Below, one piece after another: positions 1 through 64,000 of a stretch of DNA of 64,000 nt. Below the pieces are notes generated by a model. The model saw nothing but the letters and a program-made list of their open reading frames with translations, was not told the DNA's origin and ran no database searches. The DNA lies in assembly GCA_945787635.1 (NCBI GenBank), contig CALZIK010000021.1, forward strand, positions 1-64,000, given 5' to 3'. The stretch's first letter is position 1; every line of letters starts with the position of its first letter. The DNA is from Thermoanaerobaculia bacterium. GTDB lineage: Bacteria > Acidobacteriota > Thermoanaerobaculia > Multivoradales > JAHEKO01. The position numbers were made by a program, and so were the translations under genes.

Positions 1-1
1 C

Positions 2-289
2 ATGATCCAGGTGTCGGGCCTGGTCGCCCGCTACGATCTCTCCCGGCCGGTCGGCCAGCGGCTGCTCGACCTCGAGATAGGCGGCGACCCGGTGGAGGAA
101 GATCGCGTCTACAGGTCAGCGACCAACCGGTTTCTGGCCGAGGGAGGCGATCTCTACCAGACCTTCACCGAGGGCCCTTGGGTCGAAGAGATCGATCGGG
201 ACATCGCCATGGCGATCGTCGACTACCTGAAGAAACAGAGCACTCCGGTCGGGCTACCCGCGAAGGGTCGGCTGGTGCCGACAGACTAG
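2..289 (+). CDS. 5'-nucleotidase/UDP-sugar hydrolase family, C-terminal end (partial)
   Basis: Only the last ~95 residues are inside the window; the frame is open to the left edge, so the true start lies upstream. The visible part carries the signature of the 5'-nucleotidase C-terminal (substrate-binding) domain: IQVSGL near the beginning, then YRSATNRFLAEGGD followed by an aromatic segment. In this family the domain follows a metallophosphatase domain in periplasmic or surface enzymes that hydrolyse nucleotides or UDP-sugars. The catalytic domain cannot be seen here, so substrate is unknown. The annotated ATG at 2 is simply the first in-window methionine. Confidence 0.75.
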   Translation: MIQVSGLVARYDLSRPVGQRLLDLEIGGDPVEEDRVYRSATNRFLAEGGDLYQTFTEGPWVEEIDRDIAMAIVDYLKKQSTPVGLPAKGRLVPTD

Positions 290-396
290 CGTCGGCGCCC
301 ACCGCGCGCCGCCCGGTGAGAACATGTTTCGTGGCTGCGGTAGGCCTGATGCGGTTCGTGGCGAACCTTTGGGCGTTCGTTTCCGTCCTAAATGAC

Positions 397-1620
397 ATGC
401 CCAGACATTTTGTGACCAGCGCAGCCCGATTCGCGAAGCTCCTGTTGGGCCTGGCTCTCCTGCCGACCGGTCCCGCCCGAGCCGATCTCACCGCTTTCGA
501 AGTCATCGAGAGGTCGGTCAGCGCGTATTCGCAGATGGACGAGCTGGCCGGACGGGTCGATTTCACGATCGTTCTGCCGGACGGCCGCAGTGAAAACAAG
601 CAGCTCGAGTACGGCCGTCTCGGATCCTCGGCCTTTCAAGCGCTTCTGCTCCCAGATGGATCACGAGGGCTCGAGCTAGTGGCCGCTGCCGACAGTATCC
701 GGGCGAGCCAGTTCAATGTACCCAATGCCTACGTCGAGGCTGCCTACGAGGGCGATCTGCCCGCTGCCTTGGAAAGCATCGGAGCTACCCAGGTCGGCTT
801 GGAGCTGGCCGCGCCGCTGGCTGCCGCGATGACCGGCGACACGAATCGCTTCTTGCGAGGCTTGGGTTTCGGTGTGCTCGGGCCGCTCGAGATCAGGGGT
901 ATCGAGACGCTCACCGAGGCGGGCAAGACGAGCTATCACGTCGATCTGGTGGCAGAGAATGGTTCCTGTACGGCCTTTTTCGATCCGGTCTCCTTCAAGG
1001 TCACGGGCTTTAGCGTCGTCGTTGGCGAAGAGGGGCATCAAGTGCGCGGCACGGGGTCTTTTGTGGACACGCCGACCTCGGAACTGACCGTGAAACTGAG
1101 CTTCGACCCCCGTGGCAGGCAGGTCGTCGCCGACTTTGCGGCGCTGGAGGCGAGCACCTATCCTCTCGGGCAGCCGGCTCCCACCGACCCTGTCCGCACG
1201 CTCGAAGGGGACCTCGTGTCGCTCTCCGACTTGCGGGGCTCGGTCGTGGTCCTCGACTTCTGGGCCACCTGGTGCGTACCCTGCTGGGCGACCCTCGAGG
1301 AGATGGAAAAGCTCGCCGAGTGGGCCAAGACCGCGGGCAGGCCGGTCGTAGTCTTCGCGGTGAACACTCTCGAAGAGACCCAAAACTTCGAGCAGCGCAA
1401 GAGCGCCGTGCGCGCGTTTCTCGAGGACCGCGAGATCGGGCTGCCGGTGCTGATCGACACCGATGACTCGTTTTTCAAGGCGATGCACACCCCCGGCTTG
1501 CCGAGTACCATTCTGATCGCGCCGGACGGCACTCTGGCGCGATACCACTCGGGTGTTCTGCCCGACATGGCGGGCTCGTTGCGAAGGCAAGTGGAGGAGA
1601 TCTTGGCCGGCGAGCGTTGA
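397..1620 (+). CDS. Secreted TlpA/redoxin-like thiol-disulfide protein
   Basis: 407 residues from the ATG at 397, chosen because it opens a signal peptide (about residues 1-29, ending GPARA); the frame continues open upstream with non-coding-looking sequence. Residues ~30-245 form a LolA/DUF2092-like region with no clear catalytic motif. Residues ~260-405 are a thioredoxin fold: LRGSVVVLDFWATWCVPCW with the redox CVPC at residues 293-296, followed by a cis-proline context (GLPSTILI). It likely acts in the periplasm as a thiol-disulfide oxidoreductase; the N-terminal half may bind a partner or lipid (inference). No operon partner is evident: a 237-nt gap precedes the kinase. Confidence 0.8.
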   Translation: MPRHFVTSAARFAKLLLGLALLPTGPARADLTAFEVIERSVSAYSQMDELAGRVDFTIVLPDGRSENKQLEYGRLGSSAFQALLLPDGSRGLELVAAADSIRASQFNVPNAYVEAAYEGDLPAALESIGATQVGLELAAPLAAAMTGDTNRFLRGLGFGVLGPLEIRGIETLTEAGKTSYHVDLVAENGSCTAFFDPVSFKVTGFSVVVGEEGHQVRGTGSFVDTPTSELTVKLSFDPRGRQVVADFAALEASTYPLGQPAPTDPVRTLEGDLVSLSDLRGSVVVLDFWATWCVPCWATLEEMEKLAEWAKTAGRPVVVFAVNTLEETQNFEQRKSAVRAFLEDREIGLPVLIDTDDSFFKAMHTPGLPSTILIAPDGTLARYHSGVLPDMAGSLRRQVEEILAGER

Positions 1621-1857
1621 AAGGTTGTCTCGCCTTTTTCCAAAGCTCCGGCTCGTCATCTGCCAGCTGTGTAGCTGGAATCACGAGTATCCGGACAGCG
1701 AGTCGGTTCCTAAGGCCGCTTGAGGGCCGGCGCGCGGTTCGACCGAAGAGCAAGACGCGATTCCAAGACGCCTTCAGGCGGAATCGTCCGGCACCTTCTA
1801 GGTGCGGCACCAACTGAAGGCAGCCGAGGAGTAACATGGGGGCGAAAGCAGCCATTG

Positions 1858-4281
1858 ATGATCGGCCAGACGATCTTTTGCTACAAGATCCTCGAGAAGC
1901 TCGACGACGGCGGTATGGGTGTGGTGTACATCGCCCAGGATACGCGGCTCGAGCGCCGGGTGGCGCTGAAGCTACTGTCTGACGACCTGGCCGACGATCG
2001 GCAGGCCTCCGAGCGGTTTCAAAGAGAAGTCCGAGCGGCATCGGCCCTCAACCACCCCCACATTTGCACGGTCCATGATGCCGGCGAGTACGAAGGGTGC
2101 CCTTTTCTCGTGATGGAACTGATGGAAGGCACAACGCTGAAGCATTTGGTTCGACGCGGGCCGCTCGAGATTCGGCGAGTGATCGAGATCGGCATCCAGG
2201 TGGCCGACGCGCTGCAAGCGGCCCATGAGGCAGGAATCGTCCACCGCGATATCAAGCCCGCCAATATCTTCGTCACTGCGCACGGCGAAGCCAAGGTCCT
2301 GGACTTCGGAGTGGCCAAGTTCACCAGGGGGCGAACAGGTCGGGACCCGCCGACGGCCACGGAGCAGAAGACCGAGCTCGTATTGACAATGCCCGGAGCG
2401 CCGATCGGCACGATTGGCTACATGTCGCCGGAGCAAGTCAAGGGCGACGAACTGGATGAGCGTGCCGACCTTTTCTCGCTCGGGGAGGTTCTCTACGAGG
2501 CCGCGACTGGAAGGCGGCCTTTCGACGGCAGCTCGGCCGGAGTCGTCTACAGCCAGATCCTAACCGAGGAGCCTGTTTCTCCTCTCTGTCTCAATCCCGA
2601 TTTGCCTGACGAGTTCGAGCGGATCTTGAGCAGGGCGCTGGAGAAGGACAAGGGCCTCCGGTACCAGAGCGCGTCGGATTTGCACTCGGATCTCAAGCGA
2701 CTCGAGCGTGATCTGAGCTCAGGCCAGCTCTCTGAGACTCAGGGGACAGTGGTGGCGCCGGCTGTCAGCGGTGCCCGGCGTGGTCTGTGGATTGGCGGTG
2801 GCGCGGTGGCCCTGGTCGTTGCCCTCGCCGCCGGCATGTGGCTGGGCCGGACCGGACAGGAGCCGGTGACCGAAGCCGTGGTCACCCCGGCGCTCAGCTC
2901 GGCATCGATCGCGGTGTTGCCTTTCGCGGACCTGAGCGAAGAAAGTGACCAGGAGTACTTCTCCGACGGCTTGGCTGAGGAACTCCTGAACGTCCTCGCC
3001 CAGATCCCGGGTCTGCGAGTGGCGGCGAGGACTTCGTCGTTTCGTTTCCGGGGAGTGAGTGGCGACGTCTCCGCGATCGGCAGGCAGTTGAATGTCTCGA
3101 CACTATTAGAGGGGAGCGTCAGGAGGATCGGCAGTCAGGTTCGAATCACCGCTCAGTTGGTCGATGCAGTCGACGGTTTCCAGTTGTGGTCGCAGACCTA
3201 CAACCTTGAGATGGTCGACATTTTTGTGGTCCAGGACGAGATCGTCCGCTCGGTAGCCGCGGCGCTCGAGGTCACCCTTCTGGGGCCGTCGGCGGATAAC
3301 CCGAAACGGCGCGAGGAGAATGTTGAAGCCTACGGCCTCTACCTTCAGGGCAAGTACTTCCTGGAGCGGCGCAGCGAGGCCGATCTCGAGCAGGCCATAG
3401 AGTACTTCGAGCAGGCCCTGGCGCTCGAACCCGGCCATGCGCGGGTCTGGGCTGAGCTGGCGCGAGTTTACTACCGCCAGGCGAACAGCGGCTTTGTGGC
3501 GGCCGGCGAAGGGTGGGCGAAGGCGAGAGCGGCGGCGGAAAGGTCGCTGGCACTGGACAATGACTTGGCCGAGGGGTGGACCGCCCTGGCGTGGATCAGG
3601 GCGTTTCACGACTGGGACTGGGAGGGAGGAGATGAGGCCATGCAGCAGGCACTGAGGCTCGCGCCCGGAAGCGCAGCCGTGGCGCGACGTGCGGGAGCGC
3701 TCGCCGCAACGCTGGGCCGCTTCGATGAGGCCATCGCTCTTTTCGAGCGGGCGGTGAGACTCGATCCGCTGAGTGTCTCTGACAGGGTCAATCCCGGGAT
3801 CCTCTTCTATTACTCGGGCCGCCTAGAGGAAGCGGAGGCGGCCTTGAAGAAGGCGCTCGAGCTCAATCCGGAGCATCCAAGCGCTCATCTGGTGCTGGGT
3901 TTGATCTTCCATGCGCAATCGCGGCATTTTGAGGCCTTCGAAGAGATCGAGCGGGAGACAGAGCCCAGCCTACGGCGCTACGGTCGGGCACTGGTGCTTC
4001 ACGCCCTGGATCGAAAGACGGAGGCTGACGCCGCTCTTGCGGAGTTCATCGAAAAAGACGCCTTTCGCTCCGCTTGCGAGATCGCTGAAGTGTTCGCGGT
4101 TCGAGGGGATGCCGATCGCGCATGGGAATGGCTGAACCGAGCCTACACTCAGCGCGACAGCGGACTGAGTCACCTAGCTCTCAACCCGCACTTCACTAGC
4201 CTTCGTGCGGACCCTCGCTATCGGAAACTCCTGGAGAAGGTAGGTCTGGGAGGGGCAAGGAAAGTGAGCGATGCCGGGTAG
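1858..4281 (+). CDS. Transmembrane Ser/Thr protein kinase with TolB-like and TPR output region
   Basis: 807 residues from ATG 1858 (TTG 1855 is the only close alternative; no good Shine-Dalgarno). The cytoplasmic kinase domain spans ~1-285: glycine loop [10 protein letters not shown] (15-24; the usual first glycine is Asp), invariant Lys38 in VALK, catalytic HRDIKPAN (129-136), DFG (149-151) and MSPEQ (189-193). One transmembrane helix lies at ~309-329. A TolB/FlgO-like alpha-beta segment (~348-475, starting [11 protein letters not shown]) and several TPR-type repeats (~490-800) follow. This Pkn architecture is typical of Acidobacteriota. It should sense or scaffold in the periplasm and phosphorylate cytoplasmic targets; the targets are unknown. 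Confidence 0.9.
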
Positions 4282-4314
4282 TCTGCGGCGATGCCCGAGA
4301 TGAACACGCTGTGA
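4279..4314 (+). promoter_or_regulatory. Candidate leaderless 7-codon upstream ORF with its -10 element
   Basis: A -10-like TAGTCT (4279-4284) overlaps the kinase stop codon. Six nt later ATG at 4291 opens a 7-residue ORF, MPEMNTL, whose TGA (4312-4314) overlaps the GTG start (4311) of the DUF3592 gene as GTGA. The geometry matches the other leaderless starts in this window and would translationally couple the peptide to the downstream gene. Inference from sequence only. Confidence 0.3.
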
Positions 4315-6032
4315 GAGCGATGCGCGCGCCGGCGCTCGTCCAGATCGTCCTGCTCGGCCTGTTTACCGCCGTCGGCCTGATGGGGGCGGTGGCGGTGGCG
4401 ATCGACTGGGTGCAGGGACTCGACACCTGGTTCTGGGAGGAGTCGACCTGCACGATCGAGTCCTCCGAGGCGGTGGAGCGCCCAGACTACGGCGACTCTG
4501 AGTTCCAGGTCTCCTATCGCTACTTCCACCGCGGTGAGCAGCAGCTCGGAGACGGCTATCGCCATGGGTACGCCGGCTCCGAGCTCGCCTCCGAAGCGGA
4601 GATCCTGGTCAGCCGTTACGCGGTGGGTAGCCGGTCGCAGTGCTGGGTCGATCCCGACGAGCCCGGCGAATCCTATCTGCGCCGCGCCGACCTTTGGCAG
4701 GGGTTCTGGATCCTCGTGCCCCTGGCCTTCGTCGCCGTGGGCGGCGGGGCGCTGTGGCTGTTGCATGGCCCTCGTACCCGATCCGACGTTGAAGAAGAGC
4801 CAGGCGATCGGGGACCGGTTCGGGAGAGGGCGGTGTCCGGCGTCAAGATCGCGGCGCTGATCTTTTTGCCCGGCGTCTTCTTCCTGTTTGGAGCCGGGGT
4901 CTTGATTCCCTTCTTCGTCCGACCCGCGCTTCAGGTCGTCGAGGCCCGCTTCTGGACCGAGGTCCCCTGCGAGATTCTCTCGAGCGAGGTGCGGTCGCAC
5001 CCCGGCGACGACGGCGCCACCTACAGCATCGATGCTCTGTTCCGTTACGAGCTCGGAGGGCGCGAGTACCGAGCGAACCGGTATCAGTTCATCGGCGGCT
5101 CGTCCGGAGCCTACGACGGCAAGGCCCGGATCGTCGAGGCGCTCCCCGCGGGCGCGACCACCGTGTGCTACGTCAACCCGGAGGATCCCTTCGACGCGGT
5201 CATCGAACGGGGATTTACCGGCGACTACCTGTTCGGTCTGGTTCCGCTCCTGTTTGCCCTCATCGGAATGGGCGGGCTGGCTTTCGGGATCAAGGTCTTG
5301 CGTGGCGCCAGGCAGGATGCCGCGATCGCCTCCTGGCCGGACCTTGCTGTCTCGGGGGAAGCGGCTGCCGGCGGAGCCTACGGCGGCTTTGGCTGGGCAT
5401 CGGGTGGCTCGGCGATCGAGACGCCGGCGGGCTCGATAGTCCTCGAGCCGAGCATCGGTCCGATGGGCAGGCTGGGTTGTGCGACCGTCGGAGCGCTCTT
5501 CTGGAACGGATTCATCTCTATCTTCGTGTGGCAGGTCGTGAAGAGCTGGAGGGCCGGAAACCCCGAGTGGTTCGTGATCATCATTTTGGCGCCCTTCGTT
5601 CTCATCGGCCTCCTGCTGCTCGTGAGCGTTCCGTACTCGATCCTCGCGCTGGTTAACCCGCGGCCCCGCGTGCAGCTGTCGCCGGGTGCGCTCAAGGCGG
5701 GCGAATCGGCGCAGATCGAGTGGGCATTCCGGGGATTCGGTGGCCGCATCCGGCACCTCAGGATCTGGCTCGAAGCGACCGAAACGACAACGAGAGAAAC
5801 CGGTTCCAGCCTGAGCATCGAGAGCCGGGCGCTCGACACGCCGACCATTCCAGTCCTTGATCGCGGGCCGGATCAGCCGCTCGCCGACGGCGCCGCGAGC
5901 TTCGAGGTGCCCGCGGACACGCCGCTCTCCTCAGACGGTGACGTTGCGATCCGATGGAAGCTCATGCTTCACGGCGAGATCGCCTTCTGGCCGGACGTCA
6001 ACGAGACGTTCGAGGTGCGGGTAATAGGATAG
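4311..6032 (+). CDS. DUF3592-repeat membrane protein
   Basis: 573 residues starting at GTG 4311 (ATG 4320 is an alternative). Two copies of a DUF3592-like unit are visible. The first has a hydrophobic helix at ~7-29, a cysteine-containing beta segment (STCTIESSEAV), a CWVDPDEP motif and a second helix at ~140-160. The second is at ~185-335 with PCEILSSEV and CYVNPEDPFDAV. Further helices lie around 385-440, and a beta-rich soluble tail covers ~445-573. DUF3592 proteins are membrane proteins of unknown function found widely in bacteria. The duplication with a long tail is unusual compared with single-domain members. Confidence 0.8.
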   Translation: MRAMRAPALVQIVLLGLFTAVGLMGAVAVAIDWVQGLDTWFWEESTCTIESSEAVERPDYGDSEFQVSYRYFHRGEQQLGDGYRHGYAGSELASEAEILVSRYAVGSRSQCWVDPDEPGESYLRRADLWQGFWILVPLAFVAVGGGALWLLHGPRTRSDVEEEPGDRGPVRERAVSGVKIAALIFLPGVFFLFGAGVLIPFFVRPALQVVEARFWTEVPCEILSSEVRSHPGDDGATYSIDALFRYELGGREYRANRYQFIGGSSGAYDGKARIVEALPAGATTVCYVNPEDPFDAVIERGFTGDYLFGLVPLLFALIGMGGLAFGIKVLRGARQDAAIASWPDLAVSGEAAAGGAYGGFGWASGGSAIETPAGSIVLEPSIGPMGRLGCATVGALFWNGFISIFVWQVVKSWRAGNPEWFVIIILAPFVLIGLLLLVSVPYSILALVNPRPRVQLSPGALKAGESAQIEWAFRGFGGRIRHLRIWLEATETTTRETGSSLSIESRALDTPTIPVLDRGPDQPLADGAASFEVPADTPLSSDGDVAIRWKLMLHGEIAFWPDVNETFEVRVIG

Positions 6033-6197
6033 AGCGGTGATTACCGAACTGCTCGTTACCGCGCTCTTGTTGGGGAGCTTTGCGGGTGGCTCATTCGGTT
6101 TCCTTGCGAGCTTTATGCGGTGCTTTCTCGATTAGGTTGCATATACAAGTTTACCGGACGGCGGCCGGACGCAAAAGCCGCGGCCCGCGGCCGTTGC

Positions 6198-6213
6198 TAG
6201 ACTGCGCCGGTGA
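6198..6213 (+). promoter_or_regulatory. Extended -10 promoter at a leaderless start
   Basis: TGC-TAGACT (hexamer 6198-6203) is followed by only 6 nt before GTG 6210 and 9 nt before ATG 6213. No Shine-Dalgarno sequence is present. Transcription would begin at or beside the start codon. Confidence 0.45.
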
Positions 6214-7841
6214 TGGCACTAGTCCTTTCGGTTCTGGTACTCCTGGGCGTTGCGACGGCTGCGGGAGCCGCCGGCGAGGACATGGATTCGCGCGAGGCCT
6301 TCTTCGAGCGGCTCTCCGCTCTCTGCGGCGCGGTCTTCGAAGGCCACTCGAGCTTCCCGGAAGAGGGGCCCTTCGTGGGCAAGCTCCTGCGCGCCGAGAT
6401 CGCGGACTGTGGAGCGAGCGAGATCCGGATTCCCTTCGCCGTTGGCGACGATCGGTCGCGCACATGGGTCCTGACGCGGAGCGAAGAGGGCTTACTGCTC
6501 CGGCACGACCACCGGCACGAGGACGGCACGCCCGACGAGATCACGATGTACGGTGGCTGGGCGACGGAGGCAGGGAGCGCGGGGTCGCAGTCCTTCGCGG
6601 CCGACGCTCACACGAAGGAGCTGATTCCGGAGGCCGCGACGAACGTCTGGACGCTCGAGCTCGATCCGGACGGCCGGAAACTCGTCTACGACCTCGAGCG
6701 TCACGCCGCGCCCAGGTTCAGGGCTACTCTCGAGCGCAAGAGCGAGGCCGTTGCGAGAGACGTCAACCCGGCCTTCGAGCCGCTCGCCTGGCTGGTGGGG
6801 GAGTGGCAGGCGCATTTTCGGCCGAGAGGCGAGGGAACCGCGGCGCCGACCATGGCCTTCGAATGGGGTGACCAGAAGCGCTCATATCTACGGATGACCG
6901 GCATGAGCCCGACCGCCGACGGCGGGCTCGAGCCAGAGTACGAGAGCATGGTCGTCTGGAACCCGGTTCGGAAGCGATTCACCTTTCTCACGGTCTATCG
7001 CCTCTCCGGCGGCCGGATCACCGAGGACGGGGACATCGACATCCTCGACGACGGCGCGGTGCGTCTCAATATGAACGTTCACTATGCGCCCGGCGACTCG
7101 CTTCCGTTCAGCGAGGGGGCCGTGGCCGGACCGAACGGCGCCACGCTGCAGTTTCAACGCACTTTCTTTCGGCAAGGCGTCGACGGCCTGCGCGGCGTCT
7201 TTCGAATCCGGCGCGACGGCGCCTGGGTCGATCCCCTGCCCGGCATGGAGAGTAGCGAGGGCTTTCCCTGGCGACGGGTCTATATCCGGGTGGGCTCGGT
7301 CGAGATCGGTATGGCCAACGGCACCGAAAGGGAGATACGAACCCGAGCGCAGCTCGCGCGCCTTTTGAGCAACTACGATCTCGAACCCTGGCTCTTCACC
7401 CGCAGAATCTTCATCGACGAGGCCGAGGAGATTCCGCACAGCCATCCGGTCCTGACGGTCAACACGGACCCTCTGGACGACGATGCGGCGCAGCTTGCGA
7501 CGCTTCTTCACGAGCAGTTTCATTGGTTTCGAAGCGGCAGGATGCAAGGCCTGGACGCCGCCCTGGCGGATCATCGGGAGATCTTTCCCGAAGTGCCCTC
7601 CGGGGGAAGCACCGGCGCCCGCAACGAGCGCAGCACCTACTTGCATCTGGTCATCTGCGACCTGGAGTTCCAGGCGCTGTCGAAACTCCTCGGCGAGGAG
7701 GAGGCGCGACGGGTGCTCTCCGGCTTCAGGCACTACACCTGGATCTATGAGCAGGTGCTCGGGAATCCGGCCGTCCGCCGCACGCACGAACGCCACGGCC
7801 TCCTGGTGCCCGAGCGAGGCGACTCCGACGCAGCCGGGTAG
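6213..7841 (+). CDS. Secreted three-part protein ending in an HExxH zinc-peptidase-like domain
   Basis: 542 residues from ATG 6213 (GTG 6210 also possible). A signal peptide (~1-20, VLVLLGVATAAGAAG) is followed by three segments. Residues ~22-180 resemble a stand-alone secreted family recognisable by IRIPFAVGDDRSRTWVLTR and LLLRHDHRHEDG. Residues ~185-340 look like a DUF1579/lipocalin-type barrel (LAWLVGEWQAHFRP, YESMVVWNP). Residues ~350-530 include HEQFH (433-437), a zincin-type HExxH motif, with downstream acidic and His residues that could supply a third ligand. It is probably periplasmic or extracellular. The combination is not one I recognise; catalytic activity is inferred only from HExxH. 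Confidence 0.65.
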   Translation: MALVLSVLVLLGVATAAGAAGEDMDSREAFFERLSALCGAVFEGHSSFPEEGPFVGKLLRAEIADCGASEIRIPFAVGDDRSRTWVLTRSEEGLLLRHDHRHEDGTPDEITMYGGWATEAGSAGSQSFAADAHTKELIPEAATNVWTLELDPDGRKLVYDLERHAAPRFRATLERKSEAVARDVNPAFEPLAWLVGEWQAHFRPRGEGTAAPTMAFEWGDQKRSYLRMTGMSPTADGGLEPEYESMVVWNPVRKRFTFLTVYRLSGGRITEDGDIDILDDGAVRLNMNVHYAPGDSLPFSEGAVAGPNGATLQFQRTFFRQGVDGLRGVFRIRRDGAWVDPLPGMESSEGFPWRRVYIRVGSVEIGMANGTEREIRTRAQLARLLSNYDLEPWLFTRRIFIDEAEEIPHSHPVLTVNTDPLDDDAAQLATLLHEQFHWFRSGRMQGLDAALADHREIFPEVPSGGSTGARNERSTYLHLVICDLEFQALSKLLGEEEARRVLSGFRHYTWIYEQVLGNPAVRRTHERHGLLVPERGDSDAAG

Positions 7842-7943
7842 GGTCCGGGTTCCGGTGGGCGGGAGCGAGCGCGCCGCTTGTCGTGCGGCCCCCTCCCGGC
7901 TAAACTTGCGCGCTCGGAGAACAAGACCAGGAGAATCACACCC

Positions 7944-8588
7944 ATGTTTGCATCCAGGAACCGCCAGTTACTGACCCTTTTCACTTTTCTTCTGCTGCCG
8001 CTGGCGATCGGTTGCGCCGATCCGGCTGCCGACGCTCCCCAGGCCACGGTCGGAGAGGCGGCGCCGCCCGCCGAAATGGCCATGGCCGACGAGGGCGTTC
8101 CCTACGTCATGACCTCCGATTCGACCATCGGTTTCGTCGGCTCCAAGGTCACCGGATCCCACGAGGGCGGCTTCGAGAGCTTTGCCGGCTCGATCTGGCT
8201 GGTCGATGGCGACCCCGAGAGCTCGAGCTTCGAGGTGGAGATCGACACGACGTCGCTCTGGGCCGACGACGAGCGCTTGACCGGGCACCTGAAGAGCGCC
8301 GACTTCTTCGAGGTCGAGACCTATCCCACGGCGGCTTTCACGTCGTCGTCGATCGAGAGCGGTGAAGAAGGCGGCTACACCGTGACCGGGAACCTCGAGC
8401 TCCACGGCGTGACCAAACAGATCAGCTTCCCCGCGCAGATCGAGGTCGGCGACGGCGAGATCCTCGCGTCGGCGGAGTTCGCGATCAAGCGCTTCGACTT
8501 CGACATCGTCTACCCCGGCAAGGCCGAGGACCTGATTCGAGACGATGTCCTCGTCAAGCTGGATCTGGTTGCCGCCCCGGCCGTGTAG
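7944..8588 (+). CDS. YceI-family lipoprotein
   Basis: 214 residues. The start is ATG 7944, preceded by AGGAG at 7929-7933; the frame is open upstream but without coding character. The N-terminus is a lipoprotein signal (LLPLAIGC then ADPAADAP). The mature part is a YceI-like beta-barrel: SDSTIGFVGSKVTGSHEGGF, an internal DTTSLWADDERLTGHLKSADFF and a VTGNLELHGVTKQISFP strand. YceI proteins bind polyisoprenoid or amphiphilic molecules in the periplasm; the ligand here is unknown. It stands alone between the metallopeptidase fusion and the convergent M16 operon. Confidence 0.9.
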   Translation: MFASRNRQLLTLFTFLLLPLAIGCADPAADAPQATVGEAAPPAEMAMADEGVPYVMTSDSTIGFVGSKVTGSHEGGFESFAGSIWLVDGDPESSSFEVEIDTTSLWADDERLTGHLKSADFFEVETYPTAAFTSSSIESGEEGGYTVTGNLELHGVTKQISFPAQIEVGDGEILASAEFAIKRFDFDIVYPGKAEDLIRDDVLVKLDLVAAPAV

Positions 8589-8601
8589 GTCAGCGCGCTG
8601 G

Positions 8602-8799
8602 CTATCGCGTTCGGGCTCTCGGAGCGCCGGCGCTCGACCAGTCCGATGGCGGAGACGAAGGCTCGGCCTGGGCGAGGAGTTCTTCCAGGTCGAGCGGCTC
8701 GGTGACCATCGCGAGGTTGCCTGCCGCGTCGCGCGGCCATTCCTCCGGCGGCCGAACCCGGTAGAGCTCGACGCCGTTGCCGTCGGGGTTTACCTCCAT
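8602..8799 (-). CDS. Small uncharacterised protein coupled to the M16 peptidase
   Basis: 65 residues. The start ATG overlaps the M16 stop as TAATG, a classic translational-coupling arrangement, and third codon positions are almost all G or C, as in neighbouring real genes. The sequence (MEVNPDGNGVELYRVRPPEEW, then an acidic middle and a basic ARTR tail) has no signal peptide or membrane helix and no family I recognise. It is most likely a genuine short gene at the end of the M16-YfhO-methyltransferase group, though it could be a non-functional tail. Confidence 0.5.
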   Translation of the reverse strand: MEVNPDGNGVELYRVRPPEEWPRDAAGNLAMVTEPLDLEELLAQAEPSSPPSDWSSAGAPRARTR

Positions 8800-11666
8800 T
8801 ACTCCGCCGTCTCTTCCGAGACCAGAACGCCTTGGGTGTAGCGTTCGCTGTCGAAGTAGCGCCGCGCGGCGTCACGGAGCGACTCGATGGAGACGGCTTC
8901 GATTTTCCGATCGTATTCGAGGATCTCGGCAAGAGGGAGCCCGTCGACTTGCTGCAGGTGCAGCGCGGCTAACCAGAAGCCGTTCTGCTCCAGGCTCGTC
9001 TCTCGGTTGCGCCGCTGGGTCTCCCGGACCTTGTCGACGACTTCCTGGGTCGGTCCGTCCCCCTTGAATCGCTCGATCTCGGCGAAGGCGGCGGCCAGAA
9101 GCTCGGCCGTTCGCTCGGGATCGCAGCTGAAGCTGATCCCGGAGTTGTACCGCCCTCTGGGATAGCGGCGCAGGTTCGAGTAGACGTTCACGCCGTAGAC
9201 GCCTCCCATGTCTTCGCGCATGACCTCACGCAGCCGGATGCCCAGAGCCTGAGCGAGAGACGAGGCCATGTGGGCGTCGAGCGGACTCCAGTCGGTGAAG
9301 CCAAAAAAAACCAGCCGCGCCGTGCTTTTCGGCTCGATGCCCTTGCGAACCTCGAACTCGGTGACCTGGGGCACGGCATAGGCGTCGACGTCGCGCCAGG
9401 TTTCGCCGCGGTCCGTCGCGGGAAGCGACGCCAACCAGGTCTCGACCAGGGGTCGCAGCGAGTCGAGATCGAAGCTCCCGACCATGGTGAAGAGAAAATC
9501 GGACGCGTCCGCGAAACGGTCCCGGTAGATCTCGAGCGCCCGGTCGAGGTCGAGCTGATCGACGGTGTCCAGCGTGAAGAGCCGCCGCCGGGGGTGGTCC
9601 CCGAAGGTGACCTGGTTCCATTTCTCGTTGAACCAGAAGGCGGGAGAGGCGGTCTGATTCTCGAGACGGCCTCGCGCCGTGGTCAGGTACGACGCGTAGG
9701 CGTCTTCATCGCGACGAGGCGCGGTGAACTTCAAATAGAGCAGCTGAAACAGGGTCTCGAGGTCCTTGGGCGAGGCGCCGCCGCTGACTCCCTCGCTGAT
9801 CTCTCCGATGACCGCGCGCACGCCGGCGGCCTTGCCGGCGAGAGCCTTTCCGAGCTCGATCTGATCGAAGTTGCCCAGTCCCATCTCGGACACGATGGCT
9901 GCGGCCTGAGTGGCGGTCACGTAGTCCTTGTCGGGCACCAGTGAGTGTCCACCCGGGCTGTAGCCCCGTAGCAGGATCTCGTCGTTCTTGAAGTCGGTAG
10001 ACTTGAGCAGAAGCTCGATGCCGTTGGAGAGTTTCCAGAGGGTCGCTCCGACCTCGGGGAAGTCCTCCACCGAGACGATGCTCCCCGGAACCGGGCGCCG
10101 CCCGACCAGTGGCTCATCCCGGGTCTTGTCGATCCACGGAGTGACCGCAAGCTCTCCGACTTCCGTGAAAATCTCGAGCAGGCCTTCTTCGTCGGGGAGG
10201 CCGGCTTCGCTGGTATCAGGTCCACTCACCAGGATGACCCGATTGTTCTCGGTGATCCATTGGTCGGCCCGAGCGTTGAGCTCGGCGAGCGCGATGCCCG
10301 GCAGCAGGGCGTTGTAGGCGTCGCGGACGTATTCGATGCTCGGCAGCGGACTTTGGTCGAGGAAGTGTCGGAGATAGCTCGCTGCGTAGCGCCCGGACTC
10401 CTGTTTGTCGCGCTCCTCGTAGGCGCGCTCGACACTTCGCAGGAGGTTGGTCTTGGCGCGATCGAGCTCGGCCTCGGTGAGCCCGTGCTGCTCGACGCGC
10501 TTGGCCTCGGTCAGTAGGGTCCGGAGCCCGCGAGCCACGCCGCCGTCGCGAACGCGGGCGAAGAGCTGATAGATCGCTTTCGTCCGTCCGAGGCTCCCGG
10601 AACCGGCCGATCCGAACTGGTAGGGCGGATCGGGCAGCTGGGTCAGCTCTCCCAGGCGGGCGTTCATCATGCCGTGATACAGGCCGTCGATGGTTTGCTG
10701 GCGCAGGTCGCCGACAGTTTCGGTGTCTTCGTGCGGGCGCTTGTAGCCCACCGCCACGTCGATCGCCGTGGCTTCCGGGTCGGAGACGATCGAGGTCAGC
10801 GTCTCGACGTGATCGGGGATGTCGAAATCGATCTTTGGACGGGGCTGTTCGGCTGCCTTCAGATGACCGAAGTGTCTCTCGATGGTCGCCAGGATGTCGG
10901 CTTCGTCGAAGTCTCCAACCGCGACGATCGCCATCAGGTCCGGCCGGTACCAATCGCGGTAGAAGCTCTTGAGTGCCTCGTACGGGGCGTCCTCGAGGAC
11001 TTCCTTCTTACCGATCGGCAGGCGCTCGGCGTACCGCGAGCCGTGGAAAGTCACCGGGATCTGGCGATCTCGGATCCGGCCAGAGGCACCGCGGCCCAAA
11101 CGCCACTCTTCCACCACCACGCCGCGCTCCTTGTCGATCTCCTCGCCCTCGAAACTGATCTGATGGGCCCAGTCCTCGAGGATCTGGAAGCCGGTCTCGA
11201 GAATCTCGGCGTCGTCGGTTGGAACCTCGAGCATGTAGACGGTCTCGTCGAAGCTCGTGAACGCGTTGACGTCGGCGCCGAACCGCATGCCGATTCGCTC
11301 GAGATAGTCCACCAATTGCTGCTTGGCGAAGTTCCGCGTTCCGTTGAACGCCATGTGCTCGACGAAGTGCGCCAGCCCGCGTTGGTCTTCGTCCTCGACA
11401 GTCGAGCCGGCGTTGACGATAAGGCGAAGCGAGGCCCGGTTCTCGGGCTTCGGGTTGGCGCGGATGTAGTAGGTCAGGCCGTTATCGAGCGCGCCGATCG
11501 TGACTTCGGGATCGATCGGGATCGGCGATTCGAGCGCGAATGGCGCGGGCTCGATCGACGGCGCCAGGGCCGGAGAGTCATTCGGGACGGTAGCGCGGCA
11601 TCCAGTGAAACTGGCCAGCAGGACGAGACAGAGAAACGCCCAGGGCGGGCGGAAACGGCGTCGCAT
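8799..11666 (-). CDS. M16-family zinc metallopeptidase lipoprotein (two M16 domains)
   Basis: 955 residues with a lipoprotein-type signal (FLCLVLLASFTGC, Cys23). The N-terminal M16 half carries the inverted zinc motif HFVEH (100-104) in LAHFVEHMAFNGT, with the downstream distal glutamate region VVEEWRLG. A second, inactive M16-type half follows (~residues 510-940), as in pitrilysin/PqqL-like single-chain enzymes of this length. It should degrade short peptides in the periplasm or at the outer membrane. It lies 9 nt after the YfhO-like gene and overlaps the small ORF downstream, so the three are probably co-transcribed. Confidence 0.92.
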   Translation of the reverse strand: MRRRFRPPWAFLCLVLLASFTGCRATVPNDSPALAPSIEPAPFALESPIPIDPEVTIGALDNGLTYYIRANPKPENRASLRLIVNAGSTVEDEDQRGLAHFVEHMAFNGTRNFAKQQLVDYLERIGMRFGADVNAFTSFDETVYMLEVPTDDAEILETGFQILEDWAHQISFEGEEIDKERGVVVEEWRLGRGASGRIRDRQIPVTFHGSRYAERLPIGKKEVLEDAPYEALKSFYRDWYRPDLMAIVAVGDFDEADILATIERHFGHLKAAEQPRPKIDFDIPDHVETLTSIVSDPEATAIDVAVGYKRPHEDTETVGDLRQQTIDGLYHGMMNARLGELTQLPDPPYQFGSAGSGSLGRTKAIYQLFARVRDGGVARGLRTLLTEAKRVEQHGLTEAELDRAKTNLLRSVERAYEERDKQESGRYAASYLRHFLDQSPLPSIEYVRDAYNALLPGIALAELNARADQWITENNRVILVSGPDTSEAGLPDEEGLLEIFTEVGELAVTPWIDKTRDEPLVGRRPVPGSIVSVEDFPEVGATLWKLSNGIELLLKSTDFKNDEILLRGYSPGGHSLVPDKDYVTATQAAAIVSEMGLGNFDQIELGKALAGKAAGVRAVIGEISEGVSGGASPKDLETLFQLLYLKFTAPRRDEDAYASYLTTARGRLENQTASPAFWFNEKWNQVTFGDHPRRRLFTLDTVDQLDLDRALEIYRDRFADASDFLFTMVGSFDLDSLRPLVETWLASLPATDRGETWRDVDAYAVPQVTEFEVRKGIEPKSTARLVFFGFTDWSPLDAHMASSLAQALGIRLREVMREDMGGVYGVNVYSNLRRYPRGRYNSGISFSCDPERTAELLAAAFAEIERFKGDGPTQEVVDKVRETQRRNRETSLEQNGFWLAALHLQQVDGLPLAEILEYDRKIEAVSIESLRDAARRYFDSERYTQGVLVSEETAE

Positions 11667-11675
11667 CCGCGCATC

Positions 11676-13943
11676 TTAGTGGACTGGCTTGCTTAGTCTG
11701 GGTCGCGCTGGCGGTCGCTTTCGATCGCTGACCGAGAGCAGGATCAGAAGGACCGAAACGAGTAGAGCCGCGACGGCGCTCCAGCGTTCGGGTCTCGCGT
11801 CGATCGTGAGCTCCACGCGATGGTCGCCCGCGGGCACCTGGACGCCCAGGAAGGTGAGATCGACCGGAAAGACCGGCAGCGACTGGTCGCCCAGGTGCGC
11901 CCGCCAGAAGGGCTGAAACGCGCGCCGGACGACCGCGATGCCGCCACCGCTCGACACCTCGAGAGTCACGTGATCGGGCGCATGCTCGATCGCGGTGACG
12001 CGGCCGCCGGCGGCGTGGTCGAGCGCGAACGGCACGGCGACCCCGTCGGCGGGTTGGCTGCGATCGGCGACTAGCTCGAACGCCTGGCGAGGGCTGGAGG
12101 CGATCTCGACTCGTCGGGGCCACCAGGCCAGGGCCGGAGACTGCTCCAGGCGGTAGAGCCGTGTCACGACTCCGCCGACGTCGATCGCGGCTCGGGGCTC
12201 GAGGCCCAGCTGGTCGGGAAGCGAGCGGTCGATCGCTATGGCCTCGACGCCCAGCTGCCGACTCCAGGCGAGCCGCTCCGGCCAAGTTCCCTGAGACGTC
12301 CAGAACAGCGCGAAATGAAAGAAGACGTGGTGCAGTCCTTCGACGTCCGGCGCCGCCGGATACGTGAGCCCGTGGAGTACTCCCGGCCCTTGACCCAGGG
12401 CCACGGCGTTGGCTCGGGCGAGCGCGAAGGGCTCACTCCCTGCCGTGTGAGCGGCATCCTGCCAGGGCGGGTAGAGAAGGCCCACCGGAATCACGCTGCG
12501 TGAGCCTTCCAGTCGTTCGGCCAGACCTCGCGGCTCTCGGTAGAAGGAGGTGTCTTCGGTGAGCCAGAGAGGGTGAAGCTGGACGAGGGAGGCCAGTTGC
12601 AGCGCGAGAAGCCAGGCGGTCTTCCTGCGCGCCAGCGCCCAGGCCATGAGAGCCAGGACGAGCAGAGCGACGGCGATCTGCTGGGCAAGCTGTGTGCGGG
12701 CGGCGGTCGCCGGCGCTCGGACCACGAAGGCCGCCACCAAGGTCGCCGAGAGGACGCCCGCGAGAAGCCACCACGTCTTTCGATCGACGTCGCCTTGCCT
12801 TGCACGGTCATAGCCCATGGCGGCGAGAAGCGGAAGCGAGAGCGCCAGCCAGAAGATCGCCTTTTCGGGGTAGCGGAAAAGACCGAACGTCGCGCTCTTG
12901 AGAAGCGGCGCCAGCGGCCCTCCGACCCAGGCAAGAAGCAGGCCCGAGAGGGCCAGCCCCGCGCAGGGGCGGAACGCAGCGGCACAGCTGGCGGGCTTCG
13001 CCTGTACGGGGCGCGCGTTCAGCGCCATCGCCAGCGCCACCAGACCGAAGAAGATCGACAGGATGTACGGCATGCGGGTCAGGGTGACGCCGGCGAGGCC
13101 GGTCGAGCCGATGAGCGGGTCTCCGAAGGGGAACGGCACCAGAAGCTCGAAGAACCGCTCCGGGCTGAGGGCGTAGGCTCCGACCTGACCGGCGGGGACG
13201 CCGTGACTCGCCCGGAAGCTGTACGGGAGGACGCGGGCGAAGGCGACCAGCTGCGGCAAGGCGACGAGAGCGCCGGCGCCTCCGACGGCGAACGTGCGGC
13301 CGACGCCGTGACGCATCCCCGCGCGCCAGATCGCCACGACCAGGACCGGAAGCATTCCGAGCGCAGCGAGAACCACCTCGCCGCCGAGAAGCGCCAGGCC
13401 GCAAGCGATCGCGCCGACGCCGAGTCCGCGCCGGCCTCCGCGGAGGGCGCCCCAGACCACGAGCGGCCACCAGGCAACGACCACGGTCGTGGTGTAGAAG
13501 GTCAGGTTCGAGAGCATCCAGCCCGAACCGGCGTAGCCGAGCGCTGCGAGGCAGGCGGCGGCTCGACTCGAACCGAGCTCTCGGGCGAGCGCGGCCATGG
13601 TCAGAGCGGCGAGGAGCCAGTGGAGGGCAAAGTGAGCGCCCCAGGCGGACCAGAACGGAAGCAGGAGGTAGAGCAGATTCCCGGGGTAGAACGCCGAGGC
13701 GTTGGGATTGCCGCGAAACGGCTGTCCCAGGCCCCACGTGGTGTTGACCGCCGGTACTCGTCCGGCCGCGAGCTGCTCGGCTCCGTAGGCCTTGAGCGGC
13801 AGGAAGAGATTGAAGTTGTCGCGTAGAAAAAGCGCGCTCCGGCCGGTCACGAGCGGCCACGACAGGGCGAGCCAGACAAAAACGGCGGCCGCGCCGGTTA
13901 TCCGGATCGCGCCACCCTCGGTCCTCGGATCGAGCAAAGCCAA
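11676..13943 (-). CDS. YfhO-like polytopic membrane protein
   Basis: About 755 residues if started at TTG 13943. The frame stays open to an ATG at 14060, but that start would overlap the methyltransferase by 83 nt. Many hydrophobic helices cover residues ~20-490 (for example ITGAAAVFVWLALSWPLV and the RGNPNASAFYPGNLLYLLLPF loop), followed by a soluble beta-rich region and a final helix near the C-terminus (SAVAALLVSVLLILLSV). This layout fits the bacterial YfhO/GT-C-like membrane family, whose members are linked to glycosylation of cell-envelope polymers. Substrate is unknown. There are no in-frame ATGs between the overlap and deep in the protein, so the start is uncertain. Confidence 0.75.
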   Translation of the reverse strand: MALLDPRTEGGAIRITGAAAVFVWLALSWPLVTGRSALFLRDNFNLFLPLKAYGAEQLAAGRVPAVNTTWGLGQPFRGNPNASAFYPGNLLYLLLPFWSAWGAHFALHWLLAALTMAALARELGSSRAAACLAALGYAGSGWMLSNLTFYTTTVVVAWWPLVVWGALRGGRRGLGVGAIACGLALLGGEVVLAALGMLPVLVVAIWRAGMRHGVGRTFAVGGAGALVALPQLVAFARVLPYSFRASHGVPAGQVGAYALSPERFFELLVPFPFGDPLIGSTGLAGVTLTRMPYILSIFFGLVALAMALNARPVQAKPASCAAAFRPCAGLALSGLLLAWVGGPLAPLLKSATFGLFRYPEKAIFWLALSLPLLAAMGYDRARQGDVDRKTWWLLAGVLSATLVAAFVVRAPATAARTQLAQQIAVALLVLALMAWALARRKTAWLLALQLASLVQLHPLWLTEDTSFYREPRGLAERLEGSRSVIPVGLLYPPWQDAAHTAGSEPFALARANAVALGQGPGVLHGLTYPAAPDVEGLHHVFFHFALFWTSQGTWPERLAWSRQLGVEAIAIDRSLPDQLGLEPRAAIDVGGVVTRLYRLEQSPALAWWPRRVEIASSPRQAFELVADRSQPADGVAVPFALDHAAGGRVTAIEHAPDHVTLEVSSGGGIAVVRRAFQPFWRAHLGDQSLPVFPVDLTFLGVQVPAGDHRVELTIDARPERWSAVAALLVSVLLILLSVSDRKRPPARPRLSKPVH

Positions 13944-13977
13944 AGCAGGATACTCGAAACGGGAGAGAAGCCCGCGC

Positions 13978-14772
13978 TCAGTCGGCGCGAGATCGCCGCG
14001 CGACGACCACGAGGTCCGGGGAGTCTTCGGCGGCGTAGGGGCCGCCAACCATGTCGCCATGGACCGAGTCGATCTCGAACCCCGCTCGTTCCAGCACCGC
14101 GCTGAGCTCGGTTCGTCGCCAGGCGCGCAGGCGCACCTCCTTGGCCGCCTCGAGCTCGATGGGCGGCTCCTGATCGGGCCGCACAGCGAGTGTCAAGGGA
14201 TAGAACCGTACGTGCCGCTCGCCGTCTCTCGTCATCAGCCGGACGAAGGCGATCTCGGCGCCCGCCGTGTCCGGGTCGTCGCGAAAGTTGATCGGTAGAG
14301 AGCGGATCTTGCGAGTAAAGACGCGCTCGTAGTTGATCAGCTGAACGACGAACCGACCGCCGGGGAGTAAACGGGTGGCGAGAACCTCGAGCGACGTCGC
14401 CAGGTCATGGTCTTCGAGATGGGGCAGCACGTTTCCGAGGCAGAGGGCCGCGCCGAAGCGCTCGTCGGTGAGCCGGGGAAGCTCGGCGACGTCTCCGAGA
14501 AGAAACTCCGGACCCAGCTCGCCGAACTCGCGTTGGTAGCTCTCGGCTTCGTCGATCTGCGCTTCGGACCGGTCGATTCCGACCGCTCGGAAACCCCGCG
14601 AGGCGAGATGCCGGGTGTGCTCGCCAGTGCCGCAACCGACGTCGAGCACGTTCGCCGCCGGCGCCGAAGCCAGCGTGGTTGCGAGAAACGGCCACTCGCG
14701 CTCGATCCGTGCCGGCCAGGCGATCAGACGGCGGTAGTTGAGCCGGCTGTAGGGGCTGTCCGGGTCGGGCAT
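13978..14772 (-). CDS. Class I SAM-dependent methyltransferase
   Basis: 264 residues. Motif I is VLDVGCGTG (42-50), with the acidic end of strand 2 in VGIDRSEAQ and a motif resembling post-I/II in FLLGDVAEL and ALCLGNVLPHL. This is a standard Rossmann methyltransferase of the type that modifies small molecules. The substrate cannot be predicted. The start codon lies 6 nt after a TATCCT element, suggesting a leaderless transcript. It sits between the nucleotidyltransferase-like gene upstream (37 nt) and the YfhO-like gene downstream. Confidence 0.88.
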   Translation of the reverse strand: MPDPDSPYSRLNYRRLIAWPARIEREWPFLATTLASAPAANVLDVGCGTGEHTRHLASRGFRAVGIDRSEAQIDEAESYQREFGELGPEFLLGDVAELPRLTDERFGAALCLGNVLPHLEDHDLATSLEVLATRLLPGGRFVVQLINYERVFTRKIRSLPINFRDDPDTAGAEIAFVRLMTRDGERHVRFYPLTLAVRPDQEPPIELEAAKEVRLRAWRRTELSAVLERAGFEIDSVHGDMVGGPYAAEDSPDLVVVARRSRAD

Positions 14773-14784
14773 GGTGAGAGGATA
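14773..14784 (-). promoter_or_regulatory. -10-like element at a leaderless start (methyltransferase)
   Basis: On the minus strand TATCCT (14784 down to 14779) is followed by 6 nt and then ATG at 14772. No Shine-Dalgarno sequence is present. Same spacing as the other leaderless candidates here. Confidence 0.35.
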
Positions 14785-14809
14785 CCGTCGAAGCCACCGC
14801 CGTCAGATC

Positions 14810-15259
14810 TCAAGGCACGGAAAGGTCGGGCCCGCCCGAAAGCCACGCCCGGTACGCCTCGAGGTGGGCGAGATCCTTCGGGCGGCGGGAGAGCTTCTTG
14901 TAGCCGAGCACGTGCTCGAGTTGCGCAAAGGGTAGGCCGTCGATGATCTCGGCGGTATCGATGAGAAGGTCTGGGTCCACTTCGCCGATCGCCCACGATC
15001 GCCCGAAGGTGAGCCGATCTTGGTCGAAGCTCACGAGCTCGACGCTCCACGGCGCGACTTTCTTGGGTGGAGCCAGGGCGCAGACAGCGTCCCAAGCAGC
15101 TTTTCGGCAGACGACATCGAGGTCGCCGCTCGCCTCGATGATGCCGCGAACGACCAGCGGTCCGCTGCCGAACACGACGTAGTCGCCGGCAGGCAGGTGG
15201 AGAGCGCGCAGGCGTGAGAAGAGCTTGCCGACTTGCCGTTGCTGCGATGCTCGAATCAA
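14810..15259 (-). CDS. Nucleotidyltransferase-fold protein (small)
   Basis: 149 residues from a TTG start. The stretch YVVFGSGPLVVRGIIEASGDLDVVCRK resembles the GS...DxD signature of the pol-beta/MNT nucleotidyltransferase fold (GSG and DLD here), and a later ELVSFDQDRLTFG and DPDLLIDTAEIIDGLPFAQLEHVLGYKKLSRRPKD resembles the domain end of uncharacterised nucleotidyltransferases. Such proteins can be toxin-like or transfer nucleotides to small molecules; no HEPN partner is adjacent. The start is uncertain because the upstream sequence has no clear ribosome-binding site. Confidence 0.6.
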   Translation of the reverse strand: MIRASQQRQVGKLFSRLRALHLPAGDYVVFGSGPLVVRGIIEASGDLDVVCRKAAWDAVCALAPPKKVAPWSVELVSFDQDRLTFGRSWAIGEVDPDLLIDTAEIIDGLPFAQLEHVLGYKKLSRRPKDLAHLEAYRAWLSGGPDLSVP

Positions 15260-15358
15260 AGGAACCGCGCCTCGAGGCGCCAGTTTACCGGCTGCGCGAA
15301 GAGCCCGAGTCGGTCGGCGGCGACCAGCTCGGCTCCACGCGTTCCGGTCGTGTCCGCC

Positions 15359-16615
15359 CTAGGCGCTGCGTCGACGCGCGTGGCGCGGTCGGCGGCGCCT
15401 CGGACGGGCGGGCGAAGAGAGCTCGGTCTTCGGTCGGGACTGGCTCGCAGCTCGGGTCTCCGGGAACGGGATGCTGTCGAGTCCATCCACCTTCCGGCGA
15501 GGAATCGGCGCTCCGAGCCGGCGCTCGACTTGAACCACCAAACCTCGATCCTCGGCGGTGACGAACGTGTACGCCTTGCCCTGGCGCTCGGACCGGCCGG
15601 TGCGCCCGATCCGGTGAGTGTAGGCGTCGGTGGTGTTGGGCATGTCGAAGTTGACGACATGAGAGACTTGCTGCACGTCAATTCCGCGGGCGGCGATATC
15701 GGTGGCCACGAGCACGTCGAAACGACGCTTGCGAAACCCGTCCATGGCTCGTTCGCGCTGTCCCTGGGACATGTTGCCCTGGAGAGCCACGGCTCGGTGA
15801 CCTGAGCGGTCGAGTTGCTGCGCGATGCGCCGGGCGCGATGCTTGGTGCGGGTGAAGACGATCGCCGAGGAAAGGGCGTCCTCGGCCAGAATGCGCTGGA
15901 GCAGGGCCAGCTTGCCGTTGCTCTCGACGGGGTAGAGCGCGTGCTCGATGGTCGCGAGAGGCTGGCTACTCGCGACGTCGACGACGTGCGGATTCCTGAG
16001 AATCTTGTCGGCCAGACCGCGGATCTCCGCGGGCATGGTGGCCGAGAACAGAAGGTTCTGCCGCTCGCCGGGCAGCTTGGCGAGGATGCGGCGGATGTCC
16101 GGCAAGAAGCCCATGTCGAACATGTGGTCGGCCTCGTCGAGGATCAAAGTCTCGATCCGATCTAGGCTCAGGATGCCCTGCTGGATCAAATCGAGGAGTC
16201 GTCCGGGGCAGGCGACGACGATCTCCGGCCGCGCGGCCAGGGCCTTGCGTTGGCGATGGACCGAGACGCCGCCGAAGATCGTGGCGACCTTGATTCGTGT
16301 GAACCGGGCCAGGGTGCGGATCTCTTCACTGACCTGGGCGGCCAACTCGCGCGTTGGCGCCAAAACCAGCACCCGAGGGCCGAGCTTGGTCTCCGCAAGG
16401 GTCCGCTCGAGCACCGGCAGAGCGAAGGCAGCGGTCTTTCCGGTACCCGTCTGGGCCAGGCCGAGAATGTCGCGGCCCACGAGTGCAGCCGGGATTGTCT
16501 CGAGCTGGATCGGTCGGGGCTCGGCAAAGCCGGCCGCTGCGATCCCACGGTGGAGCGCGGGGTCGAGGTTGAAATCGGAGAATCCGGTGGCGGATTCGTA
16601 GTTGGAGTTCGACAT
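15359..16615 (-). CDS. DEAD-box ATP-dependent RNA helicase (RhlE-like)
   Basis: 418 residues with all core motifs: Q motif (GFSDF...EPRPIQ, 11-37), Walker A AQTGTGKT (54-61), PTREL, GG, TPGR-like CPGRL, DEAD (160-163), SAT (191-193), ARGIDV and HRIGRTGR. The C-terminal tail after ~380 is short and basic (RPRRRRPRHARRRS), as in RhlE proteins that bind RNA non-specifically. It unwinds RNA duplexes, probably in ribosome assembly or mRNA decay. A ~150-nt leader with strong inverted repeats precedes the gene, which may regulate it. Confidence 0.93.
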   Translation of the reverse strand: MSNSNYESATGFSDFNLDPALHRGIAAAGFAEPRPIQLETIPAALVGRDILGLAQTGTGKTAAFALPVLERTLAETKLGPRVLVLAPTRELAAQVSEEIRTLARFTRIKVATIFGGVSVHRQRKALAARPEIVVACPGRLLDLIQQGILSLDRIETLILDEADHMFDMGFLPDIRRILAKLPGERQNLLFSATMPAEIRGLADKILRNPHVVDVASSQPLATIEHALYPVESNGKLALLQRILAEDALSSAIVFTRTKHRARRIAQQLDRSGHRAVALQGNMSQGQRERAMDGFRKRRFDVLVATDIAARGIDVQQVSHVVNFDMPNTTDAYTHRIGRTGRSERQGKAYTFVTAEDRGLVVQVERRLGAPIPRRKVDGLDSIPFPETRAASQSRPKTELSSPARPRRRRPRHARRRSA

Positions 16616-16630
16616 ATAGAGTTCTTTCTT

Positions 16631-16670
16631 CGGCGGTCAGGGTCGTCGCTCGGACGACAATCAGCCGCCG
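16631..16670 (-). promoter_or_regulatory. Two-tier hairpin just upstream of the helicase start
   Basis: An outer stem of CGGCGG (16631-16636) with CCGCCG (16665-16670) encloses an inner stem of GTCGTC (16642-16647) with GACGAC (16653-16658) around a 5-nt loop. It ends 15 nt before the helicase ATG, so it could gate ribosome access. Pairing is exact in the sequence; regulatory function is inferred. Confidence 0.4.
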
Positions 16671-16680
16671 TGGTCCTTCC

Positions 16681-16740
16681 CGCACAACAGCGGCGGGTCG
16701 GGGGCAGTTCTGGGCGGCGCGATCGGGATCCTGTTGTGCG
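16681..16740. repeat. 10-bp perfect inverted repeat in the helicase leader
   Basis: CGCACAACAG (16681-16690) and CTGTTGTGCG (16731-16740) are perfectly complementary across 40 nt. Within the presumed helicase mRNA this would form a long-range stem enclosing a G/C-rich loop. It could equally be a DNA-binding site pair. Confidence 0.5.
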
Positions 16741-16769
16741 CCGAGTGCCGAGACGCCTCGGCAAATCGC

Positions 16770-16798
16770 ACTATAGGACACAACGGGCCGGAGGTCCA
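16770..16798 (-). promoter_or_regulatory. Predicted promoter of the RNA helicase gene
   Basis: On the minus strand, TGGACC (16798 to 16793; 4/6 to TTGACA), a 17-nt spacer and TATAGT (16775 to 16770). A start near 16763 would give a 5' leader of about 150 nt containing both inverted-repeat structures. Confidence 0.45.
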
Positions 16799-16850
16799 CC
16801 TTCGGCTCGGCGCATCCCGGATGCGCGGGCTCCGCGCGGGTGGCGGCGAG

Positions 16851-17771
16851 CTAGCCGATGTCGGAAGCGTTCGCGGGCACCAAGCCCCGGTTCGGAGCAC
16901 CGTGAACGGCGTGCTCGCGGCGTTCGCCCTGGTAATAGTCGCGCACGACAAACCGGCCGCCTGGTCCTCGGGTAATCGTCAGGTAGTGGTTGTTCACGCT
17001 CATGGCGTGCCCGCCCGGGTCGTCGAGCGGATTCGCCCAACCCCGTATACGGATCTGGAAGATCCCCACGAACCGCCCCTGGGGTCTTTCCGATTCGTAG
17101 AAATGGAGCTTCTCGCGGAAGGAGAGCTCGTAGGGCTGTCGATCCAACGGGTTGAAGGCATGGATGAATCGGCCGGTTCGGCGCAAGAGTCGCCTCTTCC
17201 CGTCGGCATCGAGGGACTCGAGGGGCTCGGTCCCAAAGTCGAGCATGGCAGCCGAGTCGACGCCCGCGCGCTCGAGACGAGCTCGCACCGGCGGCACCCG
17301 CATCTCGCGGGCAAGCGACTCGAGGTCCGAGGCAAAGTAGTGCTTGACGAGTCGCGGGTAGATCTCGAGATTCTCGAGGTAGTGGCGTCGCGCCGATTCG
17401 GCGCGCTCGGTCAAGTGTGGGTAGAACCTCAGGGACTTACCGTCGGCGTAGACCAGACCGCCTGAATCGAAGCCGCGGAACGTGGCGAAGAGACTCTCGA
17501 GCCGAGCGATGGTCTCGGGGTTGTAGATCAGGCGGCTGAGGTCTGCCTCGCGGAAGTGACTGCGAGAGAAGAACCTCGCGACGGCCGCGAAGGAGACATC
17601 GTGACGGATCTCGACCGCGGCCATGCCGAGGCTGCAAAAGATGATCGTGCACGCGACCGAGGTGACCACGGCGCGCGTGTACCGGGCGTGCAGACGATCC
17701 CTCAGGTTGCGCAGCAGCGATCGAAGGCCGCGCCGCCGCTCAGTCGACTGGTTCGTAATGGAGACCGGCAC
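16851..17771 (-). CDS. Uncharacterised single-pass membrane protein
   Basis: 306 residues from GTG 17771. A basic N-terminus (RRRGLRSLLRNLRDRLHARY) leads into one hydrophobic helix at ~37-55, so the remaining ~250 residues are probably periplasmic. Recognisable stretches are LIYNPETIARLESLFATFRGFDSGGLVYADGKSLRFYPHL and FVGIFQIRIRGWANPLDDPGGHAMSVNNHYLTI, both with strong coding character, but I do not recognise a family or catalytic signature. It is transcribed divergently from the S41-like peptidase gene and lies upstream of the helicase, with a separate promoter between the two. Confidence 0.65.
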   Translation of the reverse strand: MPVSITNQSTERRRGLRSLLRNLRDRLHARYTRAVVTSVACTIIFCSLGMAAVEIRHDVSFAAVARFFSRSHFREADLSRLIYNPETIARLESLFATFRGFDSGGLVYADGKSLRFYPHLTERAESARRHYLENLEIYPRLVKHYFASDLESLAREMRVPPVRARLERAGVDSAAMLDFGTEPLESLDADGKRRLLRRTGRFIHAFNPLDRQPYELSFREKLHFYESERPQGRFVGIFQIRIRGWANPLDDPGGHAMSVNNHYLTITRGPGGRFVVRDYYQGERREHAVHGAPNRGLVPANASDIG

Positions 17772-17861
17772 TCTGGCGAGTGTTGCTGCAAACCGTCAGC
17801 TTTGCGTCAAGGACGAGTCGAGTTATCGAGGATCGCGCATGAGTTCGGAGCGCCCGGATGT

Positions 17862-17890
17862 TTGACACGCGCCGACTACCCGAGTAGTTT
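17862..17890 (+). promoter_or_regulatory. Promoter giving a leaderless S41-like peptidase mRNA
   Basis: Consensus TTGACA (17862-17867), 17-nt spacer, TAGTTT (17885-17890), then 6 nt to ATG 17897. The predicted start site coincides with the start codon, and there is no Shine-Dalgarno sequence. Confidence 0.55.
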
Positions 17891-17896
17891 TGTGTG

Positions 17897-19648
17897 ATGA
17901 CGACTACGGTAGTAGACAAATGTGCCCACTTGACCGCACTCGCAATTCTGCTGATCGGTGTGCTCTTCCTTGGCGCGAAGCCCACCGCGGCCTCCGATTC
18001 GGCCTTGGCGATCGGCAGCGAAATGACCGCTGTGGAGTGGCTCGAAGACCTCGACCACCTTGTGACGACTCTCGAGACGGTCCATCCCGACCCCTACGCG
18101 CGGGTCGGTCGAGAGGTTCTTCTCGGCGAGGCTAGGGCTCTGAGAACCGCGGTTCCGAGCCTCGATTCGACCGAGATCGCCGTCCGGGTGATGCAACTCG
18201 TTGCCCGAATCGGAGACGGTCACAGCTCGGTCGACCCGGTCGGTGTCCCGTCGTTCGAGCGCTGGTACCCGGTGCGCTTCTTTCGATTTTCCGACGGCAT
18301 CTTCATCACCGCGATCGATCGTCCTTTCGCTCGATTCGTCGGCGCCGAGGTCCTCCAGGTCGGCGGCCTACCCGCCGAGCGGGCGTGGGACTTGTCGGCG
18401 ACCCTTCTCGGCGCCGACAACCGGTTCGGCGCGCTCGAGCGTGCGCCCCTTTACCTTTCGAACGCGGGGGCGTTGCGAGCCCTGGGGGTGACCGAAGGAG
18501 GAAACGAGCTGGTGCTTCTGGTGCGGCGGCCGGGTAGGGATGCCGAGCGGCTGGTTCTTCCGGCAATCGAAGCCGGCTTCGATCTCTCGTTTCAGTTCTG
18601 GGGCGAGATCTGGGGGCCGGCTTCCGAGCAGGCTGACTACGTCACAGCTCCCGACGGCCGTTCGTCGGACGATCACTACAACGAGTCCTCGGCTCTCCCA
18701 CTCCATCTGCGCTACCGATCCGCTTTCTGGTTTACCTACGACCGGACATCCAAGCTCTTTTACGTCCAGATCAACTACATGGGCGACAGCGGCCGCCGCA
18801 AGCAGACCTTCGTGGAATTCAGCCGAGCGGCCTGGAAGGCGGTCGACGGTGCGCCGATCGATCACATGGTGATCGATCTACGCTACAACATCGGCGGCGA
18901 CGGCAGTCTGGTCAACGACTTGGTCCACGAGGTGATCAAGCGCGACCGCATCAATCGCAAGGGCCGCCTGTTCGTGGTGGTCGGTCGTGCGACGTTCTCG
19001 GCCGGCGTCATGCTGGCTCATGCTCTGGACGAGCACACCGAGGCGACCTTCGTCGGGGAACCGCCGGGCGCCTACTACAAGAGCTACGGCGACAACACCA
19101 GCTTCACCTTGCCCCACAGCGGTCTCGTTGTATGGGTTTCGACGATTTATCATCAGCTCTCGAGCTATGTCGGTGAGACCCGGGAAATGCCCATCGAGCT
19201 ACCGGCGCAGTTCAGCTCTTTGGACTACTTCGGCGGTCGGGATCCGGCGCTCGCCGCGATTCGCGCGAGCTTCGAAGAGCCGCCGCTTGCGGTCGTCTTT
19301 CGCGAGCGCGGCGGCGCGGCGGGCGTCGCCGAGTACGAGAAGCGTGCCGAAGCCTACGGTGGGGTGGACTGGTGGGCGCCGTTCACGCTCGGGGAGCTGG
19401 ACCATCTGGGCGACGAGTTTCGCGACTCCGAGCGCTGGGACGACGCGATTGCCGCCTACACCCTGAACGCGCGGCGACATCCGAACCATTGGCGAGTCTG
19501 GTACAGCCTGGCGGATCTCTACCGGCTCAAGGGCGAGCGGCTCAAGGCGATCGAGAATTACCGCAAGGCGCTCGAGGTCGATCCCTTCAACAATCAGGCT
19601 CCAGATCAGCGCGCACGGCTCGAAGAACTCGCGACGCCGGGAGACTAG
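17897..19648 (+). CDS. Secreted S41-family-like peptidase with C-terminal TPR
   Basis: 583 residues from ATG 17897 (GTG 17894 adjacent). A signal peptide (~1-31) precedes an N-terminal helical region with LVARIGDGHSSV, typical of tail-specific S41 proteases, a PDZ-like segment (EVLQVGGLPAERAW), then the catalytic fold: HMVIDLRYNIGGDGSLV and RATFSAGVMLAHAL with the probable nucleophile Ser368. The last ~80 residues contain two TPR-like helical pairs (IAAYTLNARRHPNHWRVWYSLADLYRLKG). It is predicted to be periplasmic. The presence of a Lys general base cannot be confirmed by eye. It overlaps the next gene (opposite strand) by 4 nt at their 3' ends. Confidence 0.8.
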   Translation: MTTTVVDKCAHLTALAILLIGVLFLGAKPTAASDSALAIGSEMTAVEWLEDLDHLVTTLETVHPDPYARVGREVLLGEARALRTAVPSLDSTEIAVRVMQLVARIGDGHSSVDPVGVPSFERWYPVRFFRFSDGIFITAIDRPFARFVGAEVLQVGGLPAERAWDLSATLLGADNRFGALERAPLYLSNAGALRALGVTEGGNELVLLVRRPGRDAERLVLPAIEAGFDLSFQFWGEIWGPASEQADYVTAPDGRSSDDHYNESSALPLHLRYRSAFWFTYDRTSKLFYVQINYMGDSGRRKQTFVEFSRAAWKAVDGAPIDHMVIDLRYNIGGDGSLVNDLVHEVIKRDRINRKGRLFVVVGRATFSAGVMLAHALDEHTEATFVGEPPGAYYKSYGDNTSFTLPHSGLVVWVSTIYHQLSSYVGETREMPIELPAQFSSLDYFGGRDPALAAIRASFEEPPLAVVFRERGGAAGVAEYEKRAEAYGGVDWWAPFTLGELDHLGDEFRDSERWDDAIAAYTLNARRHPNHWRVWYSLADLYRLKGERLKAIENYRKALEVDPFNNQAPDQRARLEELATPGD

Positions 19649-20193
19649 TTCTCGGCTTCCGCTCGGGTCAGGCGGAAGGCCATCTCGCCGGCCGCCTCGC
19701 CGCTCGCCTGCGCGAACCAGATGCTGTCGAGGCCGCCGTCTTCGAGGATGCGGATGCGAGCCGAATGGATGTGCTCGTCCACGGCCGGGTCGAGGTTGGT
19801 CCCGCCGTCGAATGCGAACACCAGGTCGCCGGCAGAGCTCGCCTCCCGGTCGAGTCGCATGCGCGGCTGGTTTCCGCCGGCGCAGTAGTGCGTGAGAAGC
19901 AGGTCTTCGCCGTCGAGGTGGTACATGTTGATCATCTCGTGGTCCGAACCGGGAGCCATGGTCTCCATCACCACAGTGCCTCCCGCCGAGACCTCGAACT
20001 CGTGGACGGCGTGCGGCTTGGCCCGGGCTTCCGCCTCGGCCTCCTCGCCCTTGCCCTCAGGGGTACCGGTCCAGGTGCCCTCGAGTGATTTGAGCTGGTC
20101 GAACACCGACGCGGCGTCGACACCGGCCCATGCCGGCACGCCGGTCGTGGCGGCGACGGCAAGAGTCAACATTACGATCGAGAGTCTCTTCAT
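19645..20193 (-). CDS. Secreted DUF1579-like beta-barrel protein
   Basis: 182 residues with a clear signal peptide (MKRLSIVMLTLAVAATTGVPAWA). The mature part has the pattern of DUF1579/lipocalin-like proteins: LKSLEGTWTGTPEGKG, then VVMETMAPGSDHEMINMYHLDGEDLLLTHYCAGGNQPRM and a C-terminal FAQASGEAAGEMAFRLTR strand. This family is associated with small-molecule binding but has no defined biochemical role. It is convergent with the S41-like gene (4-nt 3' overlap) and divergent from the DyP operon. Confidence 0.75.
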   Translation of the reverse strand: MKRLSIVMLTLAVAATTGVPAWAGVDAASVFDQLKSLEGTWTGTPEGKGEEAEAEARAKPHAVHEFEVSAGGTVVMETMAPGSDHEMINMYHLDGEDLLLTHYCAGGNQPRMRLDREASSAGDLVFAFDGGTNLDPAVDEHIHSARIRILEDGGLDSIWFAQASGEAAGEMAFRLTRAEAEN

Positions 20194-20260
20194 GGGCTCC
20201 TCCTCGGTGTGTATCTGGCGAAAACCGAATCATACCACCGCCCTGTGCGGATCGCTTTGC

Positions 20261-20266
20261 TAGACT
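20261..20266 (+). promoter_or_regulatory. Extended -10 element of the DyP operon
   Basis: TGC-TAGACT (hexamer 20261-20266), 55 nt upstream of ATG 20322. Unlike the leaderless cases this leader carries a Shine-Dalgarno (GGAGG at 20309-20313, with further purines). No clear -35 is visible. Confidence 0.4.
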
Positions 20267-20321
20267 GCGCTCCAGAATCAATGAACATCAGCGTTTTCGC
20301 GGTGCAGGGAGGAAGGGGGAC

Positions 20322-21815
20322 ATGCTAGGCCCGCTGGAGAAACTCTGGCGAGAATCCATGGTTCTCTACCTGCGGACGGGCGTCACCGTGCTCGAAACCG
20401 CCGCCGACGGCCTGAAGAGCGTCGAAGCGCTGATCGAAGGCAGGAGCCTTCCGCCCGGCATCGACTCCGACCGGCCGCTCGACCCTACGACGCCGGAGGC
20501 CATGGCATTCCTCGCCGGCCTCCAGGGGAACATCCTCAAGGGACACGGGCGTGATCACGCCATGCATCTTCTGGTCTGCTTCGGCCGACCTCGCGACGAG
20601 GCGGCCCACGCCGCGGCGGTGCCCAGGATCAGAGCCTGGATCGGGCGGATGACCGACACTCGGGTTACCTCGGCGGCGGCCCAGTGGCAGGACAGGGCCC
20701 GGGAGACGACCCTGACGACGTTGATGCTTAGCAGCCGGGGCTACGAGTTTCTGGGTGAGAAGAGACCTAGAGACGGAGCCTTCAGAGAAGGCATGCAGGA
20801 GCGCGGCCGCCGGCTCGGGGATGCTCCGGTCGGAGCCTGGGAGCCCAGGTATCAGCGCGACGCCGCGGAGATTCACGCTCTGGTCATCGTTGCCGCGCGT
20901 GATCCCGAGACTCTGGACTCCATCAAGGAGCCCATCGATCGCGAGCTCGCCGCGGCCGGCGGTTCGATCCTGGTCGACGAGCGCGGTCGGCAGGAGCGCG
21001 ACAGCTCTCCCAAGCGCCGGGCAATCGAGCACTTCGGGTACGCCGACGGTGTCAGTCAGCCGCAGTTCGTTCATGACGCAGCTCCCGCCGCCCGACACTA
21101 CGACCAGCGGGCTCCGTTGAATCTGGTTCTGGAACCGGATCGGCACGCTCGGGGCGGATTCGGCAGCTATCTCGTCTATCGCAAGCTCGAGCAGAACGTG
21201 AAGTCGTTTGAAGCGGCGGTCGAGAAGGTGGCGCGCGAGCTCGGGCAGGAGCCGGAGCTGGTTGGCGCGATGGCTATCGGCCGGTTCAAGAACGGAACCC
21301 CGGTGGCGACGCAGGCGGGGCCGAAGCCGGGCTACGATCCGCGCCGCGATGAGGACTTCGACTACGACCGGGATCCCGACGGCAGCAAGTGCCCTCTACA
21401 CGCGCATGTCCGAAAGGTCAATCCGCGCGGCTCGCTCGGCTTCCTGGTCAACATCCTCGCCCGCGAGCAGCGGCGCCGGATCGCTCGCCGCGGGATAACC
21501 TATACCGACGAGGACAACGGCACGGTCGGCCTGCTTTTCATGTGCTTCCAGAACGATATTCGAGATCAGTTCGAGTTCATTCAGCGTTCGTGGGCCAACA
21601 ACCCCGAGTTCAGCGAGCAGGGCACCGGCCTGGATCCGATCGTCGGGCAGGCCGGCGGCGCCGCGGGACCCGACGACTCACCGAACTGGCCGACCGGCCA
21701 CGGCTCGAGCGGCCGCAAGCGAATACGGTTCGATGAGCACGTGAGGCTCCTGGGCGGCGAGTATTTTTTCGCGCCCAGTATCGCCGGTCTGCACGCGCTG
21801 GCGGGAGGCGGCTAG
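20322..21815 (+). CDS. DyP-type heme peroxidase
   Basis: 497 residues from ATG 20322. The DyP signature GXXDG appears as FGYADGVSQPQF. The C-terminal heme region is present: proximal-His candidate in HAHVRKVNPR, followed by RRRIARRGITYTDEDNG and LLFMCFQNDIRDQFEFIQRSWANN. Length and sequence fit the larger DyP classes. No Tat or Sec signal is visible, so it is probably cytoplasmic. It would oxidise organic substrates with hydrogen peroxide. The ABM-domain gene starts 7 nt after its stop, and a thiol/selenol peroxidase-like gene is next on the opposite strand. Confidence 0.92.
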   Translation: MLGPLEKLWRESMVLYLRTGVTVLETAADGLKSVEALIEGRSLPPGIDSDRPLDPTTPEAMAFLAGLQGNILKGHGRDHAMHLLVCFGRPRDEAAHAAAVPRIRAWIGRMTDTRVTSAAAQWQDRARETTLTTLMLSSRGYEFLGEKRPRDGAFREGMQERGRRLGDAPVGAWEPRYQRDAAEIHALVIVAARDPETLDSIKEPIDRELAAAGGSILVDERGRQERDSSPKRRAIEHFGYADGVSQPQFVHDAAPAARHYDQRAPLNLVLEPDRHARGGFGSYLVYRKLEQNVKSFEAAVEKVARELGQEPELVGAMAIGRFKNGTPVATQAGPKPGYDPRRDEDFDYDRDPDGSKCPLHAHVRKVNPRGSLGFLVNILAREQRRRIARRGITYTDEDNGTVGLLFMCFQNDIRDQFEFIQRSWANNPEFSEQGTGLDPIVGQAGGAAGPDDSPNWPTGHGSSGRKRIRFDEHVRLLGGEYFFAPSIAGLHALAGGG

Positions 21816-21822
21816 CCCAGGC

Positions 21823-22158
21823 ATGATCGCGAGGCTCTGGTTCGGCAGCACGCGTCCGGAAGACGCCGAGTCCTACGTCGAGTACCTGGAACGGACGGGG
21901 GTTCGCGCGCACCGCTCGACCCCGGGCAACCGAGGATCGCTCGTTCTGCGCCGAATCCGAGACGATCGGGCGGAGTTCCTGGTGCTCTCCTTCTGGGAGT
22001 CGGATGAGGCGATCAGGGGATTCGCCGGCGAAGACATCGGCCAGGCGATCTACTTTCCGGAAGACGAACGCTTCCTCGTCGAGCGCCGTGATGCCATCGA
22101 CCATTTCCAGGTCGTCGGCGGCGAGACCGACCTCGACGTCGAGCCCCCCGCCGAATAG
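21823..22158 (+). CDS. ABM-domain (antibiotic biosynthesis monooxygenase-like) protein
   Basis: 111 residues. The pattern of a dimeric ferredoxin-like ABM fold is visible: IARLWFGSTRPEDAESYVEYL, then RAEFLVLSFWESDEAIRGFAGEDIGQAIYFPEDERFLVE and a final DHFQVV strand. The FWES and DHF residues are characteristic of the family. Members include heme-degrading enzymes and quinol monooxygenases. Its position 7 nt after the DyP peroxidase suggests co-transcription and a linked oxidative or heme-related job, but the substrate is unknown. Confidence 0.8.
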   Translation: MIARLWFGSTRPEDAESYVEYLERTGVRAHRSTPGNRGSLVLRRIRDDRAEFLVLSFWESDEAIRGFAGEDIGQAIYFPEDERFLVERRDAIDHFQVVGGETDLDVEPPAE

Positions 22159-22164
22159 TGCCGC

Positions 22165-22752
22165 CTAGGTCTCGCCTCGCCGCCAGAAAGTGGGTGCGTC
22201 CTTGTACTTCATGCCCTTCGGATACTCGTTGCCGTCGGTGTCGAGGCGCATGGTGATGTTGAACTTGTTGCCCCAGTTGAAGATGCTGGTCGCGAAAGCG
22301 AGCTCGACTATCTCGTCGTCCGAGAACTCCTCCTTGAGGCTCTGCCAGAACTCATCGGTGACCGAATGTGGGTCCATGGCCATGCGCTCGGCCAGCTCGA
22401 CGGCGATCGCCTCACGACTCGAGAGAGTCGAATAGTCGCCGGAGAGGATCGCTTCTTCCTTGGGCTCCACGTCGCTGCGCACGGCAGCGGTGCGAACGGT
22501 GCTTCAGTAATGGCAGTCGTTCATCTGGCCGGTCTTGACCCGCATCATCTCGAAGATGTGCGGCTCGACTCGGCCGCCGCCGAAAAACGAGCCGAAGACC
22601 GGGACGATGCTCTTCAAGAGATCCGGCACCCTTGCGATGACCCCGAACATCTCGGTGTCATGCCACCAGCCTTCCTCGCCGTCAACGAGAAGCTGCTTGA
22701 GATCGGCATCGTCGGTGTCGTCTTTGGTGATCGGCTGGATTCGTGAGGGCAT
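22165..22752 (-). CDS. Carboxymuconolactone decarboxylase/AhpD-like selenoprotein (UGA = Sec83)
   Basis: 195 residues if the in-frame TGA at 22506-22504 is read as selenocysteine. The start ATG 22752 has GGAGG a few nt upstream. Residues 1-82 end MMRVKTGQMNDCHY; after the TGA the same frame continues STVRTAAVRSDVEPKEEAIL and on to AVELAERMAMDP...LAFATSIFNWGNKFNI, the normal second half of a CMD/AhpD-type helical protein. The UGA therefore replaces the second Cys of the family CxxC redox motif, giving C80-H-Y-U83. A bacterial-type SECIS hairpin follows. It probably acts as a peroxide- or disulfide-reducing thiol enzyme. The alternative is a Cys-to-stop pseudogene, less likely given intact flanks and the hairpin. 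Confidence 0.8.
22468..22492 (-). promoter_or_regulatory. Candidate bacterial SECIS element
   Basis: Minus-strand hairpin directly downstream of the UGA: CACC (22492-22489) and GCTGC (22488-22484) pair with GCAGC (22478-22474), G22473 and GTG (22470-22468), leaving a 2-nt bulge (22472-22471) and a 5-nt loop CGTGC. Twenty nt separate the UGA from the loop, and a G lies in the first two loop positions. Both features match known bacterial SECIS rules. Confidence 0.65.
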
Positions 22753-22890
22753 GGCGTTCCTCCAAAGGTGATTCGAAAGAGGCGATCCTATCGCGGGCGG
22801 CCGAGGCCGACCGAAGCCCGTGCGACGACGGGTTGCGTCTTCGAGAGTCGGCAGTGCATAGTGGCTCTGCGTCTCCGGGCGCCGAGCGCC

Positions 22891-23418
22891 ATGATCGACG
22901 ATCTCACCCACCCGGACCTCGCCGGCGAAGCCGGCTGGGAATCGATCGAGCGCTTCAACGAGGCTCGGACGGCCGAGTCCTACGTCTCGGGCGAAAGCGA
23001 CGGTCGCCGCCTCCTGGTGCGCTACTTCAGGCCGATCGGAGCCGAAGTTTTGAAGGCCCGGGTGCGGTTCGGACCAGGGTCCCAGGGCCCTCCCGGGCAC
23101 GTTCACGGCGGAGCGCTGGCGGCGCTGCTCGACGAGGCGATGGGCTTTAGCGCCTGGATCGCAGGCCACCGAGTCGTGGCGGCCCATATTGAAGTCGATT
23201 TTCTGGCGCTGGTGCCGCTCGGAGCGGTGGGAACGCTCGACGCGCGGATCGAGGGGGTGAACGGGCGCAAGGTTCACGTCCGCGCCCGGTTGGATCTTCC
23301 GGACGGGTCCGTGGCGGCGCGTTCGACGGGCCTGTTTCTCGAGCTCCGACCCGAGCAACTCGAGCGGCTCGCCGAGCTGGCGACCGGCGCCGGGATGGAC
23401 CCGGAAGCGTTCGGTTAG
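22891..23418 (+). CDS. PaaI/4HBT-type hotdog thioesterase
   Basis: 175 residues from ATG 22891 (an in-frame GTG at 22861 would add 10 residues). The hotdog signature is GHVHGGALAALLDEAMGFSAWI, with the HGG and catalytic-region Asp/Glu of PaaI-like thioesterases, followed by the central strands VVAAHIEVDFLALVPLGAVGTLDARI and VHVRARLDLPDGSVAARSTGLFLEL. It should hydrolyse acyl-CoA thioesters in the cytoplasm; the acyl group is unknown. It is divergent from the selenoprotein gene with 138 nt between their starts. Confidence 0.88.
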   Translation: MIDDLTHPDLAGEAGWESIERFNEARTAESYVSGESDGRRLLVRYFRPIGAEVLKARVRFGPGSQGPPGHVHGGALAALLDEAMGFSAWIAGHRVVAAHIEVDFLALVPLGAVGTLDARIEGVNGRKVHVRARLDLPDGSVAARSTGLFLELRPEQLERLAELATGAGMDPEAFG

Positions 23419-23506
23419 CGGGCTCCGGCGCCGAGCGGCACTTTGTAAGGCTCGGAGCAGAGTCTTGGGTGAGAACCACCTCACAGTGGGCGTCTTGGAT
23501 CGCTTG

Positions 23507-23512
23507 TAGGTT
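23507..23512 (+). promoter_or_regulatory. -10-like element at a leaderless start (GGDEF gene)
   Basis: TAGGTT (23507-23512) ends 6 nt before ATG 23519. No convincing -35 or Shine-Dalgarno sequence is present. Confidence 0.3.
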
Positions 23513-23518
23513 GGGTCG

Positions 23519-25042
23519 ATGCACGAGTCCGGACAGCTGACGCAGATAGTCGAGGCGGTGGTGACTCTGGAGGCGCCGACACCGGTGCCCTTCGCCACGG
23601 CCTTCCGGCGATTCCGGGAACCCGGCTATCGGCGCTTCGTCGGCCTCTGGCTGCTCTCTTTGCTGGTCGTCGTTCCGAGTGGCCTGCTGACGACTCTGCG
23701 CGGTTGGACCGGCATTCCGGTCCACATCGGCGGGGCCGAGGTCTACCTCACGGTGTATTTGCCCCTGCTGTTTTGCGTTCCGATGGTGCTGTGGTTCGGC
23801 TACTGGTGGGGAGCCGTGCCGGCCTATCTTTCGACGTTCGTCCTGGCGCTTCTCAGCGGCATGCCTCTCGAGAGAACCCTGCTGTTCGCCCTGGCGAACC
23901 CGATCGGGCTGGCGGCTCTGATTCTCGCCTTTCGGGCATTGCCGATGCGTACCGATCTGCGATCCATCCCGGCCGCGCTCTACTTCGTGATGGTTGCGTT
24001 CATCGCCTCGATCGTGGGTTCGGCAGGCTCTTTCGTCTGGGCCTACACCGAGGAAGTCGGCCTCAACCAGCTCTATCCGGTTTGGCAGGGGTGGTGGCTG
24101 GGCGGGTTCGTCCAGGCAGTGGTGCTGTGCATGCCGCTGCTGATAGCGGCCGGTCCGACGGTCGAACGCTGGAAACGCGGGCTCGGTGTGCATACAGTCG
24201 GCAACGGCAGCTGGAACCGGGGAACGGTGATGCTCGGCGCATCGACGGTGATCGCCTCGATTGTCGCGTTCGTGGTCGTCGTGCGCAGGTTTTCCTTCGC
24301 AGCTCTCGAGAAGGTGTTGGAGGGGCGGCCCGAAGCTGTCGGACTGCGCGTGGACCTCGAGAACGTCATGCAAGGCCTCAGCTTGCCGCAGTGGACGCTC
24401 ATGACTCTCCTGGTCGTGACGCTTTTCTTCGGATTCCGAATCGGCTTCTCGTGGAGCACGCAGTACAAGGCGCTCGCCGCCGAGCTCGAGGCGACGAATC
24501 AGAAACTCAAGCTCACCGCGATCACCGACCCACTGACCGGCGCCTACAACCGGGGACACCTGCTCGAGGTGCTGCCGCGCGAAGTAAGCGCCAGCCTCAG
24601 GCACGGTCTCCCGCTGGCCTGCCTGATGCTCGACTTAGATCATTTCAAGCACATCAACGATCGATTCGGGCACCTCGCCGGCGACGACGTGCTCGTGAGC
24701 GTGGCGGAGCTCATCGCCGGCCGGTTGCGAGAGGAAGACGTTCTGGCGCGCTTCGGCGGCGAAGAGTTCGTGGTGCTCATGCCTCAAGCCGAGGTCGCGG
24801 GTGCCCGCGTCCTGGCCGAGGATATCCGGCGCATGATCGCCGAGCTGGAGTTCAGCTTCGGGAGCGAGGACGTGCGGGTAACTGTGAGCATCGGCATTGC
24901 GGAACTGGCGGATGTCGAGGAGCCTGACGCGGGGCGCGGCCTGCTGGCGTTGGCGGACACGGCTCTCTATCGAGCCAAGCGACACGGCCGCGATCGTCTG
25001 GAAGTGGCCGGCAGCGAGCGGCCGGAAGCGGTTTCGGCTTAG
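23519..25042 (+). CDS. MASE1-like membrane diguanylate cyclase (GGEEF)
   Basis: 507 residues. The N-terminal ~330 residues contain eight or so hydrophobic helices in a MASE1-like sensor arrangement (VYLTVYLPLLFCVPMVLWFGYWWGA and following), including a last helix just before a coiled linker (AAELEATNQKLKLTAITDPLTGAYNRGHL). The GGDEF domain has an active GGEEF site (413-417) and an intact inhibitory I-site R404xxD407 exactly five residues before it, so product inhibition by c-di-GMP is expected. It synthesises c-di-GMP from two GTP at the inner membrane. It is a single gene, convergent with the LamG-like operon. Confidence 0.92.
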   Translation: MHESGQLTQIVEAVVTLEAPTPVPFATAFRRFREPGYRRFVGLWLLSLLVVVPSGLLTTLRGWTGIPVHIGGAEVYLTVYLPLLFCVPMVLWFGYWWGAVPAYLSTFVLALLSGMPLERTLLFALANPIGLAALILAFRALPMRTDLRSIPAALYFVMVAFIASIVGSAGSFVWAYTEEVGLNQLYPVWQGWWLGGFVQAVVLCMPLLIAAGPTVERWKRGLGVHTVGNGSWNRGTVMLGASTVIASIVAFVVVVRRFSFAALEKVLEGRPEAVGLRVDLENVMQGLSLPQWTLMTLLVVTLFFGFRIGFSWSTQYKALAAELEATNQKLKLTAITDPLTGAYNRGHLLEVLPREVSASLRHGLPLACLMLDLDHFKHINDRFGHLAGDDVLVSVAELIAGRLREEDVLARFGGEEFVVLMPQAEVAGARVLAEDIRRMIAELEFSFGSEDVRVTVSIGIAELADVEEPDAGRGLLALADTALYRAKRHGRDRLEVAGSERPEAVSA

Positions 25043-25056
25043 CCGCGGCAGGCGCT

Positions 25057-25073
25057 CGCTCCCGACAGGAGCG
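25057..25073. terminator. Hairpin between convergent genes
   Basis: CGCTCC (25057-25062) pairs with GGAGCG (25068-25073) around a 5-nt loop, in the 69-nt gap between the convergent GGDEF and LamG-like genes. There is no T-run, so intrinsic termination is uncertain. Confidence 0.3.
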
Positions 25074-25111
25074 GGAGCATTGGCTGTCGCCGCAGGGCCC
25101 CGAAGCTACAG

Positions 25112-26308
25112 CTATCGAGGTTCTGAGCGCACCGCGGCGAAAAACCCGCCGCTTGCGTAGCGGCCGCCGCGGATGCGAATCAAGACATGATTAGTGCCCG
25201 GGTCCAGAGCCAGGGAGGTGTACGGTGACGGTGGATGATCCGGGTTCAGGCCGAAGTCGTGCCAGGCGAACTGATCGGCGCGGCTGTAGCCCTCGAAACG
25301 GCCGTTTCGCCAGACGGCCATCTCGTCGATGGTGCTGAACTCGAGCTTGGCGGAGGCGTTCTCGGCCACCTCGATCGTCGTATGGAAGTAGGCGACGGTG
25401 CGGTCGCCTAGAAAATCCACCACTCGACCGGTGACAACCGCGCCGCGCGGATCGGTGGCGAATGTACGCCACCGATGCTCGACGCCGTTTTCGACGGCAC
25501 TGGCGACCAGGGGCGAGGCGCGCCGCTCGAGCTCGCCGTGGGTTCCCCGGAGTGGACCCAAGACCTGCCAGTCGCGCACCATCCTCTCCGGGCGGTGCTC
25601 GATCCCTGCGGGAAGCATCGGGCCGCGGTAGCTCAGCCCGTCGATGGCGGTCGCTCTGAGGTTGTCGATCCAAACTGGGCCGCCGACGACCCGCGGCTTG
25701 AAGCCCGCCAGTCCGGAGTCAAACTCGAAGTAGGGGAAAGTGACCTTGGGGGTCTTCATGTCGGCGACGTAAAGATGGCAAACGGCTCCTTCGACCTCGA
25801 AGGCGAAGCGTTGCCACTCTCCGATGACGATGGCGTCGTCACCGGTGAGCTCGACACGAAACTCCTCGTGGAGCATTCGGGCGGGGTTCCAGTCCCTGCG
25901 CGGGTTGATTCGGACATAGCTGCCGTTGCCCTTGATGTAGAGGCTGCCGAGGTCGATCCGACCGTCGTGGTCGTGCAGGTTGTAGATGAAACCCAGATAG
26001 CTGTGCTCGTCGGTGGGAAAGAGCACCTCGCCTTCGATGCGGTATGCGGGCCAGCTTTCCGAGCCCCGGATCAGCGCGAAGAGCGTCGAGTGTTCGGGGC
26101 GAAGACGGAGCACCTGCCCGTGAGTCTCGTCCCTCGAATCGATGATGGTGATGGCGTCCTCGGAGTTGATCTCCCAACCGGAGAGATCGCCTTCGAAGTC
26201 GTCCCCAAAAAGCGATCTTGGAGCCGTAGCTTGCGCACCGACCGCGACCGAGAAGAGAAGAGTCGCAACCGTCAGCCAAGCTGCCGGCGGCAAGCCGCTG
26301 GACTTCAT
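25112..26308 (-). CDS. Secreted LamG/concanavalin-like domain protein
   Basis: 398 residues. The start ATG 26308 overlaps the upstream stop as ATGA and begins a signal peptide (PPAAWLTVATLLFSVAVGAQA). Residues ~30-230 resemble a laminin-G/3-keto-glycoside-hydrolase-type jelly roll: FGDDFEGDLSGWEI, then ILDS-like strands, YLGFIYNLHDHDGRIDLGSLYIKG and WQRFAFEVEG...VWIDNLRAT. A second beta-rich half (~250-398, RDWQVLGPLRGTHGEL onward, ending GTNHVLIRIRGGRYASGGFFAAV) looks like a carbohydrate-binding beta-sandwich. It is probably extracytoplasmic. No catalytic residues can be assigned. Confidence 0.75.
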   Translation of the reverse strand: MKSSGLPPAAWLTVATLLFSVAVGAQATAPRSLFGDDFEGDLSGWEINSEDAITIIDSRDETHGQVLRLRPEHSTLFALIRGSESWPAYRIEGEVLFPTDEHSYLGFIYNLHDHDGRIDLGSLYIKGNGSYVRINPRRDWNPARMLHEEFRVELTGDDAIVIGEWQRFAFEVEGAVCHLYVADMKTPKVTFPYFEFDSGLAGFKPRVVGGPVWIDNLRATAIDGLSYRGPMLPAGIEHRPERMVRDWQVLGPLRGTHGELERRASPLVASAVENGVEHRWRTFATDPRGAVVTGRVVDFLGDRTVAYFHTTIEVAENASAKLEFSTIDEMAVWRNGRFEGYSRADQFAWHDFGLNPDHPPSPYTSLALDPGTNHVLIRIRGGRYASGGFFAAVRSEPR

Positions 26309-27513
26309 GGTGACCCCTCGTTTCCCCGGCGGAGCATCTGGACCGCCGCGTCGCGGCGCTCGAGCGAGCCGGCCTTGCCCTGGTGGATCCCTCCCGAGCC
26401 GCCGCCTCTTCCTCCGAGAGTCTCGGCAATTCGCGCGCCGGTCTCGGCAGCGTCGAGCGGGCTCTCCGCGCCGGCCGCCACGAGGAAGAAGCTGCTCGCG
26501 TCTCGGGTGGCGGTCAGCAGAGCCGCTTTCGCCGGCGCTTGCTCGAGCAGCGATCGCGCCACCTGTTGTAGGAAGCCTCCGTCGACGTTCTTGTAGTGCG
26601 CGTCGACTACCGGATCGTCGCTCGCCGCAAGAGCCGTCGCTCGGGCGGCGGCCAAATCGAGCTCGAGGTGACGGATCCGGCGCCTTTGATTTGCTAGCTG
26701 CTCCAGTTTCAAGCCTGCAATCTCGGCCAGGCTCGCGTCGTCGCTGTCGAAAAGCTCGCGCAGCGCCGAGTTGCGCGCTTCGTGCGTGGCCAGCCGACGC
26801 CGCACCCGTCCACCCGCCACCCAACGCACTCGGGTCCCGCCGCGAAGCCGTTCGGTGTCGAGGATCTTGACGACTTCGATCTCGGCGGTGGTCCGCAGGT
26901 GCGTGCCGCCGCAGGTGTTGCGGTCGATTCCGTCGATCTCGACCAGCCGGATGTCTCCCGTGTGGCTCGCGGGAAGGCCGCGGCTGCGAACCTCGAGTCG
27001 GGCATACTCCTCTGACGTGACCCGGCGGGTCGAGACGGCTCGAGCGGCGACTACCTCGGCCATCGCGGCTCCTTCGAGCGCGTCGAGCTCGGTCCTCGGA
27101 AGCTCGGCGGCGTCGAGCTCGATGTCGCTGGTCTCGGCTCCGAGATGAAACGACCGAGTAGCCCAGCCGAACCGGTTGAGAGCGAGAGCGGACAGGAGGT
27201 GCTGCGCGGTGTGCTGCTGCATGAGGTCGAAGCGGCGTCCCCAGTCGAGGGTGAGGACCGCGCGTCCAGGCGCGCAGGAAACGCCAAGGTAGTGGCGAAT
27301 CTCTCCGTCCACCCTCTGTACGTCCGTTATCGCGATCGCGCCGAGCTTGCCGTGATCCGCCGGCTGCCCGCCGCCCTCGGGGTAGAGGACCGTGTCATCG
27401 AGGACCGCAAAGGGCCGGCCCCGGTCGTCGCCGGCTCGGATGACTTCGACTTCCAGGGTCGTAAGGTACGGGTTTCTTTGGTACGCCGGCTCGCTGGCCG
27501 GGATCTCGCTCAT
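26305..27513 (-). CDS. Alanyl-tRNA editing protein (AlaX-type, with DHHA1-like tail)
   Basis: 402 residues from ATG 27513, which overlaps the amidohydrolase stop as ATGA. The editing-site zinc ligands are present: QHTAQH (H101, H105) and CGGTH (C201, H205), with the N-terminal beta region LDDTVLYPEGGGQPADHG. The C-terminus ends with the glycine-rich GGRGGGSGGIHQGKAG typical of DHHA1 domains. This is the AlaX-L type that hydrolyses mischarged Ser- or Gly-tRNA(Ala) in trans. Why it sits between a secreted amidohydrolase and a secreted LamG protein is not obvious. Confidence 0.9.
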   Translation of the reverse strand: MSEIPASEPAYQRNPYLTTLEVEVIRAGDDRGRPFAVLDDTVLYPEGGGQPADHGKLGAIAITDVQRVDGEIRHYLGVSCAPGRAVLTLDWGRRFDLMQQHTAQHLLSALALNRFGWATRSFHLGAETSDIELDAAELPRTELDALEGAAMAEVVAARAVSTRRVTSEEYARLEVRSRGLPASHTGDIRLVEIDGIDRNTCGGTHLRTTAEIEVVKILDTERLRGGTRVRWVAGGRVRRRLATHEARNSALRELFDSDDASLAEIAGLKLEQLANQRRRIRHLELDLAAARATALAASDDPVVDAHYKNVDGGFLQQVARSLLEQAPAKAALLTATRDASSFFLVAAGAESPLDAAETGARIAETLGGRGGGSGGIHQGKAGSLERRDAAVQMLRRGNEGSP

Positions 27514-29252
27514 TCCGAGCGTCGGTAACGAACCTCGCCGCCGAGGATCGTCGTATCGACTCGGGTCGCCAGGATCTCGTCGTCGGGAACCGTCATGATG
27601 TCTTGCGACAAGACGACGATGTCGGCGAGCTTGCCCGGTTCGATCGAGCCCTTGAGATCTTCTTCGAAGGCCGCATAGGCGCCGCTGAGGGTGTACGAGC
27701 GAAGCGCCTCGTCGCGGGTCATCCTCTGGTCGGGGTAGAAGAGCTCGCCGTTGTTCATCCGCCGCGACACGGTGGAATAGAAGCTCGCGATCGGATCGAT
27801 GTCTTCGACCGGGACATCGGTGCCGTTGATGATCGTGACGCCGCTTTCGAGAAGTGAACGCCACACATAGGCGCCCTCGGCGGCCCGCCGGTCGCCGATG
27901 CGGTCGGGCACCCAGGGGCCATCCGAGGTGCAGTGGACGCCCTGCATCGAGGCGATGACGCCGAGCTCGGAAAAGCGAGGCACGTCTTCAGGGCTGAGAT
28001 GCTGCGCGTGCTCGATCCGCCAACGCAGGTCGGCCGGATTGCCGCTGGCCTCGAAGACCCCCTGGTAGATGTCGAGGACGCTGCGGTTGGCGCGATCTCC
28101 GATCGCGTGGGTGTTGACCTGGAAGCCGTGTTTGATGGCGACCTCCGCGGTGCCGCGAATCTCGTCTTCGGGCTCGAGCACCAGACCACGGCTTTCGGGC
28201 ATGTCGGTGTAGGGCTCGAGCAGCCAGGCGCCGTGGGCGCCGAGAGCGCCGTCGATCTGGCGCTTGATCGAGCGGACGGTGAGAAAGTCGTTGCCCTCGG
28301 CGACCATGCGGTAGCTTGGCAAGAGCTCGTCCATGACCTCGTTGCTCTCTCGGCGGACCATCACGTAGAGGCGGATCGGCAGCTCGCCGTCGGTTTCGAG
28401 GCGCCTGAAAAAGTCGATGTCTTCGAAGGGCGTGCCGGCGTCGTGGAAGCTGGTGACCCCCTTTGAGAGCGCGTCCTTACCGGCGAGCTCGACGAACCGG
28501 CGCGTTTCGGCCTCGACTTCTTGCTTATTTCTGGTCTCGAGCGCATGTGACAGCGCGCCGGCGACTAGGCGCTGCGCGGTTTCGCGCAAGAGGCCGGTGA
28601 GCTCTCCGGACGAATCGCGAACCAGCTCACCGCCGGCCGGGTTCTCGGAGTCGCGGGTCAGTCCCGCCAGCTGCATCGCCTTGGCGTTGGCGAACGCGGC
28701 GTGGCCGCTGGCGTGCCCCAGAAGCACCGGATTCTCGGGGCTCGCCGCGGAGAGCGAGTGATGGACGGGGTTGCCTTCGACCGCGGGCGACGGCGGCCGC
28801 TCCCACTTTTCCTGGTGCCAGCCGCGTCCGGCGATCCACTCTCCGGGCTCGGCACGTTCGGCGGCTTCGGCGACCATGGCGACAATCTCGTTCCACGCCT
28901 GCGCCTTGGTCAGATCCAGAATCGTCTTGGCATGTCCGAGGCTCAGGAAATGTCCGTGACCTTCGACGAAGCCCGGAATCGCGCGGCGGCCGGCGAGATC
29001 GAGGACTTCGGTCTTCGGCCCGATCCAGGCCTCGACGTCGTCGTCGCTCCCGACCGCGACGATCCATGGCCCGCGGATCGCGACCGCCTGGGCCTCGGGC
29101 TGAGCCTCGGCCACCGTCGCGACGACACCGTTACGCAACACTAGGTCGGCGATTTGGTCCGGCGCGCGAGACGGGTTGCAGCCGGCGGAACCGACCAGCA
29201 GGCCGGTTGCGAACGCTCCAACCAGTAGGTGATTCAGGGGGTTCTTCTTCAT
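27510..29252 (-). CDS. YtcJ-like amidohydrolase lipoprotein
   Basis: 580 residues from ATG 29252, with GGAGGA eight nt upstream. The N-terminus is a lipoprotein signal (GLLVGSAGC, then NPSRAPD). The amidohydrolase-3 fold follows: VLRNGVVATV, metal-site GHGHFLSLGHA, the barrel motifs SFHDAGTPFEDIDFF, NTHAIGDRAN and RIEHAQHL, and the C-terminal composite strand GSIEPGKLADIVVLSQD. Family members hydrolyse amide or urea bonds in diverse compounds, usually with one or two metals. The export signal makes this an envelope enzyme. It heads a three-gene overlapping operon. Confidence 0.9.
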   Translation of the reverse strand: MKKNPLNHLLVGAFATGLLVGSAGCNPSRAPDQIADLVLRNGVVATVAEAQPEAQAVAIRGPWIVAVGSDDDVEAWIGPKTEVLDLAGRRAIPGFVEGHGHFLSLGHAKTILDLTKAQAWNEIVAMVAEAAERAEPGEWIAGRGWHQEKWERPPSPAVEGNPVHHSLSAASPENPVLLGHASGHAAFANAKAMQLAGLTRDSENPAGGELVRDSSGELTGLLRETAQRLVAGALSHALETRNKQEVEAETRRFVELAGKDALSKGVTSFHDAGTPFEDIDFFRRLETDGELPIRLYVMVRRESNEVMDELLPSYRMVAEGNDFLTVRSIKRQIDGALGAHGAWLLEPYTDMPESRGLVLEPEDEIRGTAEVAIKHGFQVNTHAIGDRANRSVLDIYQGVFEASGNPADLRWRIEHAQHLSPEDVPRFSELGVIASMQGVHCTSDGPWVPDRIGDRRAAEGAYVWRSLLESGVTIINGTDVPVEDIDPIASFYSTVSRRMNNGELFYPDQRMTRDEALRSYTLSGAYAAFEEDLKGSIEPGKLADIVVLSQDIMTVPDDEILATRVDTTILGGEVRYRRSE

Positions 29253-29336
29253 CGCCAGCGTCCTCCGTGGGGGAGAGTGTACTCCGGCGGTTCCCAAAGC
29301 CATGCAGTAGAGTCTCGACGCGAGTTGCGAGCCTCG

Positions 29337-29858
29337 ATGCCACCCACCGATCCAAGAGCCGGCGAGGTCTTTCTGCGTGCTGTCCTCGAAGCGGATCTCC
29401 CGGTCTTCTACGAGCACCAACGCGACCCCGAAGCCAATCGTCAAGCGGCGTTTCCGGCCCGCGGCCGCGCGGCGTTCATGGAGCACTGGGGGAAGATCGT
29501 GGCGGACGAAGCGGTGGTCACGCGGACCATTCTTCGAGGCGAGAAAGTCGCAGGGAATGTCGTGTGCTTCGAGCAGTCCGGCCGGCGGCTGGTCGGTTAC
29601 TGGCTCGGCCGGGAGTTCTGGGGCCGGGGCATCGCCACCGCGGCGCTGCTCGAGTTTCTTACCGAGGTCACGGAGCGACCGCTCCACGCCTACGTTGCCA
29701 GGCACAACCTCGGGTCGATCCGGGTACTCGAGAAGTGCGGATTCACGCTTTCGGCTGAACGATCTGAAGCGGTACCTGGCGCTGGTGGCGCCGCTGGCGC
29801 GGCTGCTGCCGCCGGAGACGAGCGCGTCGACGAGCTGCTGTATGAGCTCGTGAGCTAG
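29337..29858 (+). CDS. GNAT N-acetyltransferase
   Basis: 173 residues from ATG 29337. The GNAT core is clear: VFLRAVLEADLPVFYEHQRDPEAN, the acetyl-CoA loop in GYWLGREFWGRGIATAALLEFL (RGIATA), then AYVARHNLGSIRVLEKCGF. The C-terminus is alanine/glycine-rich before DERVDELLYEL, longer than usual but in frame. It resembles RimJ/RimL-type acetyltransferases acting on small molecules or protein N-termini. Substrate is unknown. It is divergent from the amidohydrolase operon. Confidence 0.85.
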   Translation: MPPTDPRAGEVFLRAVLEADLPVFYEHQRDPEANRQAAFPARGRAAFMEHWGKIVADEAVVTRTILRGEKVAGNVVCFEQSGRRLVGYWLGREFWGRGIATAALLEFLTEVTERPLHAYVARHNLGSIRVLEKCGFTLSAERSEAVPGAGGAAGAAAAAGDERVDELLYELVS

Positions 29859-29902
29859 AGATTCGCGTCGACCCTCGACCTCCGGCGCCGGCGAGCTGGG
29901 GA

Positions 29903-29931
29903 TTGACAACAATTAGACGATTAGCTAAATT
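29903..29931 (+). promoter_or_regulatory. Promoter and probable operator of the ArsR-type gene
   Basis: TTGACA (29903-29908), 17-nt spacer, TAAATT (29926-29931), then 7 nt to ATG 29939, so the transcript should be leaderless. The palindrome TTAGCTAA (29921-29928) overlaps the -10 and is preceded by a partial direct repeat (ATTAGACG), a plausible autorepressor site. The segment is markedly AT-rich compared with its surroundings. Confidence 0.6.
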
Positions 29932-29938
29932 ACGAAAC

Positions 29939-30259
29939 ATGAACAAGGTCTTCAAGGCCCTTTCCGACCCGACCCGGCGCAGGGTCCTTCAGCTCTTGCG
30001 CCGGCGGCCGATGGTCGCGGGCGAGCTGGCCGAGCACTTCGAGGTCTCGAAGCCCACCATGTCGGCGCATTTCGCGGTCCTGCGGGGAGCCGGCCTCGTC
30101 GAGACCGAGCGGAACGGGAAGACCATCATCTACCGGCTCAAGATGTCAGTGCTTGAAGACGCTCTCCTGGGATTCACCCAGGCGTTCGGACTAGAAATTC
30201 AGTCGAAGGAGGCGAGTATCGTCTCCGGCGACAGACACAGGAAGGAATCCGGATCATGA
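29939..30259 (+). CDS. ArsR/SdpR-type winged-helix repressor
   Basis: 106 residues. The start ATG 29939 is set by the promoter spacing. KALSDPTRRRVLQLLRRRPMVAGELAEHFEVSKPTMSAHFAVLRGAGLVETERNGKTIIYRL is a textbook ArsR winged helix. There are no cysteine metal ligands, so it is a metal-free autorepressor type such as SdpR. The next gene starts within its stop (ATGA). In SdpR/SdpI pairs the repressor controls its own operon and is sequestered by the membrane protein; whether that applies here is inference. Confidence 0.9.
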   Translation: MNKVFKALSDPTRRRVLQLLRRRPMVAGELAEHFEVSKPTMSAHFAVLRGAGLVETERNGKTIIYRLKMSVLEDALLGFTQAFGLEIQSKEASIVSGDRHRKESGS

Positions 30260-30663
30260 TGACAATACGCAGTTCGCTCCTTCTGGCGGCCGCGATTCTG
30301 GCGATCGCCTTCAGCCTCAAGCTCGCGGTCGGCGCCGACCTGATCGAGCCCGGCGCCCAGAAGCGCGCCGTCGGCGTGGTCATGGGGATCGTGTTGGTGC
30401 TCTATTCCAATGCGGTCCCCAAGACCCTGGAGCCGCTTTCCGTCCAGCGTTGCGAGCCGTCGAAAAAGCAGGCCCTGCAGCGGTTTACCGGCTGGACTCT
30501 GGTGATCGCCGGCGTGGGCTATGCCCTCGCCTGGCTGTTCCTGCCCCTCGACCTGGCGAGGGTAGTCGCCATGACGACGGTGGCGATCGGCGTCTTCCTG
30601 GTGCTGGCGCGTCTGGGGTGGACGATCTTCCGCCGTCCCTCGCAGCCGACAGCGCACTCCTGA
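30256..30663 (+). CDS. Small membrane protein, SdpI-like (tentative)
   Basis: 135 residues, with the start overlapping the repressor stop by ATGA. Four hydrophobic segments are visible (~7-26, 38-55, 77-97, 103-122). A conserved-looking loop between the second and third reads LYSNAVPKTLEPLSVQRCEPSKKQALQRFTGW, resembling the N-x-x-PK signature of SdpI-type proteins, though the tryptophan-rich SdpI motif is missing. It is translationally coupled to the ArsR-type gene and likely shares its regulation. Confidence 0.7.
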   Translation: MMTIRSSLLLAAAILAIAFSLKLAVGADLIEPGAQKRAVGVVMGIVLVLYSNAVPKTLEPLSVQRCEPSKKQALQRFTGWTLVIAGVGYALAWLFLPLDLARVVAMTTVAIGVFLVLARLGWTIFRRPSQPTAHS

Positions 30664-30703
30664 CCGGCGCCTCCTGCTCTTGCAGATCTACCAGGCGCGG
30701 GGT

Positions 30704-32026
30704 TCACGCTGTCGAACTGCCGGCTTCGCGCGCGAGCTGGAAGCGCGTGCGGCCGATCTGGATCTCGTCGCCGAAGGTCAGCGTGGCCGCCCTCGTGGTG
30801 TCGCCGTTGACCCGCAGTTTGCCCTTGCCGAAGCAGCGCAGCTCGAACTCGCCGTCTTGAAACGAGAGCCGGGCGTGGACCGGCTGCACTCGAAAGCCGG
30901 CTACGCGGACATCGACGCCGTCACCCTTGCCGAAGATGGTGTCCTTGCGCAGACGCACGGTCTCCTCGGCGCCGATCAGGTACCCGAGTGATGGGGTGGC
31001 CTTCAACGGCATGAACATGGTCTCCATCACCTGAGGTTCGATCGGATACTCGTAGATCGAGAGCCGGAACTTGCCGATCTCCACCTCCTGGCCGGCGCTC
31101 AGGACGACGGAAGTCACCGGCTCGCCGTCGATGAACGTGCCGTTGGCGCTGCCCAGATCCTCCAGCACGAAGCCACCGCGCTGCCAGGTGATGCGAGCAT
31201 GCTTGCGGCTGACCGCGAGATTGTCGATGTAGAGATCCACCGTGGGATCGCGTCCGATGATCATCTCCGGGCCAGCGTAGGGCCTTCGGCGCAGCTCCCG
31301 GCCATCAGGGTAGTGGACGCAGATATCCACGGGCGGCGCGGGCTGGCTCGACTGCGCCAGCTTGACCAGAGAGGTCCGCGCGTCGGGGTCCGGCTCGAGT
31401 TGCAGCTCGGTGAAGACCTCCACTCGGCACGGCTCCGTGTCGGGCGCGAAGGCGAATGCCAGGACCCGCTCCTCCAGGCTCCCCGCGCCGGGGTCGTCTT
31501 GCCGATCACCAAAGTAGAGCCGGGCGGGCTCGCCATCCTTCAGGAAGAGAAGCGTCCGGCTTCCCGAGCGCTCGAAGGCGATCGCGGCGTCTCGTCGCTC
31601 GCGAGCGAGCACGGCGAGAACGTGAGCCGGATCCACTAGCCGCGTCGAGCCCTGGAGCATCGGTCGTTTGCAGAAATGAACGGCGGTCAGCAAGACCAGC
31701 GGCGAATCGGTCTTGACCAGCGAGCACATCGCGCCCTCGAGCTGTCGGCTGCGGGTGACGAAATCGTAGAGCGGAACCTGGGTAAACAGGTGTCCCTCCT
31801 GCAGGCCGGCGAGGTAGGGCGCCGAGTGATGAATCAGGCATGTGAGCCGGGACTCGCGGGTCGTGATCTCGAAACGGCCCTCACCGCAGTCTCCCATCGC
31901 GAGCCGGTCATCGACGAGCGACAAGGCATCGTCCTGGAAGGGGACCGGGCGCAGGAGTGTTTGGCCAGGCGGAAATCGGACCGGCTCGTTCGAGGGGCTT
32001 CGGCTCATGATGTCGCTCACGTGCAT
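30704..32026 (-). CDS. Twin FHA-domain protein with a uncharacterised N-terminal region
   Basis: 440 residues from ATG 32026; the ATG at 32008 is an equally good start. Residues ~20-215 have no recognised fold and contain several Cys and His. A first FHA domain lies at ~245-315 (MIIGRDPTVDLYIDNLAVSRKHARITWQRGGFVLEDLGSANGTFIDG) with the full GRD, SRKHA and NGT signature that binds phosphothreonine. A second, more degenerate FHA lies at ~345-432 (TIFGKGDGVDVRVAGFRVQPVHARLSF). It would read phospho-signals from kinases such as the one at 1858-4281, but nothing links the two directly. A TAGAAT element sits 13 nt upstream (32045-32040). Confidence 0.88.
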   Translation of the reverse strand: MHVSDIMSRSPSNEPVRFPPGQTLLRPVPFQDDALSLVDDRLAMGDCGEGRFEITTRESRLTCLIHHSAPYLAGLQEGHLFTQVPLYDFVTRSRQLEGAMCSLVKTDSPLVLLTAVHFCKRPMLQGSTRLVDPAHVLAVLARERRDAAIAFERSGSRTLLFLKDGEPARLYFGDRQDDPGAGSLEERVLAFAFAPDTEPCRVEVFTELQLEPDPDARTSLVKLAQSSQPAPPVDICVHYPDGRELRRRPYAGPEMIIGRDPTVDLYIDNLAVSRKHARITWQRGGFVLEDLGSANGTFIDGEPVTSVVLSAGQEVEIGKFRLSIYEYPIEPQVMETMFMPLKATPSLGYLIGAEETVRLRKDTIFGKGDGVDVRVAGFRVQPVHARLSFQDGEFELRCFGKGKLRVNGDTTRAATLTFGDEIQIGRTRFQLAREAGSSTA

Positions 32027-32139
32027 CTCGCGGATGCTGATTCTAGAGGCTCTCGCCCGCAGGTCGAAACTCGGGTGTTACGATTCCGGTTTCGACCTTG
32101 CCAACGAGTCCGGTCAAAACGACCCTGGAGACCAAGGAA

Positions 32140-33915
32140 ATGCGCTCATCGCTCAGCCTGTTCATCGTGATGGTTGTGCTGGTTACGGGCTGCGACGGCC
32201 CGTCGAGCGAATCGGGCAACGGCTCGACCGAGACCGAAGGCGACGGGGTCGCCGCGCGGGTCTCAGCGCTGGCCGATGACTACGTCGAGTCCTACTTCGA
32301 CGCGTTTCCGTACCACGCGGTCTCCTATGGCGCCCCGGATCGGCACCCGACCCAACTGGGCGATCACAGCCTCGAGGCGCTGGCGCGGTGGCAGTCCCGG
32401 GAGGACAAATTCTTGGCCAAGCTCGAGGAGATCGACCTTGCGGAGATCGAGGGCCGGCCGGAGGCGATGACTTACAAGTTCTTGAGGCATCTGCTCGAGG
32501 CCTCGCGCGGGTTTCGGGCCTGCAGGATGGAGCTTTGGAACGTCAGCCCAACCTGGACCGGATGGCAGGGCGAGCTGCCGTTGATTGCCGGCCAGGTGCC
32601 GGTCGACACGCTGGAGGACCAGCGCAACGCGCTGGCTCGATTCTCCGGTATCGCCGAGTACCTGGAAACCGAGATCGCGAATCTCACTGAAGGCCTTCGT
32701 GTCGGCTACAGCGCGCCGGCGGGCAACGTCCGCGTGGTGATCGAGCAGATGGACGCGATGCTCGCCGCGCCGGTGAGCGCATCGCCTTTCGTTCAGATGG
32801 CAGTGGACGGCATGCCGGACTATCGGAGTCAACTCGAGTCGTTCGAGACGAGATCGATTCGCCCTGCGATTCAAAAGTACCGGAGCTTCCTCGCCGAGAC
32901 CTACTTGCCGCGGGCGCGGGAGGAGGTCGGCGTGAGCGCCAATCCCGAGGGCGCGCAGTGCTACGCGGCGGCGGTCAAGTATCACGCCACCGTCGACATG
33001 ACCGCCGAGGAAGTGCACCGGATCGGCTTGGAGCAGATGGAGATGATCCAGGCCGAGATGCGCGCGATCGGCGAACGCAGCTTCGGCGTCTCGGATCCGA
33101 CCAACCTCCTGAACCTGGTCAAGACCGACCCCAAGTACCGATTCCGGAGCCGCGCGGAGCTCATCGCCTACGCCGAGAGCGCGGTCGAGCGCGGCCGGCA
33201 GGCCATGCCGCGGGCCTTCGGACGGGTTCCGAAAGCGCCGGTCATTGTCGAGCCTTACCCGTCGTTTCTCGAGAAATCCGCGCCGGGCGGTCAAGCGATC
33301 GCGCCGACACCTGACGGCAAACCCGGCAAGTACATGATCAATGCCTACAAGGCGACCGAGCAGAGCCGCGCTGGGCTCGAGTCGACCGCGTTTCACGAGG
33401 CCTATCCCGGCCATCACATGCAGGTCGCGGTCGCGCTCGAGCGCGAGGGCCTGCATCCGATCTCGCAGTACTTTTTTCTGTCGGGCTTCGGGGAGGGCTG
33501 GGCGCTCTACTCCGAACGTCTGTCGGAAGAGCTCGGGCTGTTCAGCGCCGACGTCGACCGGCTCGGCCTGCTTTCGAACGAGGCCCTGCGCGCGGCTCGG
33601 CTGGTGGTCGATTCCGGCATGCACGCGCTGGGCTGGTCTCGCCAGCAGGCGATCGACTACTTGCTGTCTCACACCACCGAGACCACCGCCCGGGGCACGG
33701 CGGAGATCGACCGCTACATAGCGGTTCCGGGCCAGGCGACGGCGTACATGCTCGGCAATCTCGAGATCAGGCGGCTGCGGCAGCTGGCCGAGAGCGAGCT
33801 CGGCGATCGCTTCGATCTGCGCGCTTTTCACGATCTGGTTCTCGAGGATGGAACCGTTCCTCTCTGGGTTTTGGCCGAGAAGGTCGAGCGTTGGCTCGCG
33901 GCAAAACGATCCTAG
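32140..33915 (+). CDS. DUF885-family lipoprotein (zincin-like)
   Basis: 591 residues from ATG 32140, which follows AAGGA and opens a lipoprotein signal (FIVMVVLVTGC). The long helical body ends in the DUF885 signature HEAYPGHHMQ (H419-H426, starting FHEAYPGHHM), a gluzincin-like HExxxxxHH motif, with a downstream Glu-rich segment SGFGEGWALYSERLSEELG. Family members are predicted metallopeptidases of the periplasm or outer surface; peptidase activity has been shown for few. It is divergent from the FHA gene (113 nt) and precedes a decayed ORF. Confidence 0.88.
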   Translation: MRSSLSLFIVMVVLVTGCDGPSSESGNGSTETEGDGVAARVSALADDYVESYFDAFPYHAVSYGAPDRHPTQLGDHSLEALARWQSREDKFLAKLEEIDLAEIEGRPEAMTYKFLRHLLEASRGFRACRMELWNVSPTWTGWQGELPLIAGQVPVDTLEDQRNALARFSGIAEYLETEIANLTEGLRVGYSAPAGNVRVVIEQMDAMLAAPVSASPFVQMAVDGMPDYRSQLESFETRSIRPAIQKYRSFLAETYLPRAREEVGVSANPEGAQCYAAAVKYHATVDMTAEEVHRIGLEQMEMIQAEMRAIGERSFGVSDPTNLLNLVKTDPKYRFRSRAELIAYAESAVERGRQAMPRAFGRVPKAPVIVEPYPSFLEKSAPGGQAIAPTPDGKPGKYMINAYKATEQSRAGLESTAFHEAYPGHHMQVAVALEREGLHPISQYFFLSGFGEGWALYSERLSEELGLFSADVDRLGLLSNEALRAARLVVDSGMHALGWSRQQAIDYLLSHTTETTARGTAEIDRYIAVPGQATAYMLGNLEIRRLRQLAESELGDRFDLRAFHDLVLEDGTVPLWVLAEKVERWLAAKRS

Positions 33916-33950
33916 CCTCGGCGGAGCGATGACGCCTCGGCTGGCGGTCG

Positions 33951-34358
33951 TTACCTTTTGCCCGAGACCGGTGCGAAGGGGAGTCTGCGAATCTGCGAAA
34001 GCAAGACGGCGCCTGGTGGCTCGACCGTGACATCGACCTGCGCGACTACGTAACGCCGGCCTTCGACGAGGGCTTCAACAACAACCACTTTACCCGCCTC
34101 GGCGGGTCGCTCGTGTGGAACCGACTCGAGCACCACTGCCGGGTTTTCGAGGATCTTAGAGTGCGGGCGCGGCTCGAGTATTACCGTGGACTTCCGCGAC
34201 CGAGCGTTGCTGAGCGGACGATTCGCGAGGTCTTCGCGGATCGGGGCAAGTATCCACAGCGGCGCCATTCGCTGGAGTCGCTCTGCGCCGGGCCGGTCTC
34301 CGAAGATGCCGGGCGGGGTCCGAGTTGGCCGGCGACTTCGCCCGCCTATTCGTCGTAG
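33951..34358 (+). pseudogene. Decayed ORF, C-terminal remnant
   Basis: Codons from about 34003 to the TAG ending at 34358 show strong G/C third positions and a natural-looking protein (DGAWWLDRDIDLRDYVTPAF, then FNNNHFTRLGGSLVWNRLEHHC, ending SLESLC). However, the frame has no usable start: the first in-frame GTG is 34113, well inside it, and the preceding coding-like ATG at 33929 is in another frame. The simplest reading is a gene damaged by a frameshift or deletion, leaving ~118 C-terminal codons. No family was recognised. It overlaps the end of the convergent VWFA gene by 13 nt. Confidence 0.45.
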
Positions 34359-35458
34359 CCGTAGCCGTAGCCGCGGGCCGCTCGCACGCTGAGATTCGGC
34401 GCGCGGACCCCAACCTTGACCTTCTGGTAACCGCGTTCGCCCCGCGGGTGCGCCGAGCGGTAGCTCAGGAGGTAGTAAGCGACGTTTTCCTCGGCGATCT
34501 CGCGCATCGGCGTGACGAACGAAACGAAGTTGCGGAAATAGGTGCCACCGGTGTCGAAGGCCAGCGTGTTCAGGAAGCCGCTTTGCGCATGCCGGGTTCC
34601 CTGGACGGTCAGATCGATCGGGTAGACCGCGACGTTGTTGTCGTTGAGCGCGCGCTGGAGATCCCGATAGTAGCGGCGATCCGGTCTCGCGGTGCCGTCA
34701 GCCCCGTCGAGGGTTCCAAAGCCGATGCCGAAGTAGAGGAGGCTCTTTCGACCCACGATGTGGCCGGTCGCGTCCGCCAGAAGCTCCATTGCCGAGTAGA
34801 TGCGACGCGTGCGGCGCCCGAGCTCGCGGCCCTCCGGGAGGTGCCGAAGCAGCGAAGGGGCGCTCGCTGCGGCAGGTTCCCGCGTCCAGCCGCTCTTGGA
34901 CGGGTCGATCCCCCGTGAGGCGTCGGCGAGCGCCAGAAGCAGAGCTTCGCGGTCCTGGGTGAAGTCCTGAAAGATCTTGAGCTTCAGGCCGTAGCCGGCT
35001 ATGGCCACCCAGTCCGAAGGCATCATGTCCTCTTCGATCCAGTCTCTGGCGTCCCGGGTCGCGTCGAGGTGCTGCCGGATCAGCCGGTTGTAGCGGTTTG
35101 CGATCGTCCGCGGATCATCGAAGAAGAATATGAAGTAGCGACTCGCGGGGATCTCGCCCGTCGTCGGTGTGCCGGACCCGAAGTCGCCGTAGCGCGTGGA
35201 GTAGAACTGCGCTCCGGTGATCTCCATCTCGCGACCATTCTCGGTGATGATGAAATCGGTCTTGTCGAGCCCTGCGATCAGGTTGCCGTCCCGATCGGAG
35301 ACCACGACGTCGAGCAGAACCTCGGTGACGTCCATCCGCTCCTCGAACTGGGGAGCGTCCTGCGTCTGCGTCGCCTTCGACGCGTTCGGGCCGGCCACAG
35401 CGAGGAGCATTGCCCCCGCCAGAATGCGCCATGGCGCGATTTGAGTAGACTTCGTCAT
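34346..35458 (-). CDS. VWFA-related secreted protein (Acidobacteriota type)
   Basis: 370 residues from ATG 35458, preceded by GGAGGT four nt away. Signal peptide ~1-28. The order of motifs matches the VWFA-related family common in Acidobacteriota: VLLDVVVSDRDGNLIAGLDKTDFIITENGREMEI (N-terminal beta domain), FIFFFDDPRT (MIDAS-like entry), RKSLLYFGIGFG, then NNVAVYPIDLTVQGT, LAFDTGGTYFRN and the C-terminal YYLLSYRSAHPRGERGYQKVKVGVR. The classic DxSxS metal site is not intact (DDPRT). The function is unknown; such proteins are exported. A second member is at 45574-47229. Confidence 0.85.
   Translation of the reverse strand: MTKSTQIAPWRILAGAMLLAVAGPNASKATQTQDAPQFEERMDVTEVLLDVVVSDRDGNLIAGLDKTDFIITENGREMEITGAQFYSTRYGDFGSGTPTTGEIPASRYFIFFFDDPRTIANRYNRLIRQHLDATRDARDWIEEDMMPSDWVAIAGYGLKLKIFQDFTQDREALLLALADASRGIDPSKSGWTREPAAASAPSLLRHLPEGRELGRRTRRIYSAMELLADATGHIVGRKSLLYFGIGFGTLDGADGTARPDRRYYRDLQRALNDNNVAVYPIDLTVQGTRHAQSGFLNTLAFDTGGTYFRNFVSFVTPMREIAEENVAYYLLSYRSAHPRGERGYQKVKVGVRAPNLSVRAARGYGYGYDE
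35446..35451 (+). promoter_or_regulatory. -10 element for a leaderless start inside the VWFA gene
   Basis: TAGACT (35446-35451) ends 7 nt before ATG 35459 of the membrane protein and lies inside the opposite-strand VWFA coding region. No Shine-Dalgarno precedes the plus-strand start. Confidence 0.35.
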
Positions 35459-35935
35459 ATGACCTCCAGAGATCGGTTCGAGGCCCAGCCTCCGGCCCGA
35501 GCCTACGCCATCGTGCTGGCGATCTTGACGCTTGCGTTCTTCGGCCGGGTCGCCGGCCAGTTCAGCGTTGCGTTTCTCGGGGTCGAGTGGCTGCCGCCGA
35601 TGGAGGCCTGGGACTCGGGGCTGTTGCAGTACGCCGCTCTCCTCGTGGCGCAGATCGCGATCCTGACATTCCAGGCCGCGACGGTCCGTCATCTGTGGAC
35701 CGGCTACGGCCGCTTCGCCGGCCGACGCCGACGCGTCGGAGCCGGCTTGAAGTGGTTCAGCGTCGTCTATTTCCTGGTGATGCTCGCGCGGTACGTGGTG
35801 ACCGTCTGGGCTCCGGTGGAGCTGCCCTGGTCGCCGGCCACCATCCCGATCTACTTTCATTGGGTCCTGGCGCTCTGGGTCTACGTACTGTCGCGCTACT
35901 ACCGAGGTCTGCCCCTGACCGGCGCGGGACGGTAG
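35459..35935 (+). CDS. Uncharacterised multi-pass membrane protein
   Basis: 158 residues. Four hydrophobic segments (~14-32, 48-65, 92-112, 122-140) are separated by short loops with aromatic and Pro residues (GVEWLPPMEAWDSG, VELPWSPATIPIYFHW). I do not recognise the family. Its start codon directly abuts the start codon of the divergent VWFA gene (CATATG), leaving no intergenic DNA; a -10 hexamer 7 nt upstream would make its mRNA leaderless. The neighbouring 71-residue gene begins 9 nt after its stop. Confidence 0.6.
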   Translation: MTSRDRFEAQPPARAYAIVLAILTLAFFGRVAGQFSVAFLGVEWLPPMEAWDSGLLQYAALLVAQIAILTFQAATVRHLWTGYGRFAGRRRRVGAGLKWFSVVYFLVMLARYVVTVWAPVELPWSPATIPIYFHWVLALWVYVLSRYYRGLPLTGAGR

Positions 35936-35944
35936 GCTGCGGTC

Positions 35945-36160
35945 ATGGGATGGCTGGATACGCTGCCCTGGTCGGTGCTGGTGCTTCTTTGCCTGACCAT
36001 CGGGCTGGCGCCTTATGCGCCGCCGCATCTTTTTGAGAAGCTTCAGATGCTGGCCCAAGGCCGGCTGGTCCGGCCGATCGACTGGTTCGACCTGCTGCTC
36101 CACGCGGCGCCCTGGCTGCTGTTGGTGCTCAAAGGCATCCGAGCACTTTCGAAAAGCTAG
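35945..36160 (+). CDS. Small two-helix protein of the type often labelled RND transporter
   Basis: 71 residues. The pattern WLDTLPWSVLVLLCLTIGLAPYAPPHLFEKLQMLAQGRLVRPIDWFDLLLHAAPWLLLVLKG matches a short membrane-protein family conserved across bacteria and usually auto-labelled RND transporter, although it is far too small to be an RND pump. Two hydrophobic helices flank a conserved LQMLAQGRLVRPIDWFDLLLH loop. It is probably co-transcribed with the preceding membrane protein. Confidence 0.8.
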   Translation: MGWLDTLPWSVLVLLCLTIGLAPYAPPHLFEKLQMLAQGRLVRPIDWFDLLLHAAPWLLLVLKGIRALSKS

Positions 36161-36202
36161 CGGCGGCGGAAGTGGCCGCGAGACGCTTCTTCCCAAGCGG
36201 TT

Positions 36203-37459
36203 TCAGTCCAGTCCGAGATCGAGCCAGACCAGGCGGTGATCGGAGGCCTCGTCGGCCCAGCCCGCTTCCTCGGGATTCTCCTCGGCGGTAGGCCAGAAGA
36301 CGCCGCCGGCGAGGATCTCGAGGTCGCGGCTCGGCAGGATGTAGTCGATCCGCGCGCCGTCTCCGAAGACCGAAGTCGAGCGTTCCGGATAGGCGGGCGG
36401 GCCCGGTGTCCGGGGCAACTCGGCGTTGTGGACCAGGCCGCCCGAGCTCACCGCGAAGGGGCCGCTATCCTGGATTCGGGGATGGCGCAGCAGCTGGTCG
36501 ATCGCGGCCATGCCGTCGTAGACCGAGGTGCGGAACGGTCCGTCGTCGCTTCGCTCCGGGTTCAGCGGCGCGGCATTGAGATCTCCGATGACGACGAATG
36601 GGCTCAGCGAGGCATAACCGCCCGTGCTGCCCCGATCGTCCACCAGCGCTTCGCCCGCGTCCAGGTACTCGACCCAGAGCTTGATCTCGTCGAAGTTGCG
36701 GCGGCCGTTCTTGTCCTCAGGACCGTCGAACCCCTGCGGGGTGGGGTGGCTGACGAAAAGATGCAGCAGGCCGCCGCCGACCTCGATCGGCAGGTCCCAG
36801 TGGGACTTGCTCGACAGCCGCAGGCCGTCTTCGACGTCCGGCGCGAAATGCCCTCGGGGCAGGTGGTTTCCTGGCAGCTCGAGCCACCGGAGCTTCTGGA
36901 ACGTGCGGGCCTCGGCCGCTCGAATCGGAAAACGCGACAGCACCGCCATCGAGTACTCGCCCGGATAGGAACCGTAGCCCCAGGAATCGTTCCCGTGGGC
37001 GCGCTCACCGCGGTCCGTGTCGGTGGCGGCCCGGCCGTCGCCGTCGAGATCGAGACCCGAGAGGATGCCGGTGTTGTTCGCCGCGGCGTAGCTGTGGGGC
37101 AAGTCGAGGCCGTCGTCACCCCCGGCGAGATAGGCGTCGCGAAACCGGCGAGCGTTGAGGTCGAGATCCGAACTGTCGGCGCCGTAGTCATGGTCGATCT
37201 CGTTCAGGACCAGGATGTCGGGCCGGATTCGGCGAATGATCCGGGCGGCGGCGAGCGCCTGCGGGTGCCGGCCGCGACCCTCGACGTCCACGTCCAGGAT
37301 CTTTTCGGTCCGCAGCTCGCGGATGTTGAAGAGGGCGATGCGCACCTTGCCGGCACTAGCGCCCGGTGCCTGCCCATAGGACGTCGACGTTTGAGAATCG
37401 CAAGCGGTTCCGGCGACTGCGGCGATCCAGACGGCGGCGAGACCGAGTCGGACTTTCAT
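36203..37459 (-). CDS. Endonuclease/exonuclease/phosphatase-fold lipoprotein
   Basis: 418 residues with a lipoprotein signal (WIAAVAGTAC). The EEP fold is recognisable by IALFNIRELR, DILVLNEIDHDYG (metal-binding Glu), VSHPTPQGFDG, VIGDLNAAP (the conserved GDLN) and the final ASDHRLVWLDLGL (catalytic Asp-His). The sequence includes long inserts relative to DNase I. It could hydrolyse phosphodiesters or phosphomonoesters in the envelope; substrates range from nucleic acid to lipids in this superfamily. The start codon sits 6 nt after a TAGAAT element. Confidence 0.88.
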   Translation of the reverse strand: MKVRLGLAAVWIAAVAGTACDSQTSTSYGQAPGASAGKVRIALFNIRELRTEKILDVDVEGRGRHPQALAAARIIRRIRPDILVLNEIDHDYGADSSDLDLNARRFRDAYLAGGDDGLDLPHSYAAANNTGILSGLDLDGDGRAATDTDRGERAHGNDSWGYGSYPGEYSMAVLSRFPIRAAEARTFQKLRWLELPGNHLPRGHFAPDVEDGLRLSSKSHWDLPIEVGGGLLHLFVSHPTPQGFDGPEDKNGRRNFDEIKLWVEYLDAGEALVDDRGSTGGYASLSPFVVIGDLNAAPLNPERSDDGPFRTSVYDGMAAIDQLLRHPRIQDSGPFAVSSGGLVHNAELPRTPGPPAYPERSTSVFGDGARIDYILPSRDLEILAGGVFWPTAEENPEEAGWADEASDHRLVWLDLGLD

Positions 37460-37465
37460 CGAGGA

Positions 37466-37471
37466 ATTCTA
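37466..37471 (-). promoter_or_regulatory. -10 element at a leaderless start (EEP gene)
   Basis: Minus-strand TAGAAT (37471 to 37466) ends 6 nt before ATG 37459. There is no Shine-Dalgarno sequence. Confidence 0.45.
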
Positions 37472-37544
37472 GCGTGGAGAGTGAGCTCGGCTCGACGGTT
37501 CGCTAGAATGTCGGTGTTGATCGGATGACCGAAGGAGATCTCCT

Positions 37545-38072
37545 GTGAGAAACATCTTCGCCCTGTTGCTCGTTCTGGTTCTGCTGCCGCAGGCGGCGGT
37601 GGCCGTCATTACCTTCACCCAGCTCGACGACGATGTCTTTGTCGTGAGCCACCGAGTGAAGGTCATCGGACTGCGGGGCAAGGCGATGAAGCTCGTCTAT
37701 ACCAAGACCGCATCGCTGTGCGTCGCCGCGGGATTCAGCCACATGAAGATCCTCGAGCAAGAATCCGAGACCGGCCAGGCGGACGATTCGGCGAATGCCA
37801 GCATTCGGGCTCAGTTCTACTTCGAGGATGGAGACGAGAGAGTCGGCTGCGAGCGGAACTCGGACCCGGAGTACATTCAGCAGGCTGGCGCCAAGCTCGT
37901 CAAGATGGCGTACGAGCCGCCGAAGCCAGAGCCCGAGCGGGCCGTCGGATCCGCTGGCGCTGCGGCGGGCGAGACCGATCTGCGGGACGGCTCCTGCACC
38001 CTGGAGCAGGTGGCGGCCATGGCCCGGGCCGGGCTCACCGACGAGCAGATCCGCGCCGCCTGCCTCGAGTAG
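37545..38072 (+). CDS. Secreted protein of unknown function (possibly CC0125-like)
   Basis: 175 residues starting at GTG 37545 with AAGGAG upstream. A signal peptide (ALLLVLVLLPQAAVA) is followed by a compact region VITFTQLDDDVFVVSHRVKVIGLRGKAMKLVYTKTASLCVAAGFSHMKILEQES. That layout resembles CC0125/CC1285-type small envelope proteins, in which a conserved lipid-exposed fold carries an AAGF-like helix. A C-terminal Ala/Pro/Glu linker ends in a helix with DGSCTLEQVAAMARAGLTDEQI, which looks like a short helical-pair domain. A TAGAAT (37504-37509) could be its -10. Confidence 0.6.
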   Translation: MRNIFALLLVLVLLPQAAVAVITFTQLDDDVFVVSHRVKVIGLRGKAMKLVYTKTASLCVAAGFSHMKILEQESETGQADDSANASIRAQFYFEDGDERVGCERNSDPEYIQQAGAKLVKMAYEPPKPEPERAVGSAGAAAGETDLRDGSCTLEQVAAMARAGLTDEQIRAACLE

Positions 38073-38182
38073 CGGGCTCGAAAGGCCCACCCGTTAGGGG
38101 GTTTCGGCGGCCTTGGAACCATCCTAGGGTTGGATCGAATCGTTCCGGCGTCGAGCGCCGGTGCGTCTGGGAGATTCGATCA

Positions 38183-39055
38183 ATGTGTCGCTACGCTGCC
38201 TACCTGGGCTCGCCGCTTCTGCTCAGCGAGCTGATCTACAAGCCCGCCAACAGCCTGGTTCATCAGGCCACCGATGCCACCCTCAGTCCGACCCGGGTCA
38301 ACGCGGACGGCTTCGGCGTCGGCTGGTACGCGCCCGAGATTAGCCCCGAGCCCGCCGTGTTCAAGGATGTAACCCCGGTCTGGAACAACTACAATCTGGG
38401 CGAGATCGCCGGCAAGATCCGCTCGCCTTCGATCGTTGTCCACATTCGCGCGGCTCGTTCCTACGATCCCGTGTCGCGCGAGAATTGCCACCCGTTTCGG
38501 CGCGGGCGGCTCCTGTGGATGCACAATGGCGACATACCGGGCCGCGTGCGTCTCGCGCGCCAGGTCAACTTGCTCGCCGACGACGGCCTGATGGGCATGA
38601 TCCGGGGCACGACCGACAGCGAGCTCGCCTTCACGCTTTTTCTGACCCAGCTTGGGGCGCCGCCCGAAGACGAAGTGTCGCTGGCGCAGCTTTCCCAGGC
38701 GATGGACGAGACGGTCCGGCGGATCGCCGGTTGGCACCGCGAGGTGGACGACACACGGCCCGTGGAGCTCAATTTTTGTGTGACCGACGGCGTGCGGCTC
38801 GTGGCCACCCGCTTCGCTCTGACCGACGGCGTTCGCCCGACTCTCTACTGGCGGGTCTTTGACGGGGATACCGGCGAACGGTCGGTTCTGGTCGCCTCCG
38901 AGCCGCTCTCCAAGCGCAACGGCTGGAACGCCGTCGGGGAGGGCCGGCTGCTGCAGGTCGGCTCGAGCCACGAGGTCGAGGAGCGGAGCCTGGCGGTCCA
39001 AGACGACGATAGATTGAAACCGGTTGGTGGGTTCAATCCAAGCCCAACGGGGTAG
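38183..39055 (+). CDS. Class II glutamine amidotransferase (EgtC/YafJ-like)
   Basis: 290 residues. The start ATG 38183 is placed by the invariant catalytic Cys2 (MCRYAAYLG). Other Ntn-amidotransferase signatures are NADGFGVGWY, VHIRAARSYDPVSRENCHPFRRGRLLWMHNGDI and TTDSELAFTLFLTQLG. Such proteins release ammonia from glutamine, or act as gamma-glutamyl hydrolases in ergothioneine-type pathways (EgtC). The other egt genes are not in this window, so the acceptor reaction is unknown. It is 11 nt upstream of the SRPBCC-hydrolase gene. Confidence 0.9.
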   Translation: MCRYAAYLGSPLLLSELIYKPANSLVHQATDATLSPTRVNADGFGVGWYAPEISPEPAVFKDVTPVWNNYNLGEIAGKIRSPSIVVHIRAARSYDPVSRENCHPFRRGRLLWMHNGDIPGRVRLARQVNLLADDGLMGMIRGTTDSELAFTLFLTQLGAPPEDEVSLAQLSQAMDETVRRIAGWHREVDDTRPVELNFCVTDGVRLVATRFALTDGVRPTLYWRVFDGDTGERSVLVASEPLSKRNGWNAVGEGRLLQVGSSHEVEERSLAVQDDDRLKPVGGFNPSPTG

Positions 39056-39058
39056 ACT
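39053..39058 (+). promoter_or_regulatory. -10 element at a leaderless GTG start
   Basis: TAGACT (39053-39058) overlaps the amidotransferase stop codon and ends 8 nt before GTG 39067. Confidence 0.4.
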
Positions 39059-39066
39059 GAAGACAC

Positions 39067-40908
39067 GTGACCAGTCGTCAGGGTGAGCCTCTCGATCAGA
39101 CTCTGGTTGGCGAGTCGGCGATTACCGACCACGTCGATGTCTGCCTGTCGCCCGAACAGGCCTGGCAGCTGGTTGTCGATTGCGAAGCTCAGCAGCTGTG
39201 GATCGGATCAGGATCGTGCATGCTGCCCGTTCCCGGTTCCGGGGCCCGTCTCTGCGACGAAGCCGGCGACTGGCGTCGTGGGACGGTGTTCGCCGTGGCG
39301 CCCGCTGAATCCTCGATCGAGTGTCTCCTGGCGCCCCCGTCCTGGTGGGGAAGCGGTGTGCCGCAGACGCGGCTGGCGATCCGGCTCAGCGAGCTTCCCA
39401 AGGGGCGGTCTCGGGTCGAGGTCGAGGAAACCGGGCTGCCGGCAGATTCTACCGATGGATCGCCATCCGAGGACGCGCGGGTGTTTTGGCATCGGGCGCT
39501 TGAAAGGCTGAGAGATCTCTGCGCTCGGATCAAGAAGCGGCGTGAGAATCCGAGGCAGGCCGTCGTGGTCATTCACGGTATCGGCGAGCAAGAGCCCGGC
39601 GCGACTCTCAAGAGCTTTGTCAGCGGCAGCTTGAAAACCGAGGGCTGGCTGAAGCCCGACCGCGCCTCGCGGATCTTCGAGATGCGCTCGATGACGCTCA
39701 AGGCGGGCGACCGCCAGCTGCGTCCGCGCACCGAGGTATACGAGCTCTACTGGGCCCACCTAATCCAGGACACGAACCTCACCCAGGTCGTGTCCTGGAT
39801 TCGCGACCTTCTGTTCCGGCGGCGGGTGCCGGATCGCTTCGTCGACGCCTGGTATCTCGCCTGGGGAGCGATCCTGGGAATCGTGGCGTTGGCGGTCGCG
39901 AGAGCGGTCGGCTGGTGGCAGCCGCAGATCGCGTATCTAGTGAGCGGTGGCATCGTGGCGCTTGCAGCCACCGCACTTTGGCGACTCCTCGGCAAGTCGT
40001 TCGTGCTCGGCAGCCTCGGCGATGCTGCGCGTTACCTTACGCCCCGCCCCGCGAATATCGAGAAGCGGCAAGCCATTCGCGAGGCCGGCGTCGATCTTCT
40101 CGAGGCGTTGCACACGAGAGGTGACCTCGATCGCATCGTGATCGTCGGGCACAGCCTTGGCAGCGTCATCGCCTACGACGTCATCACGCACTTCTGGATT
40201 CGCGCGCACCGCAGGCATTTGCGCTTGCCGAGAGTTCGAAAGGCCGGAATCGAGATCGGTCGAAGCTTGCACAAAACGGGCGTCAAGAAGGTCCAGAAGC
40301 TCCAGCACGAGGCCTGGAAGATGGCCAGGGCCAACTCCCAGCCGTGGCTGATCACGGACCTCGTGACCCTTGGCAGCCCGTTATCGGCGGCGGAGTTTCT
40401 CATGGCGCGCAGCCCGGAGGAGTTCAAGAAGAGACAGACGGATCGCGAGTTCCCCACCTGTCCGCCGGTCTGCGAAGAGCGAACGGTCAGACAGGGAAAG
40501 CGCAGGTTCGTCTGCTTCGACGCTCCGTACGACGACCGGTTCGGGGGCAAGGACAGGAGTTTCAGTTTCTTTCACCACGCGGCACCCTTCGCGGTCACTC
40601 GGTGGACCAATCTCCACTTCCCGAGCCGGTTGCACAAGGATCCGGTGGGCGGCCCGGTCAAGGGGCAGTTCGGGGCCTGGGTCCGGGATGTCCCGCTGGA
40701 AGCTCCGGTGGGGCACCCGCGGTTTCTGCACTGTCGCTACTGGCAGCCGTCGGAGCAATGCACGGAGGGCTCCGAGGTCCACATCCAAGCGTTGCACGAC
40801 GCTCTGGGTCTGGAGTGCGGGAGGGAGTTGCTGGCCGAGATGAGCAAGCACAGTCCTCTCATGTACCTGCCGACGAAGCTCGACGCGCAAGCTAGTCGGC
40901 TCGGGTAA
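39067..40908 (+). CDS. SRPBCC-alpha/beta hydrolase fusion membrane protein
   Basis: 613 residues from GTG 39067. Residues ~15-155 resemble an SRPBCC (START/cyclase) module: ITDHVDVCLSPEQAWQLVVDCEAQQLWIGSG, then a beta-strand series ending RVFWHRALERLRDLC. From ~170 an alpha/beta hydrolase begins (AVVVIHGIGEQEPGATLKSFV), is interrupted by two hydrophobic helices (~262-305, VDAWYLAWGAILGIVALAVARAVGW), and resumes with the nucleophile elbow GHSLGS (Ser363), a possible Asp/His set in the C-terminal half and FFHHAAPFAV. The helices suggest anchoring to a membrane. I do not recognise the exact combination; lipase- or esterase-like activity is inferred. Confidence 0.7.
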   Translation: MTSRQGEPLDQTLVGESAITDHVDVCLSPEQAWQLVVDCEAQQLWIGSGSCMLPVPGSGARLCDEAGDWRRGTVFAVAPAESSIECLLAPPSWWGSGVPQTRLAIRLSELPKGRSRVEVEETGLPADSTDGSPSEDARVFWHRALERLRDLCARIKKRRENPRQAVVVIHGIGEQEPGATLKSFVSGSLKTEGWLKPDRASRIFEMRSMTLKAGDRQLRPRTEVYELYWAHLIQDTNLTQVVSWIRDLLFRRRVPDRFVDAWYLAWGAILGIVALAVARAVGWWQPQIAYLVSGGIVALAATALWRLLGKSFVLGSLGDAARYLTPRPANIEKRQAIREAGVDLLEALHTRGDLDRIVIVGHSLGSVIAYDVITHFWIRAHRRHLRLPRVRKAGIEIGRSLHKTGVKKVQKLQHEAWKMARANSQPWLITDLVTLGSPLSAAEFLMARSPEEFKKRQTDREFPTCPPVCEERTVRQGKRRFVCFDAPYDDRFGGKDRSFSFFHHAAPFAVTRWTNLHFPSRLHKDPVGGPVKGQFGAWVRDVPLEAPVGHPRFLHCRYWQPSEQCTEGSEVHIQALHDALGLECGRELLAEMSKHSPLMYLPTKLDAQASRLG

Positions 40909-40970
40909 GGTCTGGAAAAGCGGCGCCCGCGGCGGCGAGTGCCCCGAGGCGACCGCAGCCACCCTCGGCC

Positions 40971-40994
40971 AGAATGTCACGAAAATGACATTCT
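40971..40994. repeat. Perfect inverted repeat with CRP/FNR-site geometry
   Basis: AGAATGTCA (40971-40979) and TGACATTCT (40986-40994) are perfect 9-bp inverted halves around 6 nt, i.e. TGTCA-N6-TGACA, the half-site geometry of CRP/FNR-family sites. It lies between convergent genes, where an operator is unexpected, so it may be a transcript-end hairpin. AT-rich compared with its surroundings. Confidence 0.45.
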
Positions 40995-41091
40995 CGAGAC
41001 TTTGAAGGCCACTGCCAGCGCAAGCGCCAAGAGAAGCTTACCATTGGCGGGAATACGTTCAGGATCGCCCCTCGGGGCCGGCGTTGCGGCG

Positions 41092-41778
41092 TCAGCGGCC
41101 TGCGGAAGCCGCCAGATTCGAAGCGCCTTCGGTCGCTGGATCGGCCTCGTAGCGACTCGCCCGCGCGCGGCTCGCGAGTCCCTGTCTGAAGGCTTCGATG
41201 CACGCGGGGTCCATGTGCATCTTCTGCCGGAGCAGGAAGGATCGCCCCTGGCGCGCGCGCATCAGCCCGCTCTTAGCGTGCGGGTGGGCGGGCGCCACCG
41301 CGTGAACCAGCTCGTGGGCGATGAGGCGCGGCAGAGCTCGCCCCAACTCGACCTGGCGTTGGAGAAGATCCGTGCCGGCGCCGCGCCGCCCGGTGTGGCC
41401 GAGCTCCCGGCGCACTCGTGGAACGATCACATAGACGCTCTTCTGGCGGACCGAGGGATCGGGCGCGACCGCAAGGACATCCGACCCGAGCTTCCAGGCG
41501 GAGGGGATCCGGCTCACTGCAATGACTCGAAGGGCGCTGCGCTCGGAGCTTCCTTCGATTCCAGTGGCGCGCTCGAGCGTCACCGCGGCGCCGACCTCAC
41601 GGAACATCGTCTCGAAGTTGCGAGAAATGGCGTTGAACCCCTGGGGAAGCAGGTTCTCCGGGTCGTACCAGAGAAGTCGAAGGTCCGGTCCGTCTGCTGT
41701 AGCGCCGGCGGGCAGTCCGACTGCCATCAGGCAAACCAGGACACCCAGGAAGGATCGAGATCGAGAAACAAACCGCAC
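41092..41778 (-). CDS. Secreted metzincin-like zinc protease
   Basis: 228 residues starting at GTG 41778 with a signal peptide (~1-28). The zinc-binding site is HELVHAVAPAH (155-165), i.e. HExxHxxxxxH, followed by a Met-turn candidate at Met173 (KSGLM). The site differs from the classical metzincin by lacking the glycine at position three after the second His. The region before it (VYVIVPRVRRELGHTGRRGAGTDLLQRQVELGRALPRLI) is basic. It should act outside the cytoplasm. A minus-strand TATGAT lies 11 nt before the start (41795 to 41790). Confidence 0.7.
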   Translation of the reverse strand: MRFVSRSRSFLGVLVCLMAVGLPAGATADGPDLRLLWYDPENLLPQGFNAISRNFETMFREVGAAVTLERATGIEGSSERSALRVIAVSRIPSAWKLGSDVLAVAPDPSVRQKSVYVIVPRVRRELGHTGRRGAGTDLLQRQVELGRALPRLIAHELVHAVAPAHPHAKSGLMRARQGRSFLLRQKMHMDPACIEAFRQGLASRARASRYEADPATEGASNLAASAGR

Positions 41779-41858
41779 GAGAGGCAGCGATCATAAGCCG
41801 AAGAGCGAGCGCCGGCAACAAGGCCCGGACGGGATCGGCTCGGGCTCCGCCAAACAAG

Positions 41859-41886
41859 ACGGCGAGGGCCGGCCGGCCCTCGCCGT
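41859..41886 (-). terminator. 28-nt perfect palindrome, likely terminator of the TonB-receptor gene
   Basis: A perfect palindrome spans 41859-41886 (core GGCGAGGGCCGG with its complement), giving a very stable hairpin 33 nt after the TonB-receptor stop. On the minus strand it is followed by CTTGTTT, a weak T-rich tail. Function inferred. Confidence 0.5.
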
Positions 41887-41918
41887 TGAGCTCGCGTCCG
41901 CGTAGCGGCCGGTCGCTC

Positions 41919-44900
41919 CTAGAAGATGAACTTGACGCCGAACCGGACCTCGCGCGGCGCCTGAAACACCTCGTTCAGGCCGAAGCGCGGGTCGAGCTGG
42001 ACATCGTTGTCGGCGATCACCTGATCGGCCTCGAAACCGGCGAAGAACTCCTCCTCCGAAAGAGGCAGGTCCTCCGAGGTCGTCTGGAGGTTCCAGACGA
42101 CGATCGGGGTGTCCTCGTCGAGGAGGTTGAGCACGTTCAGGCTGAGCTCGAGTCCGTACTTGTCGAACTCGAACTTGTGGGCCAGGTAGAGGTCGGTCTG
42201 GGTGAGCGTCGGCGTTCGACCCTCGGAGCCTCGCCCGTCCGGGAAGAAGGGCAGGCCGGGAGCGACACTGAGCTCTCGCGACACCGGGGTGCCGCTGCCG
42301 AAATACTGATTGACACCCAAGGAGGTGCCGACCGGGAACTGGTACAGGGCCTGGGCCTTGAACTGATGCGGCCGATCGGTCGACAGCTTGCCGTAGACCG
42401 GGTTACCGTTCTGGTCGAAGCTCTGCTGCAGGGCATCGAAGTAGCGGTTGACGTTGGGGGACCGGCGGCCGATGCCGAAGTTGGCGGTGTCGGCGCCGTA
42501 GCCGCTGACCTCATCCGAGCTCGCCAGCCCCGAGTAGTTGCCCTCGAGCTCGCTGTAGAGGTAGCTCGCATGCAACGACCAGTTGTCGGCGAAGCGCCGG
42601 GTGAGCTCGAGCTCGAGACCGTCGTAGTCCCGCACCGCTTTGGGCTGGTTTGGGAACTCCGGCCCGAGAATGTTCTCGGCCACGCCCTCGCCGGGGTTGG
42701 CGATGTAGTAGACCTCGCCGACTCCGGGGACCAGAATGCCGACGTCCTCGATGGTGCGCCTCAGCTCCTTGTGAACGTAGCGGAATCCCGCCGACATGCG
42801 CGAGTTGATCTCGCGCTCGAGGCCGAGGGTGTATTCGCGCGACTCCATGGGCTTGAGGTTGGGATCGATCGTCGGATCGTTCGGATCATTCGACGGGTGC
42901 CGGCGATCCACCGCTTCGATGAGCGAGCCTCCTCCGCAGATCGGATTGTCGCCCAGGGTGTTGGTGTCCAGTGCACAGCTTCCGACGTCGTTGAGGCTGA
43001 TGTCGGGGTTGTCGAAGGTGAAGAAGAAGTCCACCCACTTGTCGCCGCCGAAAGAGCCTCGCGGCATCTCGAGCTTGGTGATGTCGTAGAACACGCCGTA
43101 GCTGCCGTAAGCCTTCCAGACTCCGTCACCCTTGACGTCGTAGGCAAAGCCCAGACGCGGCGCCAACTTGTCGCTGAAGCTGAAGTCGATCGCGGTCTCG
43201 GGAATGCCGGTGAGGTCCTGAGGGCCGGCGTAGGACGGCACCTTCTCTTCCTCCGCCCGGAGGCCGAGGTTCAAGGTCAGCCGATCGTTGACCGCCCAGC
43301 TGTCCTGTAGGAACAGCGCGAGGTTCTCGCTGCCGACGTCACCCTGGGTTGCGATCTGCAGCAGACGGAAATAGCCGTAGTCGCCTCTCACCTGCTCGCC
43401 CGTGGTGGTCGTGTAGGACCGATCCCAGTAGTAGAGAATCCGGCCCGCCTGGTAGCCGTCGAGCACCAGATTGGAGATCTCGTTGTACTGGATTCCGGCC
43501 TTGACGCGATGGTCGCCCAGGCCCTCGCCGAAATACGACCCCTCGAGTGCGGCGCTCTTACGACGGAAGATGTCGTACGCGGTGCCGTCGTTGGTCGAGA
43601 TGTTGCTCCAGCCGGGCGGGTTGCACAGCGTCGAGGGAAGCTCGGGGAAGGACTCGCAGGCGTTCGCGCCCAGCGTCGAGTAGTTCTGCCAGAGCTCGTT
43701 GGGAACACCGGTCTCGCGGACGTCGTACTCGAACAGGCCGCCGCGGACGCTCAGCATGAGCTTCGAGGTCGGCAAGTAGTCGAGATAGCCCGAGAAGGCT
43801 TGATTGTCCCGCTTCTCGTTGATGTCGTAGTTGGCGTCGGGATTCTGCCGGCCGTTGCGGCCCGGCAGGATGTTGTCCTCGTCATAGGGGCTGAAATTGG
43901 CGCCCACCTTGAAGAGAGCCTTCGAGCCGATGTTGCCGCTGACGTTGGCGGTACCGTAGTCGAACGTCCGTTTCTGACTGAAGGTCCGTGTCTCGCCGGT
44001 GGTGAAGTCGATCGTGCGATCGATGCTCCGCTCCTGCGGCTGATAGCTGGTGAAGAACCAGACCTTGTCGCGCAGGATCGGGCCACCCAGCGAGAAGCCC
44101 GGCTCCAGCTGATCGAAGCCGTCGTCGCGGTAGGTCATGTGCTCGGCGATGTCTGAATTGTCGACGTTGAGCTGCAGGACTGGCCGGGCGTCGCCGATCA
44201 GCGAGTCCGAGGTGTAGAGAGCCCGGACGTCGCCCCTGAACTCATTGCCGCCGCTCTTGGTCACGACGTTGAGAACACCGCCGGTCGAGCCACCGTACTC
44301 GGCCGCGTAACCGCTGGCCTTGACCTGTACCTCTTCGACGAACTCGGTGATGACGCCTTTGGCCGAAGTGCCGATCTGAAGATCGGTGGTGTCGATGCCA
44401 TCGACGATGAAACGGTTCTCGGCGCCGCTCGAGCCGGTGATCTGGATTCCCCCTGACGCATTCTCGGCCGCCGCGTGGGTAGTGTAGGCGGCTACCGACG
44501 TGAAGTCGCGCCCCTTGGGCAGAACCTCGATCATCTCGGCGCTGAGGCTGGTGGCCGTGGCGCTCTGCCGCACGTCGATCAACGGCGACTCGCCGGTCAC
44601 GGTGATCGCCTCGGTGATGGCGCCGGTTTCGAGCGTGATCGAGAGCTTGAGCACCGCGCCGAGGCCGAGGTCGATGTCTGCCGCGCCTGAGGGGTTGAAC
44701 CCCTCGAGGGTGGCGACCACGGTGTAGACGCCGGGGGGAAGGGCCGGAAACCTGAAGGAGCCGCGACCGTCGGTGACGGCTACCGCGGTGCCCATCAGGT
44801 TCGGGCTCGTCGCTTCGACGGTAACGCCCGGCAGCATCTCGCCTTGGACGTCGCGCACGACTCCCTCGAGGCTGCCGGTCTGCTCCTGAGCACCGATGGG

Positions 44901-44966
44901 TGCCGAGACGAGCAGGAGGGCAGCCACGGCGAAGCCGAGATACAGCTTGTTGAGTCTGCAACTCAT
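41919..44966 (-). CDS. Oar-like TonB-dependent receptor with carboxypeptidase-regulatory domain
   Basis: 1015 residues. Signal peptide ~1-26. Residues ~30-105 are a carboxypeptidase-regulatory-like domain (GSLEGVVRDVQGEMLPGVTVEATS...VVATLEGFNPS). A TonB plug follows (~115-230: AITEAITVTGESPLIDVRQSATATS, then GTSAKGVITEFVEEVQVKASGYAAEYGGSTGGVLNVVTKSGGNEF). The remainder is a beta-barrel ending in the C-terminal aromatic strand REVRFGVKFIF. Acidobacteriota carry many of these; they import polymers or other large substrates using TonB energy. AAGGAGG lies 8 nt before the start. No SusD or sugar genes are adjacent. Confidence 0.92.
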   Translation of the reverse strand: MSCRLNKLYLGFAVAALLLVSAPIGAQEQTGSLEGVVRDVQGEMLPGVTVEATSPNLMGTAVAVTDGRGSFRFPALPPGVYTVVATLEGFNPSGAADIDLGLGAVLKLSITLETGAITEAITVTGESPLIDVRQSATATSLSAEMIEVLPKGRDFTSVAAYTTHAAAENASGGIQITGSSGAENRFIVDGIDTTDLQIGTSAKGVITEFVEEVQVKASGYAAEYGGSTGGVLNVVTKSGGNEFRGDVRALYTSDSLIGDARPVLQLNVDNSDIAEHMTYRDDGFDQLEPGFSLGGPILRDKVWFFTSYQPQERSIDRTIDFTTGETRTFSQKRTFDYGTANVSGNIGSKALFKVGANFSPYDEDNILPGRNGRQNPDANYDINEKRDNQAFSGYLDYLPTSKLMLSVRGGLFEYDVRETGVPNELWQNYSTLGANACESFPELPSTLCNPPGWSNISTNDGTAYDIFRRKSAALEGSYFGEGLGDHRVKAGIQYNEISNLVLDGYQAGRILYYWDRSYTTTTGEQVRGDYGYFRLLQIATQGDVGSENLALFLQDSWAVNDRLTLNLGLRAEEEKVPSYAGPQDLTGIPETAIDFSFSDKLAPRLGFAYDVKGDGVWKAYGSYGVFYDITKLEMPRGSFGGDKWVDFFFTFDNPDISLNDVGSCALDTNTLGDNPICGGGSLIEAVDRRHPSNDPNDPTIDPNLKPMESREYTLGLEREINSRMSAGFRYVHKELRRTIEDVGILVPGVGEVYYIANPGEGVAENILGPEFPNQPKAVRDYDGLELELTRRFADNWSLHASYLYSELEGNYSGLASSDEVSGYGADTANFGIGRRSPNVNRYFDALQQSFDQNGNPVYGKLSTDRPHQFKAQALYQFPVGTSLGVNQYFGSGTPVSRELSVAPGLPFFPDGRGSEGRTPTLTQTDLYLAHKFEFDKYGLELSLNVLNLLDEDTPIVVWNLQTTSEDLPLSEEEFFAGFEADQVIADNDVQLDPRFGLNEVFQAPREVRFGVKFIF

Positions 44967-45068
44967 TTCAATACCTCCTTGAGTTCTTCATCTGCCGGCG
45001 AACGCGCCGGAAGAGTTGGTGGAAACCGACTGCGTTTCAGGGGAGGAAGCCGGGGCTCGAATGAAGAC

Positions 45069-45085
45069 TGCCGCTTCGCGTCAAG
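45069..45085 (-). repeat. TTGACGC-N3-GCGGCA motif, copy 1
   Basis: Minus strand: TTGACGC-GAA-GCGGCA. It overlaps the 7-bp inverted repeat GTCAAGC (45080-45086) / GCTTGAC (45092-45098). Possible operator or promoter region of the TonB-receptor gene. Confidence 0.45.
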
Positions 45086-45140
45086 CGCCCGGCTTGACTG
45101 GAGGGAGCTTGAGTGGACGTCGAACCCTCATGAACGGCTT

Positions 45141-45160
45141 TTGACGCAAGCGGAATGCCA
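45141..45160 (+). repeat. TTGACGC-type motif, copy 2 (degenerate)
   Basis: Plus strand TTGACGC-AA-GCGGAA followed by TGCCA. Shares the TTGACGC and GCGG parts with copies 1 and 3 but with a shorter spacer and opposite orientation. Confidence 0.35.
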
Positions 45161-45296
45161 CTGCCACGAAATTCTTACAACGTCATAAACCGTTTTAGAA
45201 CAGCAAGTTAGAGATCTAGATCGGGCGCTGAGGCTCGACGATGTTGTCGAGTCGATTCAAGAATATGCACCCGTATGCCGAGTCGCGGCATTGAGT

Positions 45297-45312
45297 TGCC
45301 GCGAAGCGTCAA
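45297..45312 (-). repeat. TTGACGC-N3-GCGGCA motif, copy 3
   Basis: Minus strand TTGACGC-TTC-GCGGCA. Identical to copy 1 except for the three central bases. Confidence 0.45.
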
Positions 45313-45560
45313 AAACAATCGGTGTTGCCGAGCCCAACACGAGATCGGCGCGACTTCAAGATTCTGGGCACTCGATGCAGAAAATTGAATCGCGAGCGGT
45401 CCGGCCCGGTCGTCAACCGTCGACTCGTGAAAAGGGTCTGAGGGAACTATTGAAGAGCGGCCCCGGCTGATGCTCGCCGGCGGTCATCCGTGCGAGAATC
45501 CCGCAGCGTCCGGTCTCTTCTCTTCGACGCTAGGGCAAGCCATGAGTGGCTCGCCATCCG

Positions 45561-45566
45561 TATTAT
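45561..45566 (+). promoter_or_regulatory. -10 element at a leaderless start (VWFA gene)
   Basis: TATTAT (45561-45566; 5/6 to TATAAT) ends 7 nt before ATG 45574, supporting that ATG rather than the upstream in-frame starts at 45490 or 45565. Confidence 0.45.
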
Positions 45567-45573
45567 GAACAGG

Positions 45574-47229
45574 ATGAATCGCGACTCGCTGGTGGCCTAC
45601 GCTTTGTCGGCCTTGATCGGTGCTAGCTCCACGGCACAGGAGCTTCCGCCGGTCTTCGAGGAGGCCATCGAGGTACGGGTGATCAACGTCGAAGCGGTGG
45701 TCTCTGATCGCGATGGCAAGCGGGTCGAGGGCCTCACCCGAGAGAGCTTTCGTCTCGCCGTGGACGGCGCCACGGTACCGATCGAGTTCTTCTCGGAGAT
45801 TCGAGATGGAGACCCGAGTGACGGCGGTGGGCTCCCGCTCGATCTGACGATCCAGGGAAGCAACGGACGCACCGTGCCGACGCACTTTCTGGTTTTCGTC
45901 GACGATTTCTTCGCGATCAAGGCACAGCGAAACGTCGTCTTGAAGCGGTTGGCCGAGCAGATCGAGGGACTCGGCCCGAGCGACCAGATGGCGATCCTGG
46001 CCTTCGACGGGCGCCGCCTGGAGATTCTGAGCGGCTGGACCCGATCCGCGAGCCAGTTGCGATTGGCCTTCGCGAGCGCCGCCGAACGAGCTACGGGTGG
46101 CGTATGGCGGCGGATGGAGAGGCGGAGCTTTCTTTCCCGGCTGCCCGGCCGCGGCGCCTTAGAGGATTCGAGTCGCTTCGGTCTGGAGGAGGACAGGGTT
46201 CCCGCGTCGATGATCGAGAATCGCCGGGCCGAGCTGCGCGGACAGATCGAGGTTCTGGTCAACGCCGCAGCTTCCGGGATGCGCGGCCTGTCCGCGCCCG
46301 AGGGGCGCAAGGCGATGCTGCTGCTGTCGGGAGGTTGGCCGCTCGAGCCCGAGGGGCTCGAGCGCGGCGATCCTGCGCTTTTTGGCTTCCGCGAGGACCG
46401 GGAAGACGGGCTCGAGCTGCTTCGGTTCCGTGCCGGTTTCGACCCGTACGCGGCGCTCGCCGACACCGCCAATCACCTCGGCTTCACGCTCTACCCGATC
46501 GACGTCGCGGGTTTGGGCTGGAGCGGGCCGGCAGCCGACGCGGATGCCGTGGGCGCCGGCTTCGGTTCCTCGGAGCGAAGCGAGGAAGCCGTGCTGCTCG
46601 AGCTGGCCCGCCGGACCGGCGGCCGGGCGCTGCTCAACGATCTTCGGTCGCGCGCTCTGGAGGAGGCCGTGGCCGATACCCGGTCGTACTACTGGATCGG
46701 CTTCACTGCCGTGGTGCGCGCCGACGACCGGCGCCATGGCGTCGAGATCGATGTCCTCGAGCCTGGTCTCGAGGTTCGCGCTCGGAGAGAATTTGTCGAT
46801 CTCTCGCGATTCGCGGAGACCAAGATGCTGGTCGAAGGCGGGTTGCTGCTCGCCGGAGGCGACCGGGCGAGCGAGCTGTCGATCGAGGTCGGCGAGCCCC
46901 GTCCCGCCTCCAGACGCCAGATGACGCTTCCGGTCACGATCGGGATCCCGTCCCGCCGCATCACGATGGTGCCCGTCGGCGGGAAGCTTCTGGCGAACGT
47001 CGAGATCTCGCTCGGCGTGCGTGACCGTCGCGATACGCTCTCGGACGTGGTGACTTTGCCGGCGAAGCTCGCCGCTCCGCTGTTTGCCCCGGTCTACCCG
47101 GAGGACACCAGCTTCATCTACTACGAGATGAACGTCACCCTTCGTCGCGAGCAACATGATCTGATCGTGACCGTGCGCGATGTGCCGACCGGAAACGTCC
47201 TCTCGACCAGAGTCGAGGTACGGCCTTAG
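45574..47229 (+). CDS. VWFA-related secreted protein (Acidobacteriota type)
   Basis: 551 residues from ATG 45574, chosen for the promoter spacing and because the protein then starts directly with a signal peptide (MNRDSLVAYALSALIGASSTAQ). Motifs in order: VRVINVEAVVSDRDGKRVEGLTRESFRLAVDGATVPIEFF, THFLVFVDDFFAIKAQR (MIDAS-like DD rather than DxSxS), SDQMAILAFDGRRLEILSGWT, EGRKAMLLLSGGWP, LGFTLYPIDVAGLG, then YYWIGFTAVVRADDRRHGVEIDV. The C-terminal 170 residues are beta-rich. The family is of unknown function and secreted. It is a longer paralogue of the protein at 34346-35458. Confidence 0.85.
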   Translation: MNRDSLVAYALSALIGASSTAQELPPVFEEAIEVRVINVEAVVSDRDGKRVEGLTRESFRLAVDGATVPIEFFSEIRDGDPSDGGGLPLDLTIQGSNGRTVPTHFLVFVDDFFAIKAQRNVVLKRLAEQIEGLGPSDQMAILAFDGRRLEILSGWTRSASQLRLAFASAAERATGGVWRRMERRSFLSRLPGRGALEDSSRFGLEEDRVPASMIENRRAELRGQIEVLVNAAASGMRGLSAPEGRKAMLLLSGGWPLEPEGLERGDPALFGFREDREDGLELLRFRAGFDPYAALADTANHLGFTLYPIDVAGLGWSGPAADADAVGAGFGSSERSEEAVLLELARRTGGRALLNDLRSRALEEAVADTRSYYWIGFTAVVRADDRRHGVEIDVLEPGLEVRARREFVDLSRFAETKMLVEGGLLLAGGDRASELSIEVGEPRPASRRQMTLPVTIGIPSRRITMVPVGGKLLANVEISLGVRDRRDTLSDVVTLPAKLAAPLFAPVYPEDTSFIYYEMNVTLRREQHDLIVTVRDVPTGNVLSTRVEVRP

Positions 47230-47402
47230 TAGCGCGGGAAGGCGCGTCGGCGCGAGGAGGCGTCGAGGACAGAACGGTCGCAACGGGTCAGACCCGATCG
47301 AGGCGCTGGTGCGGTTCGACTTGACCGAACCCGACGAATGACCTCGGTAGGATCCACGGTGGCAAGCTAGGACGCCTACGACTCCAACGCGGGAGGACAC
47401 CA

Positions 47403-47846
47403 ATGACAGTCTTGATCCAAAGTTCGACGATCGCGTCGGTTCTCCTGATCGGAAGTTCGGTACTTCATGCCGATCTCGCCCCGGCCGAGCTTCAGGGCCA
47501 GGTGGAAGCCGTCGAGCGGGCCTTCGCCCAGACCATGGCCGACCGTGACCACGACGCCTTCGCTTCGTTCTTGTCGGAGGAAGCTGTCTTCCTGGGCACG
47601 ACGACGCTGCGCGGGAGCGCGCAGGTAGCGGAGGCCTGGAAGGTCTTCTTCGAGGGCCCGGCCGCGCCGTTCTCCTGGGAGCCGGAGACCGTGGAAGTGT
47701 TGGAGTCCGGTACGCTCGCGATCAGCACCGGGCCGGTCTACGACGCCGCGGGCGGCCGGGTCTCGACCTTTACGTCGATTTGGCGGCTCGAAGAGGGCGG
47801 CGCTTGGCGGGTCATCTTCGACCGGGGGAGCAAGTACTGCCCGTAG
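47403..47846 (+). CDS. Secreted NTF2/SnoaL-like (DUF4440) protein
   Basis: 147 residues with GGAGGACACCA before the start and a signal peptide (ASVLLIGSSVLHA). The DUF4440/SnoaL-like cone fold is recognised from VEAVERAFAQTMADRDHDAFASFLSEEAVFLGTTTLRGSAQVAEAWKVFFEG and the final IWRLEEGGAWRVIFDRGSKYCP. These folds bind or isomerise small molecules, often as non-enzymatic ligand pockets. It is a single gene; the preceding VWFA gene ends 173 nt upstream. Confidence 0.85.
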   Translation: MTVLIQSSTIASVLLIGSSVLHADLAPAELQGQVEAVERAFAQTMADRDHDAFASFLSEEAVFLGTTTLRGSAQVAEAWKVFFEGPAAPFSWEPETVEVLESGTLAISTGPVYDAAGGRVSTFTSIWRLEEGGAWRVIFDRGSKYCP

Positions 47847-47891
47847 ACCGGCGGGCCGAGGCCGGGCGCCTGCGACGATGTGAAGGTCGAT

Positions 47892-48614
47892 CTATGAAGC
47901 GGCCGCTACCGCCGGCCGCAGGCGCTTGTGATACGCCTCCAGGATCACCTCGATTGTTCCGTCCGCGTCCCAGCGCCCGAGGTTGATCACCAGGTCGGCT
48001 CTCTCCTCGGCGAAGGCGCGGTCGCCGAAGTGGCGGCGAAGGTACTCCAGGCGCCCGGTCTGGACGCGCTCGATCTGTTGCTGTGCCTCCTCCATCGAAC
48101 AGCCATGCTCCTCGGCGACTGCGGCGATGCGAGGCTCGAGCGGCGCCACCAGCCGGACGCGGAGGCCGAGATGGCGCGGCAGTATGAAATCGCAGCCGCG
48201 GCCGACGAAGATGCACGGGCTCTGACGAGCCAGCGACAAGACCGTGTGGCTCAGGCGATGAAAGTAGTCGTTGACGTTGAACTCCCGGTCAAGGAGGCCG
48301 CGAAGCGCTTCCTCCCACCAGTGCAAGTCGCGTTCGTCCATCGATCGATAGATCCTGCGACGCACCGCGTCGTCGCCGGCCATGGCCTCGAGCAAGCCGC
48401 GACCGAAAACAGGCCAGCCGAAGTGGGTAGCGAGGACGTCGGCGATGCGTTCGGCGGGTATCCCGGGCTGCCTCGAGATCGTGATGAAGTCCTCGACCTC
48501 GGCCCTCACCCGCGAACGCTCGAGGCGCTGTCGTCGAGCCAGCTCCCAATTGTTCATCTGCCGCTCCAGGGCTCGTGCCGAGATCCGGCTGTCGCTTGTA
48601 AGCTTCCAAACCAT
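47892..48614 (-). CDS. Cytidylate-kinase-like family protein
   Basis: 240 residues. The region FITISRQPGIPAERIADVLATHFGWPVFGRGLLEAMAGDD aligns with the start of cytidylate-kinase-like proteins (typical ITISREYGSGG..IA), but the glycine-rich P-loop is replaced by RQPGIP, so ATP binding is doubtful. Later features are IFVGRGCDFILPRHLGLRVRLVAPLEPRIAAVAE and RADLVINLGRWDADG. The family is thought to bind nucleotides. AAGGAGG lies upstream of the start, and the leader has a TAGACT -10 (48649 to 48644). Confidence 0.8.
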   Translation of the reverse strand: MVWKLTSDSRISARALERQMNNWELARRQRLERSRVRAEVEDFITISRQPGIPAERIADVLATHFGWPVFGRGLLEAMAGDDAVRRRIYRSMDERDLHWWEEALRGLLDREFNVNDYFHRLSHTVLSLARQSPCIFVGRGCDFILPRHLGLRVRLVAPLEPRIAAVAEEHGCSMEEAQQQIERVQTGRLEYLRRHFGDRAFAEERADLVINLGRWDADGTIEVILEAYHKRLRPAVAAAS

Positions 48615-48643
48615 GGCGTCCTCCTTGCCGTTGCCGGCTCTTC

Positions 48644-48649
48644 AGTCTA
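48644..48649 (-). promoter_or_regulatory. -10 element of the cytidylate-kinase-like gene
   Basis: Minus-strand TAGACT (48649 to 48644), 29 nt before the start, with AAGGAGG in the leader. A leadered example of the same -10 type. Confidence 0.35.
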
Positions 48650-48708
48650 GCGACGCGGCGCCCGGACGGCACCGCCCCAAAAGGCGGTGTCGCGGCGACT
48701 TCGGGCGC

Positions 48709-49518
48709 TCAGACAGGCGCTGCGGCGTCGAGAAACCGGCCCAGCGTCGAGCTCACAAAGGCGGGCGCATCGATCGTCGAGAGATGTCCGGCACCGGGCA
48801 CGATGGTGAGCTTAGCGCCCGGGATGCCGGCCGCGATGCGGCGCGCGCGATCAGGCGGCTGCGGCCGATCATGCTCGCCCACTATTACCAGGGTTGGAAT
48901 CCGGATGCCGCCGAGCTCGGACAGCAAGCACTGTCGGTCAAAGATCGCGGAGCCGAACCGGATCAGAGCTTGCGGATCGTTGGAGCGCATCCGGTCGCGC
49001 CAGAGCGCCACTTCATCGGCGCGGCGGGGGTCATCGAGCAGGGCGGGTCCGCACATCAGCCCCATCACGCTCTTCATGAGCGGGTCGAAACCCAGGGTGC
49101 GCAGGACCAGGAACATGGCCCGGTACTTGAGGCGCTTGAGCCACGGTTCGGCCTCGGCCGACGTGTCCATCAGCGCCACGCTGGCCAAGAGCTCGGGACT
49201 TCTTAGAGCGAGGCGCAGCCCGATAAAACCGCCCGTGGACAGCCCAATGAAGTGGCAGGGCGCGGAGTGGGTGGCCCGAATGAGACCTGCGGCGTCCGCG
49301 ACCAGATCGTCGAGCGTGTAGGCACCCGGCGTCCGCCCACTCTGTCCGTGATCACGATGGTCGAATGCGATCACCCGGAAACGGTCCTTGAGCGCCTCGA
49401 TCTGGGCTTCGAAATGGCGGTGGTCGACGAGGTAGCTGTGCGAGAAGACGACGGTTTCCTCGCCTTGTCCGAGCTCGACGTAAGCGAGCTCGACGCCGTT
49501 CACCGAGACCTTGCGCAT
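48709..49518 (-). CDS. Alpha/beta-fold hydrolase
   Basis: 269 residues, cytoplasmic. The fold markers are VVFSHSYLVDHRHFEAQI (oxyanion region), FDHRDHGQSGRTPGAYTLDDL, nucleophile elbow GLSTGG (Ser94), acidic IVGEHDRP and catalytic His in GAGHLSTIDAP. It belongs to the large haloperoxidase/3-oxoadipate-lactonase-like group (family V hydrolases); substrate unknown. It ends ~95 nt from the convergent-side cytidylate-kinase-like gene start and seems monocistronic. Confidence 0.9.
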   Translation of the reverse strand: MRKVSVNGVELAYVELGQGEETVVFSHSYLVDHRHFEAQIEALKDRFRVIAFDHRDHGQSGRTPGAYTLDDLVADAAGLIRATHSAPCHFIGLSTGGFIGLRLALRSPELLASVALMDTSAEAEPWLKRLKYRAMFLVLRTLGFDPLMKSVMGLMCGPALLDDPRRADEVALWRDRMRSNDPQALIRFGSAIFDRQCLLSELGGIRIPTLVIVGEHDRPQPPDRARRIAAGIPGAKLTIVPGAGHLSTIDAPAFVSSTLGRFLDAAAPV

Positions 49519-49605
49519 GAACCGGCAGAGCTTACCAGTCCCGCTGGCCGACGGTGACCGCCGGCAGCGCTCGGGTCGAGCCGTTCGCAGACTGCGATTC
49601 GCGGC

Positions 49606-49877
49606 TCATCGCAGCGGGCGGTCGATCTCGATCGTGAGGTCGCCGCTCGCTACGAACCCGTACAGAGACTGCAGTCCTGAATGCACTCGTAGAGCGGATC
49701 GTAGGACTTGCCGGGTCCGTCGCCGCCGCCGTAGGCGAGATCGACATGATTCCGCGTGAAGGTGGGCTGAGCGAAGGCCGGGACTTGCAAGAGCGCTGAC
49801 AGGACGAGGGCGCTCGTCGTGGAGAGCGTCGCGAATCGACGCTGCCGCGCGGCCCCGAGAACCTCGGGGGCGAACAT
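49606..49877 (-). pseudogene. Decayed gene for a small secreted protein
   Basis: From ATG 49877 a 75-codon frame encodes a signal peptide (MFAPEVLGAARQ...LVLSALLQVPAFAQ) and PTFTRNHVDLAYGGGDGPG, then stops at 49650. In a different frame the sequence continues naturally (LYGFVASGDLTIEIDRPLR, TGA at 49608-49606) with strong G/C third positions. An internal deletion plus frameshift of an originally longer secreted protein is the simplest reading. Family not recognised with confidence. Confidence 0.4.
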
Positions 49878-49953
49878 CTCATCCAGGGTGGCGGCCCGGC
49901 CGAGCGCCGGCAATGAAACAGGCCACCAGCGAGCTCGAGTAAGCAGCCATTGG

Positions 49954-49959
49954 TAGACT
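49954..49959 (+). promoter_or_regulatory. -10 element at a leaderless GTG start (cupin gene)
   Basis: TAGACT (49954-49959) ends 8 nt before GTG 49968, which decides the start over the in-frame TTG at 49950. Confidence 0.45.
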
Positions 49960-49967
49960 CGCAGGCC

Positions 49968-50330
49968 GTGAACAAAGTCAGTCTTGCGGAGACGCTCGCG
50001 GCGATCGGCGAGCACTGGCGGCCCAAGATCGTGGCCGAGCTCAATGGTCAGGAAGTCAAGGTCGCGAAAGTTCAAGGGGAGTTCGTCTGGCATCACCATG
50101 ACGACGCGGACGAGCTGTTCCTGGTCCTCGGAGGATCTCTACGGATCGACTTCCGGGATCGGAGCGTCGAACTGGGACCCGGCGAGCTACTGGTGGTTCC
50201 CCGGGGCGTCGAGCACCGGCCGGTCGCGGAGCACGAGGTCGAGCTGCTTCTGTTCGAGCCGGCGGGAATCGTCAACACCGGCAACGTCGAGCATCCTCGG
50301 CTGACCGCGCCGAGAGGCGAGCGGCTCTGA
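49968..50330 (+). CDS. Cupin-domain protein
   Basis: 120 residues from GTG 49968. A single cupin barrel: FVWHHHDDADELFLVLGGSLRIDFRDRSVELGPGELLVVPRGVEHRPVAEHEVELLLFEPAG contains motif 1 with metal-ligand candidates HHHDDADE and the second-motif glycine and His in GVEHRP. It could be a metalloenzyme or a small-molecule binder; no assignment beyond the fold is possible. It is followed 22 nt later by the aminotransferase gene and starts the co-directional run on this strand. Confidence 0.85.
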   Translation: MNKVSLAETLAAIGEHWRPKIVAELNGQEVKVAKVQGEFVWHHHDDADELFLVLGGSLRIDFRDRSVELGPGELLVVPRGVEHRPVAEHEVELLLFEPAGIVNTGNVEHPRLTAPRGERL

Positions 50331-50352
50331 TCCGGTCTACGGAAGGGCCGCG

Positions 50353-51519
50353 ATGCCGGTGAGCCGGCTCGCCGGAATGGCGGGCATCGGCGTCGACCGA
50401 ATGGGGTCGCTCGCCGATCAGTCCGAGGACGCCGGCCTTCTCCGGCTCGAGAATCTCGACACCGACCTGCGCCCCCCGGAAGGGGTGGTGGAAGCCACCC
50501 GTGAGGCTGCGGCCGAGGATGACGCCAACAGCTATCTGCCGTTTCCGGGCTTCGACGCGCTGCGCGCGGCCGCCGCCGAGCGGGTGTCTCGATCCTCGGG
50601 TGTCGCCTATGAGTGGCGGCGGACCACGCTGATCTCGGCCGGCGGCCTCAACGGCATCTTGAACGTACTGCTGGCGACGCTCGAGCCGGGTGACGAGGTC
50701 GTCCTGCCGGATCCGATCTACATCGGCCTGGTCAACCGCGTTCGGCTCGCGGGCGGGGTGCCGCGGTTTGCTCGCTGCGAAGTGCGCGACGGCGTCTGGA
50801 CCCTGGATCGCTCCAGCCTTCACGATGCGGTCTCCGAGCGAACCCGGGCGTTTCTGATGATGAGTCCGGCGATGCCTTCGGGCGCGGTGCTTTCGCGGGA
50901 GGACTGGGCTGTGGTCTGTCAGGCGTGCCGGCGCGCCGACGCATGGATGATCTACGACAGCGCCATGGAGCGGATCCTCTTCGACGATCCGACACCGGTT
51001 CATCCAGCTTCCTTCGAGGCCATGGCCGAGCGGACGATCACGGTCGGGTCGGTGTCGAAGGAGTACCGGATGATCGGCTGGCGGGTGGGCTGGATCGTCG
51101 CCCCACCGAGGCTCATCGACGACATCGGGTTGGTCTCGATCTCGAATGTCGTCTGCAACGTGGGCATCGCGCAGGCGGCGGCGAGGGTAGCGCTCGGCGC
51201 CCCGGAAGAAGATCTCGCCGGCGCGACCGCCGAGTGGCGGCGCCGGCGGGACGTCGTCCTCGACGAGTTGGCCGGCTACCCGGTGGTCAAGCCCCAGGGG
51301 GGCTGGTCGCTTCTGGTCGATGTCGCCGCGCTGGGTTTGACCGGCTCCCAAGCCTCCCAGCGGCTTCTCGAGCGGGCGCGGGTCGCGGCCACGCCGATGG
51401 ACGGTTGGGGCTCCGAGCGGAGCGCGGGTTTCCTGCGCCTGGTCTTTTCGAACGAGCCCGTGGAGCGGCTTCGCGGTCTGGGCGATCGGTTCGACGCGGC
51501 CTTCGCGGAGCGTCGCTAG
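50353..51519 (+). CDS. Fold-type I PLP-dependent aminotransferase
   Basis: 388 residues. Features: DANSYLPFPGFDALRAAAAERV, the PLP-phosphate region and SAGGLNGILNVLLATLEPGDEVVLPDPIYIG, and the Schiff-base lysine in SVSKEYRMIGWRVGW (Lys236). The C-terminal arginine binding the alpha-carboxylate is in SAGFLRLVFSNEP. It resembles class I/II aminotransferases such as aspartate/aromatic types; the amino donor cannot be fixed. It is probably co-transcribed with the cupin gene and ends 80 nt before the decarboxylase. Confidence 0.9.
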   Translation: MPVSRLAGMAGIGVDRMGSLADQSEDAGLLRLENLDTDLRPPEGVVEATREAAAEDDANSYLPFPGFDALRAAAAERVSRSSGVAYEWRRTTLISAGGLNGILNVLLATLEPGDEVVLPDPIYIGLVNRVRLAGGVPRFARCEVRDGVWTLDRSSLHDAVSERTRAFLMMSPAMPSGAVLSREDWAVVCQACRRADAWMIYDSAMERILFDDPTPVHPASFEAMAERTITVGSVSKEYRMIGWRVGWIVAPPRLIDDIGLVSISNVVCNVGIAQAAARVALGAPEEDLAGATAEWRRRRDVVLDELAGYPVVKPQGGWSLLVDVAALGLTGSQASQRLLERARVAATPMDGWGSERSAGFLRLVFSNEPVERLRGLGDRFDAAFAERR

Positions 51520-51587
51520 AGTCAAACGGGCGCGGGCCGCACCTCGCGATCCTCGGCGCGGCTGTCGTCCGCCGAGGTTCGGCCCGA

Positions 51588-51593
51588 TAGGAT
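51588..51593 (+). promoter_or_regulatory. -10 element at a leaderless GTG start (decarboxylase)
   Basis: TAGGAT (51588-51593) ends 6 nt before GTG 51600. No Shine-Dalgarno sequence. Confidence 0.4.
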
Positions 51594-51599
51594 CGGCCC

Positions 51600-53078
51600 G
51601 TGCCGGACAACATGCGAGCGTTGGAGCCCTCCCCCGAGACGATGCGGGAGATGGCGCGTTTGGCGGCGGAGAGGGTCGTCGAGCACATCAGGTCGTTACC
51701 CGAGCAGCCTTCGCTCGACATCGACGGTGCCCATACGCTCGCCCGCTCGGCGGTCGAAGACCCTCCGGAGAGCGGCGCCGCGTTCGAAGATCTGCTCGAT
51801 CTTGTCTTCGATCGGCTGACGCCGACCAGTTTCACCAACCCCGGCCCCGGCTTCATGGCCTACATCCCGGGTGGCGGCCTCTACGAATCGGCGATCGCCG
51901 ACTTCATCGCCAACGGCATCAACCGCTATGTCACCGTCTGGACCGCGGCGCCGGGCCTCGTGCAGCTCGAAGTCAACGTCGTCCGGTGGTTTTGCCGGAT
52001 GGTCGGGTACCCGGCGGCGGCGAGCGGCTTCTTGTCGTCCGGAGGATCGCTCTCGAACTTCAGCGCTCTGTTCACGGCCCGGAGAGAGCGGCTGCCGGAG
52101 AACTTTCTCAACGGCGCGATCTATGCCTCGGATCAGGTCCACCACTCGGTCACGCGGGCCGCGGCTCTCGCCGGCTTTCCCGAGTCGGCGGTTCGCACCG
52201 TGCCGGTCGATGGCCGTTTTCGGATCCGCATCGACAAACTCGAGCGGCGGATCCGCGACGATCGCCAGGCCGGGTCCGAGCCGTTTCTCCTCGTCGGTAG
52301 CGCCGGCACCACCAACACCGGGGCGATCGACGACCTCGACGCGCTGGCCGACGTCGCCCAGCGAGAGAACCTCTGGCTCCACCTGGATGGCGCCTACGGA
52401 GGCTTCTTCGCTCTCACCGAGCGCGGCCGCGAGCGGATGTCCGGGATCGAGCGCGCCGACTCGATCACCCTAGATCCTCACAAGGGCCTGTTTCTGCCCT
52501 ACGGAACCGGCTGCCTTCTGGTCCGTGACGGAACGGCGCTCAAGCGGGCGCACACCGTGCGGGCCGACTACATGCCGCCGATGCAGAACTCCGACGAGCT
52601 GGTGGATTTCTGCGAGATCTCCCCGGAGCTTTCTCGAGACTTTCGCGGCCTCCGGGTCTGGCTGCCGATCAAGATCCACGGGCTCGCCGCCTTCCGGCGG
52701 CTGCTCGACGAAAAGCTCGATCTGGCCGAGTGGGCTCACGAGCGGCTGCGCGAGATCCCGGGAATCGAGATCGTCGCCGCCCCGCAGCTCTCGTTGGTCG
52801 CCTTCCGTCTGGCGCCTGCAGGGTTCGGGCTCGAGGAGGCTAATCGAATCAACCGCGATCTTCTGGCTCGGATCAACGGTAGGAAACGGGTCTTCCTGAC
52901 CGAGACCGTGCTCGACGGGCGCTTCGTTCTGCGCATCTGCGTGCTCAACTTCCGGACCCATCTCGACCGGATGGAGATGTGCCTCGAGGACATCCGCGTC
53001 TCTGCGGCGGAGGCGGTGGATGCTGGTGGGCCGAAAGAGCACGAGCTCGAGTCGCGGTCGGCCTCGGAGCCGGCGTGA
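51600..53078 (+). CDS. Group II PLP-dependent decarboxylase (aromatic amino acid/tyrosine-like)
   Basis: 492 residues from GTG 51600 (ATG 51612 is an alternative). The family pattern is complete: GFLSSGGSLSNFSALFTARRERLP, VHHSVTRAAALAGFP, GTTNTGAIDDLDALADVA, LHLDGAYGGFFALTERGRERM and the cofactor lysine in TLDPHKGLFLPYGTG (Lys295). It converts an amino acid to an amine and CO2; substrates in this group include aromatic L-amino acids, tyrosine and diaminobutyrate. Its product could feed the phosphorylating/phospho-lyase fusion downstream (inference). Confidence 0.9.
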   Translation: MPDNMRALEPSPETMREMARLAAERVVEHIRSLPEQPSLDIDGAHTLARSAVEDPPESGAAFEDLLDLVFDRLTPTSFTNPGPGFMAYIPGGGLYESAIADFIANGINRYVTVWTAAPGLVQLEVNVVRWFCRMVGYPAAASGFLSSGGSLSNFSALFTARRERLPENFLNGAIYASDQVHHSVTRAAALAGFPESAVRTVPVDGRFRIRIDKLERRIRDDRQAGSEPFLLVGSAGTTNTGAIDDLDALADVAQRENLWLHLDGAYGGFFALTERGRERMSGIERADSITLDPHKGLFLPYGTGCLLVRDGTALKRAHTVRADYMPPMQNSDELVDFCEISPELSRDFRGLRVWLPIKIHGLAAFRRLLDEKLDLAEWAHERLREIPGIEIVAAPQLSLVAFRLAPAGFGLEEANRINRDLLARINGRKRVFLTETVLDGRFVLRICVLNFRTHLDRMEMCLEDIRVSAAEAVDAGGPKEHELESRSASEPA

Positions 53079-53545
53079 AGGTCGATTTCTCGGATCGGGA
53101 CCTCGAGACGCTGCGTCGGCTGAATCGGCTGCGTTCCGGGGGACCGTCGCCAGAGCTCGTTGCGCTCGGGCGGAAACTCGATTCGAAGTACGAAGCGAGC
53201 ACCCGGCTCGCGGTATACGGCTCACTGGCGCCGGGCCGGTCGAACCACGGTGAGCTCGCGGGTCTCGCGGGGGAGTGGATCGCGAACCTCGCCGTGCGCG
53301 GCGAGCTCAAGGAGCAAGGCTGGGGCATCCATCTCGGCTTTCCCGCCCTGCGATGGTCACCGGACGGTGCGCTGGTGCCCGCGCAGCTTTTTGTTTCCGC
53401 CGACTTGCCCGGGCACTGGCCCCGGCTCGACCGATTCGAGGGACCGGACTACCAGCGGATCCTGGTGCCGATGCTCGACCATGACGGTGACGTCGCCGCG
53501 GTCGCCAACCTCTATCAAACCGTCGATCGGTCCATGAACGGGTAG
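53075..53545 (+). CDS. Gamma-glutamylcyclotransferase/AIG2-like protein
   Basis: 156 residues; the GTG start overlaps the decarboxylase stop as GTGA. The AIG2-like signature is LAVYGSLAPGRSNHGELAGLAGEW (Tyr48-Gly-Ser-Leu), with the later RFEGPDYQRILVPM supplying the usual acidic site near GPDYQR. Members cyclise gamma-glutamyl-amines or are ChaC-like. Next to a decarboxylase making amines, cyclisation of a gamma-glutamyl-amine conjugate is conceivable, but this is inference. Confidence 0.85.
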   Translation: MKVDFSDRDLETLRRLNRLRSGGPSPELVALGRKLDSKYEASTRLAVYGSLAPGRSNHGELAGLAGEWIANLAVRGELKEQGWGIHLGFPALRWSPDGALVPAQLFVSADLPGHWPRLDRFEGPDYQRILVPMLDHDGDVAAVANLYQTVDRSMNG

Positions 53546-53551
53546 GGGCTC

Positions 53552-54088
53552 GTGGACGGATCAATTCGTATTCGCGCAGGCTCGATCGGCGACGCCGAGG
53601 CGCTCGCTGAGCTCGCGGCAGTGACGTTTCGGGAGACCTTCGAGGACGCCAACACCCCGGCCGATCTGGAGGCGTACCTGGCCTCGGCCTTTTCCGAGGC
53701 CAAGCTCCGCGCGGAGCTCGAGGACTCGGAGACCACGTTCCTGCTGGCTCTGCCGGAGGCCGGCCGGAGCCCGATCGGGTACGCGAAGCTTCGCGCAAAT
53801 ACGAGACACCGGGCCGTTGCGGGCGCCAGCCCGATCGAGCTCGAGAGACTCTACGTACGCCGGGACGTTCTCGGGCTGGGAGTCGGGGCCGCTCTCCTGA
53901 GCGCCTGCTTCGAAGAGGCGCTTCGGGTGGGACATGACACCGTCTGGCTCGGAGTCTGGGAGCACAATCCGCGGGCGATCGAGTTCTATCGTCGTTGGGG
54001 ATTTCGAGAGGTCGGATCGCACACCTTCCTGCTCGGTTCCGACGAGCAGAACGACCTGATCATGGCGCGAGCGGTGGAGGAGCCTTGA
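53552..54088 (+). CDS. GNAT N-acetyltransferase
   Basis: 178 residues from GTG 53552, six nt after the upstream stop. GNAT core: IRIRAGSIGDAEALAELAAVTFRETFEDAN, ELERLYVRRDVLGLGVGAALLSACFEEA (acetyl-CoA site) and VWLGVWEHNPRAIEFYRRWGFREVG. This resembles the spermidine/amine-acetylating subfamily with a TFRETF motif, as in PaiA-like proteins, so acetylation of a small amine is plausible. Part of the amine-related run. Confidence 0.88.
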   Translation: MDGSIRIRAGSIGDAEALAELAAVTFRETFEDANTPADLEAYLASAFSEAKLRAELEDSETTFLLALPEAGRSPIGYAKLRANTRHRAVAGASPIELERLYVRRDVLGLGVGAALLSACFEEALRVGHDTVWLGVWEHNPRAIEFYRRWGFREVGSHTFLLGSDEQNDLIMARAVEEP

Positions 54089-54116
54089 GTAGGGTCACGA
54101 GGCTGGACACGTCCCG

Positions 54117-56429
54117 ATGAAGAGAATCGACTCCGACGACAGCCGGCTCGCGGAGCTGCTCGAGCGGGAGTACGGCATCAGGGGATCACTCGCCAGGCTC
54201 GCGGGCGAGAACGACAACTTTCTGGTGACGGATCCGGACGGCTCGCGCTACGTCCTCAAGCTCAACGGCGATCAGCAGTCGAGCAGGTCTCTGGCGCTCG
54301 AGCACCTGGCGGTCGAGACCCTGGCGGTGGCGGACCTCGGGCTCGAGCTGCCGCGGCTCGTGCCGACCCGCAAGGGCTCGATCGAGGCCGCGCACGGCTC
54401 CGGAGATGGAGGGCTCCGCGGGCGGCTGCTGCGCTTCGTCTCGGGGAAGCCCTGGTGCGAGAGCCCGCCGGCGTCGAGCCGGCTGCGCCGGAATCTCGGC
54501 CGGACCCTGGCCTCGATTACAAGCGCCCTGGCGGCGGCCCAGCCTGGAGACTGGCGCCGAACGCATCGCTGGGACCTGACCAGGGCGTCGTTTCACCGCC
54601 GGAGCATCGGCCTGGTCGATCGCCCGGAGCGGCGTCGAGCTCTAGACGGGGCTTTTCTCGAGTTCGTCTCGTCGGGACTTCCGGCGCTCGCCGAGATGCC
54701 CGGCGTGCTCATTCACGGAGACCTCAACGACGAGAATCTGCTGGTCGAAGGCGATCGCGTGGTGGGTCTCTTGGACTTCGGCGACTGCCTGGTGAATCCG
54801 CCGGTCTGCGAGCTCGCCATCGCGCTCACCTACGCGCTCCTCGACGCATCCGATCCGCTGGCCGCGGGAGCCGAGATCGTCGCCGCCTATCACTCGGTGC
54901 GGCCGCTCGTGGCCCGTGAGCTGGAAGTCTTGTATCCGCTGATCTGTGGCCGCCTCGCGGCGTCGCTTGCGATCGCGGCCGAACGGCGCCGGATCGACTC
55001 GACCCGAGTGGATTGGTTCGTGACCGAAGACCGCGCCTGGAGCGCGCTCGAACGCTGGCTCGAGATCGACCCGATGACCGCGGTGGACCGCCTGGCGGCG
55101 GAAACCGGGGTTTCGGTGTTCACCGATCGGACGGCGTCTCGCGAGCGGGTGCTGGCCGGCCGGCGACGACGCATCTCCGGCGCGCTGTCGTTGACCTACA
55201 GCGAGCCGATCAAGCTCGCGCGCGGCAGGCGGCAGTTTCTTTTCGACGAGCGTGAGCGGCCGTACCTCGACATCTACAACAACGTTCTCCACGTCGGGCA
55301 CTGCCATCCGAGGGTCGTGGAGGCCGGAGCCCGGCAGATGCGGCGCCTCAACACCAACACGCGCTACCTCTACGACGAGATCGTCGCCTACGCCGATCGC
55401 TTGTGCGCGAAGCTTCCCGAGCCTCTGGCGGTGTGCTTCTTCGTCAACTCGGGATCCGAGGCCAACGAGCTAGCGCTGCGGTTGGCCCGTGCGCACACCG
55501 GCGCGAGAGACATGCTGGTCGTGGACGGCGCGTATCACGGCCACACCAACACCATGATCGAGATCAGTCCGTACAAGTTCATGGGCAAAGGGGGAAGCGG
55601 CCGGGCCGAGGACTGGGTCCACGTGGTGCCGATCGCCGACGGCTATCGCGGTCGATTCAAGGGGCAGGGCCGTGAGACCGGCCTTGCTTACGCCGGCGAG
55701 GTCGAAGAGGTCCTCTCGTCCTGCGATCGCCCGCTCGCGGGCTTCATCACCGAATCGTTGCTTTCCTGCGCCGGTCAGGTGGTACCGCCGGCGGGCTACC
55801 TCGAGGCGGCCTTCGAGCATGTAAGAAACGCCGGGGGCGTTTGCATCGCCGACGAGGTCCAGGTCGGCTTCGGACGGGTCGGAAGCCACTTCTGGGGTTT
55901 CGAGCTCTCGAACGTCGTTCCGGACATCGTGGTCATGGGCAAGCCGATCGGCAACGGCCACCCGTTGGGAGCAGTGGTGACCTCTCCGGAGATCGCACGG
56001 TCCTTCGAGGATGCCGGCATGGAGTTCTTTACAACCTGCGGCGGCAATCCGATTTCGTGCGCGATCGGCATGGCGGTGCTGGACGTGATCGAGGAGGAAG
56101 GCCTGCAACACAACGCGCTCGAGGTCGGGACCTATCTCAGAGATTCGCTCCGCGATCTCCGCGGCCGGCATCCCTTGATCGGCGAAGTTCGCGGAGCGGG
56201 GCTTTTCATCGGCCTCGAGCTGGTGCGCGATCGCGAAACGCTCGAGCCCGCCGCCGAGGAGACCGCGAGCCTGGTCGAAGGCTTGCGTCAGCGCCGGATC
56301 TTGACCGGCATCGACGGTCCGTTGCATAACGTCGTCAAGATCAAGGGGCCAATGGTGATCGATAGGGACGACGCCGATATGGTGGTGCGGGAGGTCGATG
56401 AAGTGTTGACCGGGATCGCCGCCGAGTGA
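54117..56429 (+). CDS. Kinase-phospho-lyase fusion (APH-type kinase + class-III aminotransferase)
   Basis: 770 residues. The N-terminal ~330 residues form an aminoglycoside-phosphotransferase-type kinase: catalytic HGDLNDEN (200-207) and LDFGD about ten residues later. The C-terminal ~430 residues are a class-III aminotransferase: [54 protein letters not shown] and cofactor lysine K609 in [15 protein letters not shown]. This is the domain pairing known from hydroxylysine kinase with the AGXT2L-type ammoniophospho-lyases (hydroxylysine-phosphate or ethanolamine-phosphate lyases). One chain could therefore phosphorylate an amino alcohol or hydroxy-amino acid and then eliminate ammonia and phosphate. 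The substrate is not determined. Confidence 0.9.
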
Positions 56430-56980
56430 TTCGGGACGGCCAGGCGGTGGTCGGGGGCTTCATCACGAGCGGTCAGGTGCACGGAGTCCCTCTCGAGCCC
56501 GGCGTGCTCCTCGAGCTTGCGGCGACGCCTTCGAAGTTCGAGCGAAACGACTTCGAGCCCGGACACTTCACCGCCAGCGCGGTTCTCGCCGATCGCGCGA
56601 CGCGCCGCCTGCTCTTGATCTTCCACCCCAAGCTCGACAGGTGGCTCCAGCCGGGCGGCCATTTCGACCCGACGGATACCTCGGTCGTCGCCGCCGCGGC
56701 TCGAGAAGTCGGCGAGGAAACCGGGGTGCTCGTGGACCCACTCGCGGCGGTTCCGATGGCCTTGGAAACTCACCGGATTCCGGCCTGGGGCGAGGAACCC
56801 TCGCATCTTCACCTGGATCTGAGGTTCCTGTTCGAAGTGCCCGAGCGTGAGCAGCGACTCACGGCCGAGTTGGAGACCCGTTGGTTTGCTTTCGACTCGC
56901 CGGAGGCTCGGGGCGCGCTGGGATCGACTCTGCCGAGAGTCGGCGAGATCCTGGCCGCGAGGCGCGAGCGCATCGAATGA
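56426..56980 (+). CDS. Nudix hydrolase
   Basis: 184 residues; its GTG start overlaps the fusion-gene stop as GTGA. The Nudix box is GGHFDPTDTSVVAAAAREVGEETGV (from Gly77), with the REVGEE metal site intact, in front of the HLHLDLRFLFEV strands. It hydrolyses a nucleoside-diphosphate-linked compound; which one is not predictable. Translational coupling to the fusion suggests a linked, perhaps house-cleaning, role. Confidence 0.9.
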   Translation: MIRDGQAVVGGFITSGQVHGVPLEPGVLLELAATPSKFERNDFEPGHFTASAVLADRATRRLLLIFHPKLDRWLQPGGHFDPTDTSVVAAAAREVGEETGVLVDPLAAVPMALETHRIPAWGEEPSHLHLDLRFLFEVPEREQRLTAELETRWFAFDSPEARGALGSTLPRVGEILAARRERIE

Positions 56981-56985
56981 TGGCC

Positions 56986-56991
56986 TAGAAT
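56986..56991 (+). promoter_or_regulatory. -10 element of the acid phosphatase gene
   Basis: TAGAAT (56986-56991), 34 nt before ATG 57026, with GGAGG at 57016-57020 in the leader. Confidence 0.35.
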
Positions 56992-57025
56992 GTCGAATCT
57001 TTCGGATTCACGAATGGAGGCCGCG

Positions 57026-57778
57026 ATGCAACCGACAGATCGAATGCACCCCAGGATCGCACTGACCCTTGCAGTTCTCCTCGCCTCCATCGGCGGCTGC
57101 TCATCGACCGCCACCGCGCCGCGCCCCGACGCGGAGCCCGACGCTCTGCCGTTGCATATCCACTGGGTGCGCAACTCGGCCGAGTACCGGGCGGTCTACG
57201 AACAGACCTTTCGTCTCGCCGGCGAGGTGCTCGAAGCGCGGATTGGGGATCGGGAGCCCGGAAGCTGGGCGGTGGCGATCGACGCGGATGAGACCCTGAT
57301 CAGCAACTCGCAGCAGAGCAAGGAGCAGGCGCTTGGTGGCGGCGGCTCGTTCGAGGAGCGGTGGGACGAATGGGTGCGGCGGCGGGATGCTCCGGCTCTA
57401 CCGGGCGCCGCGGCCTTCCTCGAGCGCGTGCGCAGCCTGGGCGGGCGGATCGCGGTGGTCACCAATCGCCGCGAGCATCACTGCGCTCCGACCGAGGACA
57501 ATCTGCGCTCTCTCGAGCTGCCTTTTGACGTCATCCTCTGCCGGGGTGACACGGGAGACAAGAGGCCACGTTGGAAGAGCGTCCAGGACGGGACAGCCCG
57601 TGAAGACCTGCCTCCGCTCGATATCGTGATGTGGGTCGGCGACAACATTCACGACTTTCCCGATCTCGATCAGGAGCTTCGGTTCGCGTCGGATGAGTCG
57701 TTCGCGGAGTTCGGCGATCGCTTCTTCATCCTGCCGAATCCCCTGTACGGCTCGTGGGAGGGCAATCCTCGCGACTAG
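57026..57778 (+). CDS. HAD-type acid phosphatase lipoprotein (e(P4)/class C-like)
   Basis: 250 residues from ATG 57026, five nt after GGAGG; earlier in-frame ATGs (56990, 57014) lack this. A lipoprotein signal (TLAVLLASIGGC) is followed by HWVRNSAEYRAVYEQTFRLAGEVLEARI and the HAD motif I IDADETLIS. Later HAD features are AVVTNRREHHCAPTEDNL (motif II) and WVGDNIHDFPDL (motif IV). This matches the outer-membrane acid phosphatase/5'-nucleotidase e(P4) class of bacterial class C phosphatases. Substrates are nucleotides or other phosphomonoesters. Confidence 0.9.
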   Translation: MQPTDRMHPRIALTLAVLLASIGGCSSTATAPRPDAEPDALPLHIHWVRNSAEYRAVYEQTFRLAGEVLEARIGDREPGSWAVAIDADETLISNSQQSKEQALGGGGSFEERWDEWVRRRDAPALPGAAAFLERVRSLGGRIAVVTNRREHHCAPTEDNLRSLELPFDVILCRGDTGDKRPRWKSVQDGTAREDLPPLDIVMWVGDNIHDFPDLDQELRFASDESFAEFGDRFFILPNPLYGSWEGNPRD

Positions 57779-57798
57779 AGACGCAACAGTTCCGTAAC

Positions 57799-57826
57799 TT
57801 GATTTGCAGTCTTGGGGCTGTAGAAT
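57799..57826 (+). promoter_or_regulatory. Promoter of the 1-Cys peroxiredoxin gene
   Basis: TTGATT (57799-57804), 16-nt spacer, TAGAAT (57821-57826; 5/6 to TATAAT). A start near 57833 leaves a ~28-nt leader with GGGAGG a few nt before ATG 57861. Confidence 0.55.
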
Positions 57827-57860
57827 CCGGGCCACCAAAAACCACGACCGGGAGGATGTC

Positions 57861-58520
57861 ATGACGCTGCGAATCAACGACACTGCGCCGAATTTCACCG
57901 CCGAGACGACGGAAGGCTCGATCGAGTTCCACGACTGGATCGGTGACGGCTGGGCGGTTCTGTTTTCCCATCCGAAGGACTTCACCCCGGTTTGCACGAC
58001 CGAGTTGGGAACCGTGGCCGGTCTCAAGCCTGAATTCGAAAAGCGAAACTGCAAGGTGCTGGGAATCAGCGTCGACGGCGTGAACGATCACATGCGGTGG
58101 TCGAAAGACATCGAAGTTTCACAGGGCCACGCCCTAAACTACCCGCTGATCGGTGATCCCGAGCTCGAGGTGGTCAAGCTGTACGACATGCTGCCCGCCG
58201 ATGCCGGTGAGACCTGCGAGGGGCGGACACCGGTCGACAACGCGACGGCCCGGTCGGTCTTCATCATTGGCCCGGACAAGAAGATCAAGGCGACTCTCAC
58301 CTATCCGATGAGCACCGGCCGCAACTTCGCTGAGATCCTGCGGCTGCTCGATTCCTGCCAGCTCACAGCCACGCGACAGGTGGCTACGCCCGCCAACTGG
58401 GAGCAGGGGGACAACGTCATCATTCTCCCGGCGGTGTCGGACGAAGAAGCGAAGAAGCGGTATCCGGACGGTTGGGAGCAGCCGCTGCCGTACATCCGGG
58501 TCGTCCCGCAGCCGGACTGA
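57861..58520 (+). CDS. 1-Cys peroxiredoxin (Prx6-type)
   Basis: 219 residues from ATG 57861. The peroxidatic site is SHPKDFTPVCTTE with Cys45 (PVCTTE), in the longer Prx6/1-Cys context: the C-terminal extension ANWEQGDNVIILPAVSDEEAKKRYPDGWEQPLPYIRVV is typical of this subfamily. It reduces peroxides in the cytoplasm. Its promoter is one of the best-formed in the window, and it is the only obvious oxidative-stress gene near this run besides the distant DyP/selenoprotein pair. Confidence 0.95.
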   Translation: MTLRINDTAPNFTAETTEGSIEFHDWIGDGWAVLFSHPKDFTPVCTTELGTVAGLKPEFEKRNCKVLGISVDGVNDHMRWSKDIEVSQGHALNYPLIGDPELEVVKLYDMLPADAGETCEGRTPVDNATARSVFIIGPDKKIKATLTYPMSTGRNFAEILRLLDSCQLTATRQVATPANWEQGDNVIILPAVSDEEAKKRYPDGWEQPLPYIRVVPQPD

Positions 58521-58553
58521 GGTCGTCTCACGGTGGCGGTCGCACAAGCCCGG

Positions 58554-58571
58554 CCCCGCTGTGGAGCGGGG
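58554..58571 (+). terminator. Stem-loop after the peroxiredoxin gene
   Basis: CCCCGCT (58554-58560) and AGCGGGG (58565-58571) form a perfect 7-bp stem with a GTGG loop, 33 nt after the stop. No T-run follows, so termination is likely partial or factor-dependent. Confidence 0.4.
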
Positions 58572-58596
58572 AACAGGCGGCGGGCGAATGTTCTGC

Positions 58597-58602
58597 TAGA
58601 AA
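58597..58602 (+). promoter_or_regulatory. Extended -10 at a leaderless start (DinB gene)
   Basis: TGC-TAGAAA (hexamer 58597-58602) ends 8 nt before ATG 58611. Confidence 0.35.
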
Positions 58603-58610
58603 CGACGGGC

Positions 58611-59168
58611 ATGCGCGAGTTTTCCCTAGCGCCGTCCGGCCGCCCCGAGGCCGGTGAGTTCGCTCCGTACGCCGAGGCCGACATCGGCAGCGTCGCCGGC
58701 GACGACGCGGTCGTCGCGCTGGCGTCCCAGTTCGAGGCGGTCTCGGGCACTTTCGGCGAGCTCAGGGAGAACCAGGTCGCAGGTCTCACCTACGCTCAGG
58801 GGAAATGGACGGTCAAGGAGATCCTGGGCCATCTCGCGGATGACGAGCGCATCTTCGCGTACCGCGCCCTGTGCATCGCTCGCGGAGACGAGCGCCCCCT
58901 GCCGGGCTTCGACGAGAACGCCTACCTGCGCGGGGCCGGTTTCGAATCGCGCCGCCTCACCGATCTGATCGCGGAGTATCGGGCGGTTCGGCGAGCCTCG
59001 ATTGCCCTGTTTTCGGGCCTCTCCGAGGCGACTTGGCTGCGCCGCGGCGTGGTTTCAGGATACCCGGTCTCGGTGCGAGGGTTGGCGTTTCACATCGCGG
59101 GCCACGAGCTGCATCATCTTCGGCTTCTCAAGCAACGCTACTTTCCGCTGCTGAACAGAGCTGGGTGA
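58611..59168 (+). CDS. DinB-like four-helix metal protein
   Basis: 185 residues from ATG 58611. The DinB/YfiT pattern is visible: a helix with the first His (GKWTVKEILGHLADDERIFAYRAL), a long loop with FDENAYLRGAGFE, and the third-helix HIAGHELHHLRLLKQR with two more metal-ligand His. DinB proteins bind zinc or nickel and often catalyse thiol-dependent (bacillithiol/mycothiol) reactions. It is probably cytoplasmic. It is followed 16 nt later by a GNAT gene. Confidence 0.88.
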   Translation: MREFSLAPSGRPEAGEFAPYAEADIGSVAGDDAVVALASQFEAVSGTFGELRENQVAGLTYAQGKWTVKEILGHLADDERIFAYRALCIARGDERPLPGFDENAYLRGAGFESRRLTDLIAEYRAVRRASIALFSGLSEATWLRRGVVSGYPVSVRGLAFHIAGHELHHLRLLKQRYFPLLNRAG

Positions 59169-59184
59169 CGCGGGCGCGGAGTCG

Positions 59185-59748
59185 ATGACTCGGTTGGAGG
59201 CTCTTCCGGTCCTCGAAAACGGGCGGGTTCGGCTGCGGGCATTGAACCGCGACGACGCCGATTCGTTGTTTGCCATCTTCTCGGACCCGGAGGTGATGCG
59301 CTACTGGAGTCATCCTCCGTTCACCCGCGAGGGGCAGGTCGGAGAGTACCTGGACGACATCGCGAAGGGCCTTGAGACCCAGCGGTTCTTGCAGTGGGGC
59401 CTATGCCGTGCCGAAGACGACAAGGTCATCGGAACCTGCACGATCTGGCAGATCAATCACCAGAGCCGTCGCGCGGAGATCGGCTTCGCGCTCGCCAGGG
59501 ACCACTGGGGAAAGGGTTGGATGACGGAAGGACTCGCGGCTCTCCTCGAGTTCGCCTTTTCCGGCATGGGTCTCCATCGGTTGGAGGCGGACGTCGATCC
59601 GGGCAACCAGGCGTCGATCACCCTGCTCGAGCGGCTCGGCTTCGTGCGTGAGGGATATCTCAGGGAGCGCTGGGTGGTGGCCGGTGAGCTCTTCGATTCG
59701 GCGTTTTTTGGCCTTCTCGAGCAGGACTGGCGCTCGCGTACCCGGTAG
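59185..59748 (+). CDS. RimJ/RimL-type GNAT acetyltransferase
   Basis: 187 residues. It starts with VLENGRVRLRALNRDDADSLFAIFSDPEVMRYW, the hallmark of RimJ/RimL-family enzymes that acetylate ribosomal proteins or small molecules, followed by IGFALARDHWGKGWMTEGLAALLEFAFSGMGLHRLEADVDPGNQASITLLERLGFVREGYLRERW. The last genes of the run (DinB, GNAT) may be co-transcribed (16-nt gap). Substrate unknown. Confidence 0.92.
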   Translation: MTRLEALPVLENGRVRLRALNRDDADSLFAIFSDPEVMRYWSHPPFTREGQVGEYLDDIAKGLETQRFLQWGLCRAEDDKVIGTCTIWQINHQSRRAEIGFALARDHWGKGWMTEGLAALLEFAFSGMGLHRLEADVDPGNQASITLLERLGFVREGYLRERWVVAGELFDSAFFGLLEQDWRSRTR

Positions 59749-59775
59749 TCAGGTGGCTCGTCCGGTCAAGAGCTC

Positions 59776-60252
59776 CTAGAGCCAGCGCCGGACCGAGTCC
59801 TTGTAGCGTAGGTAGGCGTCGCCAAACTTGCGCTCGAGATAGGCTTCCTCGTGCCGGATGGCGGTGACCTGGATCGCCATGAGAACCAGCGGGAGCGACA
59901 GCAGGATCCAGCCGTTGGCGGCGAGCAGCCCTACGGCGGCCTGGATCAGCGCCATGCCGAGATAGATTGGGTTGCGAGAGAGCCGGTAGGCGCCGGTCGA
60001 GATGATCGCGGGCGTGCTGGTCCAGGGCTTCGGGTCCTGTCCGGTGCGGCGAAAAAGCGCCGCGGCGACGACCAGCAGGCCGAAGCCGAAGAGCGTCGCG
60101 CCGGCGCCGGCGGTGATCCGGAGCGTGTCGCTGAGGCCCAGCGGCAGCGTGAGCGCGTAGCGCTGCAGCAGGACGCCCGCGAGGATCGCGGTGAGATACA
60201 CGAGGGGCGGCGGGATTCTGACCGCGGCGGCGTCCCGCTCGGTCGACTCCAT
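59776..60252 (-). CDS. Isoprenylcysteine carboxyl methyltransferase-like membrane protein
   Basis: 158 residues from ATG 60252, five nt downstream of the preceding stop (a longer frame to 60342 would overlap the cyclase-repeat gene). Five hydrophobic segments, then the ICMT/PEMT signature: RLSRNPIYLGMALIQAAVGLL and IRHEEAYLERKFGDAYLRYKDSVRRWL. These bacterial proteins methylate membrane lipids or isoprenoid cysteine-like substrates using SAM. It is probably co-transcribed with the cyclase-repeat/STN gene. Confidence 0.9.
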   Translation of the reverse strand: MESTERDAAAVRIPPPLVYLTAILAGVLLQRYALTLPLGLSDTLRITAGAGATLFGFGLLVVAAALFRRTGQDPKPWTSTPAIISTGAYRLSRNPIYLGMALIQAAVGLLAANGWILLSLPLVLMAIQVTAIRHEEAYLERKFGDAYLRYKDSVRRWL

Positions 60253-60257
60253 CGTGC

Positions 60258-61559
60258 CTACAGGGCTTCTCGGCGAACGAACTGCAGCCGCGGTGGCCGC
60301 CGCGAGAGGTCCAGACGCCAGGCACACCGGATCTGATCGCACAGGGCGTCGAGTCCGATTCTCAGACTCTGATGGTCGAGCTCGATGGTCACCGGTCGGG
60401 CCAGGAGCTCGGTGTCCAGATCGAGCTCGGCGCCGAGCCGAGCCGCGAAATAGGACGCAACGACCCTCAACGGCGCCTCGACGAGCGAGATCGTCATCCG
60501 CTCGCTCAGCCTGCGTGGCGCGATCGGATCATCCGGAGGGCGCGTGCGAGCCAGCCCGATCGTGGCCCAGGCCGTGCCCCAGTAGCTGTACACGTAGTCC
60601 TTACTTGGCTTCGCGCCCTCGCTGGTGAGGACGCTGGCGACCGGCCAGAGCCCGCCCTCGGCCTGGGTCTCGACCAGGTAGGCCGTCGCGCGTTCGACCG
60701 CTCTGTCTTGCTCGGGAGTCCGCGGCGGCCGCACGAGACTCAGCCGGTAGAGGACCTGGCCGGTCGAGAGCGCATTGCTCTCCTCGTTCGGCAGCCAGCT
60801 CCAGCCGCCGTCCGCGTTCTGGCGCGCGAGGAGGCGATCGAGGAGGTCCTTGCCTGCGGCGGACTGGCCGAGCCGCTCTTCGATCAGCGAGCGAAGCAGT
60901 ACGTACTCGGTGCTCTCGCCGCCTTCGCGGCCGGTGAGCGACCGGTAGGCTCGCTCGATCGTCTTGGTAATTGCATCTGTGGACGAATCTGCGGCCGCCT
61001 CAGGCGCGCCGAACGAACGCAAAGCGAGCATCGTCCACATGGTCGCCACCGCGTTGGTCTCGGCCAGCGGTCGCCTCTGTTCGGGGAACTGTCCCTTGGC
61101 GTCCCAGTGGCCGTCGGGCCCCTGCGCTTGTAGCGCGAAGGCCGGAAAACCGGCGTGGATCATCTGCTCCGAATCGCTTGCTGCTAAAACCAACGGCCCC
61201 CATGACATCGCCCGCGCAGTGCCTGGTGAGGCGATGAATTCCGCGGCTCGGCGGGCCAAGTCGGCGCTTCGAGCCGCGTCGAGCACGATGCCGGCACGCC
61301 CGGCTTCCTCGAGGCCCCAGATGCCAAAGGGCACCTGATGGCACGAAACGCAGCCTTGTCCGCCCTGAATCGGGATCCGGCCCTCCAGCCAGGCCTCGCC
61401 GTCGGACTGCAGGATGGGGAGGCTCCTGCGGATCGCTTCCTCGACTGCTTCCGGCCTCGGTTCGTGAGCTAGGAGCGCCCCTGAAGACGTGAGAGGCGAC
61501 AGCAGGCCGCAGAGCACCAGAGTGCCGGCGAGTCGGAAGGCGGAGGCTTGAGTGAGCAC
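60258..61559 (-). CDS. Cyclase-repeat protein with CxxCH and C-terminal STN-like domain
   Basis: 433 residues from GTG 61559, with signal peptide ~1-31. Just after the signal, a CxxCH heme-c motif occurs (GQGCVSCHQVPFGIWGLEEAG, C70-C73-H74). Residues ~75-330 contain prenyltransferase/squalene-cyclase-type repeats of helical barrels (LARQNADGGWSWLPN, ATAYLVETQAEGGLWPV). Residues ~355-430 are STN-like: MTISLVEAPLRVVASYFAARLGAELDLDTELLARPVTIELD. The order is signal, heme-binding motif, cyclase repeats, secretin/TonB N-terminal-type domain. A TATACT element (61583 to 61578) is the likely -10. The function is unknown. Confidence 0.75.
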   Translation of the reverse strand: MLTQASAFRLAGTLVLCGLLSPLTSSGALLAHEPRPEAVEEAIRRSLPILQSDGEAWLEGRIPIQGGQGCVSCHQVPFGIWGLEEAGRAGIVLDAARSADLARRAAEFIASPGTARAMSWGPLVLAASDSEQMIHAGFPAFALQAQGPDGHWDAKGQFPEQRRPLAETNAVATMWTMLALRSFGAPEAAADSSTDAITKTIERAYRSLTGREGGESTEYVLLRSLIEERLGQSAAGKDLLDRLLARQNADGGWSWLPNEESNALSTGQVLYRLSLVRPPRTPEQDRAVERATAYLVETQAEGGLWPVASVLTSEGAKPSKDYVYSYWGTAWATIGLARTRPPDDPIAPRRLSERMTISLVEAPLRVVASYFAARLGAELDLDTELLARPVTIELDHQSLRIGLDALCDQIRCAWRLDLSRRPPRLQFVRREAL

Positions 61560-61674
61560 GTGGTCGACCCTCGTGAAAGTATACGTCGGCTCGGACTAGG
61601 AGTTCGACGAGTTCGGGGCGCCGACTGAATACCGGAGTCTTCTCGCACGTACTGTGAACGAGGAGGAAACGAAC

Positions 61675-61893
61675 ATGCTTGGCGTCGGTTGGACGGAGAT
61701 TCTGATCATCGGTGCGGGCGTCGCGCTCACCGTGCTGTGGTTCTGGGCGCTGATTGACTGCGCGATCCGGGATCACGAAAAGGACATCGACAAGCTGGTA
61801 TGGGTGCTGGTGATCGTGAGCACCTACATTCTCGGAGCCGCAGCGTATCTTGTGGTCTGGCGCTCGCGTACGCGTGCGCTGCGGAGGGCTTGA
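61675..61893 (+). CDS. Small PLDc_N-type membrane protein
   Basis: 72 residues from ATG 61675, seven nt after GAGGAGG; a longer GTG start at 61654 is less likely. Two hydrophobic helices (ILIIGAGVALTVLWFWALIDCAI and LVWVLVIVSTYILGAAAYLVVW) flank a short charged RDHEKDIDK loop, the arrangement of phospholipase-D-nuclease N-terminal (PLDc_N) proteins. Such stand-alone members are common and of unknown function. It converges with the ParA gene. Confidence 0.85.
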   Translation: MLGVGWTEILIIGAGVALTVLWFWALIDCAIRDHEKDIDKLVWVLVIVSTYILGAAAYLVVWRSRTRALRRA

Positions 61894-61905
61894 GCCGCAT
61901 TTAGA

Positions 61906-61922
61906 GCCCGCTTCACGCGGGC
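61906..61922. terminator. Hairpin between the PLDc_N and ParA genes
   Basis: GCCCGC (61906-61911) pairs with GCGGGC (61917-61922) around TTCAC. It sits between the stop codons of the two convergent genes. A bidirectional terminator is plausible, although no T-run follows. Confidence 0.35.
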
Positions 61923-61935
61923 GGGCGAGTCGCTC

Positions 61936-62790
61936 TTAGTTGAGGTCGGTCCGTCCGAGGGACTGCGGGGTCGTCGGGAAGCCCACCCGGGTGACCTTGC
62001 GTCCCGGAGTGGAGGTCTTCGGCACCTCAGGGGCTCGGGCTCGCATCAGCATTTCGGCAGCGAGGAGCCGGTAGGCCTTGGCGCCTCCCGACTTCGAGTC
62101 GAACTCGAAGATCGTCTGGCCGGATTCGGGAGCCTCGGCCAGCCGTACGTTGATCCGGATCTCGACGGCGAAGACCGCATCGCCGAAGCGCTCGCGTATG
62201 CGGTTGACATGATCGCGCGCGGAGCGCGTGCGGTAGTCGACCTGGGTGAGCACGATTCCCAGAAGTCGTGGTCTCACGCCGTGCGCCGCGGGTAGCCGTT
62301 TTGCGGCCCACAACAGGGGCTCGAGGCTCTGGACGGCGAGATAGTTCGGCACGATGGGCACCACGAAGTTGTCGGCGGCAACCAGCCCGTTGAGGGCGAG
62401 GAGCGACTGGTTGGGCGGGCAATCGAGCAGGATGAAGTCGTAGCGCGGCGCGATTGGAGCGAGCGCCTCTTTCAGAGCCGACTCCCGGCCCGGCTGGCCG
62501 CCCATCTGCAGCTCGAAGCTCTGCAGATCGGCGGAAGCGGTGATCAGGTCGAGACCGAGAGTTGCGGTCGATCGGATCGTGTCGGCTGCCGGTCGCGATC
62601 CCATCAGGATGTCGGCGAGACAGGGAAACAGCGCCGAGCGGGGCACGCCCAGGGACAGGGAGGCCGAAGCCTGGCTGTCGAGGTCCACCAGGAGCACTCG
62701 CTTGCCGATGCCCGCGAGGGCCGCGGCCACGCTGACGGCGGTGGTCGTTTTGGAGACACCACCCTTCCTCGAGGTCACTGCAGTAATCAA
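61936..62790 (-). CDS. Orphan ParA-type ATPase
   Basis: 284 residues started at TTG 62790, which has AGGAGGAG a few nt upstream; the frame extends open to 62871 without an RBS. The deviant Walker A is KGGVSKTT (9-16; Ser replaces the usual Gly before Lys). Walker A' (VLLVDLDSQASAS) and the D-x-x-P segment (FILLDCPPN) are present. It ends with a basic/Pro tail. No parB or centromere-like repeats are nearby, so this may position a non-chromosomal cargo (chemosensory arrays, carboxysomes, polar machinery) rather than segregate DNA. Confidence 0.85.
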   Translation of the reverse strand: MITAVTSRKGGVSKTTTAVSVAAALAGIGKRVLLVDLDSQASASLSLGVPRSALFPCLADILMGSRPAADTIRSTATLGLDLITASADLQSFELQMGGQPGRESALKEALAPIAPRYDFILLDCPPNQSLLALNGLVAADNFVVPIVPNYLAVQSLEPLLWAAKRLPAAHGVRPRLLGIVLTQVDYRTRSARDHVNRIRERFGDAVFAVEIRINVRLAEAPESGQTIFEFDSKSGGAKAYRLLAAEMLMRARAPEVPKTSTPGRKVTRVGFPTTPQSLGRTDLN

Positions 62791-62907
62791 ACGCCCACTC
62801 CTCCTGGGTCCGACTTGCGAAATATCATAACGCACCGGCCCGCTCGGCCGCCGCAACCCGAAGGGCGCCAAGTGGTTGCGCGACTCGCCGGGTTCTTGCG
62901 CAAGCTC

Positions 62908-64000
62908 CTAGGGTAGCGGCACAACCTGCCAGTCGCCGGTCGAGAGCTCGCGTGCGGCGAACTGATAGACGACGATACGTGTCGCGCCGAGTCTCGCCGG
63001 GTCGCCTTCGAGCGCCCGCGCGAGGGCCTGTCGCGAGCTCAGCGCGCCGCCGGCGTTGACCGCGACCCGGTCCACCGGGCGCTGGAGGTGAAAGCTCAAC
63101 TGCTCGGCCAGTCCGGCGCCCGCGCCCCAGCCCAGTCCGGGATCCGAATAAACGTTGGTGAAGCTGTCGCCGAGGACGAGAAGCTCGGCATCGGGTGACG
63201 ACCTCCACGAGCGGCCGTCGGAGCCGACGACTCGCGACGTGACGACCCGCTCGGATGGAAACCTTCGCTCGATGTGGGACATCTTGAGCATCGCGGTGAT
63301 GTCGCCGGATCCCACGACCGGTGTTTCGCGTCGGCGAAACTCACGTCGTGGCCGGTTCCAGGCGACCAGGTGGTTCGCGCGGTCGGCCAGAGCCCGCGCA
63401 ACCAGATCCATGGCTTCGGGCGTCCAGTGGGTGTCGCTGCGCAGGAAGAGCGGCTCGCCGGAGCGAAGCTTCGCCTCCAGCAGCGGCGCGGAAGGGTCGA
63501 GAAACTCGACGCCTGAGGATCGCAGCCGATCGAGAAACTCGGGGTACGACCGATTGTGGAGCGCGGCTCGAGGATTCGCCCTCGCCGCGAAGCGCTCGGG
63601 ATGAAGGGTGGGCTTGACCGGGGTCGGGAGAATCACCAGCGCGGCCCCGCGGCGCGCCAACTCGGCCTGGAGCTCCCGGATCGCCGGCAGCGGATCGGCC
63701 GACCGTTCGCTGTCTTCCAAGGCCTCGACGTCGAGAAACGCTCGACCGGCGACATGCTCGAAGTCCTCACGATAGAAGAGCCAGCCCTCGCGCCCCAGGT
63801 AGGCTTGCTCGTTGCCGACGCCGAGAAAGTCGGTGAGAACGCGCTGAGCCGGCGGCAGGATCCGGTCACGCAGAATCGATTCCTCCTCGACCCGGGTCTC
63901 GAAGCTGTCGACGGCGTCCTGGAGCCCCCTGTTGACCGCTAAGAACCCGGAGGTTCGAAGCAATGTGACGGTTCCGGCCGCGTCCGACGCGAGGCGGACA
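62908..64000 (-). CDS. AlgX/AlgJ-like SGNH-hydrolase-domain protein (partial, 5' end off-window)
   Basis: The frame is open past the TTG at 63963 to the right edge (VRLASDAAGTVT precedes it), so the gene continues outside the window and 351+ residues are seen. Hallmarks of the alginate/exopolysaccharide O-acetyltransferase SGNH-like domain are YLGREGWLFYREDFEHVAGRAF, ALVILPTPVKPTLHPERF, the Asp-His pair in LFLRSDTHWTPEAMDLVA and the Ser in LLVLGDSFTNVYSDPG. It probably acetylates a surface polysaccharide, usually together with a membrane MBOAT partner, which is not in the window. Confidence 0.85.
   Translation of the reverse strand, partial: VRLASDAAGTVTLLRTSGFLAVNRGLQDAVDSFETRVEEESILRDRILPPAQRVLTDFLGVGNEQAYLGREGWLFYREDFEHVAGRAFLDVEALEDSERSADPLPAIRELQAELARRGAALVILPTPVKPTLHPERFAARANPRAALHNRSYPEFLDRLRSSGVEFLDPSAPLLEAKLRSGEPLFLRSDTHWTPEAMDLVARALADRANHLVAWNRPRREFRRRETPVVGSGDITAMLKMSHIERRFPSERVVTSRVVGSDGRSWRSSPDAELLVLGDSFTNVYSDPGLGWGAGAGLAEQLSFHLQRPVDRVAVNAGGALSSRQALARALEGDPARLGATRIVVYQFAARELSTGDWQVVPLP

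Follow-up and report, generated by a model that had tools for sequence, protein, structure and literature searches.

An in-frame UGA in an AhpD/CMD-like gene of a Thermoanaerobaculia genome: a predicted CxxU selenoprotein with haloarchaeal cysteine homologues

A gene of an acidobacterial genome that looks broken by a stop codon is almost certainly intact and encodes a redox enzyme containing selenium: the genome has the full Sec machinery, and four related bacteria share the stop codon and the RNA hairpin at the corresponding active-site position. The gene is located on the minus strand of the window, by which is meant the whole stretch of 64,000 nucleotides that was analysed, and which belongs to a MAG of the Thermoanaerobaculia group (4.36 Mb, 97.7 % complete, 203 contigs). 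By sequence, the encoded protein is a CxxU AhpD/CMD-like selenoprotein. The best explanation, which we regard as highly probable, is a selenoprotein gene in which SelB-dependent incorporation of Sec at position 83 would create a Cys80-Sec83 redox pair; insertion of Sec at the UGA, taken on its own, appears close to certain. The intact frame, the complete machinery, the conserved UGA, the exchange of Cys and Sec, and the confinement of a hairpin to UGA genes were all computed directly. By analogy with AhpD, the role of the protein is likely to be that of a thioredoxin-type-dependent selenoperoxidase or of a redox adaptor.

The gene and its reading frame

The frame starts with an ATG at 22752, is interrupted by a TGA at 22506-22504, and ends with a TAG at 22167-22165; it thus consists of 82 codons, the TGA, 112 codons, and the TAG. 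The following features are referred to below:

22165..22752, minus strand: predicted selenoprotein gene, AhpD/CMD-like; 195 codons with the UGA read as Sec83, plus TAG; Cys80-x-x-Sec83
22759..22763, minus strand: GGAGG, Shine-Dalgarno-like, 6 nt 5' of the ATG, read directly from the sequence
22513..22515, minus strand: Cys80 codon, first and putative resolving residue of CxxU
22504..22506, minus strand: in-frame UGA codon at the second redox Cys position; the sole TGA within the frame
22492..22494, minus strand: Arg87 codon, aligned with the proton-relay His of AhpD; 9/9 clade members have Arg here
22468..22492, minus strand: bSECIS-type stem-loop with a 6-bp upper stem, loop CGUGC, a 2-nt bulge, and a lower stem of 2-3 bp

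The translation around the TGA reads ...GQMNDCHY*STVRTAAV..., which gives the motif NDC-H-Y-U-S when Sec is inserted. The initial annotation had described two same-frame ORFs split by one TGA at 22506-22504, and the minus-strand frame from 22752 to 22165 confirms this description; as it also predicted for an automatic pipeline, a standard gene caller renders the frame as two ORFs. A scan of the window for in-frame TGA codons flanked on both sides by 60 or more codons returned 160 such frames. Among the best 15 of these 160, i.e., those with the most coding-like third positions, the gene described here was alone in having C-x-x before the TGA combined with a 6-bp bSECIS-type stem-loop at a matching distance.

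Four homologues with 77-85 % protein identity were found in other acidobacterial MAGs (L030-L033), all of which carry UGA at codon 83, in the motif CHYU or CAYU. Comparison of the five clade genes yielded dN/dS values of 0.06-0.29 upstream of the UGA and 0.10-0.38 downstream, and the low values downstream indicate selection on the part following the UGA as protein, with no change of frame. There are no frameshifts, and selection is purifying both before and after the UGA, in agreement with the earlier view that the frame is otherwise intact. Because four relatives share the UGA with purifying selection after it, neither a base-calling error nor a nonsense mutation of recent origin can account for it. 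The gene is patchy in its distribution within the family: besides the window's genome, a close copy was found in just 4 of 148 relatives, and none was found in the same-genus genomes G001 and G002, in both of which selB is present. One occurrence lies in a different family of the same order. No relative turned up in viral contigs or phage records.

Selenocysteine machinery of the genome

Family searches of the window's genome for the Sec machinery showed that SelA, SelB, and SelD are encoded, as is a tRNA-Sec(UCA), which means that all four of the genes proposed for inspection in the initial annotation (selA, selB, selC, and selD) are present. The tRNA-Sec scored 73 bits (Rfam cut-off, 47) and was assigned the anticodon TCA by ARAGORN; it is 100 nt long with an 8-bp acceptor stem in its predicted fold. 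SelB occurs in 131 of the genomes of 148 relatives, most of which belong to the order and class of the window's genome; the Sec trait is therefore the rule in this group. Those relatives that carry names are MAGs of Acidobacteriota/Thermoanaerobaculia.

The genome has two selD genes (L016, G000:C151, and L017, G000:C195), one with an in-frame TGA at SCAG-U-ASK and one in a Cys-or-other form. The TGA-containing SelD is likely a second selenoprotein of the same genome, and the Cys-or-other selD, which lies inside an 864-codon open frame, may be an oxidoreductase fusion.

Exchange of Cys and Sec and the hairpin after the UGA

The alignment comprised 38 homologues, which came from plasmid records and from a search of the phylum. 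The column of the UGA contains UGA in 22 of them and Cys in the other 16, with no third residue. This is the outcome anticipated by the earlier placement of the TGA at the second Cys of a CxxC motif, for which the occurrence of Cys in homologues had been suggested as a check. A hairpin follows the codon at a nearly equal distance in 22/22 UGA genes and in 0/16 Cys genes. In 21 of the UGA genes, 6-8 consecutive stem pairs are present at the expected place, while reading of the sequence and folding revealed an equivalent 6-bp stem with loop CGUGA, 3 nt nearer to the UGA, in the 22nd (L044). The Cys genes reach a maximum of two consecutive pairs at this place. The p value of the stem comparison (5e-8) is indicative only, as the sequences are related. 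The 22 UGA and 16 Cys genes form a clean natural experiment in which the hairpin accompanies UGA and is absent with Cys.

In the window, the upper stem of the hairpin is formed by the pairing of 22489-22484 with 22478-22473 (6 bp), which encloses the loop CGUGC at 22483-22479; below the 2-nt bulge, three more pairs extend to 22492/22468. The stem starts 11 nt and the apical loop 20 nt after the UGA, so the location of the hairpin in the initial annotation stands, and its distance of 20 nt is correct for the apical loop but not for the stem. According to the rules for bSECIS elements, the apical loop comprises 3-9 nt and is located 16-37 nt from the UGA, with G at loop position 1 or 2 followed by G or U (PMC13188914). 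The loop CGUGC, starting 20 nt from the UGA, has a G within its first two positions and then a U. The earlier suggestion that spacing and loop G fit a bacterial SECIS element is thus in line with these rules and with the conservation of the hairpin. The stem of the window clade consists of 6 bp with a CGUGC or CGUGA loop. At pair 21-31, three sequences have U-A and the other two C-G, i.e., one compensatory change; many such changes were seen in the wider set.

In isolation, the window hairpin is no more than would be expected by chance. Its fold energy did not differ significantly from that of dinucleotide shuffles (z = -0.66) or synonymous-codon shuffles (z = -0.73); the synonymous null is exceeded by two of the five clade members (L032 and L033). 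Synonymous divergence over the hairpin among the five clade genes was not unusually low (rank 56 of 178 windows), and an Rfam search did not find a SECIS match at the window locus. As the single-sequence z scores are ordinary, the window sequence by itself proves nothing about the hairpin, and the case is carried by the comparative evidence.

The triloop GGC was observed in all 16 distant acidobacterial UGA genes with standard spacing (L029, L034, L035, L037-L041, L047, L049, L052-L054, L057-L059). These AhpD-like genes have a stem of 6-8 bp at exactly the same distance from the UGA and show strong covariation: pairs 17-33 to 23-27 vary yet stay paired except in one cell. The set could be used for training a bSECIS model. 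Another observation concerns five Cys-form homologues from Acidobacteriota (family f25; L036, L042, L043, L045, and L055), which have Thr or some other residue instead of the first CxxC cysteine (TPYC, TQYC, TPCC). The residue at the Sec position is the sole one left in this single-thiol variant; the neighbours of its clade use Sec.

Family placement and nearest known systems

CxxU AhpD-like selenoproteins (COG2128/YciW, TIGR01926 'peroxidase-related') and CMD-like ones go back to the Sargasso Sea survey (PMC1088965), and recent reviews list them (PMC9312934, PMC13188914). The class, recognized as a known one in the initial annotation, dates from 2005, and the window gene adds a member to it, not a new kind of system. 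What is new, from sequence comparison, is a clade below the cut-offs of the tested models, with a changed active-site residue and a hairpin form of its own. The window protein shares with the AhpD-like CxxU group the Sec at the second position of CxxU, a bSECIS in the coding region, the existence of Cys homologues, and the superfamily, and the distant acidobacterial UGA members of this group can be aligned with it over the full length. The window clade is nevertheless separate (100/100), has Arg instead of His, and carries a CGUGM pentaloop instead of the GGC triloop.

The TIGR01926 profile matches residues 4-168 of the window protein, with the CxxU/CxxC redox motif present in the alignment, at a score of 56.6 bits (cut-off, 81.8); scores of 46-54 were obtained for the four close homologues. 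The best NCBIfam match by E-value is the seleno/Cys family NF053654 (YciW-related (seleno)protein), for which the score is 57.3 bits and the cut-off 310. L044, a near-member of this family, has the CGUGA loop in common with the window clade, but its identity to the window protein is only 28 %. NF041238 (AhpD_rel_CFYUT), of the CMD-like selenoproteins (PF02627), has a related motif, CFYUT compared with CHYUS in the window protein, which scores 18.9 bits against a cut-off of 175. For the Pfam CMD model (PF02627) itself, the score is 16 bits and the gathering score 23. Since the window protein falls below the cut-off of every Pfam and NCBIfam model, standard annotation likely splits members of the clade in two.

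The tree groups four haloarchaeal Cys proteins with the five acidobacterial Sec proteins in a single clade (100/100), which a long branch sets apart from the rest. The haloarchaeal sister group, annotated as 'carboxymuconolactone decarboxylase family protein', comprises Halorientalis marina WP_246989178.1, which is 55 % identical to the window protein, and its relatives. The sisters have the same Arg after the motif; they differ from the window gene in having Cys for Sec, in being without the hairpin, and in being plasmid-borne.

The best sequence matches in the PDB are PA0269 (2ijc, 2o4d, 7xw1; E ~5e-8) and Mlr4105 (3c1l). The Glu and the CxxC spacing are common to these proteins and the window protein, whereas the active site is Cys/Cys/His in the former and Cys/Sec/Arg in the latter. 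An AlphaFold model made from five sequences was of low confidence (mean pLDDT 60). A Foldseek search with this poor model placed the AhpD-like proteins PA0269 and Mlr4105 first, with no match below E 0.001; the debrominase Bmp8 was among the weak matches. Given the low pLDDT and the weak fold matches, the active-site geometry is not argued from the model.

Active site, proposed mechanism, and alternative explanations

The proton-relay site of M. tuberculosis AhpD is formed by Glu118, Cys130, Cys133, and His137 (PMC3141380); across the AhpD-like structures that it compares, the same paper describes the His after the second Cys as invariant and essential. In the five Sec proteins, Glu68, Cys80, and Sec83 are invariant; the Glu precedes the first Cys by 12 residues, and the CxxC spacing is that of AhpD. 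The His four residues past the second Cys was not found: Arg87 occupies this place in 5/5 Sec and 4/4 haloarchaeal Cys members. The combination of the Cys80/Sec83 pair with Glu68 suggests an AhpD-type peroxidase or redox adaptor, and assignment as a peroxidase is weakened by the Arg at the proton-relay position.

In the proposed mechanism, SelB with Sec-tRNA(Sec) would recognise the stem-loop just downstream of the UGA during translation, upon which Sec would enter the chain at position 83, creating the Cys80-x-x-Sec83 redox pair in an AhpD/CMD-like protein of 195 residues that is mostly helical. By analogy with AhpD (PMC3141380), Sec83 would attack peroxide or another oxidised substrate, Cys80 would resolve Sec83 as a selenenyl-sulfide, and a thioredoxin-type donor would re-reduce the pair. 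We lean slightly towards chemistry of the peroxidase type; that the partner is of the thioredoxin type has, in our estimate, an even chance. Such a donor is pointed to by the position of the Cys relative between two thioredoxin genes on a plasmid of Halorientalis marina (L061, 4547-5934), which is guilt by association on one plasmid. The relative also lies behind a bacterio-opsin-activator-type regulator, and the thioredoxin/Cys-relative cluster is possibly a redox operon.

The window itself contains a Dyp-type peroxidase gene (20130-21815, plus strand) with an ABM-domain (antibiotic biosynthesis monooxygenase-like) gene close by (21823-22158, plus strand), both of which converge on the selenoprotein gene. 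The initial annotation drew attention to membership beside a DyP peroxidase; this was not borne out in the four closest relatives, which have other neighbours. DyP peroxidase was therefore rejected as a functional partner; in the window, its gene lies on the opposite strand and converges on the selenoprotein gene.

A serious alternative, to which we give somewhat less than an even chance, is a selenoprotein that is not a peroxidase, with a Cys-Sec pair linking a thioredoxin to another enzyme as a redox adaptor or reducing a different substrate. The invariant Arg87 throughout the nine-member clade, the two thioredoxins accompanying the Cys form, the function of AhpD itself as an adaptor of AhpC (PMC3141380), and the appearance of Bmp8 among the fold matches are all consistent with this. 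Loss of the His need not mean new chemistry, however, as it is not universal in the wider set: the UGA homologues L044, L047, L057, and L058 have Asn at this position. Nor was a conserved neighbour gene pointing to another pathway found among the four closest relatives. A more far-reaching, and unlikely, version is that the whole nine-member clade, Sec and haloarchaeal Cys forms alike, might be a separate enzyme family with a Glu-Cys-Sec/Cys-Arg site and thioredoxin-linked non-peroxide chemistry, e.g., on another oxidised or halogenated substrate, the Cys and Sec forms having been exchanged between haloarchaea and acidobacteria.

Explanations without Sec have far lower probabilities. The two called ORFs, together with the lack of a close copy in G001 and G002, are what one could see in a pseudogene, or where misassembly had produced a nonsense codon; this is refuted in practice by the UGA common to five separate genomes, the purifying selection past it, the complete Sec machinery, and a hairpin that accompanies UGA but is missing from Cys genes, and we regard it as the least probable reading of all. 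Only marginally less improbable is a true stop, where residues 1-82 and a GTG-started C-terminal polypeptide would assemble, or readthrough of the UGA would insert some residue that is not Sec. In-frame GTG codons do exist in the second part, e.g., at 22482, but this reading leaves unexplained both the Cys/UGA exchange at one column and the hairpin found solely with UGA, in a genome that has tRNA-Sec and SelB.

Significance

SelB is near-universal in the class Thermoanaerobaculia, yet little on its selenoproteins was found in the literature searched. With the UGA read as Sec, an apparently broken gene becomes one for a predicted intact selenoenzyme, and an undescribed clade would be added to the CxxU AhpD-like selenoproteins.
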